Notes under the pieces: model-generated
What the model was told of the DNA's origin: nothing
The model's input: the letters and a program-made list of their open reading frames with translations, nothing else
The model's database searches: none
In this document: positions 1 to 47,884 of the stretch, piece by piece
How positions within the stretch are numbered: position 1 is the stretch's first letter
Layout of the letters: the number at the start of each line of letters is the position of its first letter
NCBI GenBank assembly: GCA_937125475.1
Contig: CAKZLL010000023.1
Span: 1 to 47,884 of the forward strand
Length of the DNA stretch: 47,884 bases
Direction of reading: 5' to 3'
DNA from: an uncultured Saprospiraceae bacterium
Lineage (GTDB): Bacteria; Bacteroidota; Bacteroidia; Chitinophagales; Saprospiraceae
Made by a program: the position numbers and the translations under genes

Positions 1-474
1 TCTAACCGAATGCCTCATCAATTGAGTGCCAGCCATATCTGGGATAATTCCCCATTTCATTTCTAAAATGCTAACTTTCGTATCAGCCGTAATGTATTTA
101 ATATCTGCGCCAAGCATAATTTGCAAACCACCACCAAATGCTACACCGTGAACCGCAGCAATAACAGGAACAGGCAATTCGCGCCAAATCCAAGCCGCTT
201 TTTGCCATTTATTAGTAATTCCATGCGTGCGCTCTGCCAAAACTTGACTAGTCACGCCATCAGGAGCGCTAAAATTACCTAAATCAATTCCTGCACAAAA
301 TGCCCTACCTGCGCCTCTAAGTACAACACTCCTAACGGAAGCATTTTCAGTTAAAGCCTCGCCAGCCGCAATAATGGCATCAAACATAGGAATATCCAAT
401 GCGTTCATCTTATTTGGTCGATTGAGAGTCACGACCGCCACATGATCCTTAATTTCTATAGTTACTCTATTCAT
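1..474 (-). CDS. Crotonase / enoyl-CoA hydratase family protein (3' end outside window)
   Basis: Reading leftwards from the ATG at 472-474, 158 codons are open to the window edge, so the C-terminus is missing. The product is a crotonase-fold CoA-thioester enzyme of the cytoplasm. The oxyanion-hole segments GRAFCAGID and HGVAFGGG are present. The downstream catalytic Glu is kept in LEMKWGIIPDMAG, but the first catalytic Glu of classical hydratases (GGGxEL) is replaced by Gln (GGGLQI). The Glu and the Asp eight residues later match the spacing of the Glu/Asp pair in dienoyl-CoA isomerases. This resembles the crotonase subgroup with the motif KWGxxPDMAGTQ, so isomerase or another CoA chemistry is as likely as plain hydration. 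It is divergent from the protease gene at 698. Confidence 0.88.
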   Translation of the reverse strand, partial: MNRVTIEIKDHVAVVTLNRPNKMNALDIPMFDAIIAAGEALTENASVRSVVLRGAGRAFCAGIDLGNFSAPDGVTSQVLAERTHGITNKWQKAAWIWRELPVPVIAAVHGVAFGGGLQIMLGADIKYITADTKVSILEMKWGIIPDMAGTQLMRHSVR

Positions 475-697
475 TAATTATGTATTTGTTGATTGATAAG
501 TAAAGATAATAAATCCTATTTTGATATTCTTGCTAACTAATCGGCTTTCCTTTTCTAACTTTCGACGATATTATGTATCGAGCGGCTGATTTAATTAATA
601 AATTCGCTAATCTCTAAAGATAAAGCTAGAATTTCAATAAATTAGCTAAAGAGATTACAATCATATCACCCTTTTTTTAATCCGAAATTATTCAACT

Positions 698-3600
698 ATG
701 AAATTTAAGTTGCTTACTCTGTCTATTTTTTGCGCTTTTAGTATGGGGCTTTTTGCCCAAAATGATTTATTAATCCGTTATCCTGCGATTAGTCCTGATG
801 GTCAAACCATTGCTTTTTCTTGGCAAGGCGATATTTGGACGGTCGGTGCGAATGGTGGTGACGCTAAACGTTTGACGATCCATGAAGCCTATGAAGCACG
901 TCCTGTATGGAGCAATGACGGTCAAACCATTGCTTTTGAAAGTGAAAGATATAGCAATCGAGACATCTTTACTATGTCTAAAAATGGTCAAAATCTAAAA
1001 CGGGTTACACATCATTCTAGCTCTGATGCTATTGCTTCTTTTGATGATGATGGTAATATTTACTTTTCTTCTCGAAGAGCTTTTGCAACCGTTGAGCGCA
1101 GTTCTGAATTTTTTAAAATGAATAAAAAAGGCGGAACACCAAGCCGTTTTTTAGATGCAACAGCGTTATCGGCTACGATTTCTCCTAATGGACGTTATGT
1201 AGCTTGGGTTCGTGGTACTTGCCGAGCTGAACGCGAAGCTTATACTGGTCCAGCAAATCGAAATGTTTGGTTATATGATACTAAGTCTAAAAAATATTCA
1301 GAGTTAGCGAATAACGAATATCAAGAAAATATGCCTAGATGGGCTGGTAATAATCAAGTATTTTATTTAAGTGCTGAGAATGGGAAATACAATATTTATA
1401 GTAAAAATATTACTACTCCAAACGCTGCTCCCCAAGCCATTACAAAAGAAAAGAAGATTGGTTTAAGATTTTTTAGTGTAAGTAAAGACGGGAAATCGTT
1501 CGCTTATACACAAGGAGTAGGTTTGTATGTCATTCAAAACGGCGGAAAAGCGAAAAAAATAAATATCAATGTAACGGGAGATTATCGTTTTGATCCAATT
1601 AAACATGAGACTTATCGGTCAAATATTAGTGAATATTCAATTTCTCCTAATGGAAAATTGACAGCATTGGTGATTAGAGGCGAAATTTTTGTTGGTGAAG
1701 CAGCTAAAGATAAATCGAAAGCCGTTAATATTTCTAATCATGCTTACCGCGAAAAAGACGTGGTTTGGTTGAATGATAGTACTTTATTATTTACTTCTGA
1801 TAGAGGAGGAAACTATGATATTTACATGGCTAGAAGTACTGATCCTAATGAAAAAAGTCTATTAAAATCATTCAAAAGAGAAATAATAAAAGTTACGAAT
1901 ACAAAAGAAGACGAACGTAATTTAGTAATGTCTCCAGATGGAAAGAATTTATCTTTTATTCGTGGAATTGGTGATTTAATCATAAAAAGTGTCAAAGATG
2001 ATGGCACTTTAGGAAGTGAAAAAACTTTATTAGAAGGTTGGAATGCACCTAGCAGTTTAGCGTGGAGTCCTGATGGTGCTTACATTGCTTACTCTCGTAC
2101 AAATTTGAATTTCAATTCTGAAATATATATTCAAGCAGCGGATGGGAAGAGCGATCCTGTTAATGTTTCGATGCATCCAAGAGGAGATTATGATCCTGTT
2201 TGGAGTAAAGATGGAAGTAAGTTAGGTTTTGTTTCTATTAGAAATAATGGAAATTATGATGTTTGGTTTGCTTGGTTGCGAGAAGCAGATTGGGAAAAAA
2301 CAAGATCAGATTGGAAAGAAGAAGAAGGTTCTAAAGGAGGTAAGAAAAGTAAAAAGGGCAAAAAAGGTAAAAAAGTGCCGAAAATTACTATTGATTTTGA
2401 AGATATTCATGAGCGATTAACGCAAGTGACTTACTTGCCAGGAAATGAAAATAATATAGCGATTGGTCCTAAAGGCGAGTATTTTTATTTTACAACAAAT
2501 AGCGGAAGCCGAAGCGGTTCGGAAGGTAAGAGTGATTTAAAAAAGGTCAAATGGAACGGCGAAAAAATGACTACTGTTTCTTCTAATATTAGACTTGGAG
2601 GACTTACGCTTTCTAATGATGGCAAAAGTTTCTACTATGTTTCACGAGGTAAACTAGCTAAATTGGGTGTAAAATCGAAGAAACCAGAAGGTTTTTCTTA
2701 CACTGCTCGAATGGATATTGATAGAAAACAGGAAATGTCTCAGATTTTTGATGAGGCTTGGCGTGTTTTAAAAGATGGTTTTTATGATCCAAATTTTCAT
2801 GGAAAAGATTGGAATAAATTAAAAGCTGAATACAAACCTGTCGCGCTTTCAGCAAGTACAATCCAAGATTTTAGAGTGATTTTTAATGAGATGTTGGGAC
2901 AATTAAATGCATCTCACATGGGATTGAGAGGGAGTAGTACACCAGAGAATCTTCAAAGAGAGCAAACGGGGTTATTAGGTATTGAAGTTGAAGGCGTTTC
3001 AAAAGGTGTAAAAGTGACGACAGTTGTTCCTGGAACGCCTGCGGATAGAAAATCGAGCCGATTAAATGTTGGAGATATTATCACCGCTGTAAATGGGCAA
3101 AGCATTGGAAATCAGAACTTTTATAGCTTAACTAATGGGATGTCAGGCGAAAAAATTTGGCTGAATGTCACTAGTTCAGATGGCAAAACAAGAGAAGTAA
3201 TCATTCGACCAACTTCTTATATTAGAGGACAATTATACGAAGCATGGGTCAAAGAACGCAAAGCTTTAACGGATAAATATTCTAATGGTCAATTGGGGTA
3301 TATTCATATTCAAGGGATGAATTGGAGGAGTTTTGAGCGTTTTGAGCGCGAATTAACTGCAGCTGGCTTAGGCAAAAAAGGAATTGTTATTGATGTAAGA
3401 TATAATGGCGGTGGCTGGACAACCGACATGTTGATGGCTGTTTTGAATGTTCAACAACACGCTTATACTGTTCCGCGTGGCGCTGTAAAAAGCTTAGAAA
3501 AAGAAAATAAGCAATATGTAAATTATTATCCTTACGGAGAACGTTTACCGTTAGCCTCATGGACTGGACCAGCGATTACACTTTGCAACCAAAACAGTTA

Positions 3601-3898
3601 TTCTAACGCTGAGATTTTTTCTCATGCTTTCAAAACGTTAAATCGAGGAACATTAGTAGGTCAACCTACTTTTGGTGCGGTGATTTCAACAGGATCAGGA
3701 AGATTGATTGATGGTTCTTATGTGCGTCGTCCATTTAGAGCTTGGTACGTGAAAGCAACAGAAGAAAATATGGAACATGGTCCAGCAGTGCCAGATGTTT
3801 TAGTTGAAAATACACCTAACTATCGTACATCTGGAAATGATGACCAGCTTAAAAAATCAGTTGAAATTTTATTAAAAGAAATCAAGAGTAAAAACTAA
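698..3898 (+). CDS. Secreted tricorn protease homologue (S41-type serine peptidase, 1066 aa)
   Basis: An N-terminal signal peptide ends near residue 21 (GLFAQN). Residues ~25-560 form two WD40-like (PD40) propellers with repeated SPDG/SPNG turns, followed by a helical domain, a PDZ domain at ~755-845 and the S41 peptidase core. The tricorn tetrad can be located: Ser739-His740 in LNASHMG, the nucleophile Ser969 in NSYSNAE, and Glu1026 in NMEHGPAVPD. Length matches the family (about 1050-1100 aa). A lysine-rich linker (~545-562) separates propeller and peptidase halves. Tricorn of Thermoplasma trims peptides in the cytosol; this one is probably periplasmic or surface exposed because of the signal peptide. 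It is a single-gene unit ended by the hairpin at 3971-4018. Confidence 0.93.
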   Translation: MKFKLLTLSIFCAFSMGLFAQNDLLIRYPAISPDGQTIAFSWQGDIWTVGANGGDAKRLTIHEAYEARPVWSNDGQTIAFESERYSNRDIFTMSKNGQNLKRVTHHSSSDAIASFDDDGNIYFSSRRAFATVERSSEFFKMNKKGGTPSRFLDATALSATISPNGRYVAWVRGTCRAEREAYTGPANRNVWLYDTKSKKYSELANNEYQENMPRWAGNNQVFYLSAENGKYNIYSKNITTPNAAPQAITKEKKIGLRFFSVSKDGKSFAYTQGVGLYVIQNGGKAKKININVTGDYRFDPIKHETYRSNISEYSISPNGKLTALVIRGEIFVGEAAKDKSKAVNISNHAYREKDVVWLNDSTLLFTSDRGGNYDIYMARSTDPNEKSLLKSFKREIIKVTNTKEDERNLVMSPDGKNLSFIRGIGDLIIKSVKDDGTLGSEKTLLEGWNAPSSLAWSPDGAYIAYSRTNLNFNSEIYIQAADGKSDPVNVSMHPRGDYDPVWSKDGSKLGFVSIRNNGNYDVWFAWLREADWEKTRSDWKEEEGSKGGKKSKKGKKGKKVPKITIDFEDIHERLTQVTYLPGNENNIAIGPKGEYFYFTTNSGSRSGSEGKSDLKKVKWNGEKMTTVSSNIRLGGLTLSNDGKSFYYVSRGKLAKLGVKSKKPEGFSYTARMDIDRKQEMSQIFDEAWRVLKDGFYDPNFHGKDWNKLKAEYKPVALSASTIQDFRVIFNEMLGQLNASHMGLRGSSTPENLQREQTGLLGIEVEGVSKGVKVTTVVPGTPADRKSSRLNVGDIITAVNGQSIGNQNFYSLTNGMSGEKIWLNVTSSDGKTREVIIRPTSYIRGQLYEAWVKERKALTDKYSNGQLGYIHIQGMNWRSFERFERELTAAGLGKKGIVIDVRYNGGGWTTDMLMAVLNVQQHAYTVPRGAVKSLEKENKQYVNYYPYGERLPLASWTGPAITLCNQNSYSNAEIFSHAFKTLNRGTLVGQPTFGAVISTGSGRLIDGSYVRRPFRAWYVKATEENMEHGPAVPDVLVENTPNYRTSGNDDQLKKSVEILLKEIKSKN

Positions 3899-3970
3899 TG
3901 TATTTGTTTCTCTGATGTTAAAATTGAAATGCGTATAATTAAAGGTATCCCAAAATTTACCTTTTCCAAA

Positions 3971-4018
3971 AAAAATAAAGTGCCATTGAATCTTAGAATT
4001 CAATGGCACTTTATTTTT
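3971..4018. terminator. Bidirectional terminator, 20-bp perfect stem
   Basis: Arms 3971-3990 and 3999-4018 are perfectly complementary around an 8-nt loop. A-rich and T-rich outer ends give a T-run on both strands. It ends the tricorn gene and can serve the sugar kinase gene arriving from the right. The rest of 3899-4188 shows nothing else. Confidence 0.9.
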
Positions 4019-4188
4019 GAAAAAATATTATATGTTGATGTTATACTGATCTAAGTAGCGGTGCAATTGAAAAGTAAAATAAAAAAAATGCTATTATTTC
4101 TGTCTGACTACTTATATCTAGAATTTGCATTAATTATTAAGGAAATAACTCTACCATAATTAATATGAATTTTAGACATGGATTAGTA

Positions 4189-5106
4189 TTAGATAGATGA
4201 GAAAGTCATCAACTTTACAAATTCAGCAATTCTTGCATGAACATCTTCAGTCGTGATAGACTTTATTTTTTCTGTTCCGAACTTCTCTACACAGAAAGAA
4301 GCAATCGCAGAACCATAAACAACCGCGCGTTTCATATTTTCAAAAGAAGTATCATTTGTCTTTGCTAAATAGCCAATAAAGCCACCAGCGAAAGAATCAC
4401 CTGCACCTGTCGGATCAAAAACAACCTCTAACGGTAAAGCAGGCGTATAAAACATATTCTTACCTTCAAAAAGTAATGCCCCATGCTCTCCTTTCTTGAT
4501 AACCAAAAATTTTGGTCCCATTGCATGAATTTTTTCAGCAGCTTTCACCAATGAATATTCTCCAGACAATTGACGTGCTTCTTCATCATTGATCGTCAAT
4601 ACATCAATCTTTTTCAATACTGCTTTTAAATCATCTAATGCAATATCCATCCAAAAATTCATCGTATCCATAACAACTAATTTTGGACGAGTTGTCATTT
4701 GATCCAATACTTTCATTTGAACTTCTGGGCTCAAATTTCCCAACATCAAATAATCCGAATTTTTATAAGCTTCTGGTACAATTGGATCAAAATCCGCCAA
4801 TACATTCAAGTCCGTGACCAATGTATCACGAGAATTCATATCGTTGTGATAACGACCTGCCCAAAAGAAAGATTTTTCTCCTTCTTTGATTTGAACACCA
4901 TCCAAATTTGCTCCTTTTTCGCGAAGTGCGTCCATTTCGCTTGCAGGAAAATCCTCTCCTACTACAGAAACAATGTTAATATCTTTGTAAAAATAAGAAC
5001 TAGCCCAAGCAATATATGTTGCTGCTCCGCCAATGATTTTTTCTGCTCTTCCAAAAGGCGTTTCGATATCATCAAAAGCCATTGATCCAACTACTAATAA
5101 ACTCAT
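4189..5106 (-). CDS. PfkB-family carbohydrate kinase (305 aa)
   Basis: This is a ribokinase-fold sugar or nucleoside kinase of the cytoplasm. The C-terminal PfkB signature DPTGAGDSFAGGF is at residues 231-243, with the catalytic base Asp237 and the anion-hole GAGD. The N-terminal substrate-binding Gly-Gly lies in IIGGAATYIA (~25-33), and the start MSLLVVGSMAFDD is typical of the family. The substrate cannot be read from sequence; adenosine, ribose or another sugar are possible. It is transcribed alone: the thioredoxin-like gene upstream ends or begins 111 bp away, and a hairpin (5121-5164) lies in that gap just upstream of the start codon. Confidence 0.9.
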   Translation of the reverse strand: MSLLVVGSMAFDDIETPFGRAEKIIGGAATYIAWASSYFYKDINIVSVVGEDFPASEMDALREKGANLDGVQIKEGEKSFFWAGRYHNDMNSRDTLVTDLNVLADFDPIVPEAYKNSDYLMLGNLSPEVQMKVLDQMTTRPKLVVMDTMNFWMDIALDDLKAVLKKIDVLTINDEEARQLSGEYSLVKAAEKIHAMGPKFLVIKKGEHGALLFEGKNMFYTPALPLEVVFDPTGAGDSFAGGFIGYLAKTNDTSFENMKRAVVYGSAIASFCVEKFGTEKIKSITTEDVHARIAEFVKLMTFSSI

Positions 5107-5120
5107 AACTGTCTTGTTTT

Positions 5121-5164
5121 GCTAGTTTTTAGAAGAAAAAAATGTTTCTTTTCTCAAAACTAGC
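5121..5164 (-). promoter_or_regulatory. Hairpin 14 nt upstream of the sugar kinase start
   Basis: GCTAGTTTT (5121-5129) pairs with AAAACTAGC (5156-5164), and the A/T-rich inner arms extend it imperfectly. It is in the 5' leader of the kinase gene on the minus strand, or is the terminator of the thioredoxin-like unit upstream. A near-match to the -7 box (ACATTTGC, read on the minus strand from 5191 to 5184) sits just upstream. Confidence 0.45.
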
Positions 5165-5217
5165 TATATTTTTAAAAATTTATGCAAATGTCGTGATTTT
5201 TGGCTTGAAGTAAAAAT

Positions 5218-5715
5218 TTATTTTTTCTCTTCATAAGTTATAGGATCTAAAGCACTATAAGTCCACGCTTTAAGGAAGTTAATCACTTCTCTTTTGCTAT
5301 ATCCTTTTCCTTCTTCGAGATAAACCGAATTCTGTATATGTAAGTATTCGCCTTTTTCATTCAAAACCACAAAAGAAGGAAAACCAAAGCGTTGTGGATA
5401 GCGATATTTTTTTAATAATGCCTCATTTTTATTTTCCTTACTATAATTTACATGAATAAAAATATAGTTATCTGCTATCATTTTAGAAATCTCGTCGTCC
5501 TTTTCACAGAAATCATGAAAACGAATGCACCAGCCACACCAATTTCCGCCAAATTGCAAAATGATATGTTTTTTCTCGGCTGTTGCTTTTGTTATTGCCG
5601 CCTCAATTTCTGCCACAGCATCAACCTCTGGGTGGTATAATTTTTCTTTTTCTTGTGAGAAAGCAGTCATAATAGATAAATTAACAGTAATCAATAATAA
5701 GATCAGTTTTTTCAT
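5218..5715 (-). CDS. Secreted thioredoxin-fold protein (165 aa)
   Basis: An N-terminal signal peptide ends at about residue 20 (MTAFSQ). A thioredoxin-like active site Cys60-Gly-Trp-Cys63 follows (GGNWCGWCIRF), then a cis-Pro region (RFGFPSFVV). The sequence fits the thioredoxin_7/DUF255-like group that acts as periplasmic thiol-disulfide reductase or chaperone. The start codon overlaps the stop of the flavin reductase gene by one base (TAATG on the minus strand), so the two are translationally coupled. The partner or substrate is unknown. Confidence 0.85.
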   Translation of the reverse strand: MKKLILLLITVNLSIMTAFSQEKEKLYHPEVDAVAEIEAAITKATAEKKHIILQFGGNWCGWCIRFHDFCEKDDEISKMIADNYIFIHVNYSKENKNEALLKKYRYPQRFGFPSFVVLNEKGEYLHIQNSVYLEEGKGYSKREVINFLKAWTYSALDPITYEEKK

Positions 5716-6365
5716 TATGTTGATTTTATATCTTTAATTTCAGTAACAGTTTGACCAACTCTAGCATAATTATACCTACCCAGTCTTTTATTGCTATAAT
5801 AAGTATCTAAACCAGCCACTCCAACTGTATCAATTGCTTCTAAATCAATATCACCATCGCTGCTAAGAAAATCACTTGATAGGATTATTTTTTCAATTTT
5901 TCCGACAATTAGAATGTTCTTATTTACACTTATTAAATGCTCTTCTTGAAACGAAAGACCGATTTGAATAGGACTTTCTTTAACAAACGGAATAGGAAAA
6001 TCATCTAGATAATGCTCTGTAAAATTGCAAGCTTCAAATTCAGAAATACCCTTTGGATACTTGGCTGAAGTTTGATGCGCATTTTTGTGCATATCCGTTG
6101 TTACTTGATTTACTGTAAAATACTTTTTATTCTTAATATTATTATAAGTCTGTCTTTCCACGGTCAAAGGTCTCATTATAAAACCTAAATAGGGCGGATT
6201 TGCTCCAATATGGACGACTGAATTGAATATACCTAAATTTGCAATACCATTTTCATCCAAAGTACCGATCAAATTTGCACTTTTTATACCCGATAGTTTA
6301 GTAACTAAGGATATTCTGAAATATTTTTCTAAATTTAAAATGTCTTTATGATCCAGTTTTATCAT
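5715..6365 (-). CDS. Flavin reductase-like FMN-binding protein (216 aa)
   Basis: The order of segments fits the split-barrel flavin reductase (flavoredoxin) family: an N-terminal strand region with SANLIGTLDENGIANLG, the flavin-contact segment PPYLGFIMRP, and the YFTVNQ strand followed by HQTSAKYP. Such proteins bind FMN and reduce it, or act as flavin-dependent oxidoreductases of unknown substrate. The gene overlaps the thioredoxin-like gene by one base at its 3' end and lies 25 bp after the methyltransferase gene, so 7470 to 5218 is probably one transcript (DinB, methyltransferase, flavin reductase, thioredoxin-like). Confidence 0.86.
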   Translation of the reverse strand: MIKLDHKDILNLEKYFRISLVTKLSGIKSANLIGTLDENGIANLGIFNSVVHIGANPPYLGFIMRPLTVERQTYNNIKNKKYFTVNQVTTDMHKNAHQTSAKYPKGISEFEACNFTEHYLDDFPIPFVKESPIQIGLSFQEEHLISVNKNILIVGKIEKIILSSDFLSSDGDIDLEAIDTVGVAGLDTYYSNKRLGRYNYARVGQTVTEIKDIKST

Positions 6366-6390
6366 CTATTCTTTGATTTCTTCCTTGACA

Positions 6391-6996
6391 TTATTTAACA
6401 GCTATCATCCGAACGACTTCTGCTTCGCCCTGATGAAATGCGCCTTCGTTCAATATAATTTTCGTTTCTTCTAAATATTCCATAGTCATATCTGCAAAAT
6501 CCGCCACTAATAGTGCTTTGCTATATAACATATCTTCCCGTTTCGGTCCTCCAGAAGTTTTTGGCAATTGCCTTTTATTAAAAACTTCCATAATAATCTT
6601 GCCGCCTTTCTTTAATAAACTAGGCAACGAAGCATGAAATTTTTGGCGCATTTCTGGTGGAAAATGATTAAAAACCACTGCGATAACATCAAAACTCTCC
6701 ATAGGATAATGCGTCAAAATATCATTTAAATCCAATAATTGATAATCAATTGACACATTGTTTTTAGCTGCTAATCGAAGCGCTTTTTTTTGTCCGCTTT
6801 CGCTAAAATCACAAGCAAAAACAGTCCAATCATTACGCGCAGCAAAAACCGCATTTCTTCCCTCACCTTCTGCGGTAAAAAGAATTTTACCCGTTTTAGG
6901 CGCATTCTCAACAAAGGATTTCACAAATTGATTTGGATTTTCACTATAAATAAACTCATCCGCCTCGAAACGCTTGTCCCAAAATTCTTTTATCAT
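6391..6996 (-). CDS. Class I SAM-dependent methyltransferase (201 aa)
   Basis: The N-terminus MIKEFWDKRF and the glycine-rich SAM motif I, ILFTAEGEGRNAVFA at ~38-52, followed by the acidic ACDFSE at 61-66, are those of a Rossmann-fold small-molecule methyltransferase. It resembles TehB/tellurite-resistance-like and thiopurine methyltransferase-like proteins. Motif IV is seen as FDVIAVVFNHFPP. The substrate cannot be read. It lies 12 bp downstream of the DinB gene and 25 bp upstream of the flavin reductase gene, suggesting co-transcription. Confidence 0.86.
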   Translation of the reverse strand: MIKEFWDKRFEADEFIYSENPNQFVKSFVENAPKTGKILFTAEGEGRNAVFAARNDWTVFACDFSESGQKKALRLAAKNNVSIDYQLLDLNDILTHYPMESFDVIAVVFNHFPPEMRQKFHASLPSLLKKGGKIIMEVFNKRQLPKTSGGPKREDMLYSKALLVADFADMTMEYLEETKIILNEGAFHQGEAEVVRMIAVK

Positions 6997-7008
6997 TAGA
7001 ACTAACTT

Positions 7009-7470
7009 TTAAACCAATTTCATAATCATTTTAATAATTCCATAATGCATACCTTCATGAATATTATTAAAAATAATAGACTCTTCAACTGAACTCAAAG
7101 TAATATTATAGCTTGTGGTATAGGTTTTAAAATTATCTGAATTTAACACACCTTCATTATAATCTTTTTCCATCCGATCAATATTTGAAAGCAAATATTC
7201 ACAAAATGTATCAATTTCTTCTTGCGAATAAATTTTCTCTGGACCAGTTCCTATCTTATTTTCTACAATGATAGATTTAGGAACAACAAAAAGATTTCTT
7301 GATAAGCCATAAACTAACAATTGCTGAGTTGCGACTAAATGCCCCAAATTCCATGCAATATTATTATTCATGCCCTCAGGCGTTTTATTCAATTGATCAA
7401 GGCTTAATCCTTTAATGTCTTCAATAATATTTTTTCTTGTAATTCTTAGAATGTCGAAATGTAATTTCAT
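7009..7470 (-). CDS. DinB-family metal-binding protein (153 aa)
   Basis: Length and helices fit the DinB/YfiT four-helix bundle. Three candidate metal-ligand histidines are in the expected places: His44 in WNLGHLVATQQ, and His138/His142 in NIHEGMHYGII. Family members are putative metal-dependent hydrolases or thiol transferases; the substrate is unknown. It is the first gene of the minus-strand run and is preceded by a perfect 22-bp palindrome (7507-7528) and a -7 box candidate (7532-7539). Confidence 0.87.
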   Translation of the reverse strand: MKLHFDILRITRKNIIEDIKGLSLDQLNKTPEGMNNNIAWNLGHLVATQQLLVYGLSRNLFVVPKSIIVENKIGTGPEKIYSQEEIDTFCEYLLSNIDRMEKDYNEGVLNSDNFKTYTTSYNITLSSVEESIIFNNIHEGMHYGIIKMIMKLV

Positions 7471-7506
7471 TTTTTTATTTTGGTCTTCAAAAATCCGTTA
7501 ATTCTT

Positions 7507-7528
7507 TAGCCTTTATTAATAAAGGCTA
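7507..7528. promoter_or_regulatory. Perfect 22-bp palindrome in the DinB leader
   Basis: TAGCCTTTATT and AATAAAGGCTA form a gapless palindrome 37 bp before the DinB start. Directly beyond it on the minus strand is the candidate -7 box at 7532-7539, which puts the palindrome at the start of the transcript, either as an operator or as a leader hairpin. A related structure lies before the LytTR gene (12388-12418). Confidence 0.6.
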
Positions 7529-7531
7529 TTA

Positions 7532-7539
7532 CAAATGTA
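7532..7539 (-). promoter_or_regulatory. Candidate promoter -7 box (TACATTTG) for the DinB operon
   Basis: On the minus strand the sequence reads TACATTTG, matching the Bacteroidota TAnnTTTG -7 element. No TTTG is at the usual 19-21 bp upstream distance, so the call rests on the -7 box and position only. Confidence 0.4.
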
Positions 7540-7703
7540 ACTAAAAATCAAATGCTTAAACCATGACTTTTGTTTATTTTATGCTAAAAATTAAATGAGA
7601 GTTGTCATTATTTAATTAAAATACTAGCTTTACCTTTTAGACTTGTTTCAGCGTTTTAACTGCTATCGAATAGGTTTTTCATCAAAATCAAGCGCGTCAT
7701 TCC

Positions 7704-8564
7704 ATGATAAAGCATTTAATAAAAAAATATTTCAAATACTTTTGGGTCAAAGACAAACTTAGTCCGCAGGTTCAAATACAGCAAGTCCAACTCTTGCAGC
7801 ACTATCAAGATTGCTATCGAAAAGGTATAAAATTAGACATCAATCAAACGGGGTTCAAGAATTTTTCTCAGTTTGAGGAAGATGGTTTATTGCTTTTTGT
7901 TTTTTCGATTATTGGTATGAACAATAAGGAATTTGTTGAAATCGGCTCTGATGATGGGATTAATAGTAATAGTGCGAATTTGTATTTTCATCACGGTTGG
8001 CATGGTTTATTTTTGGATGCAAATCCAAAAGCAATTGAACGCGGACAGTATTTTTACAATAAATATCCGCATCCTTGGTATTATCAGCCACGTTTTGAAT
8101 GCACTAAAGTTTATCGAGAAAACATCAATGAATTATTGTCAAAAAATGGATTTACAGGCGATATAGGCTTACTTTCGGTGGATATTGATGGGAATGATTA
8201 TTGGATTTGGGATGCAATCACGGTCATTAGTCCAGAGGTTGTCGTGATGGAAACACACACGGAATTTGGGCATCATAATATTGTAGTACCTTATGATAAA
8301 GATAATAGTTTGTCGAGTAAACACCCGATTTATCACGGTGCTTCGCCAATAGCTATGCAAAAATTAGGACAGAAAAAAGGCTATAAATTAATTGGAGCAA
8401 ATCAACTTGGTTTCAATTTTATTTTTCTTAGAAAAGATTTAGATCCTGATAATTATTTTCCAGAAAAAACCATTCAAGAAATCTTGACACATAAATCTTT
8501 AGAAGCAGCTTTCGCTAAATTTGAGCCGATAAAAGATTGGGTTTATGAAACACCAATTAAGTAA
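7704..8564 (+). CDS. FkbM-like SAM-dependent methyltransferase (286 aa)
   Basis: A Rossmann-type methyltransferase core is visible: motif I FVEIGSDDGINSNS at 77-90, the acidic end of strand 2 in GLFLDANPKA (Asp105), and LLSVDIDGNDYWIWDA around 156-171. The last motif is typical of proteins related to FkbM-type O-methyltransferases that act on sugars or polysaccharide. It probably acts in the cytoplasm on a surface-glycan or small-molecule precursor; this is inferred. The next gene, a PhyH-type dioxygenase, starts 18 bp after its stop, so the pair forms an operon. Confidence 0.75.
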   Translation: MIKHLIKKYFKYFWVKDKLSPQVQIQQVQLLQHYQDCYRKGIKLDINQTGFKNFSQFEEDGLLLFVFSIIGMNNKEFVEIGSDDGINSNSANLYFHHGWHGLFLDANPKAIERGQYFYNKYPHPWYYQPRFECTKVYRENINELLSKNGFTGDIGLLSVDIDGNDYWIWDAITVISPEVVVMETHTEFGHHNIVVPYDKDNSLSSKHPIYHGASPIAMQKLGQKKGYKLIGANQLGFNFIFLRKDLDPDNYFPEKTIQEILTHKSLEAAFAKFEPIKDWVYETPIK

Positions 8565-8582
8565 TTATTAAAAAATAGAGTT

Positions 8583-9554
8583 ATGATACGATTAGGAGAT
8601 ATTTTTAAACGATATACTGGCTTTCTAAGGGATTTGAAAGTTGTTTATGTGATTAATAATTGGCTCAATGCTGATAAATTAAAACATAACAAAGCATTGT
8701 ATAAAAAATATGGTGTTCGTAAGTCTATTTTTAGTAATATCGGTCAAAAGGATTTGCCTAAAGATCTCACTGATATTCCTTGGATTGATCAGCCTAATGC
8801 TAAGGAAAACGTTCAAAATCATCCTGATTTTCAATCCTTTGATCAGCAAATGCAAGCCAAAATCTTGGATTTTATTGATAATGGCTATTTGATTATTAAA
8901 GGGTTTTATGATCAAGAACAAGTCGATCAATTGAACCAAACTGTTGATGATTTAATTGAAGATAATCAAGTTGGTTTCAATTTTTCTGGCAAAAAAATCA
9001 TGAATGCCCATCTGACCGCACCAAATATTGATGCGCATTTTAAGCAAGAAAAGTTATTGAAATTAATGTCTTTTTTATTAGGAAAAAAGGTCTTGCCTTT
9101 CCAAAGCATCAATTTTATTGAAGGAAGTGAACAACGCGCTCATTCTGATTCTATTCACATGACAACTGCGCCAGAAGGTTATTTGACCGCTACTTGGACG
9201 GCTTTAGAACCGTGTCATAAAGGCAATGGTCCGCTTTTTTATTACCCAAAATCACACAGAATTCCTTTTGTTTCGTGTGAAGATTATGAAACAGGGCATT
9301 CCAAATTCTTATTAGGTAAAAATAGTTATCCTAATTATGAGAATTATATGGACGACCTTATTCAAAAAAATCAGCTCAAAAAGGAGTTTTTCTTTGCGAA
9401 TACAGGCGATGTGCTCATCTGGCACTCTAATTTATTACACGGCGGAAGTGGTATTACTCAAGAAGGCACAACAAGAAAAAGCATCGTTTGCCACTATTAC
9501 GCAGAAGGTGTGATTTGCTATCACGAACTCACTCAAAGACCAGCTTTGATTTAA
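8583..9554 (+). CDS. Phytanoyl-CoA dioxygenase (PhyH) family protein (323 aa)
   Basis: The 2-oxoglutarate/Fe(II) dioxygenase facial triad is present: His187-x-Asp189 in QRAHSDSIHM and His286 in NLLHGGSG, with Arg298 (GTTRKS) placed to bind the 2-oxoglutarate carboxylate. GNGPLFYYPKSHR at ~215-226 is typical of PhyH hydroxylases. The enzyme would hydroxylate an unknown substrate in the cytoplasm. It is the second gene of a two-gene unit with the FkbM-like methyltransferase, suggesting successive tailoring of the same compound. The stop codon runs directly into an AT-rich repeat and a strong terminator. Confidence 0.88.
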   Translation: MIRLGDIFKRYTGFLRDLKVVYVINNWLNADKLKHNKALYKKYGVRKSIFSNIGQKDLPKDLTDIPWIDQPNAKENVQNHPDFQSFDQQMQAKILDFIDNGYLIIKGFYDQEQVDQLNQTVDDLIEDNQVGFNFSGKKIMNAHLTAPNIDAHFKQEKLLKLMSFLLGKKVLPFQSINFIEGSEQRAHSDSIHMTTAPEGYLTATWTALEPCHKGNGPLFYYPKSHRIPFVSCEDYETGHSKFLLGKNSYPNYENYMDDLIQKNQLKKEFFFANTGDVLIWHSNLLHGGSGITQEGTTRKSIVCHYYAEGVICYHELTQRPALI

Positions 9555-9596
9555 TTGATAATTGACAATGGATAATTGATAATGACCGAGTTGGCG
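9553..9596 (+). repeat. AT-rich repeat after a stop codon (copy 1 of a 26-bp exact repeat)
   Basis: Directly after the PhyH stop come iterations of TAATTGATAATTGA-like units, ending in GATAATTGATAATGACCG plus AGTTGGCG. Positions 9571-9596 recur exactly, in inverse orientation, at 16571-16596 after the Pnkp stop. The outer TAATTGATAATTG also pairs with CAATTATCAATTA at 9662-9674, so the whole intergenic segment can fold. Confidence 0.75.
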
Positions 9597-9611
9597 CATT
9601 TATTTTTTGCG

Positions 9612-9649
9612 AAAGCCGTTTTGAGTATAGATTTACTCAAAACGGCTTT
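9612..9649. terminator. Bidirectional terminator between PhyH and small lipoprotein
   Basis: Arms 9612-9627 and 9634-9649 (AAAGCCGTTTTGAGTA with its complement) make a perfect 16-bp stem with a 6-nt loop and T-runs on both strands. Confidence 0.9.
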
Positions 9650-9672
9650 TATGATTATTTAGCAATTATCAA

Positions 9673-9927
9673 TTACTGAATCTTATCCTTCTCTTTAAAA
9701 TATTCAAAAAGTAGAGAGTCTACATTTGCCTGTACTTCTTTTTTGAAAAGACTATCACATTCTACTGTTGCTTGTTTAGCCAAAGTATCTCTTAGTTCAT
9801 TGAATTTTTTTTGTGCCATTCGTTCAATAGCATCGTCCGAAAGTTTTGCTTCACTAGAACCACAATTCATAGAGAAACATAAAATAAATGTAAACGTTAT
9901 CAATAATAAAAAGCGTTCTATCTTCAT
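9673..9927 (-). CDS. Small lipoprotein of unknown function (84 aa)
   Basis: A hydrophobic N-terminal segment ends in CFSMNCGSS, a lipoprotein signal with the likely lipidated Cys near residue 22. The rest is short, charged and probably helical (DDAIERMAQKKFNELRDTLAKQ). The segment with VECDSLFKKEVQANVDSLL resembles the AECKSRALRKAIPIVDSLV stretch of the protein at 16210-16536, so they are likely distant paralogues. I do not recognise a family. It is convergent with PhyH and shares its terminator. Confidence 0.7.
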   Translation of the reverse strand: MKIERFLLLITFTFILCFSMNCGSSEAKLSDDAIERMAQKKFNELRDTLAKQATVECDSLFKKEVQANVDSLLFEYFKEKDKIQ

Positions 9928-9976
9928 TAGGCAAGTTATTTGTATTATACTTTATAGAAAAAACAATATAAGAAAT

Positions 9977-10059
9977 GCTAATTAAAAGTTGAATAATACT
10001 AATGAATTGTATTTTATTGATAATCATTTTCAATTCTCAACTTTCAACTTTTCATTAGC
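9977..10059. repeat. Long-loop inverted repeat upstream of the small lipoprotein
   Basis: GCTAATTAAAAGTTGAA (9977-9993) pairs with TTCAACTTTTCATTAGC (10043-10059) with one mismatch. The right end carries ATTAGCCTAAA, a motif also present at 16613-16623 and near 44076, so this belongs to the same loose family of AT-rich intergenic repeats. Confidence 0.6.
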
Positions 10060-10169
10060 CTAAATGCATTATACTTGTATTTAATAGGTAGTAAAGCTAC
10101 ATTTCGTTTGGCTAAAAAACAACGATTTGGATTAAAACATTTTCACACCAAATGTAAAAACAGAACACC

Positions 10170-10793
10170 ATGACAAAGAAAATCATTACTTTTTTACTCT
10201 TTTTCCTATTAGGAATTTCGAGTGTTTTTGCCCAGAAGAAACCCAAAGTTCTCATTAATATTGAGGGTTAAATTGAAGAAACAGAAATTGATGGAGAAAT
10301 TGTAGAAACACTAATTACAGAAGAGGGCGATACGATTGTGTTAGCCGATTTTTCGGAAGTTTCTATCACTTCCAATCAATACGCTACTCGAAAAGAACAA
10401 TATCATCATTACCGCGTCAAAAGGCGAGCATTGAAAGTGCATAAATATGCAGTAGAAGCTATTCGCGTTTTTAAGGAAGTCGAAGAAACGACTAGCAATA
10501 TGAAGAAACGTAAACGTAAAAAACATATTAAAAGACTGCAAAAAGAGCTGAAAAAATCATTTGATGCGCCTTTAAGAAAATTGTCTCGCTACGAAGGTTT
10601 TGTTTTGATGTGTATGATTGAACGCGAATTAGATAAACCTTTATATTCTTTAGTAAAGGACTTGCGCGGCTGGTGGTCTGCGAAATATTGGAGTAATATC
10701 GCCTTGATTTATGGATATAATATCAAAGATGGGTATGATGCTAAAAAAGATCCGATCCTCGAAAGAATTTTGAAAGATTTGAAGGTTGATTAA
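10170..10793 (+). pseudogene. DUF4294-like protein gene interrupted by an in-frame TAA
   Basis: From ATG 10170 the frame encodes a clean signal peptide (MTKKIITFLLFFLLG through VFAQKK), reaches TAA at codon 34 (10269-10271), and then continues in the same frame for 174 codons to the stop at 10791-10793. The downstream part looks like the Bacteroidota DUF4294 domain: EEGDTIVLADFSEVSI, the Arg/Tyr-rich helix YHHYRVKRRALKVHKYA, ELKKSFDAPLRKLSRYEG and LVKDLRGWWSAKYW. No frameshift is needed to join the halves, only one base change (for example CAA or GAA to TAA). A GTG at 10338 could give a leaderless 151-aa product. Either the gene is recently inactivated, or the base is an error. Confidence 0.75.
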
Positions 10794-10839
10794 AAAATGA
10801 GCCGTTAGAAATATTTGATTTTCTAACGGCTCATTTTTT
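10792..10839. terminator. Bidirectional terminator overlapping both flanking stop codons
   Basis: Arms 10792-10811 and 10820-10839 make a perfect 20-bp stem with GC-rich centre (GAGCCGTTAG) and A/T-run ends. The DUF4294-like stop lies in the left end and the ExbD stop codon in the right end, so the two convergent genes have no spare intergenic DNA. Confidence 0.92.
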
Positions 10840-11299
10840 ATTTACTAATCGTAGAATAATTGATTTTTAGTTTGCCTGATTTACGAATTTCAGTTTTCAC
10901 ATCTGCGACAAGCCCCATTCCTACGGTTTTGTCAATCCGCAAAGAAGTGATCATTTTTCCTTTATCCGCTTCTGCAATAAGGATTTCTTCGTTAGCCATA
11001 AAAGGTATAATGTCCTCTTTTGTAGCAATTTGATCATTGAGTTGAAGGCATTCTTTGCCATATACTTCTCGATAATTAGCACTAATCGGTTGCCCAATAT
11101 AAATATAACTGATTAATGATTTTTTCTCTAATTTTTCAATCTCGCTGGCTTGTGGCGGTCGAACCTCTACTAATAAATTGTCTTTCCGCATCACTGTCAC
11201 GACCATAAAAAAAAACAGCAGCATAAATATTATATCGGGCAAAGACACAGTAGAAACTTCGGGTCTTTTATTTCCTCTTTTTCTATTAAATTTCATCAT
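10838..11299 (-). CDS. exbD: ExbD/TolR-type biopolymer transport protein (153 aa)
   Basis: There is one N-terminal membrane segment at ~20-38 (LPDIIFMLLFFFMVVTVM) containing the conserved membrane Asp of ExbD (SLPDIIF), followed by a periplasmic domain. ExbD works with ExbB to pass the proton-motive force to TonB. It is the second gene of a pair, starting 3 bp after the upstream exbD stop. No ExbB gene lies within the window, although Bacteroidota usually have exbB just upstream of paired exbD genes. Two adjacent ATG codons begin the frame and either could be used. Confidence 0.9.
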   Translation of the reverse strand: MMKFNRKRGNKRPEVSTVSLPDIIFMLLFFFMVVTVMRKDNLLVEVRPPQASEIEKLEKKSLISYIYIGQPISANYREVYGKECLQLNDQIATKEDIIPFMANEEILIAEADKGKMITSLRIDKTVGMGLVADVKTEIRKSGKLKINYSTISK

Positions 11300-11302
11300 A
11301 TT

Positions 11303-11857
11303 TTATTTTTGACTAATCAAATCAGTCGGTTCTGCTTCTGAAATAATTAATGGGAAATCTTTTTGTATCGCCTTTTTTTGCTTGGTATTCAAGTCTTTGT
11401 AATAAAATCCAAACTCCTTTTGAGCGGCATCATTCCAAACTTCATTATATGCTGCTTTCAATTCATTATACACGGAAATGTAGGTTTGATAAGACGTACT
11501 TCGATCATTTTGCAAAGAAATAATTGCAGCTTTTGAGCTTCTAGGAAGTGTTTTTAATTGCTGAGGATTGGTGATAAATTCTACGGTTGTCTTTTTTAAA
11601 TCACGAATAAAAGCAGGTTCGCCTTCTACCAATAGTTGATTATCACCATTCACAAGGACACGCAGGACGTTTCTCTCAGCGATTTTTACACAGGTAGGCG
11701 GTTCATCTACTATAGGCGGTAATTTGACCGCTATCCCTTTATCAATCAAAATAGTAGTGGTCACTAAGAAAAAAATCAACAATAAAAAGGCTATGTCAGC
11801 CATAGAACTAGCATTCACTTGAGCGCCGTCACGACGCACGTGTTTCTTAAAATTCAT
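11303..11857 (-). CDS. exbD: ExbD/TolR-type biopolymer transport protein (184 aa)
   Basis: The N-terminal membrane segment ~18-38 has the ExbD signature VNASSMADIAFLLLIFFLV with its intramembrane Asp. A periplasmic domain longer than in the partner follows, with an insertion around 130-160 (YNEVWNDAAQKEFGFYYKD). It is the first gene of the exbD pair. The 140 bp upstream to the divergent zinc-ribbon gene would have to carry its promoter; no convincing -7 box is visible there on the minus strand. Confidence 0.9.
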   Translation of the reverse strand: MNFKKHVRRDGAQVNASSMADIAFLLLIFFLVTTTILIDKGIAVKLPPIVDEPPTCVKIAERNVLRVLVNGDNQLLVEGEPAFIRDLKKTTVEFITNPQQLKTLPRSSKAAIISLQNDRSTSYQTYISVYNELKAAYNEVWNDAAQKEFGFYYKDLNTKQKKAIQKDFPLIISEAEPTDLISQK

Positions 11858-11997
11858 ATTTTATTCTTTTAAGTTTTAAAGTTTAACTATCTATCTAATA
11901 GATGCTTAAAGCAGGTTGTTTTGGTGCATCTCCTTTTGATTTTTCTTTGTATCTTTAATTGAATTAAATACTCATCCATTCAAGAAAACAAAATACT

Positions 11998-12276
11998 ATG
12001 TGGTTTACTATACAAATTGTTTTAACTGCTTTTTTAGTTGGAACATTGATTTATCTATTTGTTAATTGGAAATTGCATTGCCCAAAATGTCGTCGAATTT
12101 TTGCAGCAAAAGTGTCTAATAAGAAAAAAATAAAGGATAAAAAAGTGCAAGAAATGGTTTGGAATGAAAAGAAAGGAATGGATGAAAAAAAGACGATTTC
12201 TATCAAAACTATGCAATATGAATACACCTGCAAATATTGTGGGCGCAAATGGAAAGATAGGAAACAAGAGTATTAA
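11998..12276 (+). CDS. Small membrane protein with a zinc ribbon (92 aa)
   Basis: A single N-terminal transmembrane helix (residues 3-23) is followed by CPKC (28-31), a lysine-rich loop and CKYC near residues 80-83, a four-cysteine zinc ribbon. The domain would be cytoplasmic if the N-terminus faces out. I do not recognise a named family. It is transcribed before the LytTR regulator, with 165 bp and a hairpin between them. Confidence 0.72.
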   Translation: MWFTIQIVLTAFLVGTLIYLFVNWKLHCPKCRRIFAAKVSNKKKIKDKKVQEMVWNEKKGMDEKKTISIKTMQYEYTCKYCGRKWKDRKQEY

Positions 12277-12387
12277 TAGACTTGTAAATTTTGGAGTTCC
12301 GCTTCATTTTTGTATTAAAAATTATTATATTCGACAGACTAAAAAATAGCTAGGAGAATAAAGCTAACAAACTAATAAAATTACTTA

Positions 12388-12418
12388 GCCTTTATTAAAT
12401 TTATTATCTAATAAAGGC
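12388..12418 (+). promoter_or_regulatory. Inverted repeat GCCTTTATTA / TAATAAAGGC before the LytTR gene
   Basis: Arms 12388-12397 and 12409-12418 are perfectly complementary around an 11-nt spacer and end 23 bp before the regulator's start codon. The arm sequence is the same as in the palindrome at 7507-7528. It could be an operator, a leader hairpin, or a weak terminator of the gene before. Confidence 0.55.
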
Positions 12419-12441
12419 ACTTATAAAATATAGTATAACAG

Positions 12442-13194
12442 ATGCAAATGACCGCAGTGATTGTAGATGATGAATCTAAAGGGCGTATTTCTTTAAAAAA
12501 ATTGTGCGAAAAATATGTTCCTAATTTAAAAATAGAAGGACTAGCAGAATCCGTCGCTTTAGCAAAACAAATAATTGATCGAACGGATCCTGATTTGGTT
12601 TTTTTAGATATTCGAATGCCTGTTGAGGACGGTTTCGAGTTATTGAAAAAATATGATGATGTACCTTTTGATGTCATTTTTACAACGGCATTCGATCAAT
12701 ATGCGATCAAAGCGTTTCGTTTTTCGGCTATTGACTACTTGCTGAAACCTATTTCTATTCAGGAATTACAAGCCGCAGTAGAAAAAGTCCGCAAGAAGAA
12801 AGAAAAAGCATCAGGAAATTCGCGTGGTAATATCGCTATGCTCAAAGAGAATTTAGTAAAAGGTTCTTTTGACAAAATCGCTTTGCCAACTACGGAGGGT
12901 TTTTCGTTTGTGAAACGAGATGATATCATGCGATGTGAAGCAAGTGGAAATTATACGATCTTTTATTTAAAAAATAAAACGAAATATATTATTACTAAAA
13001 CATTGAAGCATTATGAGCAGATGTTAGTAGAGTTTGGTTTCTTTAGAGTACATAAATCACATTTGATTAACCTAATTTATGTTCAAAAATTCATTAGAGG
13101 CAAACAAGGTTATGTTCAAATGATTGACAATAAAAATATTGAAGTCTCTACTCGAAAACGGGAAGAATTACTCATTCGTTTGAATGTCGGTTAA
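12442..13194 (+). CDS. LytTR-family response regulator (250 aa)
   Basis: A receiver domain (1-~122) has the acidic pocket VDDE, the phosphoacceptor Asp56 in VFLDIRMP, the Thr in FTTAFDQYA and the Lys in YLLKPIS. A LytTR DNA-binding domain (~145-250) follows with the typical GNYTIFYL, FFRVHKSHLINL and VSTRKREELL segments. This is a transcription regulator of the LytR/AgrA type. No histidine kinase is adjacent, so it is an orphan here. Start at 12442 or the second Met at 12448. An A/T hairpin (13269-13304) follows the gene. Confidence 0.92.
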   Translation: MQMTAVIVDDESKGRISLKKLCEKYVPNLKIEGLAESVALAKQIIDRTDPDLVFLDIRMPVEDGFELLKKYDDVPFDVIFTTAFDQYAIKAFRFSAIDYLLKPISIQELQAAVEKVRKKKEKASGNSRGNIAMLKENLVKGSFDKIALPTTEGFSFVKRDDIMRCEASGNYTIFYLKNKTKYIITKTLKHYEQMLVEFGFFRVHKSHLINLIYVQKFIRGKQGYVQMIDNKNIEVSTRKREELLIRLNVG

Positions 13195-13268
13195 TCTGAA
13201 TAAGTTTTAATAAACTTGTCAATTACAGCTCATTAAACGATAATCGAACAAGTCTAATAGAATATAAC

Positions 13269-13304
13269 AAAAAGATAAAAAATTACTTTATTTTTTATCT
13301 TTTT
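13269..13304. terminator. A/T-only hairpin after the LytTR gene
   Basis: AAAAAGATAAAAAA (13269-13282) pairs with TTTTTTATCTTTTT (13291-13304). The stem has few GC pairs but ends in a T-run, so it is a possible weak terminator. Confidence 0.45.
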
Positions 13305-13306
13305 AT

Positions 13307-13314
13307 TATATTTG
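13307..13314 (+). promoter_or_regulatory. Candidate -7 box (TATATTTG) for the HlyD gene
   Basis: It matches TAnnTTTG and lies about 157 bp before the HlyD start. No clear -33 TTTG is seen at the expected distance. Confidence 0.35.
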
Positions 13315-13413
13315 AATAAATTAAATATAGATAATACCCAAATACTTTATAAACAAAAAACTAGTCATTAAAAATTATACAATTTGACTAAATAATCATA
13401 AGAATTTTACCCC

Positions 13414-13435
13414 TTGAGTAAATAGATTTACTCAA
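13414..13435 (+). promoter_or_regulatory. Inverted repeat TTGAGTAAA / TTTACTCAA before the HlyD gene
   Basis: Two perfect 9-bp arms around TAGA lie 35 bp before the HlyD start codon. This is a possible operator or leader hairpin. The same TTGAGTA...TAGATTTACTCAA core makes up the loop region of the terminator at 9612-9649. Confidence 0.5.
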
Positions 13436-13470
13436 ATATTTTTATTAAAAAACATAACAAAAAAAACACA

Positions 13471-14820
13471 ATGTCTCAAAGAAGAAGACCAGAAGAGTTA
13501 GTGAAGTCCAAACCTTTAAACTCTCGACCAGAAGAAATTCAACTCAATGAAAATGAAGCAATTAAAAGTATTTTAGGCAATCCTCCAGGCTGGCTTTTAA
13601 ATTGGGGAATATCCCTCGTCGGGCTTTTTGTCGGCGCGATATTAATCATGAGTTGGATCATTAAATATCCCGACGTTATTCGCGCCGAAGTCGTCCTCAC
13701 CACCGAAAATCCACCTATTCGAGTTATAGCAGCCAATAGCGGTAGGTTAGACGAATGGCGGATTAAAGATCAAGAGCACATCACTAAAGGAATGGTCATT
13801 GCTAAATTTCATAGTACGGCAGCCACTAAAGATGTTATTCGATTAGAAGCCTTCTTATCACGAATAGAATATACCAATACTTTAGCTGGTTTTCCTAAAA
13901 GTTTACCTACACAATTGCGATTAGGAGAGCTTCAACCTGGTTTTTCCTCTTTTTCTGAAGCCTATAAAGACCTATTGTATTTTGGCAACACTAATAATGT
14001 AGCTATAAAGATCGCCTCATTAAAAAGCCAGATTAAACATATTGAAGAGCTTAATCTTTCTCAAAAAAGACAACAAGTTATTTTTAATAAAGAAGCTGAT
14101 ATTGCTCAAAAAGATTTGGAAAGACATCAGTATTTATATAAAAATGGAGGTTGTTCAGAAGTGGAACTCGAAGGAAAAGAATTAGGTGTGCTGCAATATC
14201 AACGACAACTTGAAAGTCTTCAATCTGGCATCACGAATAATCAATTACGGATCGAACAGATGAAATTACAGATGACTGAGCTGGGGCAAAACAAAACAGA
14301 TGGCGTAGTCAGTAAAATAACTTCGGTCAAAGAACATGCACACCGATTATTAAATGATGCGAAAAGTTGGAAAGAGAAATACCTCATTATTGCTCCAATT
14401 TCTGGGCAAGTTGCATTAGCACAAGTCTGGTCCGCTCAACAATTTATTACACCTGGTACTGAAGTGCTAACCATTATACCTCCTGATACTTCTAATATTA
14501 TTGTAGCTCGTGCAATGATGCCAGTCGAAGGAGCAGGAAAAGTTAAACCAGCAATGAGAACATTAGTAAGCTTCAAAAATTACCCAAGTCAGGAGTTTGG
14601 AACAATTGAATGTAAAGTCAAACACATTGCTCATATTCCTCAACGAAGTAAAGAAAGTGCGAGTTATTTAGTTTCATTAGATTTGCCGCAAGATATGACT
14701 ACCAATTTTGATAAAGAAATTCCTTTCCAACAAGAAATGATTGGAGATGCTCAAATTATTACCGAAGATCGTCGAATTTTAGAACGCATTTTATCACGCT
14801 TGATGGAGATGCTCAGTTAA
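13471..14820 (+). CDS. HlyD-family membrane fusion (adaptor) protein (449 aa)
   Basis: A cytoplasmic N-terminus (1-41) is followed by a single transmembrane helix at ~42-64, a lipoyl/barrel-sandwich half (NSGRLDEWRIKDQEHITKG), a long coiled coil (~185-300), the second lipoyl half (IIAPISGQVALAQVWSAQQF) and a C-terminal beta-barrel. It belongs to the type I secretion/bacteriocin exporter adaptor family. No ABC transporter or peptidase-ABC protein is next to it, which is unusual, since the partner normally sits upstream. The upstream LytTR regulator may control it. It is convergent with the TonB-like gene at 15007, with a miniature element inserted between them. Confidence 0.88.
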   Translation: MSQRRRPEELVKSKPLNSRPEEIQLNENEAIKSILGNPPGWLLNWGISLVGLFVGAILIMSWIIKYPDVIRAEVVLTTENPPIRVIAANSGRLDEWRIKDQEHITKGMVIAKFHSTAATKDVIRLEAFLSRIEYTNTLAGFPKSLPTQLRLGELQPGFSSFSEAYKDLLYFGNTNNVAIKIASLKSQIKHIEELNLSQKRQQVIFNKEADIAQKDLERHQYLYKNGGCSEVELEGKELGVLQYQRQLESLQSGITNNQLRIEQMKLQMTELGQNKTDGVVSKITSVKEHAHRLLNDAKSWKEKYLIIAPISGQVALAQVWSAQQFITPGTEVLTIIPPDTSNIIVARAMMPVEGAGKVKPAMRTLVSFKNYPSQEFGTIECKVKHIAHIPQRSKESASYLVSLDLPQDMTTNFDKEIPFQQEMIGDAQIITEDRRILERILSRLMEMLS

Positions 14821-14854
14821 TTCAAGTGGCTAATAATCAACAAATTAAACTAAT

Positions 14855-14903
14855 TATAGCAAGGATGTATTTTTCAAGTCGAGTAAAACGCACTCTTGCT
14901 ATA
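14855..14903. terminator. Possible terminator with long loop after HlyD
   Basis: TATAGCAAG (14855-14863) pairs with CTTGCTATA (14895-14903), followed by TTTT. The loop is about 31 nt, longer than usual, so this is tentative. The miniature element begins 5 bp further on. Confidence 0.35.
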
Positions 14904-14908
14904 TTTTA

Positions 14909-15001
14909 GGTTCATTGACAATTTTTGCCATTTTCATCCAATGGGTCATGACTTATTGGATGTATTGAAATATTCATTCTGGCAAAAATTATCAATGAGC
15001 C
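14909..15001. mobile_element. Miniature inverted-repeat element, copy 1 (93 bp)
   Basis: The ends are 22-bp inverted repeats (14909-14930 and 14980-15001, 20 of 22 matching) of the form GGTTCATTGACAA...TTGCCA. Immediately outside are ATATTTTA (14901-14908) and ACATTTTA (15002-15009), 7 of 8 identical, as expected for an 8-bp target duplication. The right-hand copy contains the stop codon of the TonB-like gene. The core has its own hairpin (CATCCAAT / ATTGGATG). Reverse-complemented, its ends match those of the copy at 37292-37422 over about 31 and 25 bp. It has no coding capacity. The GG ends and AT-rich 8-bp duplications suggest an ISL3-like parent; this is inference. Confidence 0.8.
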
Positions 15002-15006
15002 ACATT

Positions 15007-15489
15007 TTATTTATTCGGAAGATTAATCGTGTAATTATAGCTTTTATTGATTTTTTCAGGGGTTTCAGTTTTTCCCTTTTTTTGAGGAACAATTGTATAT
15101 TGAACGGCTTGCGGTTCTTGCGGAACAGCTTCAATAGGCGGTTCAATTTGGGGTTTGGGTTTCGGCAATCGGAAGTGAATATGGGTTGTTTTATTATAAA
15201 TAATCCTCAAATTTCTTGTTCTTTGAGGAACAACAAAAACAAGCATTTTACAAAGGCGAATCGCTTCTTCTTCCAAACCATGACCATGTTTTGTTAGTGC
15301 TTTTGCTTTGAATACCTTGCCTTTGTGATTGATATGATATTGAACATGAACCGTTCCTTCTACTTTATTCGCAGCAGCTTCTGGAGGATATACCAAATTA
15401 TCCAAAATAAATTTTGTCATGGCTTCTACACCTCCTTTGTAAAAAGCCTTTTGTATAAAATCGTTCCCTTTCGTTTTTCTCTTTGACAT
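15007..15489 (-). CDS. TonB C-terminal-like domain protein without membrane anchor (160 aa)
   Basis: Residues ~18-110 look like a TonB C-terminal domain: FILDNLVYPPEAAANKVEG, TVHVQYHINHKGKVFKAKAL, and GHGLEEEAIRLCKML. The usual N-terminal transmembrane helix and proline-rich spacer are absent. Instead a proline-rich tail (LPKPKPQIEPPIEAVPQEP) follows the domain, so the order is reversed. No signal peptide is visible, so it may be cytoplasmic or a remnant of a longer protein. Its stop codon lies inside the target duplication of the miniature element at 14909-15001. Confidence 0.75.
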   Translation of the reverse strand: MSKRKTKGNDFIQKAFYKGGVEAMTKFILDNLVYPPEAAANKVEGTVHVQYHINHKGKVFKAKALTKHGHGLEEEAIRLCKMLVFVVPQRTRNLRIIYNKTTHIHFRLPKPKPQIEPPIEAVPQEPQAVQYTIVPQKKGKTETPEKINKSYNYTINLPNK

Positions 15490-15493
15490 AGAA

Positions 15494-15590
15494 TATTTTG
15501 TGATTTTGTGATTTTGTGATTGTAAGATTGTATTGCAGTTTTACAATCAGCGAAGCGACACAATTTTACAATCACACAATCATAACAATT
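15494..15590. repeat. Tandem 8-mer repeat and inverted repeat between TonB-like and UDG genes
   Basis: Three near-perfect copies of ATTTTGTG followed by ATTGTAAG form a left arm (~15494-15533) that pairs with CAATTTTACAATCACAC and following bases (~15560-15589). The stop codon of the glycosylase gene (15580-15582) is inside the right arm. It can act as a bidirectional terminator, or as a variable slippage tract. Confidence 0.6.
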
Positions 15591-16167
15591 TACTAACCCG
15601 TTCTTTTAAAATCGGAACTACTTCCGCTTCAAACCAAGGATTTTTTTTGTGCCAACCATAATTTCTTGGCGAAGGATGAACAATTGGTAAATATTTTGGC
15701 AAATAACTATCATAATTCATCACCGTTTCCGTTAATGTTTTTTTACGGCTTTTGCCTAGAAAGTATTTTTGTGCATACATACCAATCACCAAAGTCAATT
15801 CCACATTTGGCAATAATTTTAACACTTTTTCATGCCAAAGCGTAGCACATTCTTTTCGAGGTGGTAAATCTCCGCGATCGCCCGTTCCAGGATAACAAAA
15901 TCCCATAGGAACAATTGCTATTTTACTATCATCATAAAAAATATCACTATCAATATCCATCCATTTTCGAAGCCGATTGCCACTCGGATCATTCCACGGA
16001 ATACCAGATTTGTGAACTCGAATCCCTGGAGCTTGCCCAACAATCAATATTTTAGCACTTGATTGAGCTGCCAAAACAGGTCGTGCGCCCATAGGAAGAT
16101 GATCTTCACAAAAGGTACACGTTTTAATTTCAGCGAGTAAAATTTTTAATTCTTCTTCTATTGACAT
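15580..16167 (-). CDS. Uracil-DNA glycosylase superfamily protein, four-cysteine type (195 aa)
   Basis: The UDG fold motifs are visible: motif 1 LIVGQAPGIRVHKSGIPW at ~41-58 and motif 3 HPSPRN at 164-169. Four cysteines (C17-x2-C20, C91 and C107) have the spacing seen in iron-sulfur family 4/5 uracil-DNA glycosylases, suggesting a 4Fe-4S cluster. The enzyme would remove uracil or damaged bases from DNA. In motif 1 the position after GQAPG is not the GEAPG of classical family 4, so the exact family is uncertain. It is followed 3' by a repeat-built hairpin that contains its stop codon. Confidence 0.85.
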   Translation of the reverse strand: MSIEEELKILLAEIKTCTFCEDHLPMGARPVLAAQSSAKILIVGQAPGIRVHKSGIPWNDPSGNRLRKWMDIDSDIFYDDSKIAIVPMGFCYPGTGDRGDLPPRKECATLWHEKVLKLLPNVELTLVIGMYAQKYFLGKSRKKTLTETVMNYDSYLPKYLPIVHPSPRNYGWHKKNPWFEAEVVPILKERVSKLL

Positions 16168-16209
16168 TATTTATTATTCTCAATAATTACTCCTAATCCT
16201 TAATTCTAT

Positions 16210-16536
16210 TTATTCAATACTATCAAAAGGAAATGGTTTAATTTCAACAACTGGTTTTTCTGGTTTTGTCGGTCTTTTGATAATAAAATCCCCTTCGCGT
16301 AAATCCTTTGCATAAGTTTCTGCTACTAGCGAATCGACAATAGGAATAGCTTTCCGCAATGCCCTACTTTTGCATTCCGCTGCTCGTTCTTGCTGATAAG
16401 CCTTAATTTTCTGATCTAATAACTGCTGAATTTTGGCTTCATCAGACATTTTCTTACCAGCCTCATCTTTTGGCTGAAACGCCAAAATCCCAACCACAAA
16501 AACGCCAATCATTCCAATAAAAAAAATCCGTTTCAT
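16210..16536 (-). CDS. Small membrane-anchored or secreted protein of unknown function (108 aa)
   Basis: The likely start is the second Met (16536, MKRIFFIGMIGVFVVGIL); the frame extends upstream to 16557, but the later start puts a hydrophobic signal or anchor right at the N-terminus. After the hydrophobic segment comes a charged helical region (DEAKIQQLLDQKIKAYQQERAAECKS split around residue 50), then IPIVDSLVAETY and a Pro/Lys-rich tail. It resembles the 84-aa lipoprotein at 9673-9927 in the C...VDSL region. I do not recognise a family. Confidence 0.6.
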   Translation of the reverse strand: MKRIFFIGMIGVFVVGILAFQPKDEAGKKMSDEAKIQQLLDQKIKAYQQERAAECKSRALRKAIPIVDSLVAETYAKDLREGDFIIKRPTKPEKPVVEIKPFPFDSIE

Positions 16537-16570
16537 CCTTTCATTATTAAAAAACACCCAATTAGCTCCA

Positions 16571-16617
16571 CGCCAACTCGGTCATTATCAATTATCAACT
16601 CTCCATTATCAATTAGC
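16571..16617 (-). repeat. AT-rich repeat after the Pnkp stop codon (copy 2 of the 26-bp exact repeat)
   Basis: On the minus strand, directly after the Pnkp stop, come AATTGATAATGG, AGAGTT and GATAATTGATAATGACCG followed by AGTTGGCG. Positions 16571-16596 are the exact reverse complement of 9571-9596. Both copies lie immediately downstream of a stop codon in the same orientation relative to the gene. Confidence 0.75.
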
Positions 16618-19176
16618 CTAAAGTCTTGGATCAACTCGTTCACTTTCTAATGCAAGCACCCCAAAAACACATTCATGGACTTTTCTAATTGGTTCTTGTT
16701 TTACAAAACGTTCCAATGCTTCGATTCCTAAAGCAAATTCTCGCAATGCTAAAGAACGTTTTCGACCCAAATTTCGCTTTCGCAAACGTACCAAATTTTC
16801 ATCCAAAGTATAATCTGCGCCATAAATAATACGCAAATATTCTCTTCCTCTACATTTAATTGCAGGCTGAATAATGTCTTTTTCGGTTCGTGCAATAAAA
16901 TCATAAGGTTTCACGACCATTCCTTCGCCTTGATTATTAGTCAATTCCAACCACCAATTTGTCGCTGCTTCAATTGCTTTTTCATCATTCAAATCTACAA
17001 TACGAAAAGCAGTAGCTCGTAATAATTCAGCATTTGCAGCACAAATTTGATGAATAGTTCTCATATGCCATTCATGATTTTTGTCGGTATGAACTTTTCC
17101 TTCGGTTGCCAAAATATGAAAAGGCGCGATTTGAATATCATCAACAGAATCCACATTCTCGCAATATGCACGATAAGCAATTTGATAATCTTTAATATTT
17201 TCTAATCGTTTTTCGTACTTCGATTCTAATTCTTCTACCTCCAGTCCTCTGGCTCTGGCTTTCGCCAAAACGGCTTGTGTCGCACTCAATGCCTGTTTTC
17301 CTGATGTACCTACCGCTGCGTATTGTGTCTGAATGAGTGATTTTGCTTTGAAGCTCCAAGGCAAAATTTCACAATCTAATAAGATCCAATCAGTTTCAAG
17401 TTCAGCCCAAATATTGGCTTTAGTCAATGCAGTTTGTAATCTTTCTAAAACCGTTTTCTCAATTTCACTATCCGTAAAAAACGGGCGACCTGTTCGCGTA
17501 TAAGCCACGCCATTGCTTGCTTTCATCGCTCCAAAACGATTTTTTGAAACTGTTTCATCCTTGCAAACAATAATCAAACCACGCGATCCCATTTGTTTTT
17601 CTTCACAAATTACGCGCTCCATGCCCATTTTTTTATAATAATCAAAAGCATTTTCTGGATGTTCTAAAAAGCCTTCTTTCTTACTCGTTTCGCTAGGAGA
17701 CATCGTAGGCGGCAAATGAATAAGCCATTTAGGATGCATCCCAAAACGCGACATAATTTCCAAAGCAGCAATTGAATTATCTTCGCGCAATGTAACATTT
17801 TTTCGCAATGCCGTTGTAACTGCTCGCTTTCCAGTCACGTCTTTTATATCTAAAATATCATCGTGAACCTGTTGAGCAGATAAAGCCGCATTGCCCGAAG
17901 TTAATGGTTTTTTCGGTTCAGAATACATTTCTTTTGCAGGAATTTCTACTAATTCTCGCTCAGGATAACGCAAAGCCGTCAATTTTCCACCAAAAACACA
18001 ACCTGTATCAATGTCAATTGTATTGTTGAGCCATTCCGCACTCGGCACAGGCGTATGACCATAAACCACAACCGATTTGCCTCGATAATCCAACGCCCAA
18101 TTCAAACGAACTGGCAAACCAAATTCATCAATTTCGCCCGTTGTATCGCCGTATAGGCAAAAAGAACGGACTTTTCCAGACGCTCGCCCTTGCATTGATT
18201 CTTTAAGTCCTGCGTGAGCAACGACCAATTTTCCGCCATCCACTACATAATGACTGATCAATCCTTTCAAAAATACTCGAACTTCCTCATGGAAAGATTC
18301 GGGTTCTTGGGACATTTGCATCATGGTTTCTTCCAAACCGTATTTAAGCTGGATATTTCGCCCTTTAAGGACTCTCAATAATTTATCATCATGATTGCCA
18401 CAAACACAAAGTGCGGTTTTATTCTCAACCATTGACATGACAATTTTCAAAACCCGTGGTGAATCTGGCCCTCGATCTGTTAAATCTCCAACAAAAAAGG
18501 CTTTCCGATCTGCTGGCGGTGTGATTTGGAAACCATACTTATATTTCTCGTCTCTTTCAATGGTATAATTCAATTTTTCCAATAACATTTCCAATTCATC
18601 CGCACAACCATGTACATCACCGATAATATCGAATGGACCAGTAATTTCACGTTTATCATTCAACAATTTAAATCGCTTAACGACCGCTTGATTGACTTCT
18701 TCTTCTGATTTTAAATTGTAATAAGTACGAACGCCTTCTTTCTTCAATTGTCGAAAAGTTCGTCTTAAATCCTTTAGATGACTCTTGATTACATGAATAC
18801 CAAAATTTCTATCCGCTCTCGCATTATGACGAGTGATTAGCACGCTTTCGGGCAAATCGAAAATAATTCCAGTTGATAAAACATGGTATTTTTTTGCTAG
18901 TTGAAGTAATTTTTGACGACCATGTTGTTGTACATTCGTCGCATCAACTACGGTTAGTTTACCTCTTTTTAATCGTTTAGCAACGATAAAATGTAAGACA
19001 TCAAAAGCGTCAGCCGTTGCGTCCATACTGTTTTCATCATCATCGACAATAGCACGGCAATAATCAGATGAAATGATTTCGGTAGGTAAAAAATGTTGTC
19101 GAGCAAAAGTAGATTTACCCGAGCTAGTAGCTCCGATAAGGAGAATTAAAGAACAATCGGGGATTCTGATTTCCAT
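16618..19176 (-). CDS. pnkp: Polynucleotide kinase-phosphatase-ligase (bacterial Pnkp, 852 aa)
   Basis: This is a three-domain RNA end-healing and sealing enzyme. The N-terminal 5'-OH polynucleotide kinase has the P-loop GATSSGKST at 15-23. A binuclear metallophosphoesterase domain follows with GDVHG (186-190), GDLTDRG (230-236), GNHDD (260-264), HAG (321-323) and GHTP (373-376), acting as 2',3'-phosphatase. The C-terminal ligase/adenylyltransferase domain has the likely nucleotidyl Lys527 in EEKQMGSRG. Length fits the family. In most bacteria Pnkp acts with the 2'-O-methyltransferase Hen1, encoded next door; no hen1 is in the flanks here. A promoter candidate lies at 19259-19291. Confidence 0.95.
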   Translation of the reverse strand: MEIRIPDCSLILLIGATSSGKSTFARQHFLPTEIISSDYCRAIVDDDENSMDATADAFDVLHFIVAKRLKRGKLTVVDATNVQQHGRQKLLQLAKKYHVLSTGIIFDLPESVLITRHNARADRNFGIHVIKSHLKDLRRTFRQLKKEGVRTYYNLKSEEEVNQAVVKRFKLLNDKREITGPFDIIGDVHGCADELEMLLEKLNYTIERDEKYKYGFQITPPADRKAFFVGDLTDRGPDSPRVLKIVMSMVENKTALCVCGNHDDKLLRVLKGRNIQLKYGLEETMMQMSQEPESFHEEVRVFLKGLISHYVVDGGKLVVAHAGLKESMQGRASGKVRSFCLYGDTTGEIDEFGLPVRLNWALDYRGKSVVVYGHTPVPSAEWLNNTIDIDTGCVFGGKLTALRYPERELVEIPAKEMYSEPKKPLTSGNAALSAQQVHDDILDIKDVTGKRAVTTALRKNVTLREDNSIAALEIMSRFGMHPKWLIHLPPTMSPSETSKKEGFLEHPENAFDYYKKMGMERVICEEKQMGSRGLIIVCKDETVSKNRFGAMKASNGVAYTRTGRPFFTDSEIEKTVLERLQTALTKANIWAELETDWILLDCEILPWSFKAKSLIQTQYAAVGTSGKQALSATQAVLAKARARGLEVEELESKYEKRLENIKDYQIAYRAYCENVDSVDDIQIAPFHILATEGKVHTDKNHEWHMRTIHQICAANAELLRATAFRIVDLNDEKAIEAATNWWLELTNNQGEGMVVKPYDFIARTEKDIIQPAIKCRGREYLRIIYGADYTLDENLVRLRKRNLGRKRSLALREFALGIEALERFVKQEPIRKVHECVFGVLALESERVDPRL

Positions 19177-19258
19177 ATTTATTTTTAATTTAGGGACAAG
19201 GAAATAAATAACCTACCCAAGATTATTTTTTGCGCGCTCCCTTAAATCGCTGCTTTGT

Positions 19259-19291
19259 CAAAGATAATAATAGTTCAATAAGTTCCCCAAA
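19259..19291 (-). promoter_or_regulatory. Candidate promoter for pnkp
   Basis: On the minus strand TTTG (19291-19288) is followed after 21 bp by TATCTTTG (19266-19259), matching the Bacteroidota TTTG-N19-21-TAnnTTTG promoter. The start codon is 83 bp downstream. Confidence 0.6.
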
Positions 19292-19294
19292 TGA

Positions 19295-19324
19295 TTGACC
19301 TTTCCTCTTTTATCTCTATCTTTA
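19295..19324 (+). promoter_or_regulatory. Candidate promoter for the tandem secreted paralogues
   Basis: TTG (19295-19297), 19 bp, then TATCTTTA (19317-19324), one base off TAnnTTTG, 40 bp before the start codon at 19365. It is divergent from the pnkp promoter. Confidence 0.45.
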
Positions 19325-19364
19325 TTTAGAAAAACATTCATTTAATATCCACAAAACAAGTTTT

Positions 19365-20603
19365 ATGATTTTTAAAAACAAACTAACATTTATCCTCATT
19401 TTTTGCCTTTCTCATACCTTTTCTGGTAATAGCCAAAGTTTAGAATTTCAATGGAAAAAGAATTTTGAAAGCGAGAAAGGCAACTCGATCAGCGCCGTAA
19501 TTGAGGACGATGCTGGTCATATTGTTTTTGCTGGTGAGACTCGAAATGAGCACGCTCAATTAGATCTTTGGCTACTCAAAATTGATAAGTTAGGCAGAAC
19601 AATTTGGACTAAAAATTTTCCAAGAAGAGGACATCAAAGGGTTTTTTCACTCCTTAAAACCGAAACAGGTTTTATGGTTGGAGCTAATGATATTCCAACG
19701 AGAACAGCTGCTCGCCCATTCGTTTTATTTGTTGATAATGATGGAAATGCAACTAAAAAAACTAAAATTAAATACAAACAAGAGTTACGATTAAAGAAGC
19801 TCAAAAAAGTAGGTGATGACTTTTATGGTGTTGGAATAACCATCAAACCTATGGAAGATATTTTCACAGATGGCATTTTAATGAAATTCAATAAGGATTT
19901 TGATCTTGTTTCGGAAATGAACTTTCAACCCGATTCGGTCATTTTAGAACATCCTGTTACTAAATTACCTTGGAACTACGTTTCGACCGCAGAACCTAGA
20001 GATTTCTTAGTGATGGATGATGAAACGTTGCTTTTGACTGGTTATCAATCCTCAGAAAAAGTAACTGATTTTTGGACTGCCAATATTGATTTTAAAAACA
20101 AAAAAATACGCTGGGAAAGTAAAATTAATCAACATTTTGGTGGAAATGAGGCTTTTCAGTTGATCGAAACACCAGACCATCAACCCTTAATGATTGGAAC
20201 AAGATTTGACATTATCGGAGAAGTAGGAACTTACTATGGTAATGCAATAAAATTTGATAAAGAAACAGGAAAAGTCCTTTTTTCCGAGTTATATCAAGCT
20301 AAAAAGACTAACCGATTTGATCGTATTCTTCAAGCTTTCCCTACCAAAAACGGCTGTTTTTTAGTCGGATTGAGCGGGTTAGATCCTTATCGTCTAACAA
20401 AAGGGGAAGTACCACAAGATATTTGGGTTGTCTTTATTGATCATGATGGGAAAATGTTATGGGAACAAACCATTCCTCAAGTCGGAGAAGAACGTGGCGT
20501 GAATTTTTTAGTCACCGCCGAAAACGAGTATTATATTTTTGCGAAAGCTTATCAAAAAAATGGGACAGGTGATTTACAGGTTTTAAAGATTGCATTTCCG
20601 TAA
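19365..20603 (+). CDS. Secreted beta-propeller-like protein, tandem paralogue 1 (412 aa)
   Basis: A signal peptide (MIFKNKLTFILIFCLS through GNSQS, ~24 residues) is followed by about six propeller-like repeats with recurring motifs such as IVFAGETRNE, LDLWLLKIDKLGRTIWTK, MVGANDIP and LLLTGYQSSEK. The pattern resembles PQQ/BamB-like or delta-60-repeat propellers, but I cannot name the family. It has no T9SS-type C-terminal domain. The next gene is a close copy over its whole length, including part of the leader upstream of the start (ATTTAAnATnC, then AGGTTTTATGA-like). Function unknown; extracytoplasmic location is well supported. Confidence 0.8.
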   Translation: MIFKNKLTFILIFCLSHTFSGNSQSLEFQWKKNFESEKGNSISAVIEDDAGHIVFAGETRNEHAQLDLWLLKIDKLGRTIWTKNFPRRGHQRVFSLLKTETGFMVGANDIPTRTAARPFVLFVDNDGNATKKTKIKYKQELRLKKLKKVGDDFYGVGITIKPMEDIFTDGILMKFNKDFDLVSEMNFQPDSVILEHPVTKLPWNYVSTAEPRDFLVMDDETLLLTGYQSSEKVTDFWTANIDFKNKKIRWESKINQHFGGNEAFQLIETPDHQPLMIGTRFDIIGEVGTYYGNAIKFDKETGKVLFSELYQAKKTNRFDRILQAFPTKNGCFLVGLSGLDPYRLTKGEVPQDIWVVFIDHDGKMLWEQTIPQVGEERGVNFLVTAENEYYIFAKAYQKNGTGDLQVLKIAFP

Positions 20604-20609
20604 TGATGG

Positions 20610-20664
20610 AATTGTGGGATTGATAAAATTTAGACTTTGCTTCAATACAATCACACAATTTTTT
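20610..20664. terminator. Repeat-built terminator between the tandem paralogues
   Basis: AATTGTGGGATTG (20610-20622) pairs with CAATCACACAATT (20648-20660) with one mismatch, followed by TTTT. The arms are made of the same ATTGTG-type units as the repeats at 15494-15590. Confidence 0.6.
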
Positions 20665-20699
20665 CAATCACTATTATTTAACATTCAAAAACAGGTTTT

Positions 20700-21935
20700 A
20701 TGACTTTTAAAAACAAACTAATATTTCTTCTTATTTTTTGCTTTTGTTATTCTTTTTATGGCAATAGCCAAAGTTTAGTTGTTCAATGGAAAAAGAATTT
20801 TGGAGGAGAGAAAAATGATGCGATTAGTGCCATAGTCGAAGATGATGCTGGTGATATTGTTCTGACAGGTGAAAATCAAAACGAGCATAATCAATTGGAT
20901 CTTTGGATTCTCAAGATTGATAAAACGGGCAAAACGATTTGGAGCAAAACTTTTCCAAAGAGAGGACATCAAAGGGCTTTTTCGATTCTCAAAACCGAAA
21001 CGGGTTTTATAATTGGTGGGAATGATGTTCCGACAGGGACACAAGCTCGTCCATTTATTTTGTTTATAGATAATGATGGAAATAAAACTAAAAAAATCAC
21101 AATTGAATATCAACAAGAATTGCGCTTCACGAAACTCAAAAAAATAGGCAATTATTTTTATGCGATTGGAACGACTAGCCGCCCGTCAAATGATCTTTTC
21201 ACAGATGGCGTTTTAATTAAATTCAATAAAAACTTTGATGTCGTTTGGGAAATGAAATTCAAATCTGAACCGCTCATTCATGAGCATCCGATTACTAAAA
21301 AACCTTGGCATTATGCTTCAACGGCAGAACCTAGGGATTTTTTAGTGATGAATGACGAAACTTTGATTTTGACGGGTTATCAATCTTCTAAAAAAGTAAC
21401 CGATTTCTGGACGATGAATATTGATACTAAAAATCAAAAAATACGCTGGGAAAGTAAAATCAATACTTATTATGGTGGTAATGAGGCTTTTCAATTAGTC
21501 AAAACGCCTGATAATCAACCTTTAATGATTGGAACGCGGTATGATAAACCAAAAGATTTTACCTATTTTGGTAATGTTATTAAATTTGATAAAACAACTG
21601 GAAAGGTACTTTTTTCGGAACTTTATCAAGCGGAAAAAACAGAACTTTTTGATCGTATTCTTAGCGCTTTTCCTTCAAAAAATGGTTGTTTTTTAATTGG
21701 ATTGACTGGAACAAATCCTTCTCGCGTAACAACAGCGGAAGTACCACAGGATATTTGGGTCGTTTTCATTGATCACGATGGAAAAATGTTAGGGGAGGAA
21801 ACTATTCCTCAAATTGGTGAAGAACGAGGTATTGATTTTTTAGTCACCGCTAAAAATGAGTATTTTATTTTTGCGAAAATTTATAAGGAAAACGGTACGA
21901 CTGATTTGCAGGTTTTAAAAGTAGGATTTCCATAA
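20700..21935 (+). CDS. Secreted beta-propeller-like protein, tandem paralogue 2 (411 aa)
   Basis: The signal peptide (MTFKNKLIFLLIFCFCYS...NSQS) and the same repeat layout as the preceding protein are present, with clearly over two thirds of residues identical by eye and one two-residue gap near residue 285 (DKPKDFTYFGN versus DIIGEVGTYYGN). Conserved segments include GHQRAFSILKTETGF, STAEPRDFLVM and VPQDIWVVFIDHDGKML. The copies have diverged in both silent and amino-acid positions, so the duplication is not very recent. Function unknown. It is convergent with the M48 protease gene. Confidence 0.8.
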   Translation: MTFKNKLIFLLIFCFCYSFYGNSQSLVVQWKKNFGGEKNDAISAIVEDDAGDIVLTGENQNEHNQLDLWILKIDKTGKTIWSKTFPKRGHQRAFSILKTETGFIIGGNDVPTGTQARPFILFIDNDGNKTKKITIEYQQELRFTKLKKIGNYFYAIGTTSRPSNDLFTDGVLIKFNKNFDVVWEMKFKSEPLIHEHPITKKPWHYASTAEPRDFLVMNDETLILTGYQSSKKVTDFWTMNIDTKNQKIRWESKINTYYGGNEAFQLVKTPDNQPLMIGTRYDKPKDFTYFGNVIKFDKTTGKVLFSELYQAEKTELFDRILSAFPSKNGCFLIGLTGTNPSRVTTAEVPQDIWVVFIDHDGKMLGEETIPQIGEERGIDFLVTAKNEYFIFAKIYKENGTTDLQVLKVGFP

Positions 21936-21950
21936 CTATTATGATTGTTG

Positions 21951-22001
21951 GATTGCTTGATTGTTGTGAATTAACTGATGTTTTTCAACAATCAAGCAAT
22001 C
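21951..22001. terminator. Bidirectional terminator between convergent genes
   Basis: GATTGCTTGATTGTTG (21951-21966) pairs perfectly with CAACAATCAAGCAATC (21986-22001). Flanking ATTGTT/AACAAT units lengthen it. It is built of TGATTG-like iterations, as in the other repeat hairpins. Confidence 0.7.
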
Positions 22002-22025
22002 ATAACAATCAAGCAATTCAGCAAT

Positions 22026-23504
22026 TTATTTTCCTACTGTTTTAATTAGCGTTCCGCTAGTCAATGGCTGTGTCAATTCCATACCATTCAAAATTGCCAA
22101 CTCATTATGACGATCCGAAGATTGATTGAACTGTCCTAAAACTTGTTGCAAAGTTCCTGCTTTTTTGACTGTTTGAATTTTAATTCGTTCTGGCTGACGA
22201 GATAATTTGTCTGGATCAGTCAATGTTCTAAAATTACTCATCACATTTCTAAAATATCCCTCTTGCCCTGAAAAATCTGTAATTGCTGCAACTCCCATTA
22301 GGTTGTAAATCAAGCCATTATATTCTACCAGAGTAGTCAAAATCCGAACAGGTGCTTGCTCTTGTTGTTGTTGCTGCTGACCTTGTTCTGCGGCTGCTGG
22401 CACTTGCTCTGCAATATACTCCAAACCATTCAAGCCATTGATATTTATTTTTTTAGAACTGATTTCTTTCAATTTGTATTTAGTCAACATATCCGTTTTG
22501 ACTTGATCCAAAGACGTTCCTGACCCTGCGGTAAGTTGCATCATGGCTTTGCCTGATTCTGGTGCCATTTGGAACGATGCTGGCGAATTTTGATATTTCC
22601 AATCTGTTGGAACAGGAAATTGAAATTTTAATTCTGGGTGATAGAACATCCAATTTTCGACAAAACCTTGTCGCGGATCTTCTCCATAAACCATACCCTC
22701 AATCATTCTCAAATACGAATCACGTCCAACTTTCAAATTATCTTTATTAACATTTTTTTGAATATTATCGGACATCTCGTGGACTTTCGTAAAACGATTA
22801 TCAGGATTTGGGTGCGTTGACATAAAATCAGGTACACTCTGACCGCTTGCTTTGCTTAATCGACCAATTGTACTAAAAAAGTTAGCCATATTATGAGAGT
22901 CATAACCGATACTCGTCGAATATTCAACACCCAATTTATCGGATTGACTTTCATTATCGCGGCTAAATTTCAAAAACAATAAGCCTAAACCCTGCATTGC
23001 CGTGTTTCCATATTCTCGAAATTTGGAAGAAGCAATCATTCCTCCGATGACTAATACCTGAGCAGCCATTTGTTTAGTTTGTTGTTTCGCACTATGTCGG
23101 GCAGTAATATGACCGATTTCATGTCCTAAAACACCTGCAAATTCTGCTTCATTATTGAAATGCGCCATAATTCCACGCGTAAAATAAACATAACCACCAG
23201 GTACTGCAAAAGCATTTACCACATGGGAATCAACTACTTTAAATTGATATTTTAAATGTGGTCGATGAGAAATTTTAGCCATTTGTTGCCCTTTCTCATC
23301 AATAAATTTTTGCATTTTTTCATCTTCATAAACACCAAATTGAGCTAAGACTTGAGGATTATAATTATCTCCCATCTTTTGCTCCTGGCTTTCAGAAACC
23401 AAACTTAATTCGCGCTTACCTGTAACGGGATTTCGCATACAAGAATTAGAAACTAGCGTGACCATTAGTAAGATCGCTATTGTTTTGATGGATTTTTTAG
23501 TCAT
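22026..23504 (-). CDS. M48-family metalloprotease lipoprotein (492 aa)
   Basis: The lipoprotein signal ends in VSNSC (Cys22), followed by MRNPVTGKRELSLVSE, the usual N-terminus of BepA/YfgC-like M48 proteases. The zinc site HEIGH is at 128-132, and the third ligand Glu lies in the NESQSDKLGVEYS helix (~184). A Gln-rich tract (GQQQQQQEQ, ~379-387) separates the protease from a C-terminal domain containing VKKAGTLQQVLGQF and LNGMELTQPLTSGTLIKTV, a LysM-like or related peptidoglycan-associated module. It probably does quality control of outer-membrane proteins in the periplasm. It is transcribed alone. Confidence 0.92.
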   Translation of the reverse strand: MTKKSIKTIAILLMVTLVSNSCMRNPVTGKRELSLVSESQEQKMGDNYNPQVLAQFGVYEDEKMQKFIDEKGQQMAKISHRPHLKYQFKVVDSHVVNAFAVPGGYVYFTRGIMAHFNNEAEFAGVLGHEIGHITARHSAKQQTKQMAAQVLVIGGMIASSKFREYGNTAMQGLGLLFLKFSRDNESQSDKLGVEYSTSIGYDSHNMANFFSTIGRLSKASGQSVPDFMSTHPNPDNRFTKVHEMSDNIQKNVNKDNLKVGRDSYLRMIEGMVYGEDPRQGFVENWMFYHPELKFQFPVPTDWKYQNSPASFQMAPESGKAMMQLTAGSGTSLDQVKTDMLTKYKLKEISSKKININGLNGLEYIAEQVPAAAEQGQQQQQQEQAPVRILTTLVEYNGLIYNLMGVAAITDFSGQEGYFRNVMSNFRTLTDPDKLSRQPERIKIQTVKKAGTLQQVLGQFNQSSDRHNELAILNGMELTQPLTSGTLIKTVGK

Positions 23505-23670
23505 AGATCAATTGGTTTTTATTTTTATAAATTTATATTACTACTAGTTATCAGTCATTAACAGATTATAATTAAATATATAAATTTAAGACGACAGTCT
23601 AAAAAAAGTCATGAAGTAGATTGATTGTTTTTTAATAAAAAAAGCTTAACTATTTCAATTAACTATCTGA

Positions 23671-24321
23671 TTATGAATAAACTGCTGCGAAAAATGCCTT
23701 TAATTTTTGTTCATCCAAATCTCCATTTGTTCGAACAGCACTACATAAATCTACCCCAAATGGCTGAACTGTTTCAATTGCAGTCTTAACATTCCCAGCA
23801 TTTAAACCACCGGCCAAAAATAATGGAATATCAATCGCCTCTCGGATTTGTCGGCTAATATTCCAGTTATGTATTTTTCCTGTTCCGCCTAGTGTTTTTA
23901 TCTTTAAATTAGGATTACCAGAGTCTAACAAAATAGCATCGACATGTTGTGCTGCTTCAATCGCTTTTTCAATTGATTTTTCATCTAATACATGAATAAC
24001 TTGGACTAATTTTACACTTGGTAATGCTGCTTTAATTTGCTCATAAGACCCCGAGGAAAGTGCATCAACTATCTGAATAGTAGAGGTTTGCACTTTTTTA
24101 TAGTGTTGAATAATAGCTTGTGCATCCGTTTCGCTAGTCAAAAGAAATGTAGCAATTGGCGGCGGAACTTTTTGGGTGATTTGATCAATGAGTTTATCAT
24201 CAATGATACCAGGACCACTGGGCATATTTCCAACTAATCCTAAGGCATCTGCGCCATATTTAATCGCTAAATTAGCCTCTGCAATACTACTAATACAACA
24301 GATTTTTATTCGTGTTCTCAT
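23671..24321 (-). CDS. Phosphoribosylanthranilate isomerase-like protein (216 aa)
   Basis: This is a TIM-barrel TrpF homologue. The N-terminus MRTRIKICCIS carries the catalytic Cys8, with the following Gly of KICGIT replaced by Cys9. The general acid Asp lies in AILLDSG, and the phosphate-binding loops GGTGKIHNW and LAGGLNAGNV are kept. The loop that usually reads SPR is SGPGII. No other trp genes are adjacent, so it may be a paralogue with another isomerase-type role rather than the tryptophan enzyme. Single-gene unit, divergent from the sulfotransferase-like gene. Confidence 0.82.
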   Translation of the reverse strand: MRTRIKICCISSIAEANLAIKYGADALGLVGNMPSGPGIIDDKLIDQITQKVPPPIATFLLTSETDAQAIIQHYKKVQTSTIQIVDALSSGSYEQIKAALPSVKLVQVIHVLDEKSIEKAIEAAQHVDAILLDSGNPNLKIKTLGGTGKIHNWNISRQIREAIDIPLFLAGGLNAGNVKTAIETVQPFGVDLCSAVRTNGDLDEQKLKAFFAAVYS

Positions 24322-24474
24322 CTTTTACACTTTGTTATTATTTTTACTATAATTTTTTTTGATCAATACAATTATAGTAAAATAATTGCTAGTTGAAGCA
24401 GCTATATTATAAATAATATTTCAAAAATGATTATATTGCAACCATTCTATTATAGAAATTAATTGATTCACTTT

Positions 24475-25182
24475 ATGGAAGTCATTTGGCTTAGTTTCCC
24501 ACAGTTTGAAAATCAAGAATTCAAAAAGGCTTTGATCATTTTGGGCTATCAAACCTATGGAAACTTAGAAATATTCCGAAACGAAGAACACCTTAAATGT
24601 TTTCATGATAAGATTTTAGATCGAGCTACGCCAAATTGGAAAGAAATCTATAAGGGCTATGATGCGATGATACAAACTCCTCCTACTTTATATTATCAAG
24701 AATATTTAAAAATTAATCCTGATATTAAGTTTGTTATTGAAGATATAGATAGTTTGACTTGGTATAAAAGGTATAAGCGAGTAATTCGATATTTTAAATG
24801 GCTTCAACCGCTTCGATTGTTTAAACACTCTCGAAACTACCTTAATTTGATGGACAAAATGTTCTATCTTATTGTCAAGGGAGATTCTGCACCAATTAAT
24901 GCGCAAGTACAATACAACAACTTCATTCAGGAAATCAAGACTAATATACCAGAGGAACAACTTTTATTTTTTTCTCCACATGAAGGTTGGGAACCGCTTT
25001 GTCAATTTTTAAATAAACCCATCCCTAATAAAAAATTACCTTATAGAAATACTGATGTAGAAATAAACAAAACTATCGGTAATGTTGTTTTATCTATATT
25101 CAAAAAAAATGTGATTATACTTGTTTTATATTTTGGAACATTAATAGGATTAATTACCTACCTTTTATTCTTCTACGATTAA
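24475..25182 (+). CDS. Degenerate sulfotransferase-fold membrane-anchored protein (235 aa)
   Basis: The C-terminal half has the marks of the Sulfotransfer_4 family: FVIEDIDSLTWYKRYKRV where active members have a (T/D)RDP.SWY segment, and the strongly conserved HEGWEPLCQFLNKPIPNKKLPY. The N-terminal PAPS-binding loop, normally GFGRTGTxSL, is replaced by LSFPQFENQEF, so sulfuryl transfer is unlikely. The C-terminus has a transmembrane helix (IILVLYFGTLIGLITYLLFF). The start chosen is ATG 24475; the frame continues to a TTG at 24463. A strong hairpin (25199-25219) ends it. Confidence 0.7.
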   Translation: MEVIWLSFPQFENQEFKKALIILGYQTYGNLEIFRNEEHLKCFHDKILDRATPNWKEIYKGYDAMIQTPPTLYYQEYLKINPDIKFVIEDIDSLTWYKRYKRVIRYFKWLQPLRLFKHSRNYLNLMDKMFYLIVKGDSAPINAQVQYNNFIQEIKTNIPEEQLLFFSPHEGWEPLCQFLNKPIPNKKLPYRNTDVEINKTIGNVVLSIFKKNVIILVLYFGTLIGLITYLLFFYD

Positions 25183-25198
25183 TAGGCTTCCTTCTAAA

Positions 25199-25226
25199 GA
25201 GTTTAGCACAGCTAAACTCCGTTTTT
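25199..25226 (+). terminator. Terminator, copy A of a GTTTAGC/GCTAAAC repeat
   Basis: GAGTTTAGC (25199-25207) and GCTAAACTC (25211-25219) form a perfect 9-bp stem with ACA loop, followed by CGTTTTT. The hairpin and the following TTCCTGTCTTGATT are closely repeated at 27768-27805. Confidence 0.8.
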
Positions 25227-25508
25227 CCTGTCTTGATTAGTTTCAAAATCTGAATTTCCATTCAACACAAAATCATTTTAGAATAAAGTCTAATTTCTTT
25301 TCATTTTTTATAAAAAAGATTAACTATACAATCAATTTAATCTGCAAATGCAAGAAAATCTGCATCACCTACATTTCAATTTTTTAGCTTTAGCTAAATT
25401 TACTCAAATAAAGTAAGAAAATTCATTAGCCTATCGTATAAAAAAGTAATAAAAACAAGGTTTATCAGTTTTTTCTTATAAAAAAAATTCGTTACACATA
25501 AGAATTAT

Positions 25509-25517
25509 TATATTTGC
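25509..25517 (+). promoter_or_regulatory. Candidate -7 box (TATATTTGC) for ffh
   Basis: Exact match to TAnnTTTGC, 169 bp before the ffh start codon. The -33 element is not obvious. Confidence 0.5.
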
Positions 25518-25685
25518 ATGTTGATTGCAGAAAAGTAATCTAACATTAAGCTTGTTTAGCCTCAACTTGATGCATTGTAACAGGCAATTTTTAAAGAAAA
25601 TTAAGGCAAAAATTATCATTTAGGATAAATTATAGTTTCACTATTTTCCTTTATTTAAATGATAATAGCAAAAGTGATATAAGAT

Positions 25686-27071
25686 ATGTTTGAAAGTTTA
25701 TCGGAAAGGCTCGAAGGTGCGTTTAAAACCCTAAAAGGTGATGGACGAATCACCGAACTCAACATTGCGGAATCCGTCAAGGAGATTAGAAGAGCATTGG
25801 TCGCTGCCGATGTGAACTATAAAATAGCTAAAGAATTTACTAATAAAATAAAGGATAAAGCCCTTGGTGAAAAGGTATTGACTGCCGTGAAACCAGGAGA
25901 ATTGATGGTTAAAATCGTTAATGACGAATTAACCGAATTGATGGGCGGAACGAGTGCCGAAATCGACATCAAAGGGAAACCTGGGATTATTTTGATCGCG
26001 GGTTTGCAAGGTTCTGGTAAAACAACCTTCTCTGGAAAACTAGCTCGTTTTCTAAAAACAAAACAGCACAAACGCCCTTTATTGGTCGCGTGTGATGTTT
26101 ATCGTCCTGCTGCGATTGAGCAACTTTCAACGCTGGGCAAGCAAATTGGCGTTCCTGTTTATTCTGAGATTGATAATAAAAATCCTGTTGATATTGCAAC
26201 TAATGCTATTCAACATGCAATTGCTAATCACAATGATGTTGTTATTGTGGATACGGCTGGTCGTTTGGCGGTAGATGAGGCGATGATGACAGAGATTTCT
26301 AATATCAAGGATGCCTTAACACCTAATGAGACGCTTTTTGTAGTGGATTCAATGACGGGGCAAGATGCGGTTAATACTGCAAAAGCTTTCAATGAGAGAA
26401 TCAATTATGATGGTGTGGTTTTGACCAAATTGGATGGTGATACGCGAGGTGGAGCAGCGCTTTCTATCAAATATGTAGTTGGTAAGCCGATCAAGTTTGT
26501 CAGTATGGGGGAAAAATTGGAGACATTAGATGTCTTTCACCCAGATCGGATGGCTACTCGTATTTTGGGTATGGGAGATATTGTTTCCCTTGTTGAAAAA
26601 GCACAAGCTCAAATTGATGAAAAAGAAGCCGCTCGTCTTCAAAAACGAATTAGCAAAAATCAATTTGATTTTGACGATTTCTTAACACAAATTGGTCACA
26701 TCAAGAAAATGGGTAATATCAAAAGTTTGATGTCGATGATCCCAGGTATGGGCAAATTGGCTAAAAATTTAGATATTGATGATAATGCTTTTACGAAAGT
26801 AGAGGCAATTATTAAGTCGATGACACCTTATGAACGCGCTCATCCAGAGGTAATGAATGCAAGTAGAAAGAAACGTATCGCCGATGGTAGTGGAAATTCT
26901 TTGATGCAAATCAATCAATTTATCCGTCAATTTGAGGATATGCGCAAGTTTATGCATCAAATGAGCAAGCAGCAAGGCGGATCAGGTGGAGCAGGGGCTA
27001 CTGGTGGCAGCAAGCGAAAAAGTCGCCTAAGTTTAAAACGAAATAAAAATAAAAGGAAAAAGAGAAGATAA
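25686..27071 (+). CDS. ffh: Signal recognition particle GTPase (461 aa)
   Basis: This is the SRP54-type GTPase that binds signal sequences on ribosomes and docks with FtsY. The N-domain (1-~85) has the ALVAADVN segment. The G-domain has the P-loop GLQGSGKTT at 106-114, DTAGR, TKLDGD and the GMGD motif. The methionine-rich M-domain (~300-435) binds 4.5S RNA and signal peptides. A basic Gly/Lys/Arg-rich tail (GGSGGAGATGGSKRKSRLS, then KRNKNKRKKRR) ends the protein. Length is normal. The SRP RNA gene is not in the window. Confidence 0.98.
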   Translation: MFESLSERLEGAFKTLKGDGRITELNIAESVKEIRRALVAADVNYKIAKEFTNKIKDKALGEKVLTAVKPGELMVKIVNDELTELMGGTSAEIDIKGKPGIILIAGLQGSGKTTFSGKLARFLKTKQHKRPLLVACDVYRPAAIEQLSTLGKQIGVPVYSEIDNKNPVDIATNAIQHAIANHNDVVIVDTAGRLAVDEAMMTEISNIKDALTPNETLFVVDSMTGQDAVNTAKAFNERINYDGVVLTKLDGDTRGGAALSIKYVVGKPIKFVSMGEKLETLDVFHPDRMATRILGMGDIVSLVEKAQAQIDEKEAARLQKRISKNQFDFDDFLTQIGHIKKMGNIKSLMSMIPGMGKLAKNLDIDDNAFTKVEAIIKSMTPYERAHPEVMNASRKKRIADGSGNSLMQINQFIRQFEDMRKFMHQMSKQQGGSGGAGATGGSKRKSRLSLKRNKNKRKKRR

Positions 27072-27089
27072 TTTTTCTCCTTTGTCATT

Positions 27090-27126
27090 AAAAAACTCGC
27101 TTTCTTACTCAGAAAGTGAGTTTTTT
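27090..27126. terminator. Terminator after ffh
   Basis: AAAAAACTCGCTTTCT (27090-27105) pairs with AGAAAGTGAGTTTTTT (27111-27126), with one G-T wobble and a 5-nt loop. Confidence 0.9.
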
Positions 27127-27137
27127 AGTTTCAGTAC

Positions 27138-27180
27138 TAGTTAAACTAATGACATAGTTGACAAACTAAAAATATAGTTG
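27138..27180. promoter_or_regulatory. Cluster of TAGTT/AACTA inverted repeats before blaI
   Basis: TAGTT-A-AACTA (27138-27148), TAGTT-GACA-AACTA-type repeat (27155-27168) and a third TAGTTG (27175-27180) lie 100-140 bp before the BlaI-family gene. They are candidate operator half-sites for the repressor itself; they differ from the TACAnnTGTA operators of staphylococcal BlaI. Confidence 0.45.
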
Positions 27181-27280
27181 TATATTGGAATGATTTTTAC
27201 AATAAACTAAATAACCTTAATCAAACGTTAGAGTTTAATATTTATCAAGTATCCATTATAAACTATCAATTAAATAACAT

Positions 27281-27658
27281 ATGAAAAAGTTACTCACACC
27301 ATTGGAGTTAAAGGTGATGAATATTCTTTGGAAGATAAATCGGGGTTTTATCAAAGATATTCGTGATCATTGGGATGAAGCGCCAATTCCAGCGTATAAT
27401 ACGGTCTCTACGATTGTTAGGATATTAAAAGATAAAAAGAATTATATCGGTCATAAAGCTTATGGGCGTACCCATGAATATTTTCCGACCGTTTCGAAAG
27501 AAGATTATCAAAAACAATTTATTAATAGCGCAGTGCAAAATGTATTCTCTGGTTCATTGACTTCTCTTGTATCTACTCTAGTAGATCGAGAAAGCGTTTC
27601 AACATCTGAACTAGATGAATTACGCTCTTTATTAAAAGATTTTGAAGGGGATAAATAA
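27281..27658 (+). CDS. BlaI/MecI-family winged-helix repressor (125 aa)
   Basis: The N-terminal winged helix (1-~75) has the family markers LTPLELKVMNILWKINRGF, YNTVSTIVRILKDK and GHKAYGRTHEYFP. The C-terminal dimerisation region (~80-125) ends SELDELRSLLKDFE. Such repressors are cleaved by a partner M56 membrane protease after a signal is sensed. The partner lies 323 bp downstream, a larger gap than the usual overlap, with two inverted repeats in it. The regulated targets are not obvious in the window. Confidence 0.92.
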   Translation: MKKLLTPLELKVMNILWKINRGFIKDIRDHWDEAPIPAYNTVSTIVRILKDKKNYIGHKAYGRTHEYFPTVSKEDYQKQFINSAVQNVFSGSLTSLVSTLVDRESVSTSELDELRSLLKDFEGDK

Positions 27659-27767
27659 GATTTTGTTTGGGCTTTATTAATCAATTTTTGATCTAAGTAA
27701 CATTCAAAAAATAACTTCCCTATTTGGAGTGAAAACTAAACGTTAACTCTGCGTCAGAAAAATCTAG

Positions 27768-27805
27768 GTTTAGCCCGCTAAACTACGATTTTCCTTCCTT
27801 GATTT
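27768..27805 (+). repeat. GTTTAGC/GCTAAAC repeat, copy B
   Basis: GTTTAGC (27768-27774) and GCTAAAC (27777-27783) with the following TACGATTTTCCTTCCTTGAT match copy A at 25201-25240 with few changes. The 2-nt spacer here is too short for a normal RNA loop, so the outer pairs only would form. Confidence 0.6.
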
Positions 27806-27909
27806 AACATTTAGTTTTCTACTCAAATGAGAAACTTATTTTTTTCTCATTACTAATTGAAAATTATTAGTATAAGAAATAAAATCCAAAGAAACTCTAA
27901 ACGTGTATC

Positions 27910-27950
27910 TTGCTAGATTAAACAATGTCAAAAGAATTTTAATCTAGCAA
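27910..27950. promoter_or_regulatory. 12-bp inverted repeat before the M56 gene
   Basis: TTGCTAGATTAA (27910-27921) and TTAATCTAGCAA (27939-27950) are perfect complements with a 17-bp spacer, 31 bp before the M56 start codon. There is no T-run after it, so an operator or leader structure is more likely than a terminator. Confidence 0.5.
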
Positions 27951-27981
27951 TTACTGCATGCAGCACAAATTATTTACCTAG

Positions 27982-29148
27982 ATGATATATCTATACTTAC
28001 TACTAGGCTATTTATTATCTGGATTAGGGTACGTGGTTTATCGCTTTTTGATAAAAAATAAAATCACACCTAGACAGACTAAGGTATATATTTACTCTAT
28101 TGTTGGATTGAGTTTATTATTGCCATTACTCTTTTTACAGGGCGTTCCTTTGGGTAATTTTGGTGAAGAACAAGCCAAAATCATCGCGCCGACGGCATTT
28201 GTGAATGAACCTGTATTGGATAAAGCATTAAAATCCTGTTATGATAAAGTTAATTCACAAGAAGGGCTTTGTCATTGTGAACAATTGCAGGAGTCGAATT
28301 TATTGTATTTTCAACCTAACCCATTTTACGATTTTTTAATTAAAAATAAAACAGCTATTCAAAAAGGCGCAATAGGTGTTACACTAATTATTATTTTAGG
28401 GCTTTTGATGAAAATCGCTTATCTTATTTATTTGATTCGCACTAGTGAAATTCAAAAACGAGCAGTGGAAGGGAAAACTTACCGCATTTTAAGACGAGAA
28501 GGCTCATTTATGGCTGCGTCTTTTAGGCTTTGGTATCGTTATATTTTATGGCATCCTTCTTTGGATTTGTTGCCCAAGTCGGAGCAAGAAGCTATTTTAA
28601 TGCATGAGATTTCTCACATCAAAAATGGAGATACTTTTGAGCAAATCGGCTTGATGTTTTTGCAAGTATTCTGGTTCATTAATCCTGTTTTTTATTTTAT
28701 TAAAAAAGAATTGGACTTAGTGAATGAATTTATGGCAGATGAATTTGCTTTGCGCAAAACGGGTAATCCACATTCTTATGCAACACTTTTAGTTAAACTA
28801 AAAGAACAACAGCAAGTTGGATTGACTAGATCTATCAATGGAGGTTCGCTCAAAACTAGGATTTTAGCAATCCTTAATCCGCAACAATTCATTTATATGC
28901 GTTATATGCCTGCAATCGTTACGGCTGTTGCAGCGACAATGTTGGCGTTTTCAGCAAGTACAGCACCTCTGATGAGTGAGCAGTATTCATTGTATGAAGA
29001 GTATTGTTTTATGCATGATGAGCATGATAAGACGGGAAAAAAGATTTTTTGTCGAGCTTGTTTGTATGAAGACTTGCAGCATGAACATGAAAAAGCGGGT
29101 GAAGATTGGAATAAATTAGTTGAGCATCAAGGTCATGAGCATAGATAA
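27982..29148 (+). CDS. BlaR1/MecR1-like M56 membrane metalloprotease (388 aa)
   Basis: Helices near 3-20, 36-52, 131-151 and 312-330 surround the M56 protease domain. The zinc motif HEISH is at 208-212, with NEFMADEFAL (248-257) providing the downstream acidic ligand. It should cleave the BlaI-like repressor encoded upstream. The penicillin-binding sensor domain of BlaR1 is absent. Instead a ~55-residue tail after the last helix is rich in Cys and His (C, H-x2-H, C-x2-C, HEH, HQGHEH), and the 80-100 region has a C-x(10)-C-x-C cluster. Sensing of a metal or redox signal is a possibility, not shown. Confidence 0.9.
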   Translation: MIYLYLLLGYLLSGLGYVVYRFLIKNKITPRQTKVYIYSIVGLSLLLPLLFLQGVPLGNFGEEQAKIIAPTAFVNEPVLDKALKSCYDKVNSQEGLCHCEQLQESNLLYFQPNPFYDFLIKNKTAIQKGAIGVTLIIILGLLMKIAYLIYLIRTSEIQKRAVEGKTYRILRREGSFMAASFRLWYRYILWHPSLDLLPKSEQEAILMHEISHIKNGDTFEQIGLMFLQVFWFINPVFYFIKKELDLVNEFMADEFALRKTGNPHSYATLLVKLKEQQQVGLTRSINGGSLKTRILAILNPQQFIYMRYMPAIVTAVAATMLAFSASTAPLMSEQYSLYEEYCFMHDEHDKTGKKIFCRACLYEDLQHEHEKAGEDWNKLVEHQGHEHR

Positions 29149-29171
29149 TTTTTAATTATTTAGTTCACTGA

Positions 29172-29220
29172 ATAAAATGGGAATAATGATAATAAGTAAT
29201 TATCATTGTTCCCATTTTAT
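29172..29220. terminator. Terminator after the M56 gene
   Basis: Arms 29172-29193 and 29199-29220 form a long stem (ATAAAATGGGAATAATGATA with one G-T or A-C mismatch) with T-run ends. Confidence 0.88.
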
Positions 29221-29574
29221 TTTATCCATTGCTCAATTATTTCTGTATTGCCTTTTCTTGAAAAAAATTGTTCCATGCAAAATCAGGAACAGCTAAATAT
29301 GATAACCTTAATATTCTTATGTTTTTATTTAATATTGCTAATAACACACAAAAATGTAATTATGTTACTATTTTTTAATAATATTAAAGCGAATATTCGC
29401 ATGTAAAATTCAATATTTTTAAAGAAAGGAATACAAAAACATAATTCACATAATAATTCGCTCACTAAACCTCCCAATATGTAGGGTTTAATAGAAATTA
29501 TAATAATTATTATCAATTTTTCATTGTATTATTACCAATTGTAAAGAATTAAACAACTGTTCTTTTTTATACAA

Positions 29575-29623
29575 AAAAAACCTTTTAGCAATCAATAAAA
29601 AGTTGATTGCTAAAAGGTTTTTT
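29575..29623. terminator. Terminator after panD
   Basis: Arms 29575-29595 and 29603-29623 (core CCTTTTAGCAATCAA) form a perfect 21-bp stem with A/T-run ends, 51 bp beyond the panD stop. Confidence 0.9.
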
Positions 29624-29673
29624 CAAATAAATCTGCTTGAATAAGCTTTTTTATTTGATAAAAATAGAAAACT

Positions 29674-30018
29674 CTAAATTCTATTATTTTCATCTGGAAA
29701 AACAGCTAGTGGCTTATATTTTTTAGCTTCCTCAAAATCCATGAAGGCATAAGAAATAATAATCACTATATCACCAACAGCTACTCGACGAGCCGCCGCT
29801 CCATTTAAGCAGATCACACCTGAATTTCGTTCACCTCTAATGATATAGGTTTCTAAGCGTTCTCCATTATTGTTATTTACAATTTGAACACGCTCGCCTT
29901 CTATCATATTAGCAGCTTCCATCAATGCCTCATCAATCGTGATACTACCTACATAATTTAGGTTAGCTTCAGTGACTGCAACTCGATGTATTTTTGATTT
30001 AAAAACTTGAATCATCAT
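29674..30018 (-). CDS. panD: Aspartate 1-decarboxylase proenzyme (114 aa)
   Basis: PanD makes beta-alanine from aspartate for pantothenate and CoA synthesis. The self-cleavage site Gly24-Ser25 in NYVGSITID gives the pyruvoyl cofactor. Other conserved segments are [17 protein letters not shown], INGxxxE-type [13 protein letters not shown], and the [17 protein letters not shown] loop. Length is normal. It is near panC but separated by 455 bp and, after panC, by a terminator, so the two are probably transcribed separately in the same direction. Confidence 0.97.
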
Positions 30019-30473
30019 AGTTTGTTTAGTATGTAATTTAAAAAACGAATAACTAAATAGTTCGAATTTTAAATTGGTTAAAATGATTATTGCTCTTTGA
30101 TAATTTGCTTAGGTAGTGAAAATTAAAATAACTATAAAAACAAGAATAAAACTATTCTAATACCTTGTTTGATTAAACGATTATTTTAAAAACTAAGGTG
30201 TTTTAATTTTTCTTCTAAGTTAGCCAATTAGAACAATTACTATTTTGACGAAATTGTTAATCAAAAGTACAGTTTTTAAGATCTTGATGCTTAAATTAAA
30301 AAATTAACATAGTGTTGCCCATTCAATTTTTGAATAAAAATTGTTATTTTTTTTTTAGTAAAAGTAATAGAATAGTGTTTTTTTTTAGGAAAAATGAAAA
30401 ATATAGTGAATATAATTTAAAATATTGAAATTTTATTTCATTTTACAAAAAAGACCGATTAGTCTTTTTTTGG
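30019..30473. other. Intergenic region between panD and panC (455 bp)
   Basis: Very AT-rich, with the panC terminator at its right end. A minus-strand TACTTTTG (30269-30262) fits the -7 box for panD but lacks a visible -33 element. I see no coding sequence or RNA gene. Confidence 0.5.
30447..30470 (-). terminator. Terminator of panC
   Basis: AAAAAAGAC (30447-30455) pairs with GTCTTTTTT (30462-30470), 3 bp beyond the panC stop codon. Confidence 0.85.
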
Positions 30474-31325
30474 CTATAATGCTTTTAAAATTATGTTATC
30501 AATAAGGCGAATGTTCGCGATATATACAGCGGTACAAGCGACTAGAGATTGAGTGTTTGATTTGTCTTTAACTAATTGTAAGCTTTGCCCATCAACAATT
30601 TCAAAATAATCCATTTTAAATGCTTCGATTTTATTCAAACGACGAACTGCATTATTTTTAACTTCTCCAATAGATAAATCTTGGATTTCAGCTTTTGCTT
30701 TGCTCAGAATTTGACGGATTTTAGGAGCAATCTGCCTAGCTTCTTCTGTCAATCGCACATTTCTTGAGCTTAATGCCAAACCATCTGTTGCTCGTGCAAT
30801 CGGACATCTAACTAGCTTAATATCCCAATCGACTTGTTCTAGCATTGATTGTATAATTCTCCATTGTTGATAATCCTTTTGTCCCATAAAAAGATCCGTA
30901 GGTTGTACAATATCCAAAAGGCGATACACAACTTGCGCCACACCTTCAAAATGCCCAGGGCGATGCTCTCCTTCCATCAAATGATCTAGTCCATTAAAAT
31001 CAAAGTCAGGATAAGTTAAATTCTTAGGGTAAACTTCCTCAACACTAGGTAAAAATAAGACCTGAACGCCAGCAGTTTCAAGCATTACAATGTCATTTTC
31101 GATAGTTCGAGGATACTTTTCTAGATCATCTGCATTGTTAAATTGAGTTGGATTAACGAAAATACTACATACTGTTACATCTGTTGTTTCCAAAGATAAC
31201 GCCATCAGAGAAAGGTGACCATCGTGCAACGCGCCCATTGTAGGGACAAAACCCACTTTTTTTCCTGCCAATTTTTCTTGTTGAATAAACGCTTTTAGAT
31301 CTTTTTCTTTCTTGAAAAGTAACAT
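30474..31325 (-). CDS. panC: Pantoate-beta-alanine ligase (283 aa)
   Basis: PanC joins pantoate and beta-alanine with ATP to form pantothenate. The HIGH-type nucleotide motif is PTMGALHDGHLSL at 28-40. NPTQF (pantoate/ATP contact), HFEGVAQVV, MGQKDYQQWRI and the KMSKS-like LSSRNVRL are all present. Length matches the family. Together with panD it supplies the last steps of vitamin B5 synthesis. It is divergent from the glycogen synthase-like gene, a neighbourhood commonly seen in Bacteroidota. Confidence 0.97.
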   Translation of the reverse strand: MLLFKKEKDLKAFIQQEKLAGKKVGFVPTMGALHDGHLSLMALSLETTDVTVCSIFVNPTQFNNADDLEKYPRTIENDIVMLETAGVQVLFLPSVEEVYPKNLTYPDFDFNGLDHLMEGEHRPGHFEGVAQVVYRLLDIVQPTDLFMGQKDYQQWRIIQSMLEQVDWDIKLVRCPIARATDGLALSSRNVRLTEEARQIAPKIRQILSKAKAEIQDLSIGEVKNNAVRRLNKIEAFKMDYFEIVDGQSLQLVKDKSNTQSLVACTAVYIANIRLIDNIILKAL

Positions 31326-31397
31326 AGTTAAAGTTTTAAAATTTTGCTAATATAAGTGCGTTTACAGATAGATACTAATTATTTTCAAAAAATTTCT

Positions 31398-31406
31398 TAA
31401 ATTTGC
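31398..31406 (+). promoter_or_regulatory. Candidate -7 box (TAAATTTGC) for the GT5-like gene
   Basis: Exact match to TAnnTTTGC in the divergent panC/GT5 region, 135 bp before the start codon. Confidence 0.5.
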
Positions 31407-31540
31407 ACTCCAAAATTAAAAGGGAAAATATACATAATATCAAAAGAATACCAATTTTAGTAAGAATAGAACCTTACAAAGAGAGTTTCAAGTATATTGT
31501 GACATATCTCTCCAAATCAATTTAAATCTGTTAAGAGTTT

Positions 31541-32347
31541 ATGGCAAAGACGAAGGTCCTGATCATTACACAAGAGATGAAGCCTTATACCGCTCTCTCC
31601 GAGATTTCTGAAATAGCACGTCGATTACCCCAGCATATACAGGAACAAGGCATGGATATTAGGATTCTAATGCCTAAGTATGGAACAATCAATGAAAGAC
31701 GTCACCGACTTCATGAAGTAGTACGATTATCTGGGATGAACATTATCGTCGATAAGGATGATTATCCTTTGGTTATTAAAGTTGCTTCGTTACCTGGTAC
31801 TAGAATGCAAGTTTACTTTTTAGATAATGAAGATTTCTTTAAGCGTAAATCTGTTTTTGAAGATCCTGATGGGAAGCCATTTGAAGATAATCCTGATAGA
31901 ATGGCATTCTTTTGTAAAGGAGTGATAGAAACGGTGAAAAAATTTGGTTGGCCTCCTGCTATTATCCACTGTCATGGTTGGATGACAAGTTTGATTCCGC
32001 TATATATTAAAACGGCTTATAAAACTGAACCTCTTTTCAGAGAATCAAAAGTTATTTATTCAGCCTACAATAATTCACTAGAAAGTACTTTTCAAGATAA
32101 CTTTCTTAAAAAAGCATCAATCAATAATTTATCGTCAGATGATTTGAGTGCATATGTGAAAGATGGAGCAATTTCGCTGCATTCTGGAGCTAGTCAATAT
32201 GCTGATGGATTAATACTTGGCAGCGAAAATTTTGAAAGCGACGTTTTAGAAATGTTCAACAATTCAAGTAAACCCAAATTAGCGTTTGTAGATGCAGAAA
32301 ACTATTTAGATTCTTATCTAGAGTTTTATAAAGAACTGCTATCGTAA
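31541..32347 (+). CDS. Glycogen/starch synthase-like protein, N-terminal GT5 domain only (268 aa)
   Basis: The sequence aligns with the N-terminal Rossmann half of GT5 glycogen synthases: KVLIITQEMKPYTALSEIS, RILMPKYGTINERRHRLHEV, NPDRMAFFCKGVIE and IIHCHGWMTSLIPLY. The C-terminal GT1 half is missing, and the nucleotide-sugar loop KxGGLADV is replaced by PYTALSEIS, so a classical synthase activity is unlikely. The same short form occurs beside panC and DUF4270 genes in many Bacteroidota, so it is a conserved protein of its own and not a recent truncation. Its role is not known to me. Confidence 0.88.
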   Translation: MAKTKVLIITQEMKPYTALSEISEIARRLPQHIQEQGMDIRILMPKYGTINERRHRLHEVVRLSGMNIIVDKDDYPLVIKVASLPGTRMQVYFLDNEDFFKRKSVFEDPDGKPFEDNPDRMAFFCKGVIETVKKFGWPPAIIHCHGWMTSLIPLYIKTAYKTEPLFRESKVIYSAYNNSLESTFQDNFLKKASINNLSSDDLSAYVKDGAISLHSGASQYADGLILGSENFESDVLEMFNNSSKPKLAFVDAENYLDSYLEFYKELLS

Positions 32348-32603
32348 CGTAAAAGAGCGTTTACTTGAAAGTGTTTTATAGAAAAACAAGATAATATTTA
32401 TTAATAAATAGGTTATAGGAAGAAATATCTTGACAATATGAATTCTTATGATTGCTAATAATTGTTCAATTATTAAATTGTTAGAGACAACAATAGAATA
32501 ATCATGATAATTTTAACAAAAAAACAAAACCTATTTATTTTAAATATTATCTTTATTTTTTATAAAACCTTTTCATTTATTAAAAGCAATATAAGTACAT
32601 AGA

Positions 32604-33935
32604 ATGAAACAATTTTGGGGTTTCTGCGTAGCAGTTTTAATATCAGCTTCTCTTTTTACATCATGTAATCAAGCAAGTTTAATTGGAGCAGATATAATAC
32701 CAACAGAAGATAATATTAATGTAGCGTACACTGATACGCTTAGTTTGAGAGCAACTACTGTTAGAGAAGATAGTGTAAAAGTATATGATCCGAGTCCTTC
32801 ATTACAACCTTCAAGACACTTGTTAGGTCATGTAAACGATCCAGAATTTGGTATATATACTTCAAACATTTATACTCAATTAGAATTATTAACAACTAGT
32901 CCTGAATTTGAAGGAGCTACATTGGACTCAATAGTTTTAGTACTTGCTTATTCTCCCAAAGGTCATTATGGCGATTTGAGTAAACCGTTTAATTTAAAAG
33001 TGTTCGAGGTCACGGAAGACATGGAAGAGACATCTATCTATTATTCTGATCAAGAGTTTGCGACAGCAAGTGCACTTTTAGGAGAAAAAACGTTTATACC
33101 AGCACCTCTTGACTCTGTTTTAATTGATACAAATTATGTTCAACCCCACATAAGAATTCCCTTAGATAATGCACTTGGTGAACGATTTTTAAATGTAACG
33201 GATTCAACCGTTTATCAGAGTGATGCGTTTTTTACTGATTATTTTAAAGGTTTAAAGATTGTAGGTAATGATGGCAATAATGATGCTATTATAGCATTTA
33301 ATTTGCTAAGTGCTTGGTCAAATGTAGAGATACATTATACTATCCAAGATACAATTCAAAAAGTTTTTGGATTACGAGCTAAATCAGGTTCTACCAAAAC
33401 AATGAATTTTACACATGATTATTCTGCTGCACCTGTTTTGAGTTTTATTGATAATACAACTTTAGGTGATAGTTTGGTTTTCGTGCAATCATTAGAAGGT
33501 TTAAATGTAAAAATTGAAATGCCTTATATTGATGAAATAAATAATATTCTTGTTAATAAAGCTGATTTAGTAGTACAAGTAGCTCAAGATGCAAATTCAA
33601 CAATTTATCCTATTCCAGAGCAATTAATTTTATTGCGCAAAAATAGCAATGGAGAGTTTATTTTTATTGAAGATATTGCAGTTTCTATTAGCCGAACTTC
33701 TAGCTTTCAGGGTTCATTTGGAGGTCAATCCGAAGAAAACGCTGCTTCTATTATGGAATATTCTATGAATATTTCAAGTCATCTTCAAGATATGATTGAT
33801 GGCAGTTTGGATAATAGTGATCTATATCTAACGACTTACCCTAAATCTGGAGAACCTAATAGATTAATCATTGGAGGAACAAAACATTCACAGTACAAGA
33901 TGAAAATTCAGTTAACTTATACTAAATTAGATTAA
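32604..33935 (+). CDS. DUF4270 lipoprotein (443 aa)
   Basis: The lipoprotein signal MKQFWGFCVAVLISASLFTSC has the lipidated Cys at ~21, followed by NQASLIGADIIPTEDNINVAYTDT, typical of DUF4270 proteins. The mature part is beta-rich with the family's GHVNDPEFGIYTSNIYTQ segment near residues 73-90 and a C-terminal LIIGGTKHSQYKMKIQLTY. Family members are predicted outer-membrane-associated lipoproteins of unknown function. It ends 4 bp before the glmS start codon, so both are co-transcribed and probably translationally coupled. Confidence 0.92.
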   Translation: MKQFWGFCVAVLISASLFTSCNQASLIGADIIPTEDNINVAYTDTLSLRATTVREDSVKVYDPSPSLQPSRHLLGHVNDPEFGIYTSNIYTQLELLTTSPEFEGATLDSIVLVLAYSPKGHYGDLSKPFNLKVFEVTEDMEETSIYYSDQEFATASALLGEKTFIPAPLDSVLIDTNYVQPHIRIPLDNALGERFLNVTDSTVYQSDAFFTDYFKGLKIVGNDGNNDAIIAFNLLSAWSNVEIHYTIQDTIQKVFGLRAKSGSTKTMNFTHDYSAAPVLSFIDNTTLGDSLVFVQSLEGLNVKIEMPYIDEINNILVNKADLVVQVAQDANSTIYPIPEQLILLRKNSNGEFIFIEDIAVSISRTSSFQGSFGGQSEENAASIMEYSMNISSHLQDMIDGSLDNSDLYLTTYPKSGEPNRLIIGGTKHSQYKMKIQLTYTKLD

Positions 33936-33939
33936 TACC

Positions 33940-35790
33940 ATGTGCGGAATTGTTGCTTATATTGGGCAAAAAGAAGCCTACCCAATCCTTATTAAAGGAT
34001 TGCAGCGTTTAGAATATCGTGGATACGATAGTGCTGGCGTTGCCTTATTCAATGATGGAAACTTAAATATTTTAAAAAGAAAAGGTAAGGTTAACGACCT
34101 CCTTCAATTCTCCAAAGATAAAAATACAGCGGGGAATATTGGTATGGGACATACTCGTTGGGCAACTCATGGAGTTCCTAATAATACGAATGCCCATCCT
34201 CACCCATCTGGTGATGGTGATTTGGCGATTATTCATAATGGTATTATTGAAAACTATGAACCATTAAAGAAAGCCTTAAAGAATAAAGGTCATATTTTTA
34301 CCTCTGATACAGATACCGAAGTATTGGTACATTTGATTGAAGAGGTTCAAAGAGAGACAAAAACTGATATTGCAGAAGCAGTTCGTTTAGCATTATCTCA
34401 AGTTATTGGAGCTTATGCTATTGTCGTTTTAGACCAAAAAGACCCAACTAGACTTGTTGCGGCACGTAAAGCAAGTCCGCTTGTGATTGGTATAGGTAAG
34501 GATGATTTTTATTTAGCTTCCGATGCAACTCCTATTATTGAGTACACTAAAAATGTAGTATATCTTAATGATGAAGAGATTGCAGTTGTTGATTTGAAAA
34601 ATGGTCTTGAAATAAAAACAATTGCTAATGAACCACAAGTGCCTGTAATTCAAGAAATCCACATGGAAGTGGAGCGATTGGAAAAAGGCGGTTATGATCA
34701 TTACATGCTCAAAGAAATTTATGAGCAACCTAGAACAATTGCCGATTGTATGCGTGGCAGAATTGACTCTAAAAACAATCGAATTTATCTAGGTGGTATA
34801 ATGGAGCATAAAAAGCGATTTCAAAATGCGAAACGAATTATTATCGTTGCATGTGGAACGTCTTGGCATTCTGGCTTGATAGCTGAATATCTAATTGAGG
34901 AATTAGCACGCATTCCTGTTGAGGTTGAATATGCTTCAGAGTTTAGGTATAGAAACCCAATTGTTGGTGAAGGTGATATTGTTATCGCATTGTCACAATC
35001 TGGTGAAACAGCTGATACTCTAGCAGCATTAGAAATTGCTAAAAAACGTGGTGCGATGATTTATGGTATCGTCAATGTGGTAGGATCTTCTATTGCACGA
35101 TTGACTGATGCAGGTTCTTACATTCATGCTGGACCAGAGATTGGTGTTGCTTCTACAAAAGCTTTTACTGGACAAGTCACTTTGTTGACTATGATGGCTT
35201 TGAATTTAGCTCATGAAAGAGGAACAATTTCAGAGTCTGAATATCAAAAATTGATTATTGAGCTAGAGAATGTTCCAAATAAAATTAAGGAGTTATTAGC
35301 GAATAACGAAGAAAATAGTAAGATTAAATATATAGCTTCTGTATTTCAAAATGCAGAGAATGCACTTTATTTAGGAAGAGGCTATAATTTTCCAATTGCA
35401 TTAGAAGGTGCGTTGAAATTAAAAGAAATTTCATATATTCATGCAGAAGGTTATCCTGCTGCTGAAATGAAGCATGGCCCGATTGCTTTGATAGACGAAA
35501 ATATGCCTGTGGTAGTTGTAGCAACTAATCATAGTGCATATGAAAAAATCTTGAGTAATATTCAAGAAGTCAAAGCAAGAAAAGGACGTGTTGTTGCAAT
35601 TGTAGAACAAGGTGATGTTCATATTAAGAATATTGCTGATTTTGTGATTGAAATACCAAAAACAGCAGAACCACTTACACCGCTTCTTGCTGTTATTCCA
35701 CTTCAATTACTCTCTTATCATATTGCAGTAATGAGGGAATGTAATGTAGATCAACCCCGTAATTTGGCTAAATCAGTTACAGTAGAGTAA
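33940..35790 (+). CDS. glmS: Glutamine-fructose-6-phosphate aminotransferase (616 aa)
   Basis: GlmS makes glucosamine-6-phosphate, the entry to peptidoglycan and LPS amino sugars. The N-terminal nucleophile is Cys2 (MCGIVAYIG). The glutaminase domain has RLEYRGYDSAG, HTRWATHG and the HNGIIENY loop. Two SIS sugar-binding domains follow (ACGTSWHSG, SQSGETADT, and the C-terminal LGRGYNFPIALEGALKLKE with AEMKHGPIAL). The C-terminus ends in PRNLAKSVTVE as usual. No glmS ribozyme is expected or seen upstream, since the gene follows the DUF4270 stop directly. Confidence 0.98.
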   Translation: MCGIVAYIGQKEAYPILIKGLQRLEYRGYDSAGVALFNDGNLNILKRKGKVNDLLQFSKDKNTAGNIGMGHTRWATHGVPNNTNAHPHPSGDGDLAIIHNGIIENYEPLKKALKNKGHIFTSDTDTEVLVHLIEEVQRETKTDIAEAVRLALSQVIGAYAIVVLDQKDPTRLVAARKASPLVIGIGKDDFYLASDATPIIEYTKNVVYLNDEEIAVVDLKNGLEIKTIANEPQVPVIQEIHMEVERLEKGGYDHYMLKEIYEQPRTIADCMRGRIDSKNNRIYLGGIMEHKKRFQNAKRIIIVACGTSWHSGLIAEYLIEELARIPVEVEYASEFRYRNPIVGEGDIVIALSQSGETADTLAALEIAKKRGAMIYGIVNVVGSSIARLTDAGSYIHAGPEIGVASTKAFTGQVTLLTMMALNLAHERGTISESEYQKLIIELENVPNKIKELLANNEENSKIKYIASVFQNAENALYLGRGYNFPIALEGALKLKEISYIHAEGYPAAEMKHGPIALIDENMPVVVVATNHSAYEKILSNIQEVKARKGRVVAIVEQGDVHIKNIADFVIEIPKTAEPLTPLLAVIPLQLLSYHIAVMRECNVDQPRNLAKSVTVE

Positions 35791-35798
35791 TTTTTTTG

Positions 35799-35836
35799 AT
35801 AAAACAGTCAACTTTTTGGTAAGTTGGCTGTTTTAT
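35799..35836. terminator. Terminator after glmS
   Basis: ATAAAACAGTCAACTT (35799-35814) pairs with AAGTTGGCTGTTTTAT (35821-35836) with one wobble and a 6-nt loop. Confidence 0.9.
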
Positions 35837-36113
35837 ACGTCATTTGTAATATGTTTTTGTAAAATATTTAGACCTAAAAAACAGTTGAATTAAGAAAGCA
35901 TAAAAATCTAAAAAGGTTAGATAACTTATTTCAACTACAACCATACTTATTATTCTATTCAAATTGAATAAATATTAAAATAAGTTTAATGTATTAAATC
36001 CTGCAATTTCCGAATTCAATTGAGCTATATCATAGCAAATAATCATTTCAATAATAAAGTAGGATCAACAAAAAACAATAAGAAGTTAATTTATTAGATC
36101 TTAACTAATCTTT

Positions 36114-36131
36114 TATACAGGTAACTGTATA
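36114..36131. promoter_or_regulatory. Inverted repeat TATACAG-GTAA-CTGTATA
   Basis: Two perfect 7-bp arms with a 4-bp spacer. This is operator-like in size and symmetry, about 250 bp before the DUF4290 gene and 150 bp before its -7 box candidate. Confidence 0.35.
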
Positions 36132-36278
36132 TTACACCTATATTATCTAATCTAAAATTTCAATCTCTAAAACAATACTCTCGCTTATCTAAGGTATAAT
36201 TATTGTATTATAATTAATGTAATTATTATCAAAAGTAAAGCTTTTATTACTATCTCATTAAGAAAAATAAAAAATTAT

Positions 36279-36286
36279 TATATTTG
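36279..36286 (+). promoter_or_regulatory. Candidate -7 box (TATATTTG) for the DUF4290 gene
   Basis: Match to TAnnTTTG 99 bp before the start codon; the -33 element is not clear. Confidence 0.45.
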
Positions 36287-36384
36287 TAACTACTTGATTT
36301 ATAATAATAAGCAAAATATATTTAAATTTAATCAATAAAGGTATTTAAACCCTTTAAAACTCAAGACTATAATTTTTACTATTC

Positions 36385-37071
36385 ATGAAATATAATACAG
36401 TCAAGCCAAAGCTGATCATACCTGAATATGGTCGAAATATTCAAACGTTAATCTATTATGCTAAAACAATAGAAGATAAAGAGGAAAGACAAGCATTTGT
36501 AGAGAAAATTCTTGAGTTGATGCAACAAATGCACCCTCAAGCAAGAAATGTAGAAGATTATAAAGCTAAATTATGGTCGCATCTTGTACGTATTGGCAAT
36601 TATGAGCTAGATATTGATATTCCTGATAATGTCACGCTTGAACCGTTAGAAAAGAAAAGACCTAATCAACTTAGTTATCCTGATGGTAATGTCAAATTTC
36701 GTCATTATGGTCGCAATGTGCAAGAAATGATTGCTAAGGCGATTGCAATGGAGGATAAAGAAAAACAAGCCGATTTCACTCATGTGATAGGTGCTTACAT
36801 GAAAATGGCTTATAAATCTTGGAATCAACCTGTTGTTAGTGATGAAAATATCATCCGCGACTTGAAAATTCTTTCTGGTGATCAATTAGAAGTTGATGAC
36901 AATATGTCTTTAGATGATGTTTATTCTTTCCGTAAAAGAAATAATAATAATAATCGTCGTAATGATAGCAGAGGAAGTAGAGGAAGAGATAATAGAGGAA
37001 GAGATAACAGGGGAAGAGATAACAGAGGAAGAGATAATAGAGGAAGTAATAATTATAAGAAAAGAAAATAA
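36385..37071 (+). CDS. DUF4290 protein with an Arg/Gly/Asp/Asn repeat tail (228 aa)
   Basis: The body (1-~180) matches DUF4290: an opening LIIPEYGRNIQTLIYYAKTIEDKEER, repeated in the middle as VKFRHYGRNVQEMIAKAIAMEDKEKQ, so the domain has two similar halves, plus YKAKLWSHLVRIGNYELDID. The last ~45 residues are an unordered, strongly basic tail: an Asn/Arg run, then four tandem RGRDN units and flanking RGS. DUF4290 proteins are soluble and of unknown function. RG-rich tails often bind RNA; whether this one does is open. A terminator lies 12 bp downstream. Confidence 0.9.
   Translation: MKYNTVKPKLIIPEYGRNIQTLIYYAKTIEDKEERQAFVEKILELMQQMHPQARNVEDYKAKLWSHLVRIGNYELDIDIPDNVTLEPLEKKRPNQLSYPDGNVKFRHYGRNVQEMIAKAIAMEDKEKQADFTHVIGAYMKMAYKSWNQPVVSDENIIRDLKILSGDQLEVDDNMSLDDVYSFRKRNNNNNRRNDSRGSRGRDNRGRDNRGRDNRGRDNRGSNNYKKRK
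36979..37038 (+). repeat. Four 15-bp tandem repeats inside the DUF4290 gene
   Basis: Four units AGAGGAAGAGATAAY (one with AGG for AGA) encode RGRDN and follow one another without spacer. The length is a multiple of three, so copy-number changes would keep the frame. Confidence 0.9.
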
Positions 37072-37082
37072 CTTTTTTATAA

Positions 37083-37113
37083 AAAGAGGCTGTCTCAAAA
37101 GGGCAGCCTCTTT
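37083..37113 (+). terminator. Terminator after the DUF4290 gene
   Basis: AAAGAGGCTGTC (37083-37094) pairs with GGCAGCCTCTTT (37102-37113) with one wobble, followed by a T-rich tract. Confidence 0.88.
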
Positions 37114-37291
37114 CTATTTAGTTCCTAGAGAAGACTATTAAATTTCTTCTTAAGAAACAAGTACTTATTAATTTATGGATATTGAAATAGCACTTATTCC
37201 TCTTGTGAATTAGAAGAGATAACAAAAGGAATATACATTTGATATGACTATTGGAGATGTAAGGTTCTAATCGTAATATTGGATTTAAATA

Positions 37292-37422
37292 GATTCATTG
37301 ACAATTTTTGCCAGAATGAATATTTTTTAAATCCAGCGGTGGCTTGCCCCGTTGTTTTTCAAAGAGTTAGATCAATGGAGCAAGCCCACATTAGAATAAA
37401 TGGCAAAAATTGTCAATCAACC
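37292..37422. mobile_element. Miniature inverted-repeat element, copy 2 (131 bp)
   Basis: The 22-bp terminal inverted repeats 37292-37313 and 37401-37422 match at 20 of 22 positions. The element is flanked immediately on both sides by the identical octamer TTTAAATA (37284-37291 and 37423-37430), a target duplication. Its ends match the reverse complement of copy 1 (14909-15001) over ~31 bp (one mismatch) and ~25 bp (one mismatch). The inner ~75 bp differ and form their own imperfect hairpin (GTGGCTTGC...GCAAGCCCAC). It has no coding capacity. Confidence 0.85.
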
Positions 37423-37650
37423 TTTAAATATTCTAATTGGATATATCGAAATGGGAAAAAATAGATTAAATTTGGAATAGAAGACAAGTAGAGCATGTTT
37501 AATTTTATTGGTATTAATTACATTTTATAACAACATCAAAAACCTTATTTCGTTATTTTTGTATCAACTACTCTTCTCTCATCAAATCCATTAAGTAGGG
37601 GTAATAAAAAATCTAAAGACTACTTAAATCACGGATTTTTATCATTTGAT

Positions 37651-39120
37651 ATGAAAAAAATTACTTTACTTGCCGTACTTTTAGTCTTTTCACAAATCCT
37701 TTTTGCAGAAAAACACTATAAGTTTACTACAACCGTAGAAGCGGCTTATAAAAGTGCATTAGCACTAAAATTCAATGAAGCCAAGCAGTTATTAGCTAAA
37801 GAAAGGAAGGAAAATCCAGAAAATCTAATGCCGTATTTTGTAGAGGATTATATTGATTTCTACACTTTATTAGTCGATGGTAGCACGGCAAAATTTAAAA
37901 AGCTATCCAAAAACAAATCAGCACGTATTGATAAACTCTCTAAAGGTGATGCACTTTCGCCTTATTCTTTATATACAAGAGCTGAAATAAAAATACATTG
38001 GGCGATCCTCCGTTCACAGTATGGAGATGAATTGACTGCTTTCCGTGAATTGCGTTCGGCTTACAAAATGCTGAAAATTAATGATAAACAGTTTCCTCGA
38101 TTTATTGCTAATAAAAAAAGCTTAGGAATGTTGCGCACTATTTTTAGTGCTATTCCTGATGGTTATAAATGGAGTGCGCGTGCAATGGGCGTGAATGGCG
38201 ATTTTAATAGAGGTTATAGAGAAATTAAATCGGTCTTGGCTTATGCCAAAAAGCATAAGTTTCTATTTGAAGCAGAATGCCGTATTATTTATTCCTTTTT
38301 ATTATTAGGTATTAAAAATGATGAAAAACGTGCATGGCAAATCATTAATCATCCAAGTATTAATCCTAAAAAAAGTATGTTGGCTTGTTTTATTCAAGCT
38401 GATGTCGCGATGAAAACAGGACGAAATGATAAAGCAATTCAGCTAATTATTAATAAGCCTAAGTCGAAAAATTATTATAAAGTACCATTGATGAGTTATT
38501 TTTTAGGTGTTGCCAAATTGCGAAAGCTTGATAAAAATGCAGCTAATCAATTGCATTTATATTTAAAAACAGCGCATTCAACACATTATTTTAAAGCAAC
38601 TTATTTGTATTTGGCATGGCATGCACAAATTTTTGGCTCAAAGGCGAAACAAAAGGATTATTTAAAATTGAGTAAAGTCAAGGGATCAACGAAAATTTAT
38701 GATGATAAAAAAGCATCAGTCTTTGGAAAAGAAACCTATAATACGACGATTTTGAAAGCTCAAATGCTATTCGATGGCGGTTATTATACGAAAGTCAATA
38801 GAGTATTATTACAAAAAAAATCAAGTGATTTTTCTGCTAAAAGAGATAAAATTAACCATTATTTTTTATTAGCAAGAGCAGCGCACAAACAGAAGAAATA
38901 CAACAAAGCGATTGATTATTATAAAAAAACATTAGCGGAAGGATCAGGGACGAAATACTTTTTTGTTTGCTATTCTGCACTTAATTTAGGAAAGGTTTAT
39001 GAAGTACAAAAAAATAAAATACAAGCTAGAAAGTATTACAATCAATGTGCTAAAACTAAAAGTGAATATCATCAATCGAGTTATCATAAGCAAGCAAAAG
39101 AAGCTTTAAAGCGTTTGTAA
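37651..39120 (+). CDS. Secreted tetratricopeptide-repeat protein (489 aa)
   Basis: A signal peptide (MKKITLLAVLLVFSQILFA, ~19 residues) is followed by helical TPR-like repeats. Clear ones are EAAYKSALALKFNEAKQLL near 30-50, AEIKIHWAILRSQYGDELTAFRELRSAY near 112-140, and FLLARAAHKQKKYNKAIDYYKKTL and LGKVYEVQKNKIQARKYYNQC near the C-terminus. It resembles a Bacteroidota family of periplasmic TPR proteins of unknown role. The middle (200-400) is Lys-rich and less regular. It is convergent with the TonB receptor gene with only 25 bp between stops. Confidence 0.8.
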   Translation: MKKITLLAVLLVFSQILFAEKHYKFTTTVEAAYKSALALKFNEAKQLLAKERKENPENLMPYFVEDYIDFYTLLVDGSTAKFKKLSKNKSARIDKLSKGDALSPYSLYTRAEIKIHWAILRSQYGDELTAFRELRSAYKMLKINDKQFPRFIANKKSLGMLRTIFSAIPDGYKWSARAMGVNGDFNRGYREIKSVLAYAKKHKFLFEAECRIIYSFLLLGIKNDEKRAWQIINHPSINPKKSMLACFIQADVAMKTGRNDKAIQLIINKPKSKNYYKVPLMSYFLGVAKLRKLDKNAANQLHLYLKTAHSTHYFKATYLYLAWHAQIFGSKAKQKDYLKLSKVKGSTKIYDDKKASVFGKETYNTTILKAQMLFDGGYYTKVNRVLLQKKSSDFSAKRDKINHYFLLARAAHKQKKYNKAIDYYKKTLAEGSGTKYFFVCYSALNLGKVYEVQKNKIQARKYYNQCAKTKSEYHQSSYHKQAKEALKRL

Positions 39121-39145
39121 TTAAAGAATTTGGGGTGTTATAAAT

Positions 39146-41764
39146 TTAGAATTTTAAACTATAATATCCAGAAATCATCTGAGGCAAAAACATGCCTATT
39201 TCTAAAGGATTTTGTCCATCATCAGAATAAGAAAAAACTGGATTATTTTGATTATAAGCATTATATATACCTAAACTAAACCGATGTTCCAGCCGCTTAG
39301 TTGCATAAAAATAATTTAAATTTAAATCAATTCGATGTTCTAAGCTACCGCGTCGGTCATTTTTAGGTCCATCTGGTGTAACTAATTCTAAACCACTTTC
39401 TAAACTGCCAAAAGAAGACATTAGTAGCGGTTTAGGAGAACTAAAATGTCCTCGAAACCCAACTTCCCAATGTTTATTGATTTTATAATTGGTTAAAAAC
39501 TGTATATAATGTCGGGAGTCAAATTGAAATGGAAATGCTTGATTATTGTTTTCATTTTCAAAGAACCGCTTTGTCCAACTTAATGTATAAGCTCCAAATC
39601 CAGACCATTTACCTTGCTGAAAATAGAATGAAAATTCACTGCCGTAGCTATGACCTCCGCCAACTAAAAGCTGATCAGAAGCATTAACACCAAAATCAAC
39701 GGGTGTTAAAGAACCAGGCAAAGTGAGTAAATTGTCCATTGATTTATAATAAAGACCTGCTTTAATATTTACTTTATTTTTAAAATTTTTCTGGAAGTCT
39801 AAACTATATTGCCAAGCTGTTGCAGGTTTATAATCGTTGTCCGAAGGAAGCCACAAGTCTTGAGGTAAACCAATATCTGAGTTGGTAACTAAATGTAGAT
39901 ATTGTACCATTTTAGTCAAAGAGGCTGCAATTAAAGCATCATCGGATAGTTTGGCAGTTAATAAAAATCGAGGCTCTAAATGATAATAAAAAGTTGTTTC
40001 CTCAGTTAAAAAAGACGAAAGACGAAGTCCTAGTCGTAAATTTAACCAATTAGAAACCTTAATTTCATCTTCAAGATACAAGGCATAATGTTGAGAAATT
40101 GTTGCTTGTGCCTCAATTCGATTATTAAAAGAATCAATGCCTAAATTTAAACTATCAAACTCAGGTATGAAATCGGAATTTTCATCAAAAATAGCTACAA
40201 AAGGTTCAAATTGATAGAGATGCGCAGCGCCTCCAAATTTGACATGATGCTTTTTAAAAATCCAATCATAATCTAATTTTAGAGAAATTTCAATATTATC
40301 TGAAGTTAAACCTGAATAAATAAAATCGCGTTCTTCTCCTTCTATATTCGTATAATTCAAATGACCATATTCATTATAAAAATTGCTATAATTTAAGGTT
40401 AGGTTAGAAAACAAATGCTTACCATATATATGGTTCCAACGAAAGGATATGATATTATTACCATATTTTAATTGATTTTCGACGATTTCTTCCCCTTTTT
40501 CTCCAGCCTCATTTGTGAAATCGACTAATGTTTCGCCCGAAATTCTATCTCTTCCTTGATAGTAACTCAAATACAAGCGGTCATTTAAACCTAATTCATA
40601 GTTAACTTTAGCATTAAAATCATAATAATCTGGCAAAATTTCTTTGTCTCCTTCTGGAAAGAAAGCAGTTTCCAAAACACTTTGTACATAGGGCGCGATA
40701 AATGATTGTCGTCCTCCAATCCAAAATGCCCCTTTTTTTAATGGTCCACTCAAATGCCCATGATAACTCCGTTGATTGATTCCTGCCATTCCTGTCCATT
40801 TTTCGGGATTACCTTCACGAGATTGAATATCGACAACAGAAGCCAATCGACCTCCATAACGAGCCGAAAAACCTGAGGAATGAAATTGAACACCACGAAC
40901 CGCATCTGGATGAAAAATGGAATTGATTCCGAGTAAATGAAGCCAATTATAAACAGGCACACCATCTAATAAAACAAGATTATGACCCGTATTCCCGCCT
41001 CGAACATACAAACCGCCCATACCGCCAGCGCTAGACAGAACTCCAGCTTGCGCCCGTATAATATGCAATAAATCAGGCTCGCCTCCAATGCTTGGCGTTT
41101 TCTCACTCAAATTCATCATATTTTTTTGATTGAGCGGCGCGTTCGCTAAATCATCGCTTTGTAACGGACGACTGACAATAATTTCTTCAAATTCGATTTC
41201 TTGCCCTTCTAAGGAAATATCTAAGCGTTTTCGTTCGGTTACAGAAATTGATTGTTCCGTATCGTACATGCCTAAATAGCTGGCAATCAAGGTATGTTTG
41301 CCTTTTGGGACTTTCAAACTATAATAACCGTAATTATTTGTAGAAATGCCAATATTGGTATTATTAATATAAACAGTAGCTGCGGTGAGTGCTTCTTTAG
41401 TACTTTTATCTCGAATAATTCCATATAATTCGAAGTGCTTTTTTTTAGAAATAAGTACTTGATTGTCAATGATTTCATAGTCCAATTCCGTATTTTTAAA
41501 TAAGAAACGGAGCAATTGACGAATAGAAATTGACGTTTTTTTTAGCGTATATTCTTTATGAGATGGAAGGAGATTTGAGCTATAAGCGAATGTTAAATTA
41601 GTTTGATTTTCTATTTTTTTGAAAGCAGTAGCTAAGTCATTTTTTTGGAATTGAATAATAATTTTCTGATCTAAAATAGTAGATTGTGCAAAGGAAAACT
41701 GTATTCCTAGCACAATCCAAATTACTATAATTCCGATTTTCTTACAAGAGTAATGTTGAACCAT
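39146..41764 (-). CDS. TonB-dependent receptor with STN and CarboxypepD_reg-like domains (872 aa)
   Basis: This is an outer-membrane transducer-type receptor. After a signal peptide (~26 aa) comes an STN domain (~30-107, FQKNDLATAFKKIENQTNLTFAYSS), which contacts the FecR-type anti-sigma factor. A carboxypeptidase-regulatory-like beta domain (~112-190) follows, then the plug (~215-325, LYVRGGNTGHNLVLLDGVPVYN) and a 22-strand-type barrel ending in a C-terminal aromatic (YYSLKF). It follows the FecR gene by 6 bp and completes a sigma/FecR/receptor unit. The ligand is unknown. No SusD gene follows, so polysaccharide import of the Sus type is less likely than siderophore or other small ligand. 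Confidence 0.95.
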   Translation of the reverse strand: MVQHYSCKKIGIIVIWIVLGIQFSFAQSTILDQKIIIQFQKNDLATAFKKIENQTNLTFAYSSNLLPSHKEYTLKKTSISIRQLLRFLFKNTELDYEIIDNQVLISKKKHFELYGIIRDKSTKEALTAATVYINNTNIGISTNNYGYYSLKVPKGKHTLIASYLGMYDTEQSISVTERKRLDISLEGQEIEFEEIIVSRPLQSDDLANAPLNQKNMMNLSEKTPSIGGEPDLLHIIRAQAGVLSSAGGMGGLYVRGGNTGHNLVLLDGVPVYNWLHLLGINSIFHPDAVRGVQFHSSGFSARYGGRLASVVDIQSREGNPEKWTGMAGINQRSYHGHLSGPLKKGAFWIGGRQSFIAPYVQSVLETAFFPEGDKEILPDYYDFNAKVNYELGLNDRLYLSYYQGRDRISGETLVDFTNEAGEKGEEIVENQLKYGNNIISFRWNHIYGKHLFSNLTLNYSNFYNEYGHLNYTNIEGEERDFIYSGLTSDNIEISLKLDYDWIFKKHHVKFGGAAHLYQFEPFVAIFDENSDFIPEFDSLNLGIDSFNNRIEAQATISQHYALYLEDEIKVSNWLNLRLGLRLSSFLTEETTFYYHLEPRFLLTAKLSDDALIAASLTKMVQYLHLVTNSDIGLPQDLWLPSDNDYKPATAWQYSLDFQKNFKNKVNIKAGLYYKSMDNLLTLPGSLTPVDFGVNASDQLLVGGGHSYGSEFSFYFQQGKWSGFGAYTLSWTKRFFENENNNQAFPFQFDSRHYIQFLTNYKINKHWEVGFRGHFSSPKPLLMSSFGSLESGLELVTPDGPKNDRRGSLEHRIDLNLNYFYATKRLEHRFSLGIYNAYNQNNPVFSYSDDGQNPLEIGMFLPQMISGYYSLKF

Positions 41765-41770
41765 TTTTAA

Positions 41771-42787
41771 TTATTCACAACTTCCGCCTTTAATAATATA
41801 AGAACCATCCGCTTGTAATTGACTATTAGTATTGAGCAATTTATCAATAGTCTTGAGAATCGTATTTAGCTTTTTATTATCAAAAATAACGGTTAATTGA
41901 CATTTATTAATACTAGAATTAGCGTTTAATTCTATGGAAAAGTGCTTTTCTAATGCTGCGAGGACATTAGTTATATTCGTATTTTTAAATTCAAAATAAT
42001 TAAGATTACCAGTTTGGTCGAATTTGGTTTTATGAATTGTACTAGTTGATAAAACCACCGATTCACCTGCAATAACATCCATTGTTTGGGCTTCTTGACC
42101 ATAAGTTGAACGTCCCCTGATATTTACTTTCCCTTCTGTTACATTCAGTTTTAATTCAGAATCATTGGCATCTAAATCAAATACAGTTCCCAAAACCGTG
42201 ACTACACCTTTAGGCGCATTGACTTGAAAAGTGCCTAAACCTTTGGTTATTTCAAAGGTAGCTTTTCCGTTTACTAACTCTACTAATCGTTTATCTTTAG
42301 GGAATTTATTCCAATATTTAATCTCTGCCCCTTTTTGTAAAGTAATGACAGAACCATCTGAAAGCGCAATAAAATGATCGTCTTCTTCTGCGACAACGGA
42401 TAATAACCTAGGTGCTGTTCCAATATCCATCAGCCAAATACCAGCAATAATTAAAGCGGCAAATACTGCTGCAATACTCGCAAAACGATATACCCTAAAT
42501 GTTCGGGTAGGTTTTTTTTCGCGATTGATTGATACAATTTTTGCTGTTTTAGGCTGTTCTTTTTTGATGAGCTTCATTTGTTGTTCAAATGCCGCATCAA
42601 CATCAACTGCTTCAATTTCCTCCGATAAATAATCCTCACTTGCCGAATAAACCATCGCTAAATCGTCAAATAGCGCTTGATTTTCAGCATCTTGCTCTAG
42701 CCAACTATCGAGTTGCTGTTGCTCAGAATCGGAGATTGCTCCGTCTAGCTGTTGATATATTAATGATATGTAAAAATCTTCGTCCAT
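41771..42787 (-). CDS. FecR-family anti-sigma/signal transducer (338 aa)
   Basis: The cytoplasmic N-terminus (1-100) with the ISDSEQQQLDSWLEQDAENQALFDDL segment is the sigma-binding part. A single transmembrane helix is at ~102-121. The periplasmic FecR domain (~130-230) contains DGSVITLQKGAEIKYWNKFPKDKRLVEL and VNAPKGVVTVLGTVFDLDA. A C-terminal DUF4974/STN-like domain (~270-338) follows. It relays ligand binding by the receptor encoded next (6 bp gap) to the ECF sigma factor encoded 132 bp upstream. Confidence 0.94.
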   Translation of the reverse strand: MDEDFYISLIYQQLDGAISDSEQQQLDSWLEQDAENQALFDDLAMVYSASEDYLSEEIEAVDVDAAFEQQMKLIKKEQPKTAKIVSINREKKPTRTFRVYRFASIAAVFAALIIAGIWLMDIGTAPRLLSVVAEEDDHFIALSDGSVITLQKGAEIKYWNKFPKDKRLVELVNGKATFEITKGLGTFQVNAPKGVVTVLGTVFDLDANDSELKLNVTEGKVNIRGRSTYGQEAQTMDVIAGESVVLSTSTIHKTKFDQTGNLNYFEFKNTNITNVLAALEKHFSIELNANSSINKCQLTVIFDNKKLNTILKTIDKLLNTNSQLQADGSYIIKGGSCE

Positions 42788-42919
42788 ATTCTTTGCTCAA
42801 TAAATGATTTGTAATGCTTATTCACTTTAGAAGACAATTCAAAATCTAAAAACCCCCATTGTGGAATTTTATTATTTCCTTTTGTTAAAAATTCGATTGT
42901 TAAATCGTAAGAGGATAAT

Positions 42920-43474
42920 CTAGGAATTTTCCTTATATTTTTTTAAAACTCTTCGCAAGGTTTTTAAGGCTTTAAGCATTTGATTTTCAACAGTCTTTAC
43001 TGAAATACTCATTAATGCGGCAATTTCTTTATAGCTTTTACCTTCATAGCGACTTAGCACAAAAACTTGTCGGCATCGTGTAGGAAGCTGATCAATACCT
43101 TTTTTTATTTCTTCTTCTAATTCTTTGTATTCAGTGACTTGTTCTGGTGTTGATGCTTTGGAAGTTGGCTCGATAACCTTTTCCAAGTTTTGCCCAGCGT
43201 GTCGGTTTCGAGATTTGATAATATTCAAACTTCGATTGACTGCGCCTCGATGTAAATAGGCTTTTAGTGAAGTAGAAATCTTAATTTTAGATCGATTTTT
43301 CCACAGCTCTAAAAATACCTCTTGACAAGCATCATTGGCAATATTGGCATCTTTAGTGATCCGCAACGCGCTCGCATACACAGACTTATAATAAGCCTTG
43401 AATATTACTTCATAAGCTTTTTCGCTATTTTGCGATAAGTCCTTTATCCATTTTTTTTCTAAATCACGCTGCAT
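42920..43474 (-). CDS. ECF-type RNA polymerase sigma factor (184 aa)
   Basis: Sigma-70 region 2 (~22-90) shows YEVIFKAYYKSVYASALRITKDANIANDACQEVFLELWKNR. Region 4 (~125-175) shows IDQLPTRCRQVFVLSRYEGKSYKEIAALMSISVKTVENQML. Regions 1 and 3 are absent, as in ECF factors. It heads the surface-signalling unit sigma-FecR-receptor and probably activates that receptor gene and its own. The long upstream region to the ATP synthase operon carries the promoters of both. Confidence 0.95.
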   Translation of the reverse strand: MQRDLEKKWIKDLSQNSEKAYEVIFKAYYKSVYASALRITKDANIANDACQEVFLELWKNRSKIKISTSLKAYLHRGAVNRSLNIIKSRNRHAGQNLEKVIEPTSKASTPEQVTEYKELEEEIKKGIDQLPTRCRQVFVLSRYEGKSYKEIAALMSISVKTVENQMLKALKTLRRVLKKYKENS

Positions 43475-43746
43475 TTAAATTATTAAAGTTTGATTGTAAA
43501 TAATTAATCATTAGTTCTCTTTTATCTAAAGGCTTTCACTAATTAATCTATCGTTTTACTGGAAAACCTTTCTTACTATTTGTCTATTTGCGAACGATGC
43601 AATTTACCATTAATATAAAACTCTTTGGCATATTTTATTCTATAATCATAATACATATTAAAAACCTTTGTTTATAACCCATAATTTCAACCCCTAAAGT
43701 TTATGCTTAATCGGATATTGTCAGAAAAAAAATATAGCTAAAAATA

Positions 43747-43779
43747 ATGTCGAATAATAGCCTTTTTATGTCGAATAAT
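43747..43779. promoter_or_regulatory. Two direct repeats ATGTCGAATAAT with a 21-bp period
   Basis: Identical 12-mers at 43747-43758 and 43768-43779. A period of two helical turns places both on the same DNA face, as expected for a dimeric or cooperative regulator. It lies about 275 bp upstream of the sigma factor start, next to a possible minus-strand -7 box. Confidence 0.45.
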
Positions 43780-44154
43780 TTGGCATAATTACAAAAATAA
43801 GTAATAAGAGTTGATCGTAAGTAATGATGATAACTAAGTTAAGTAATGAAATGTAATTAAATTCTAGCGAACTTCCTCTAACTATGAATATTTATTGTCT
43901 TGTAATCTAATTTTTATCTAAAATTTTAAAAAAAAATCACATCTCTTTCAAAATCCTCTTTTTATAACGAGCCAAAATAAAATTTGTGATTTTCTAAAAA
44001 TTATATTGAAAATATGCTGTTTTACTCACTTATTTAAAATAAGTGACTACTGAGCTTTGAAATCAAACTTATCAATTAGCCTAAAATAAGCAATCTTCCT
44101 ATGTCATTGAAAGTGAAGAGATAAGAAGAACTTTTTTTTAAAAGTTTATTGTGT

Positions 44155-44163
44155 TACATTTGC
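44155..44163 (+). promoter_or_regulatory. Candidate -7 box (TACATTTGC) of the ATP synthase operon
   Basis: Exact match to TAnnTTTGC, 30 bp before the chosen atpB start (44194). It overlaps the in-frame upstream ATG at 44149, which argues that that ATG is not used. Confidence 0.6.
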
Positions 44164-44193
44164 AGCGAATTTGAAAGATATAATAAAAATTAC

Positions 44194-45576
44194 ATGGTCG
44201 TGAAAGCATTTAATCTGACGTTCGTAACCACGTTTATAATAGCTCTTTTAGCTACTACTAGTATTTTTGCTCAAAAAGAAGGGGTGAAAACACAGGCAGA
44301 GCTAGATGTCCTATCTGAAAAATACAATGAAACGGTGATGCACCACATTGGTAATGCCAATGAATTTCATGTAGTTGGAGATATTCATATTCCACTACCT
44401 TGTATTTTGTACGCGCCAGATGATGGCTTCCGCGTTTTCATGTCTAGCGAGTTCCATCATGGATCAAAAGCTATTCATGGTTATGTGTTAGATCACGGTG
44501 TAGTGAAACGCATAAAAGGATATAAAGGAGCAGAAGCTGCTTCACTAGATCCAGCAGGTCACGGAGATCATAGTGGTTCACATGATACTCATGATGAAGG
44601 GCATAAAGAAGATGCTGACCATAGTCATGACGGACATAATCATGATGGTCACGAGCACAATCATGATGGAAAAGGTGAAGGTGAAAAACCAGGACATGAA
44701 GCTCATGATCACAATGCACACTATATCACTCACGTAACAGAAACCGTTGATGGAGCAGAAGTTAGCAAAGACTATGTTTCTATAAGTGGAAAAAAATATG
44801 AATTAGAACGATCAAGTGTTTTATTACCAGGTATGTTTACTTCTTGGTATGATTTTTCTATTTCTAAGAATGTCTTTTCAATGTTATTGGCTACATTGTT
44901 AATGTTTTTCGTTTTTACAAGAATAGCAAAAGCATATAAAAAACGTGAAGGACAAGCACCAAAAGGATTACAATCTCTTATGGAGCCAATTATTTTATTT
45001 ATTCGTGATGAAGTGGCAGTTCCTGCAATTGGACCGAAATGGGAACGTTATTTTCCATTCATTTTATCATTGTTTTTCTTCATCTTATTCAATAATATAT
45101 TTGGGATTATTCCATTTTTCCCATTTAGCTCTAATGTGACAGGAAATGTTAGTACAACTTTAGCATTAGCTATGTTTACGCTTCTTGTAACAAACTTGAG
45201 TGGTAATAAACATTATTGGGGACACATTTTATGGATGCCTGGTGTACCTACTTTTGTGAAGCCAATTTTAAGTATTATTGAACTTGCAGGAATCTTTATT
45301 AAGCCATTTACATTATTCATTCGTTTATTCGCTAATATCACAGCAGGACATATAATCATTTTAAGCTTGGTTGGTCTGATTTGGATGTTAGGTGGATATG
45401 GGGATAGTTTATCTGGTTCTGCAATAGGCTCGGTTGTAGCATTTGCTTTTGTAGCATTTATCAACCTTTTGGAGTTATTTGTAGCCTTTCTTCAAGCGTT
45501 CATTTTCGCATTGCTTTCCGCTTTATATATTGGAGCAGCAGTCGAAGAGCATCATCATGAAGAAGCACATCATTAG
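44194..45576 (+). CDS. atpB: F-type ATP synthase subunit a with His-rich insert (460 aa)
   Basis: Subunit a forms the proton half-channels of Fo. The chosen start (44194) gives a signal peptide (MVVKAFNLTF..TSIFAQ); an ATG at 44149 overlaps the promoter. After a ~215-residue extracytoplasmic domain come the membrane helices, with the essential Arg377 in FIRLFANITAGH and the C-terminal helix pair LLELFVAFLQAFIFALLSALYIG. Bacteroidota a subunits have N-terminal extensions, but here residues 123-180 hold about 17 histidines in HDGHNHDGHEHNHDG-type runs, and the C-terminus also ends EEHHHEEAHH. It heads the operon a-c-b-delta-alpha. Confidence 0.95.
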   Translation: MVVKAFNLTFVTTFIIALLATTSIFAQKEGVKTQAELDVLSEKYNETVMHHIGNANEFHVVGDIHIPLPCILYAPDDGFRVFMSSEFHHGSKAIHGYVLDHGVVKRIKGYKGAEAASLDPAGHGDHSGSHDTHDEGHKEDADHSHDGHNHDGHEHNHDGKGEGEKPGHEAHDHNAHYITHVTETVDGAEVSKDYVSISGKKYELERSSVLLPGMFTSWYDFSISKNVFSMLLATLLMFFVFTRIAKAYKKREGQAPKGLQSLMEPIILFIRDEVAVPAIGPKWERYFPFILSLFFFILFNNIFGIIPFFPFSSNVTGNVSTTLALAMFTLLVTNLSGNKHYWGHILWMPGVPTFVKPILSIIELAGIFIKPFTLFIRLFANITAGHIIILSLVGLIWMLGGYGDSLSGSAIGSVVAFAFVAFINLLELFVAFLQAFIFALLSALYIGAAVEEHHHEEAHH

Positions 45577-45608
45577 GTAGTAACTTAGTGAGATCAAAAA
45601 GTATTTAA

Positions 45609-45833
<225 letters not shown>

Positions 45834-45864
45834 GCTAATCATGATGTAAAGAAATTGGGAGTGT

Positions 45865-45887
45865 GCTGTTAGCGGTTGGCTAACAGC
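45865..45887 (+). promoter_or_regulatory. Hairpin in the atpE-atpF gap
   Basis: GCTGTTAGC (45865-45873) and GCTAACAGC (45879-45887) make a perfect 9-bp stem with loop GGTTG, GC-rich for this genome. Only a short CCTTTCC follows, so full termination is unlikely. Partial termination or 3'-end protection of an atpB-atpE mRNA would raise subunit c relative to the later subunits. Confidence 0.6.
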
Positions 45888-46035
45888 CTTTCCTAAGTCA
45901 TCGAAATGATTAAATTGTTATTTTTTATAGACCCAGTTAGAACAAAAGATTTTAAATTATTTTATTTATAGATATAGGACGTTATTTTTTAATATTAAAT
46001 TGAACGTTACTACTATTCATCTTAAATTCGATAAA

Positions 46036-46548
46036 ATGATATTCTTATCAGAATTTTCGGTTATTTTACCTGAGATAGGATTGTTATTCTGGACAACTAT
46101 CGTCTTTGCTGTTGTGTGGTTTTTCTTAGGAAAAACAGCTTTCAAACCTATTTCACAAGCCTTAAAAGCTCGTGAAGACTCAATTGATAATGCCCTTCAA
46201 GCAGCTGAAAAAGCTCGTGAAGAAATGGCAGCTTTATCAGCTAAAGGTGATGAAATAGCTAAACAAGCACAAGAAGAACGCGCTAAAATCATTCAAGAAG
46301 CTAAAGATCAAAAAGCTAAAATGATTGAGGAAGCAGTCAATGAAGCTAAAGAGAACGCAGCTAAAGTTACTGCAGATGCTTTGCAAGAAGTTGAAAGACA
46401 AAAACGCTCAGCTATGGCTCAAGTAAAATCACAAGCTGGCGCTTTAGGTTTACAAATTGCAGAGCAGGTCATCAGAAAGCAATTAGCTGGAGATGCAGCG
46501 CAAGAAGCATTTGTAAATGATTTAGTAAAAGACATTCAACTAAATTAA
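46036..46548 (+). CDS. atpF: F-type ATP synthase subunit b (170 aa)
   Basis: Subunit b is the peripheral stalk. The chosen ATG at 46036 starts MIFLSEFSVILPEIG just before the single transmembrane helix (LLFWTTIVFAVVWFFLG); the frame extends to a TTG at 46000 without family support. The rest is a long Ala/Glu/Lys coiled coil (AREDSIDNALQAAEKAREEM onward). Length is typical. It is separated from atpE by about 200 bp with a hairpin, and its stop is followed directly by an AT-rich repeat. Confidence 0.94.
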   Translation: MIFLSEFSVILPEIGLLFWTTIVFAVVWFFLGKTAFKPISQALKAREDSIDNALQAAEKAREEMAALSAKGDEIAKQAQEERAKIIQEAKDQKAKMIEEAVNEAKENAAKVTADALQEVERQKRSAMAQVKSQAGALGLQIAEQVIRKQLAGDAAQEAFVNDLVKDIQLN

Positions 46549-46620
46549 TTAATTGATACTATCAATTGATGTCCAACATTCGGAGGACATTATCAATTAT
46601 TAACTATCAATTATCAATTA
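46549..46620 (+). repeat. AT-rich repeat between atpF and atpH
   Basis: Iterated TATCAATTA-type units with a short hairpin (ATGTCC / GGACAT) follow the atpF stop. The units are related to those at 9553-9596 and 16571-16617. The repeat happens to be open in frame with atpH, creating a false N-terminal extension. Confidence 0.6.
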
Positions 46621-46628
46621 TAAAAATT

Positions 46629-47177
46629 ATGTCTGTAGAAAGAGTAGCTTCCCGTTATGCGAAAGCATTAGTTGACATTGCCATAGAGCAAGGAAAACTA
46701 GACAAAATATATGGCGATATCAAAGGCTTTTTGAAAGTGATGGATAATCGTGATTTTGAACTAATGATCAAATCACCAATTATCAAAGCGGACAAAAAAG
46801 ACAAAGTGTTAGATGCTATTTTTGGAGGAAAAATAAGTGAATTGACGAGTAAATTTTTCAAAATCATTTTGAGAAAAGGCCGTGAAGCTTATCTGCCTCA
46901 AATTGCTGAAGCATTCGTCAATCAGTATAAAGACATTAATAATATCTCGACAGTTACATTAACTTCTGCATCGCAGTTGAGTGAAAGTGCTTTAAACGGC
47001 ATCAAAGCAAAATTAATGTCTAGCGGTCGATTTAGTAAGGATATAGAATTTAAAACCTTAGTTGATGAGAAACTCATTGGTGGTTTTAGATTGGAATTTG
47101 GTGATGACAAATTGTATGATAACTCTGTTGCATACAAATTGGAGCGAATCAAAAAAGAGTTTAGAAAGAGTATTTAA
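46629..47177 (+). CDS. atpH: F-type ATP synthase subunit delta (182 aa)
   Basis: Delta (OSCP) caps the alpha3beta3 head and binds the b stalk. The N-terminus MSVERVASRYAKALVDIAIEQGKLDKIY is the conserved helical bundle; the C-terminus has the FRLEFGDDKLYDNSVAYKLERIKKEF segment. The ATG at 46629 is chosen because upstream in-frame codons (from 46566) are translated AT repeat. Length is normal. Confidence 0.95.
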   Translation: MSVERVASRYAKALVDIAIEQGKLDKIYGDIKGFLKVMDNRDFELMIKSPIIKADKKDKVLDAIFGGKISELTSKFFKIILRKGREAYLPQIAEAFVNQYKDINNISTVTLTSASQLSESALNGIKAKLMSSGRFSKDIEFKTLVDEKLIGGFRLEFGDDKLYDNSVAYKLERIKKEFRKSI

Positions 47178-47267
47178 TTAAAAAATTTAAAAATTTTGCA
47201 ACGCTATAATGCACAAAGCATTGTTCAGCAATATTTGCGAAATTTTAATTCATAAAAACGTTTAGTA

Positions 47268-47884
47268 ATGGTTGATGTTAAGCCTGATGAAATCTCTGCC
47301 ATCCTAAAGCAACAGTTATCTGGACTTGATTCGGCTGCTCAGTTGGAGGAAGTTGGAACCGTCCTACAAATTGGTGACGGTATTGCGCGTGTATATGGTC
47401 TGAATAACGCACTTGCTGGTGAGCTTGTAGAATTTGAAAATGGCATCCAAGCCATTGTATTGAACCTTGAGGAAGACAACGTAGGGGTTGTATTGATGGG
47501 TGCTGCTGAGGCAATCAAAGAAGGTGATAAAGTACGTCGTACTGGTCGCATTGCTTCAATTAATGTAGGTGAAGGTATGCTAGGACGTGTCGTTGATACG
47601 CTTGGTAATCCTGTAGATGGTAAAGGACCTATCACAGGAAAAACTTATGAAATGCCAATCGAGCGTAAAGCGCCTGGTGTTTTGTTTAGAGAGCCTGTTG
47701 CTGAACCATTACAAACTGGTATTAAAGCGATTGACTCGATGATTCCTATCGGTCGTGGTCAACGTGAATTGATTATTGGTGACCGTCAAACTGGTAAAAC
47801 AGCTGTGGCGTTGGATACTATTATCAATCAAAAAGAATTTTATGATGCAGGTGAGCCTGTTTTCTGTATTTACGTAGCTTGTGG
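47268..47884 (+). CDS. atpA: F-type ATP synthase subunit alpha (3' end outside window)
   Basis: The first 205 codons of the non-catalytic nucleotide-binding subunit are present: the N-terminal barrel ([24 protein letters not shown]), [16 protein letters not shown], and the Walker A loop GDRQTGKTA at residues 171-179 with the [15 protein letters not shown] lead-in. The frame is cut by the window end. It is the fifth gene of the operon. Confidence 0.97.

Follow-up and report, generated by a model that had tools for sequence, protein, structure and literature searches.

How bacterial miniature elements acquired their non-coding interiors is usually left open. In Microcystis aeruginosa PCC 7806, a 187-nt miniature inverted-repeat transposable element (MITE) has been attributed to an ISL3 transposase (PMC11448079). 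Like the element that we describe here, it is non-coding, forms a stem-loop, has terminal repeats that match a ~1.2-kb ISL3 element (GGCTCTTCG), is flanked by 8-nt direct repeats, and is present in tens of copies that are mostly intergenic (PMC11448079). The Tn3-derived TIMEs are also non-autonomous, are thought to be moved in trans, and combine common ends with varied content (PMC4133298). REPs, including GTAG- and CGTC-tagged palindromes, are high-copy and intergenic as our elements are (PMC3733652), and hairpins in some relatives likewise form inverted pairs.

The window that we analyzed is a stretch of 47,884 nucleotides from an uncultured Saprospiraceae bacterium, hereafter the host. It holds two short elements, copy 1 and copy 2. 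Judged by its sequence, copy 1 is very probably an ISL3-type MITE that is moved in trans.

Results

Copy 1 has the structure of a complete miniature element

Spanning 93 bp, copy 1 (14909-15001) is complete: it has 22-bp terminal inverted repeats, an internal hairpin, and octamer flanks. The features at and around the two copies are the following.

13471-14820, plus strand: gene for an HlyD-family protein (profile match PF13437), convergent neighbor of copy 1
14901-14908, no strand: left 8-bp target duplication of copy 1, ATATTTTA (sequence)
14909-14930, plus strand: left terminal inverted repeat of copy 1, GGTTCATTGACAATTTTTGCCA (sequence, genome-wide end matches)
14935-14962: internal 12-bp hairpin of copy 1, CATCCAATGGGTCATGACTTATTGGATG, apparently the kept part of a longer 131-bp hairpin (folding, consensus alignment)
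14968-14998: right end of copy 1, 31 nt, AATATTCATTCTGGC plus right terminal repeat, 97% common with the element at 37292-37422 in reverse
14980-15001, minus strand: right terminal inverted repeat of copy 1, minus-strand reading GGCTCATTGATAATTTTTGCCA (sequence)
15002-15009, no strand: right 8-bp target duplication of copy 1, ACATTTTA, including the stop codon of the TonB_C gene (sequence)
15007-15489, minus strand: gene for a TonB C-terminal domain protein (profile match PF03544), its 3' end abutting copy 1
37284-37291, no strand: left target duplication of copy 2, TTTAAATA (sequence)
37292-37422, minus strand: copy 2, 131 bp, subfamily I, with ends as in copy 1 (sequence, subfamily clustering)
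37423-37430, no strand: right target duplication of copy 2, TTTAAATA (sequence)

The terminal inverted repeats of copy 1 are GG-ended and match at 20 of 22 positions, and its octamers are identical at 7 of 8, with one mismatch. The architecture that the original prediction had read from the letters (22-bp terminal repeats, an internal hairpin, and near-identical 8-bp flanks) was thus borne out. Folding of the whole element gave -39.6 kcal/mol (z -6.95). The octamers of copy 2 are perfect (8/8). We found five occurrences of the end motif in the window at <=3 mismatches, where 0.22 was expected, and four of these are the ends of copy 1 and copy 2. The right-end 22-mer occurs twice in the window against an expectation of 0.00.

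The HlyD-family gene ends 88 bp ahead of copy 1. On the other side, the right-hand octamer contains the stop codon of the TonB_C gene (plus-strand TTA, 15007-15009), as had been predicted from the duplicated target. The gene retained its stop because the octamer that holds it was duplicated.

Other repeated DNA was seen in the window. A second dispersed repeat family (TAATTGATAATTGACAATGGATAATTGATAATGACC) has four copies, in both orientations, at 9552-9596, 16571-16615, 27242-27275, and 46585-46620. When 13.4-16.2 kb was used as the query, DNA outside the ISL3-type element also matched contigs C196, C528, and C110. Tandem paralogous genes of ~411 aa lie at 19365-20603 and 20700-21935, with DNA that is 78-79% identical in two long blocks.

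The ends and an 8-bp duplication recur throughout the host genome

The host assembly is a 5.76-Mb draft of 559 contigs and is 92% complete. Within it, we found 231 matches to the 21-nt end at <=1 mismatch, compared with 0 for the reversed control pattern, and 276 matches to the inner 17-mer at <=2 mismatches. Copies of these elements number well over 100 in the host genome. They are short (mostly 87-133 bp) and non-coding. Several host contigs end inside or beside copies, as expected because repeats break assembly.

To characterize the flanks, we used a sample of 84 paired host elements, taken from stretches around ~100 of the listed sites, with the flanks of other elements as the baseline for chance identity. 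The 8-bp flanks were identical in 35 of the 84 copies (42%), compared with 0.24% by chance, and their mean identity was 0.80, compared with 0.43 by chance. At 7 and 9 bp, mean identity was 0.53 and 0.52. Since flank identity peaks only at 8 bp, the flanks are a target duplication that extends over 8 bp and no further. Beyond the octamer the flanks of the copies are unrelated. The original prediction took copy 1 for a mobile miniature element, a view against which a lack of further copies, or flanks shared past the octamer, would have spoken; the genome-wide copies of the ends and the 8-bp target duplications argue for it.

One 132-bp copy (L007, G000:C42:22251-22382) has flanks that are inverted rather than direct (GCATAGAAAAAAA / TTTTTTCTATGC). 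Such flanks could reflect an insertion into a palindrome, a recombination event between copies, or an assembly join.

ISL3 insertion sequences of Saprospiraceae carry near-identical ends

We searched 298 Saprospiraceae genomes for the end sequence and found it in 23. Full-length elements with GGTTCTTTGACAATTTTTGCA at both ends measure 1267 bp (G091), 1276 bp (G218), and 1279 bp (OFTM40, L271); the ISL3-family insertion-sequence loci are L062, L063, and L271. Intact 395-aa transposases are encoded in the G218 and OFTM40 elements. The transposases of G218 and G091 are 72% identical, match PF01610 at 3.2e-61 and 1.8e-57, respectively, and match the NCBI ISL3 equivalog NF033550 above its cut-off. 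At L271, the flanks of the insertion sequence are identical at 7 of 8 bases. The host end form GGTTCTTTGACAATTTTTGCC agrees with the ends of the three ISL3 elements at 20 of 21 positions and the left end of copy 1 at 19 of 21. Host element ends differ from insertion-sequence ends at one or two positions: the final A is a C, and in many copies the T at position 6 is an A. In OFTM40, a miniature element (L259) has the same ends as the ISL3 element of that genome, together with perfect octamers. These near-identical ends give good support to the suggestion, made originally from copy 1, of mobilization by an ISL3-like transposase. The end sequence was not found in viral contigs.

Several transposase families (e.g., IS1595, IS66, and IS6) give 8-bp duplications, and a member of one of these could have mobilized the elements. 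However, the three full-length elements that we found with these ends all encode ISL3-type transposases, and we consider it very improbable that another family was responsible. With an ISL3 transposase as the mover, the enzyme would be supplied in trans, would recognize the GGTTCWTTGACAATTTTTGCC ends of the non-coding element, and would insert it at AT-rich sites between genes, leaving an 8-bp stagger. Repair would then turn the stagger into the 8-bp duplication.

The search for an insertion sequence with the same terminal repeats, which the original prediction had proposed, succeeded in relatives, where there are three, and failed in the host, which has only a degraded ISL3 gene lacking such ends. 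This gene, in contig C101, is the only PF01610 locus of the host and shares 23% identity with the insertion-sequence transposase across the compared part; we rejected the locus as the parent. Against the ISL3 reading, the host draft assembly (559 contigs, 92% complete) yielded no intact transposase of this family flanked by these ends, and the host element ends show the one- or two-position differences given above. An autonomous partner within one genome is usual for MITEs of this type but is not essential. The transposase of such an ISL3 insertion sequence probably moved the host copies, and the source insertion sequence was presumably lost from the host genome or lies within an assembly gap.

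Avoidance of harm could explain the placement of the copies

Among the 84 host copies, 80 do not overlap an open reading frame of at least 100 aa. Where both neighbors are known, 25 copies lie in convergent, 11 in divergent, and 42 in tandem gaps, and the median distance is 63 bp to 3' ends versus 112 bp to 5' ends. This placement would suit a structure under selection in intergenic DNA, for example a bidirectional terminator or a stabilizer of 3' ends, for which mobility would be past and secondary. However, the target duplications and unrelated flanks are signs of spread by transposition, and at the copy 1 site an Rfam scan found no family and a terminator scan found no T-run terminator pattern. 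The placement bias would also arise if copies avoided promoters and genes. To account for the scarcity of copies in genes and for the convergent bias, no more than avoidance of harm is needed, and we regard a selected structure as unlikely.

In the one genome of the same genus (G022), orthologues of the genes that flank copy 1 are present without the element beside them; the intergenic DNA is not alignable there, and no clean empty site was found.

Copies 1 and 2 have related cores

The host elements form the following subfamilies.

Subfamily I, 130-131 bp: commonest in the host; includes copy 2
Subfamily II, 132 bp: core hairpin GATAGGAGGCACTTT..AAAGTGCCTCCTATC
Subfamily III, 92-93 bp: includes copy 1
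Subfamily IV, 93-95 bp: related to subfamily I

According to the original prediction, the two window copies have ends in common but different cores, which would be unusual for simple deletion derivatives. We found instead that their cores align. The consensus of subfamily III aligns with that of subfamily I over the whole length of III, with ~38 nt absent that comprise the loop and one hairpin arm. With the ends left out, and also the right subterminal stretch that both forms share, the score of the core alignment was reached by 0 of 2000 shuffles. The retained part, TCCAATGTGGGCTTGCCCCATTG in subfamily I, is already a palindrome on its own. From these alignments, subfamily III is likelier to be a deletion form of subfamily I than its precursor. 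We infer that ~38 nt were lost from the hairpin of the 131-bp form to give the 92-93-bp form, which would then have spread as a subfamily of its own. The core of subfamily II has no relation to subfamily I.

A further subfamily (L155, L156, L160, L167, and L168) has variant ends, GGGTCTTTGACAATTTCTGCC / GGTTCTTTGACAATTTCTGCC, around core I.

Unrelated cores lie behind the same ends

Clustering by core divided the 156 distinct miniature elements that carry these ends into 27 groups; the cores of two groups were too short for comparison. Of the 300 pairs among the 25 representative cores, only I and IV are alike, and therefore about 24 unrelated cores exist within one end set. Those unrelated to core I comprise host subfamily II and elements of other genomes. 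Eighteen of the 25 representative cores fold better than shuffles at z < -2. Only the core of L079 (G218) clearly comes from the interior of an insertion sequence (~80% over 55-61 nt); the fold of this core is poor. Perfect octamers flank 39 of the 68 non-host elements whose flanks are readable.

Two core hairpins are not confined to these ends. In genus g4, the hairpin CCTATAAGGTTT..AAACCTTATAGG occurs within ISL3 ends, within a second end set (GGCTCATGTAGGAAATCAGGTGGAA), and without either. In genome G240, one arm of this hairpin gave 60 matches, but the ends gave one site. For the CGGACGGCGATAGCC hairpin pair in G063, 28 sampled matches, some of them neighbors within one element, divide into 12 inside both ends, 7 with one end, and 9 with none. 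Many of the end-free hairpin copies that we tested have no significant outer arms. These observations support an exchange of cargo for the CCTATAAGGTTT..AAACCTTATAGG and CGGACGGCGATAGCC hairpins.

In genera other than that of the host, L179, L184, and L284 belong to another miniature family, bounded by GGCTCATGTAGGAAATCAGGTGGAA, in which two of the three copies have 8-bp duplications. This family encloses a hairpin that is also present inside ISL3 ends.

For core I in the host, all 16 sites that we checked carry these ends (some degenerate) or reach a contig end, and we rejected the idea that core I is a captured free-standing host repeat. Elsewhere in Saprospiraceae, we found just one chance-like match to core I in each of two other genomes. 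At L171 (G000:C375:10126), a core-II-like hairpin (AGATAAGAGGCACTTTGAAAATGCCTCTTATCT) stands alone after a gene; core II may have come from a host terminator of this kind.

Since the elements are palindromic, intergenic, and high-copy, and relatives of the core hairpins of other genomes are also found without these ends, we considered whether the hairpins move as REP/RAYT-type repeats through a Y1 tyrosine transposase, the outer repeats being incidental. A Y1 single-strand transposase leaves no target duplication, whereas the 8-bp duplications here are clear, and the core-I hairpin was seen in the host only within ends. Furthermore, we looked at the flanks of 12 Y1 loci, from four genomes, and saw neither the tested hairpins nor the ends there, save at one locus in G022, a weak gene match below cut-off with a look-alike of one hairpin nearby. 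We therefore rejected the idea that Y1/RAYT genes move the hairpin cores, and mobility of this type seems to us highly unlikely for these elements.

A different reading fits the many cores behind one set of ISL3 ends. Tentatively, we suggest that these 20-nt ends may be an exchangeable shell that has repeatedly enclosed unrelated palindromes across Saprospiraceae, some of which also occur alone or in the second end set (GGCTCATGTAGGAAAT...), so that cargo and shell would evolve as separate modules.

A TTGA(A/T)AATCAA-like motif (TTGAAAATCAA) is centered in the otherwise unrelated cores of L108, L261, L325, L274, L270, L309, and L061. At least six unrelated cores have TTGAWAATCAA at 0.49-0.56 of the length, although the motif was spotted before testing and an unbiased word count stayed within the shuffle maximum, so that it is only a lead. 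If the ends are indeed an exchangeable shell, TTGA(A/T)AATCAA at the core centers would be a shared functional loop.

Discussion

Our results identify a likely mover for a very abundant repeat of the host Saprospiraceae genome, and they correct the earlier view that the two copies in the window have unrelated cores. About two dozen unrelated hairpin cores enclosed by one end sequence make a clean system for asking where the interiors of miniature elements come from. In the literature searched, we found no papers on ISL3-type miniature elements in Saprospiraceae, although this does not prove that there are none.

Since an ISL3 miniature element is known in Microcystis, the Saprospiraceae element is a further case of a known kind. 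The Microcystis element belongs to another phylum and has another end sequence, 9-nt ends, one core, and identical copies (PMC11448079). In contrast, the Saprospiraceae elements have 21-22-bp ends, >100 copies, several subfamilies, and many unrelated cores across genomes. The ISL3 insertion sequences of Saprospiraceae (L062, L063, and L271) share with the miniature elements the ends GGTTCTTTGACAATTTTTGCA and the GG terminus; they differ in that they encode a transposase, and no miniature core except that of L079 clearly comes from their interior. TIMEs belong to the Tn3 family, make 5-6-bp duplications, are >=262 bp long, and usually have one copy per genome (PMC4133298). REPs are bare palindromes of 20-40 bp (PMC3733652), whereas our elements are bounded by terminal repeats of ISL3 type and flanked by an 8-bp target duplication. 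Copy 1 is an ordinary kind of parasite DNA; the same ends around many unrelated hairpins are less ordinary.
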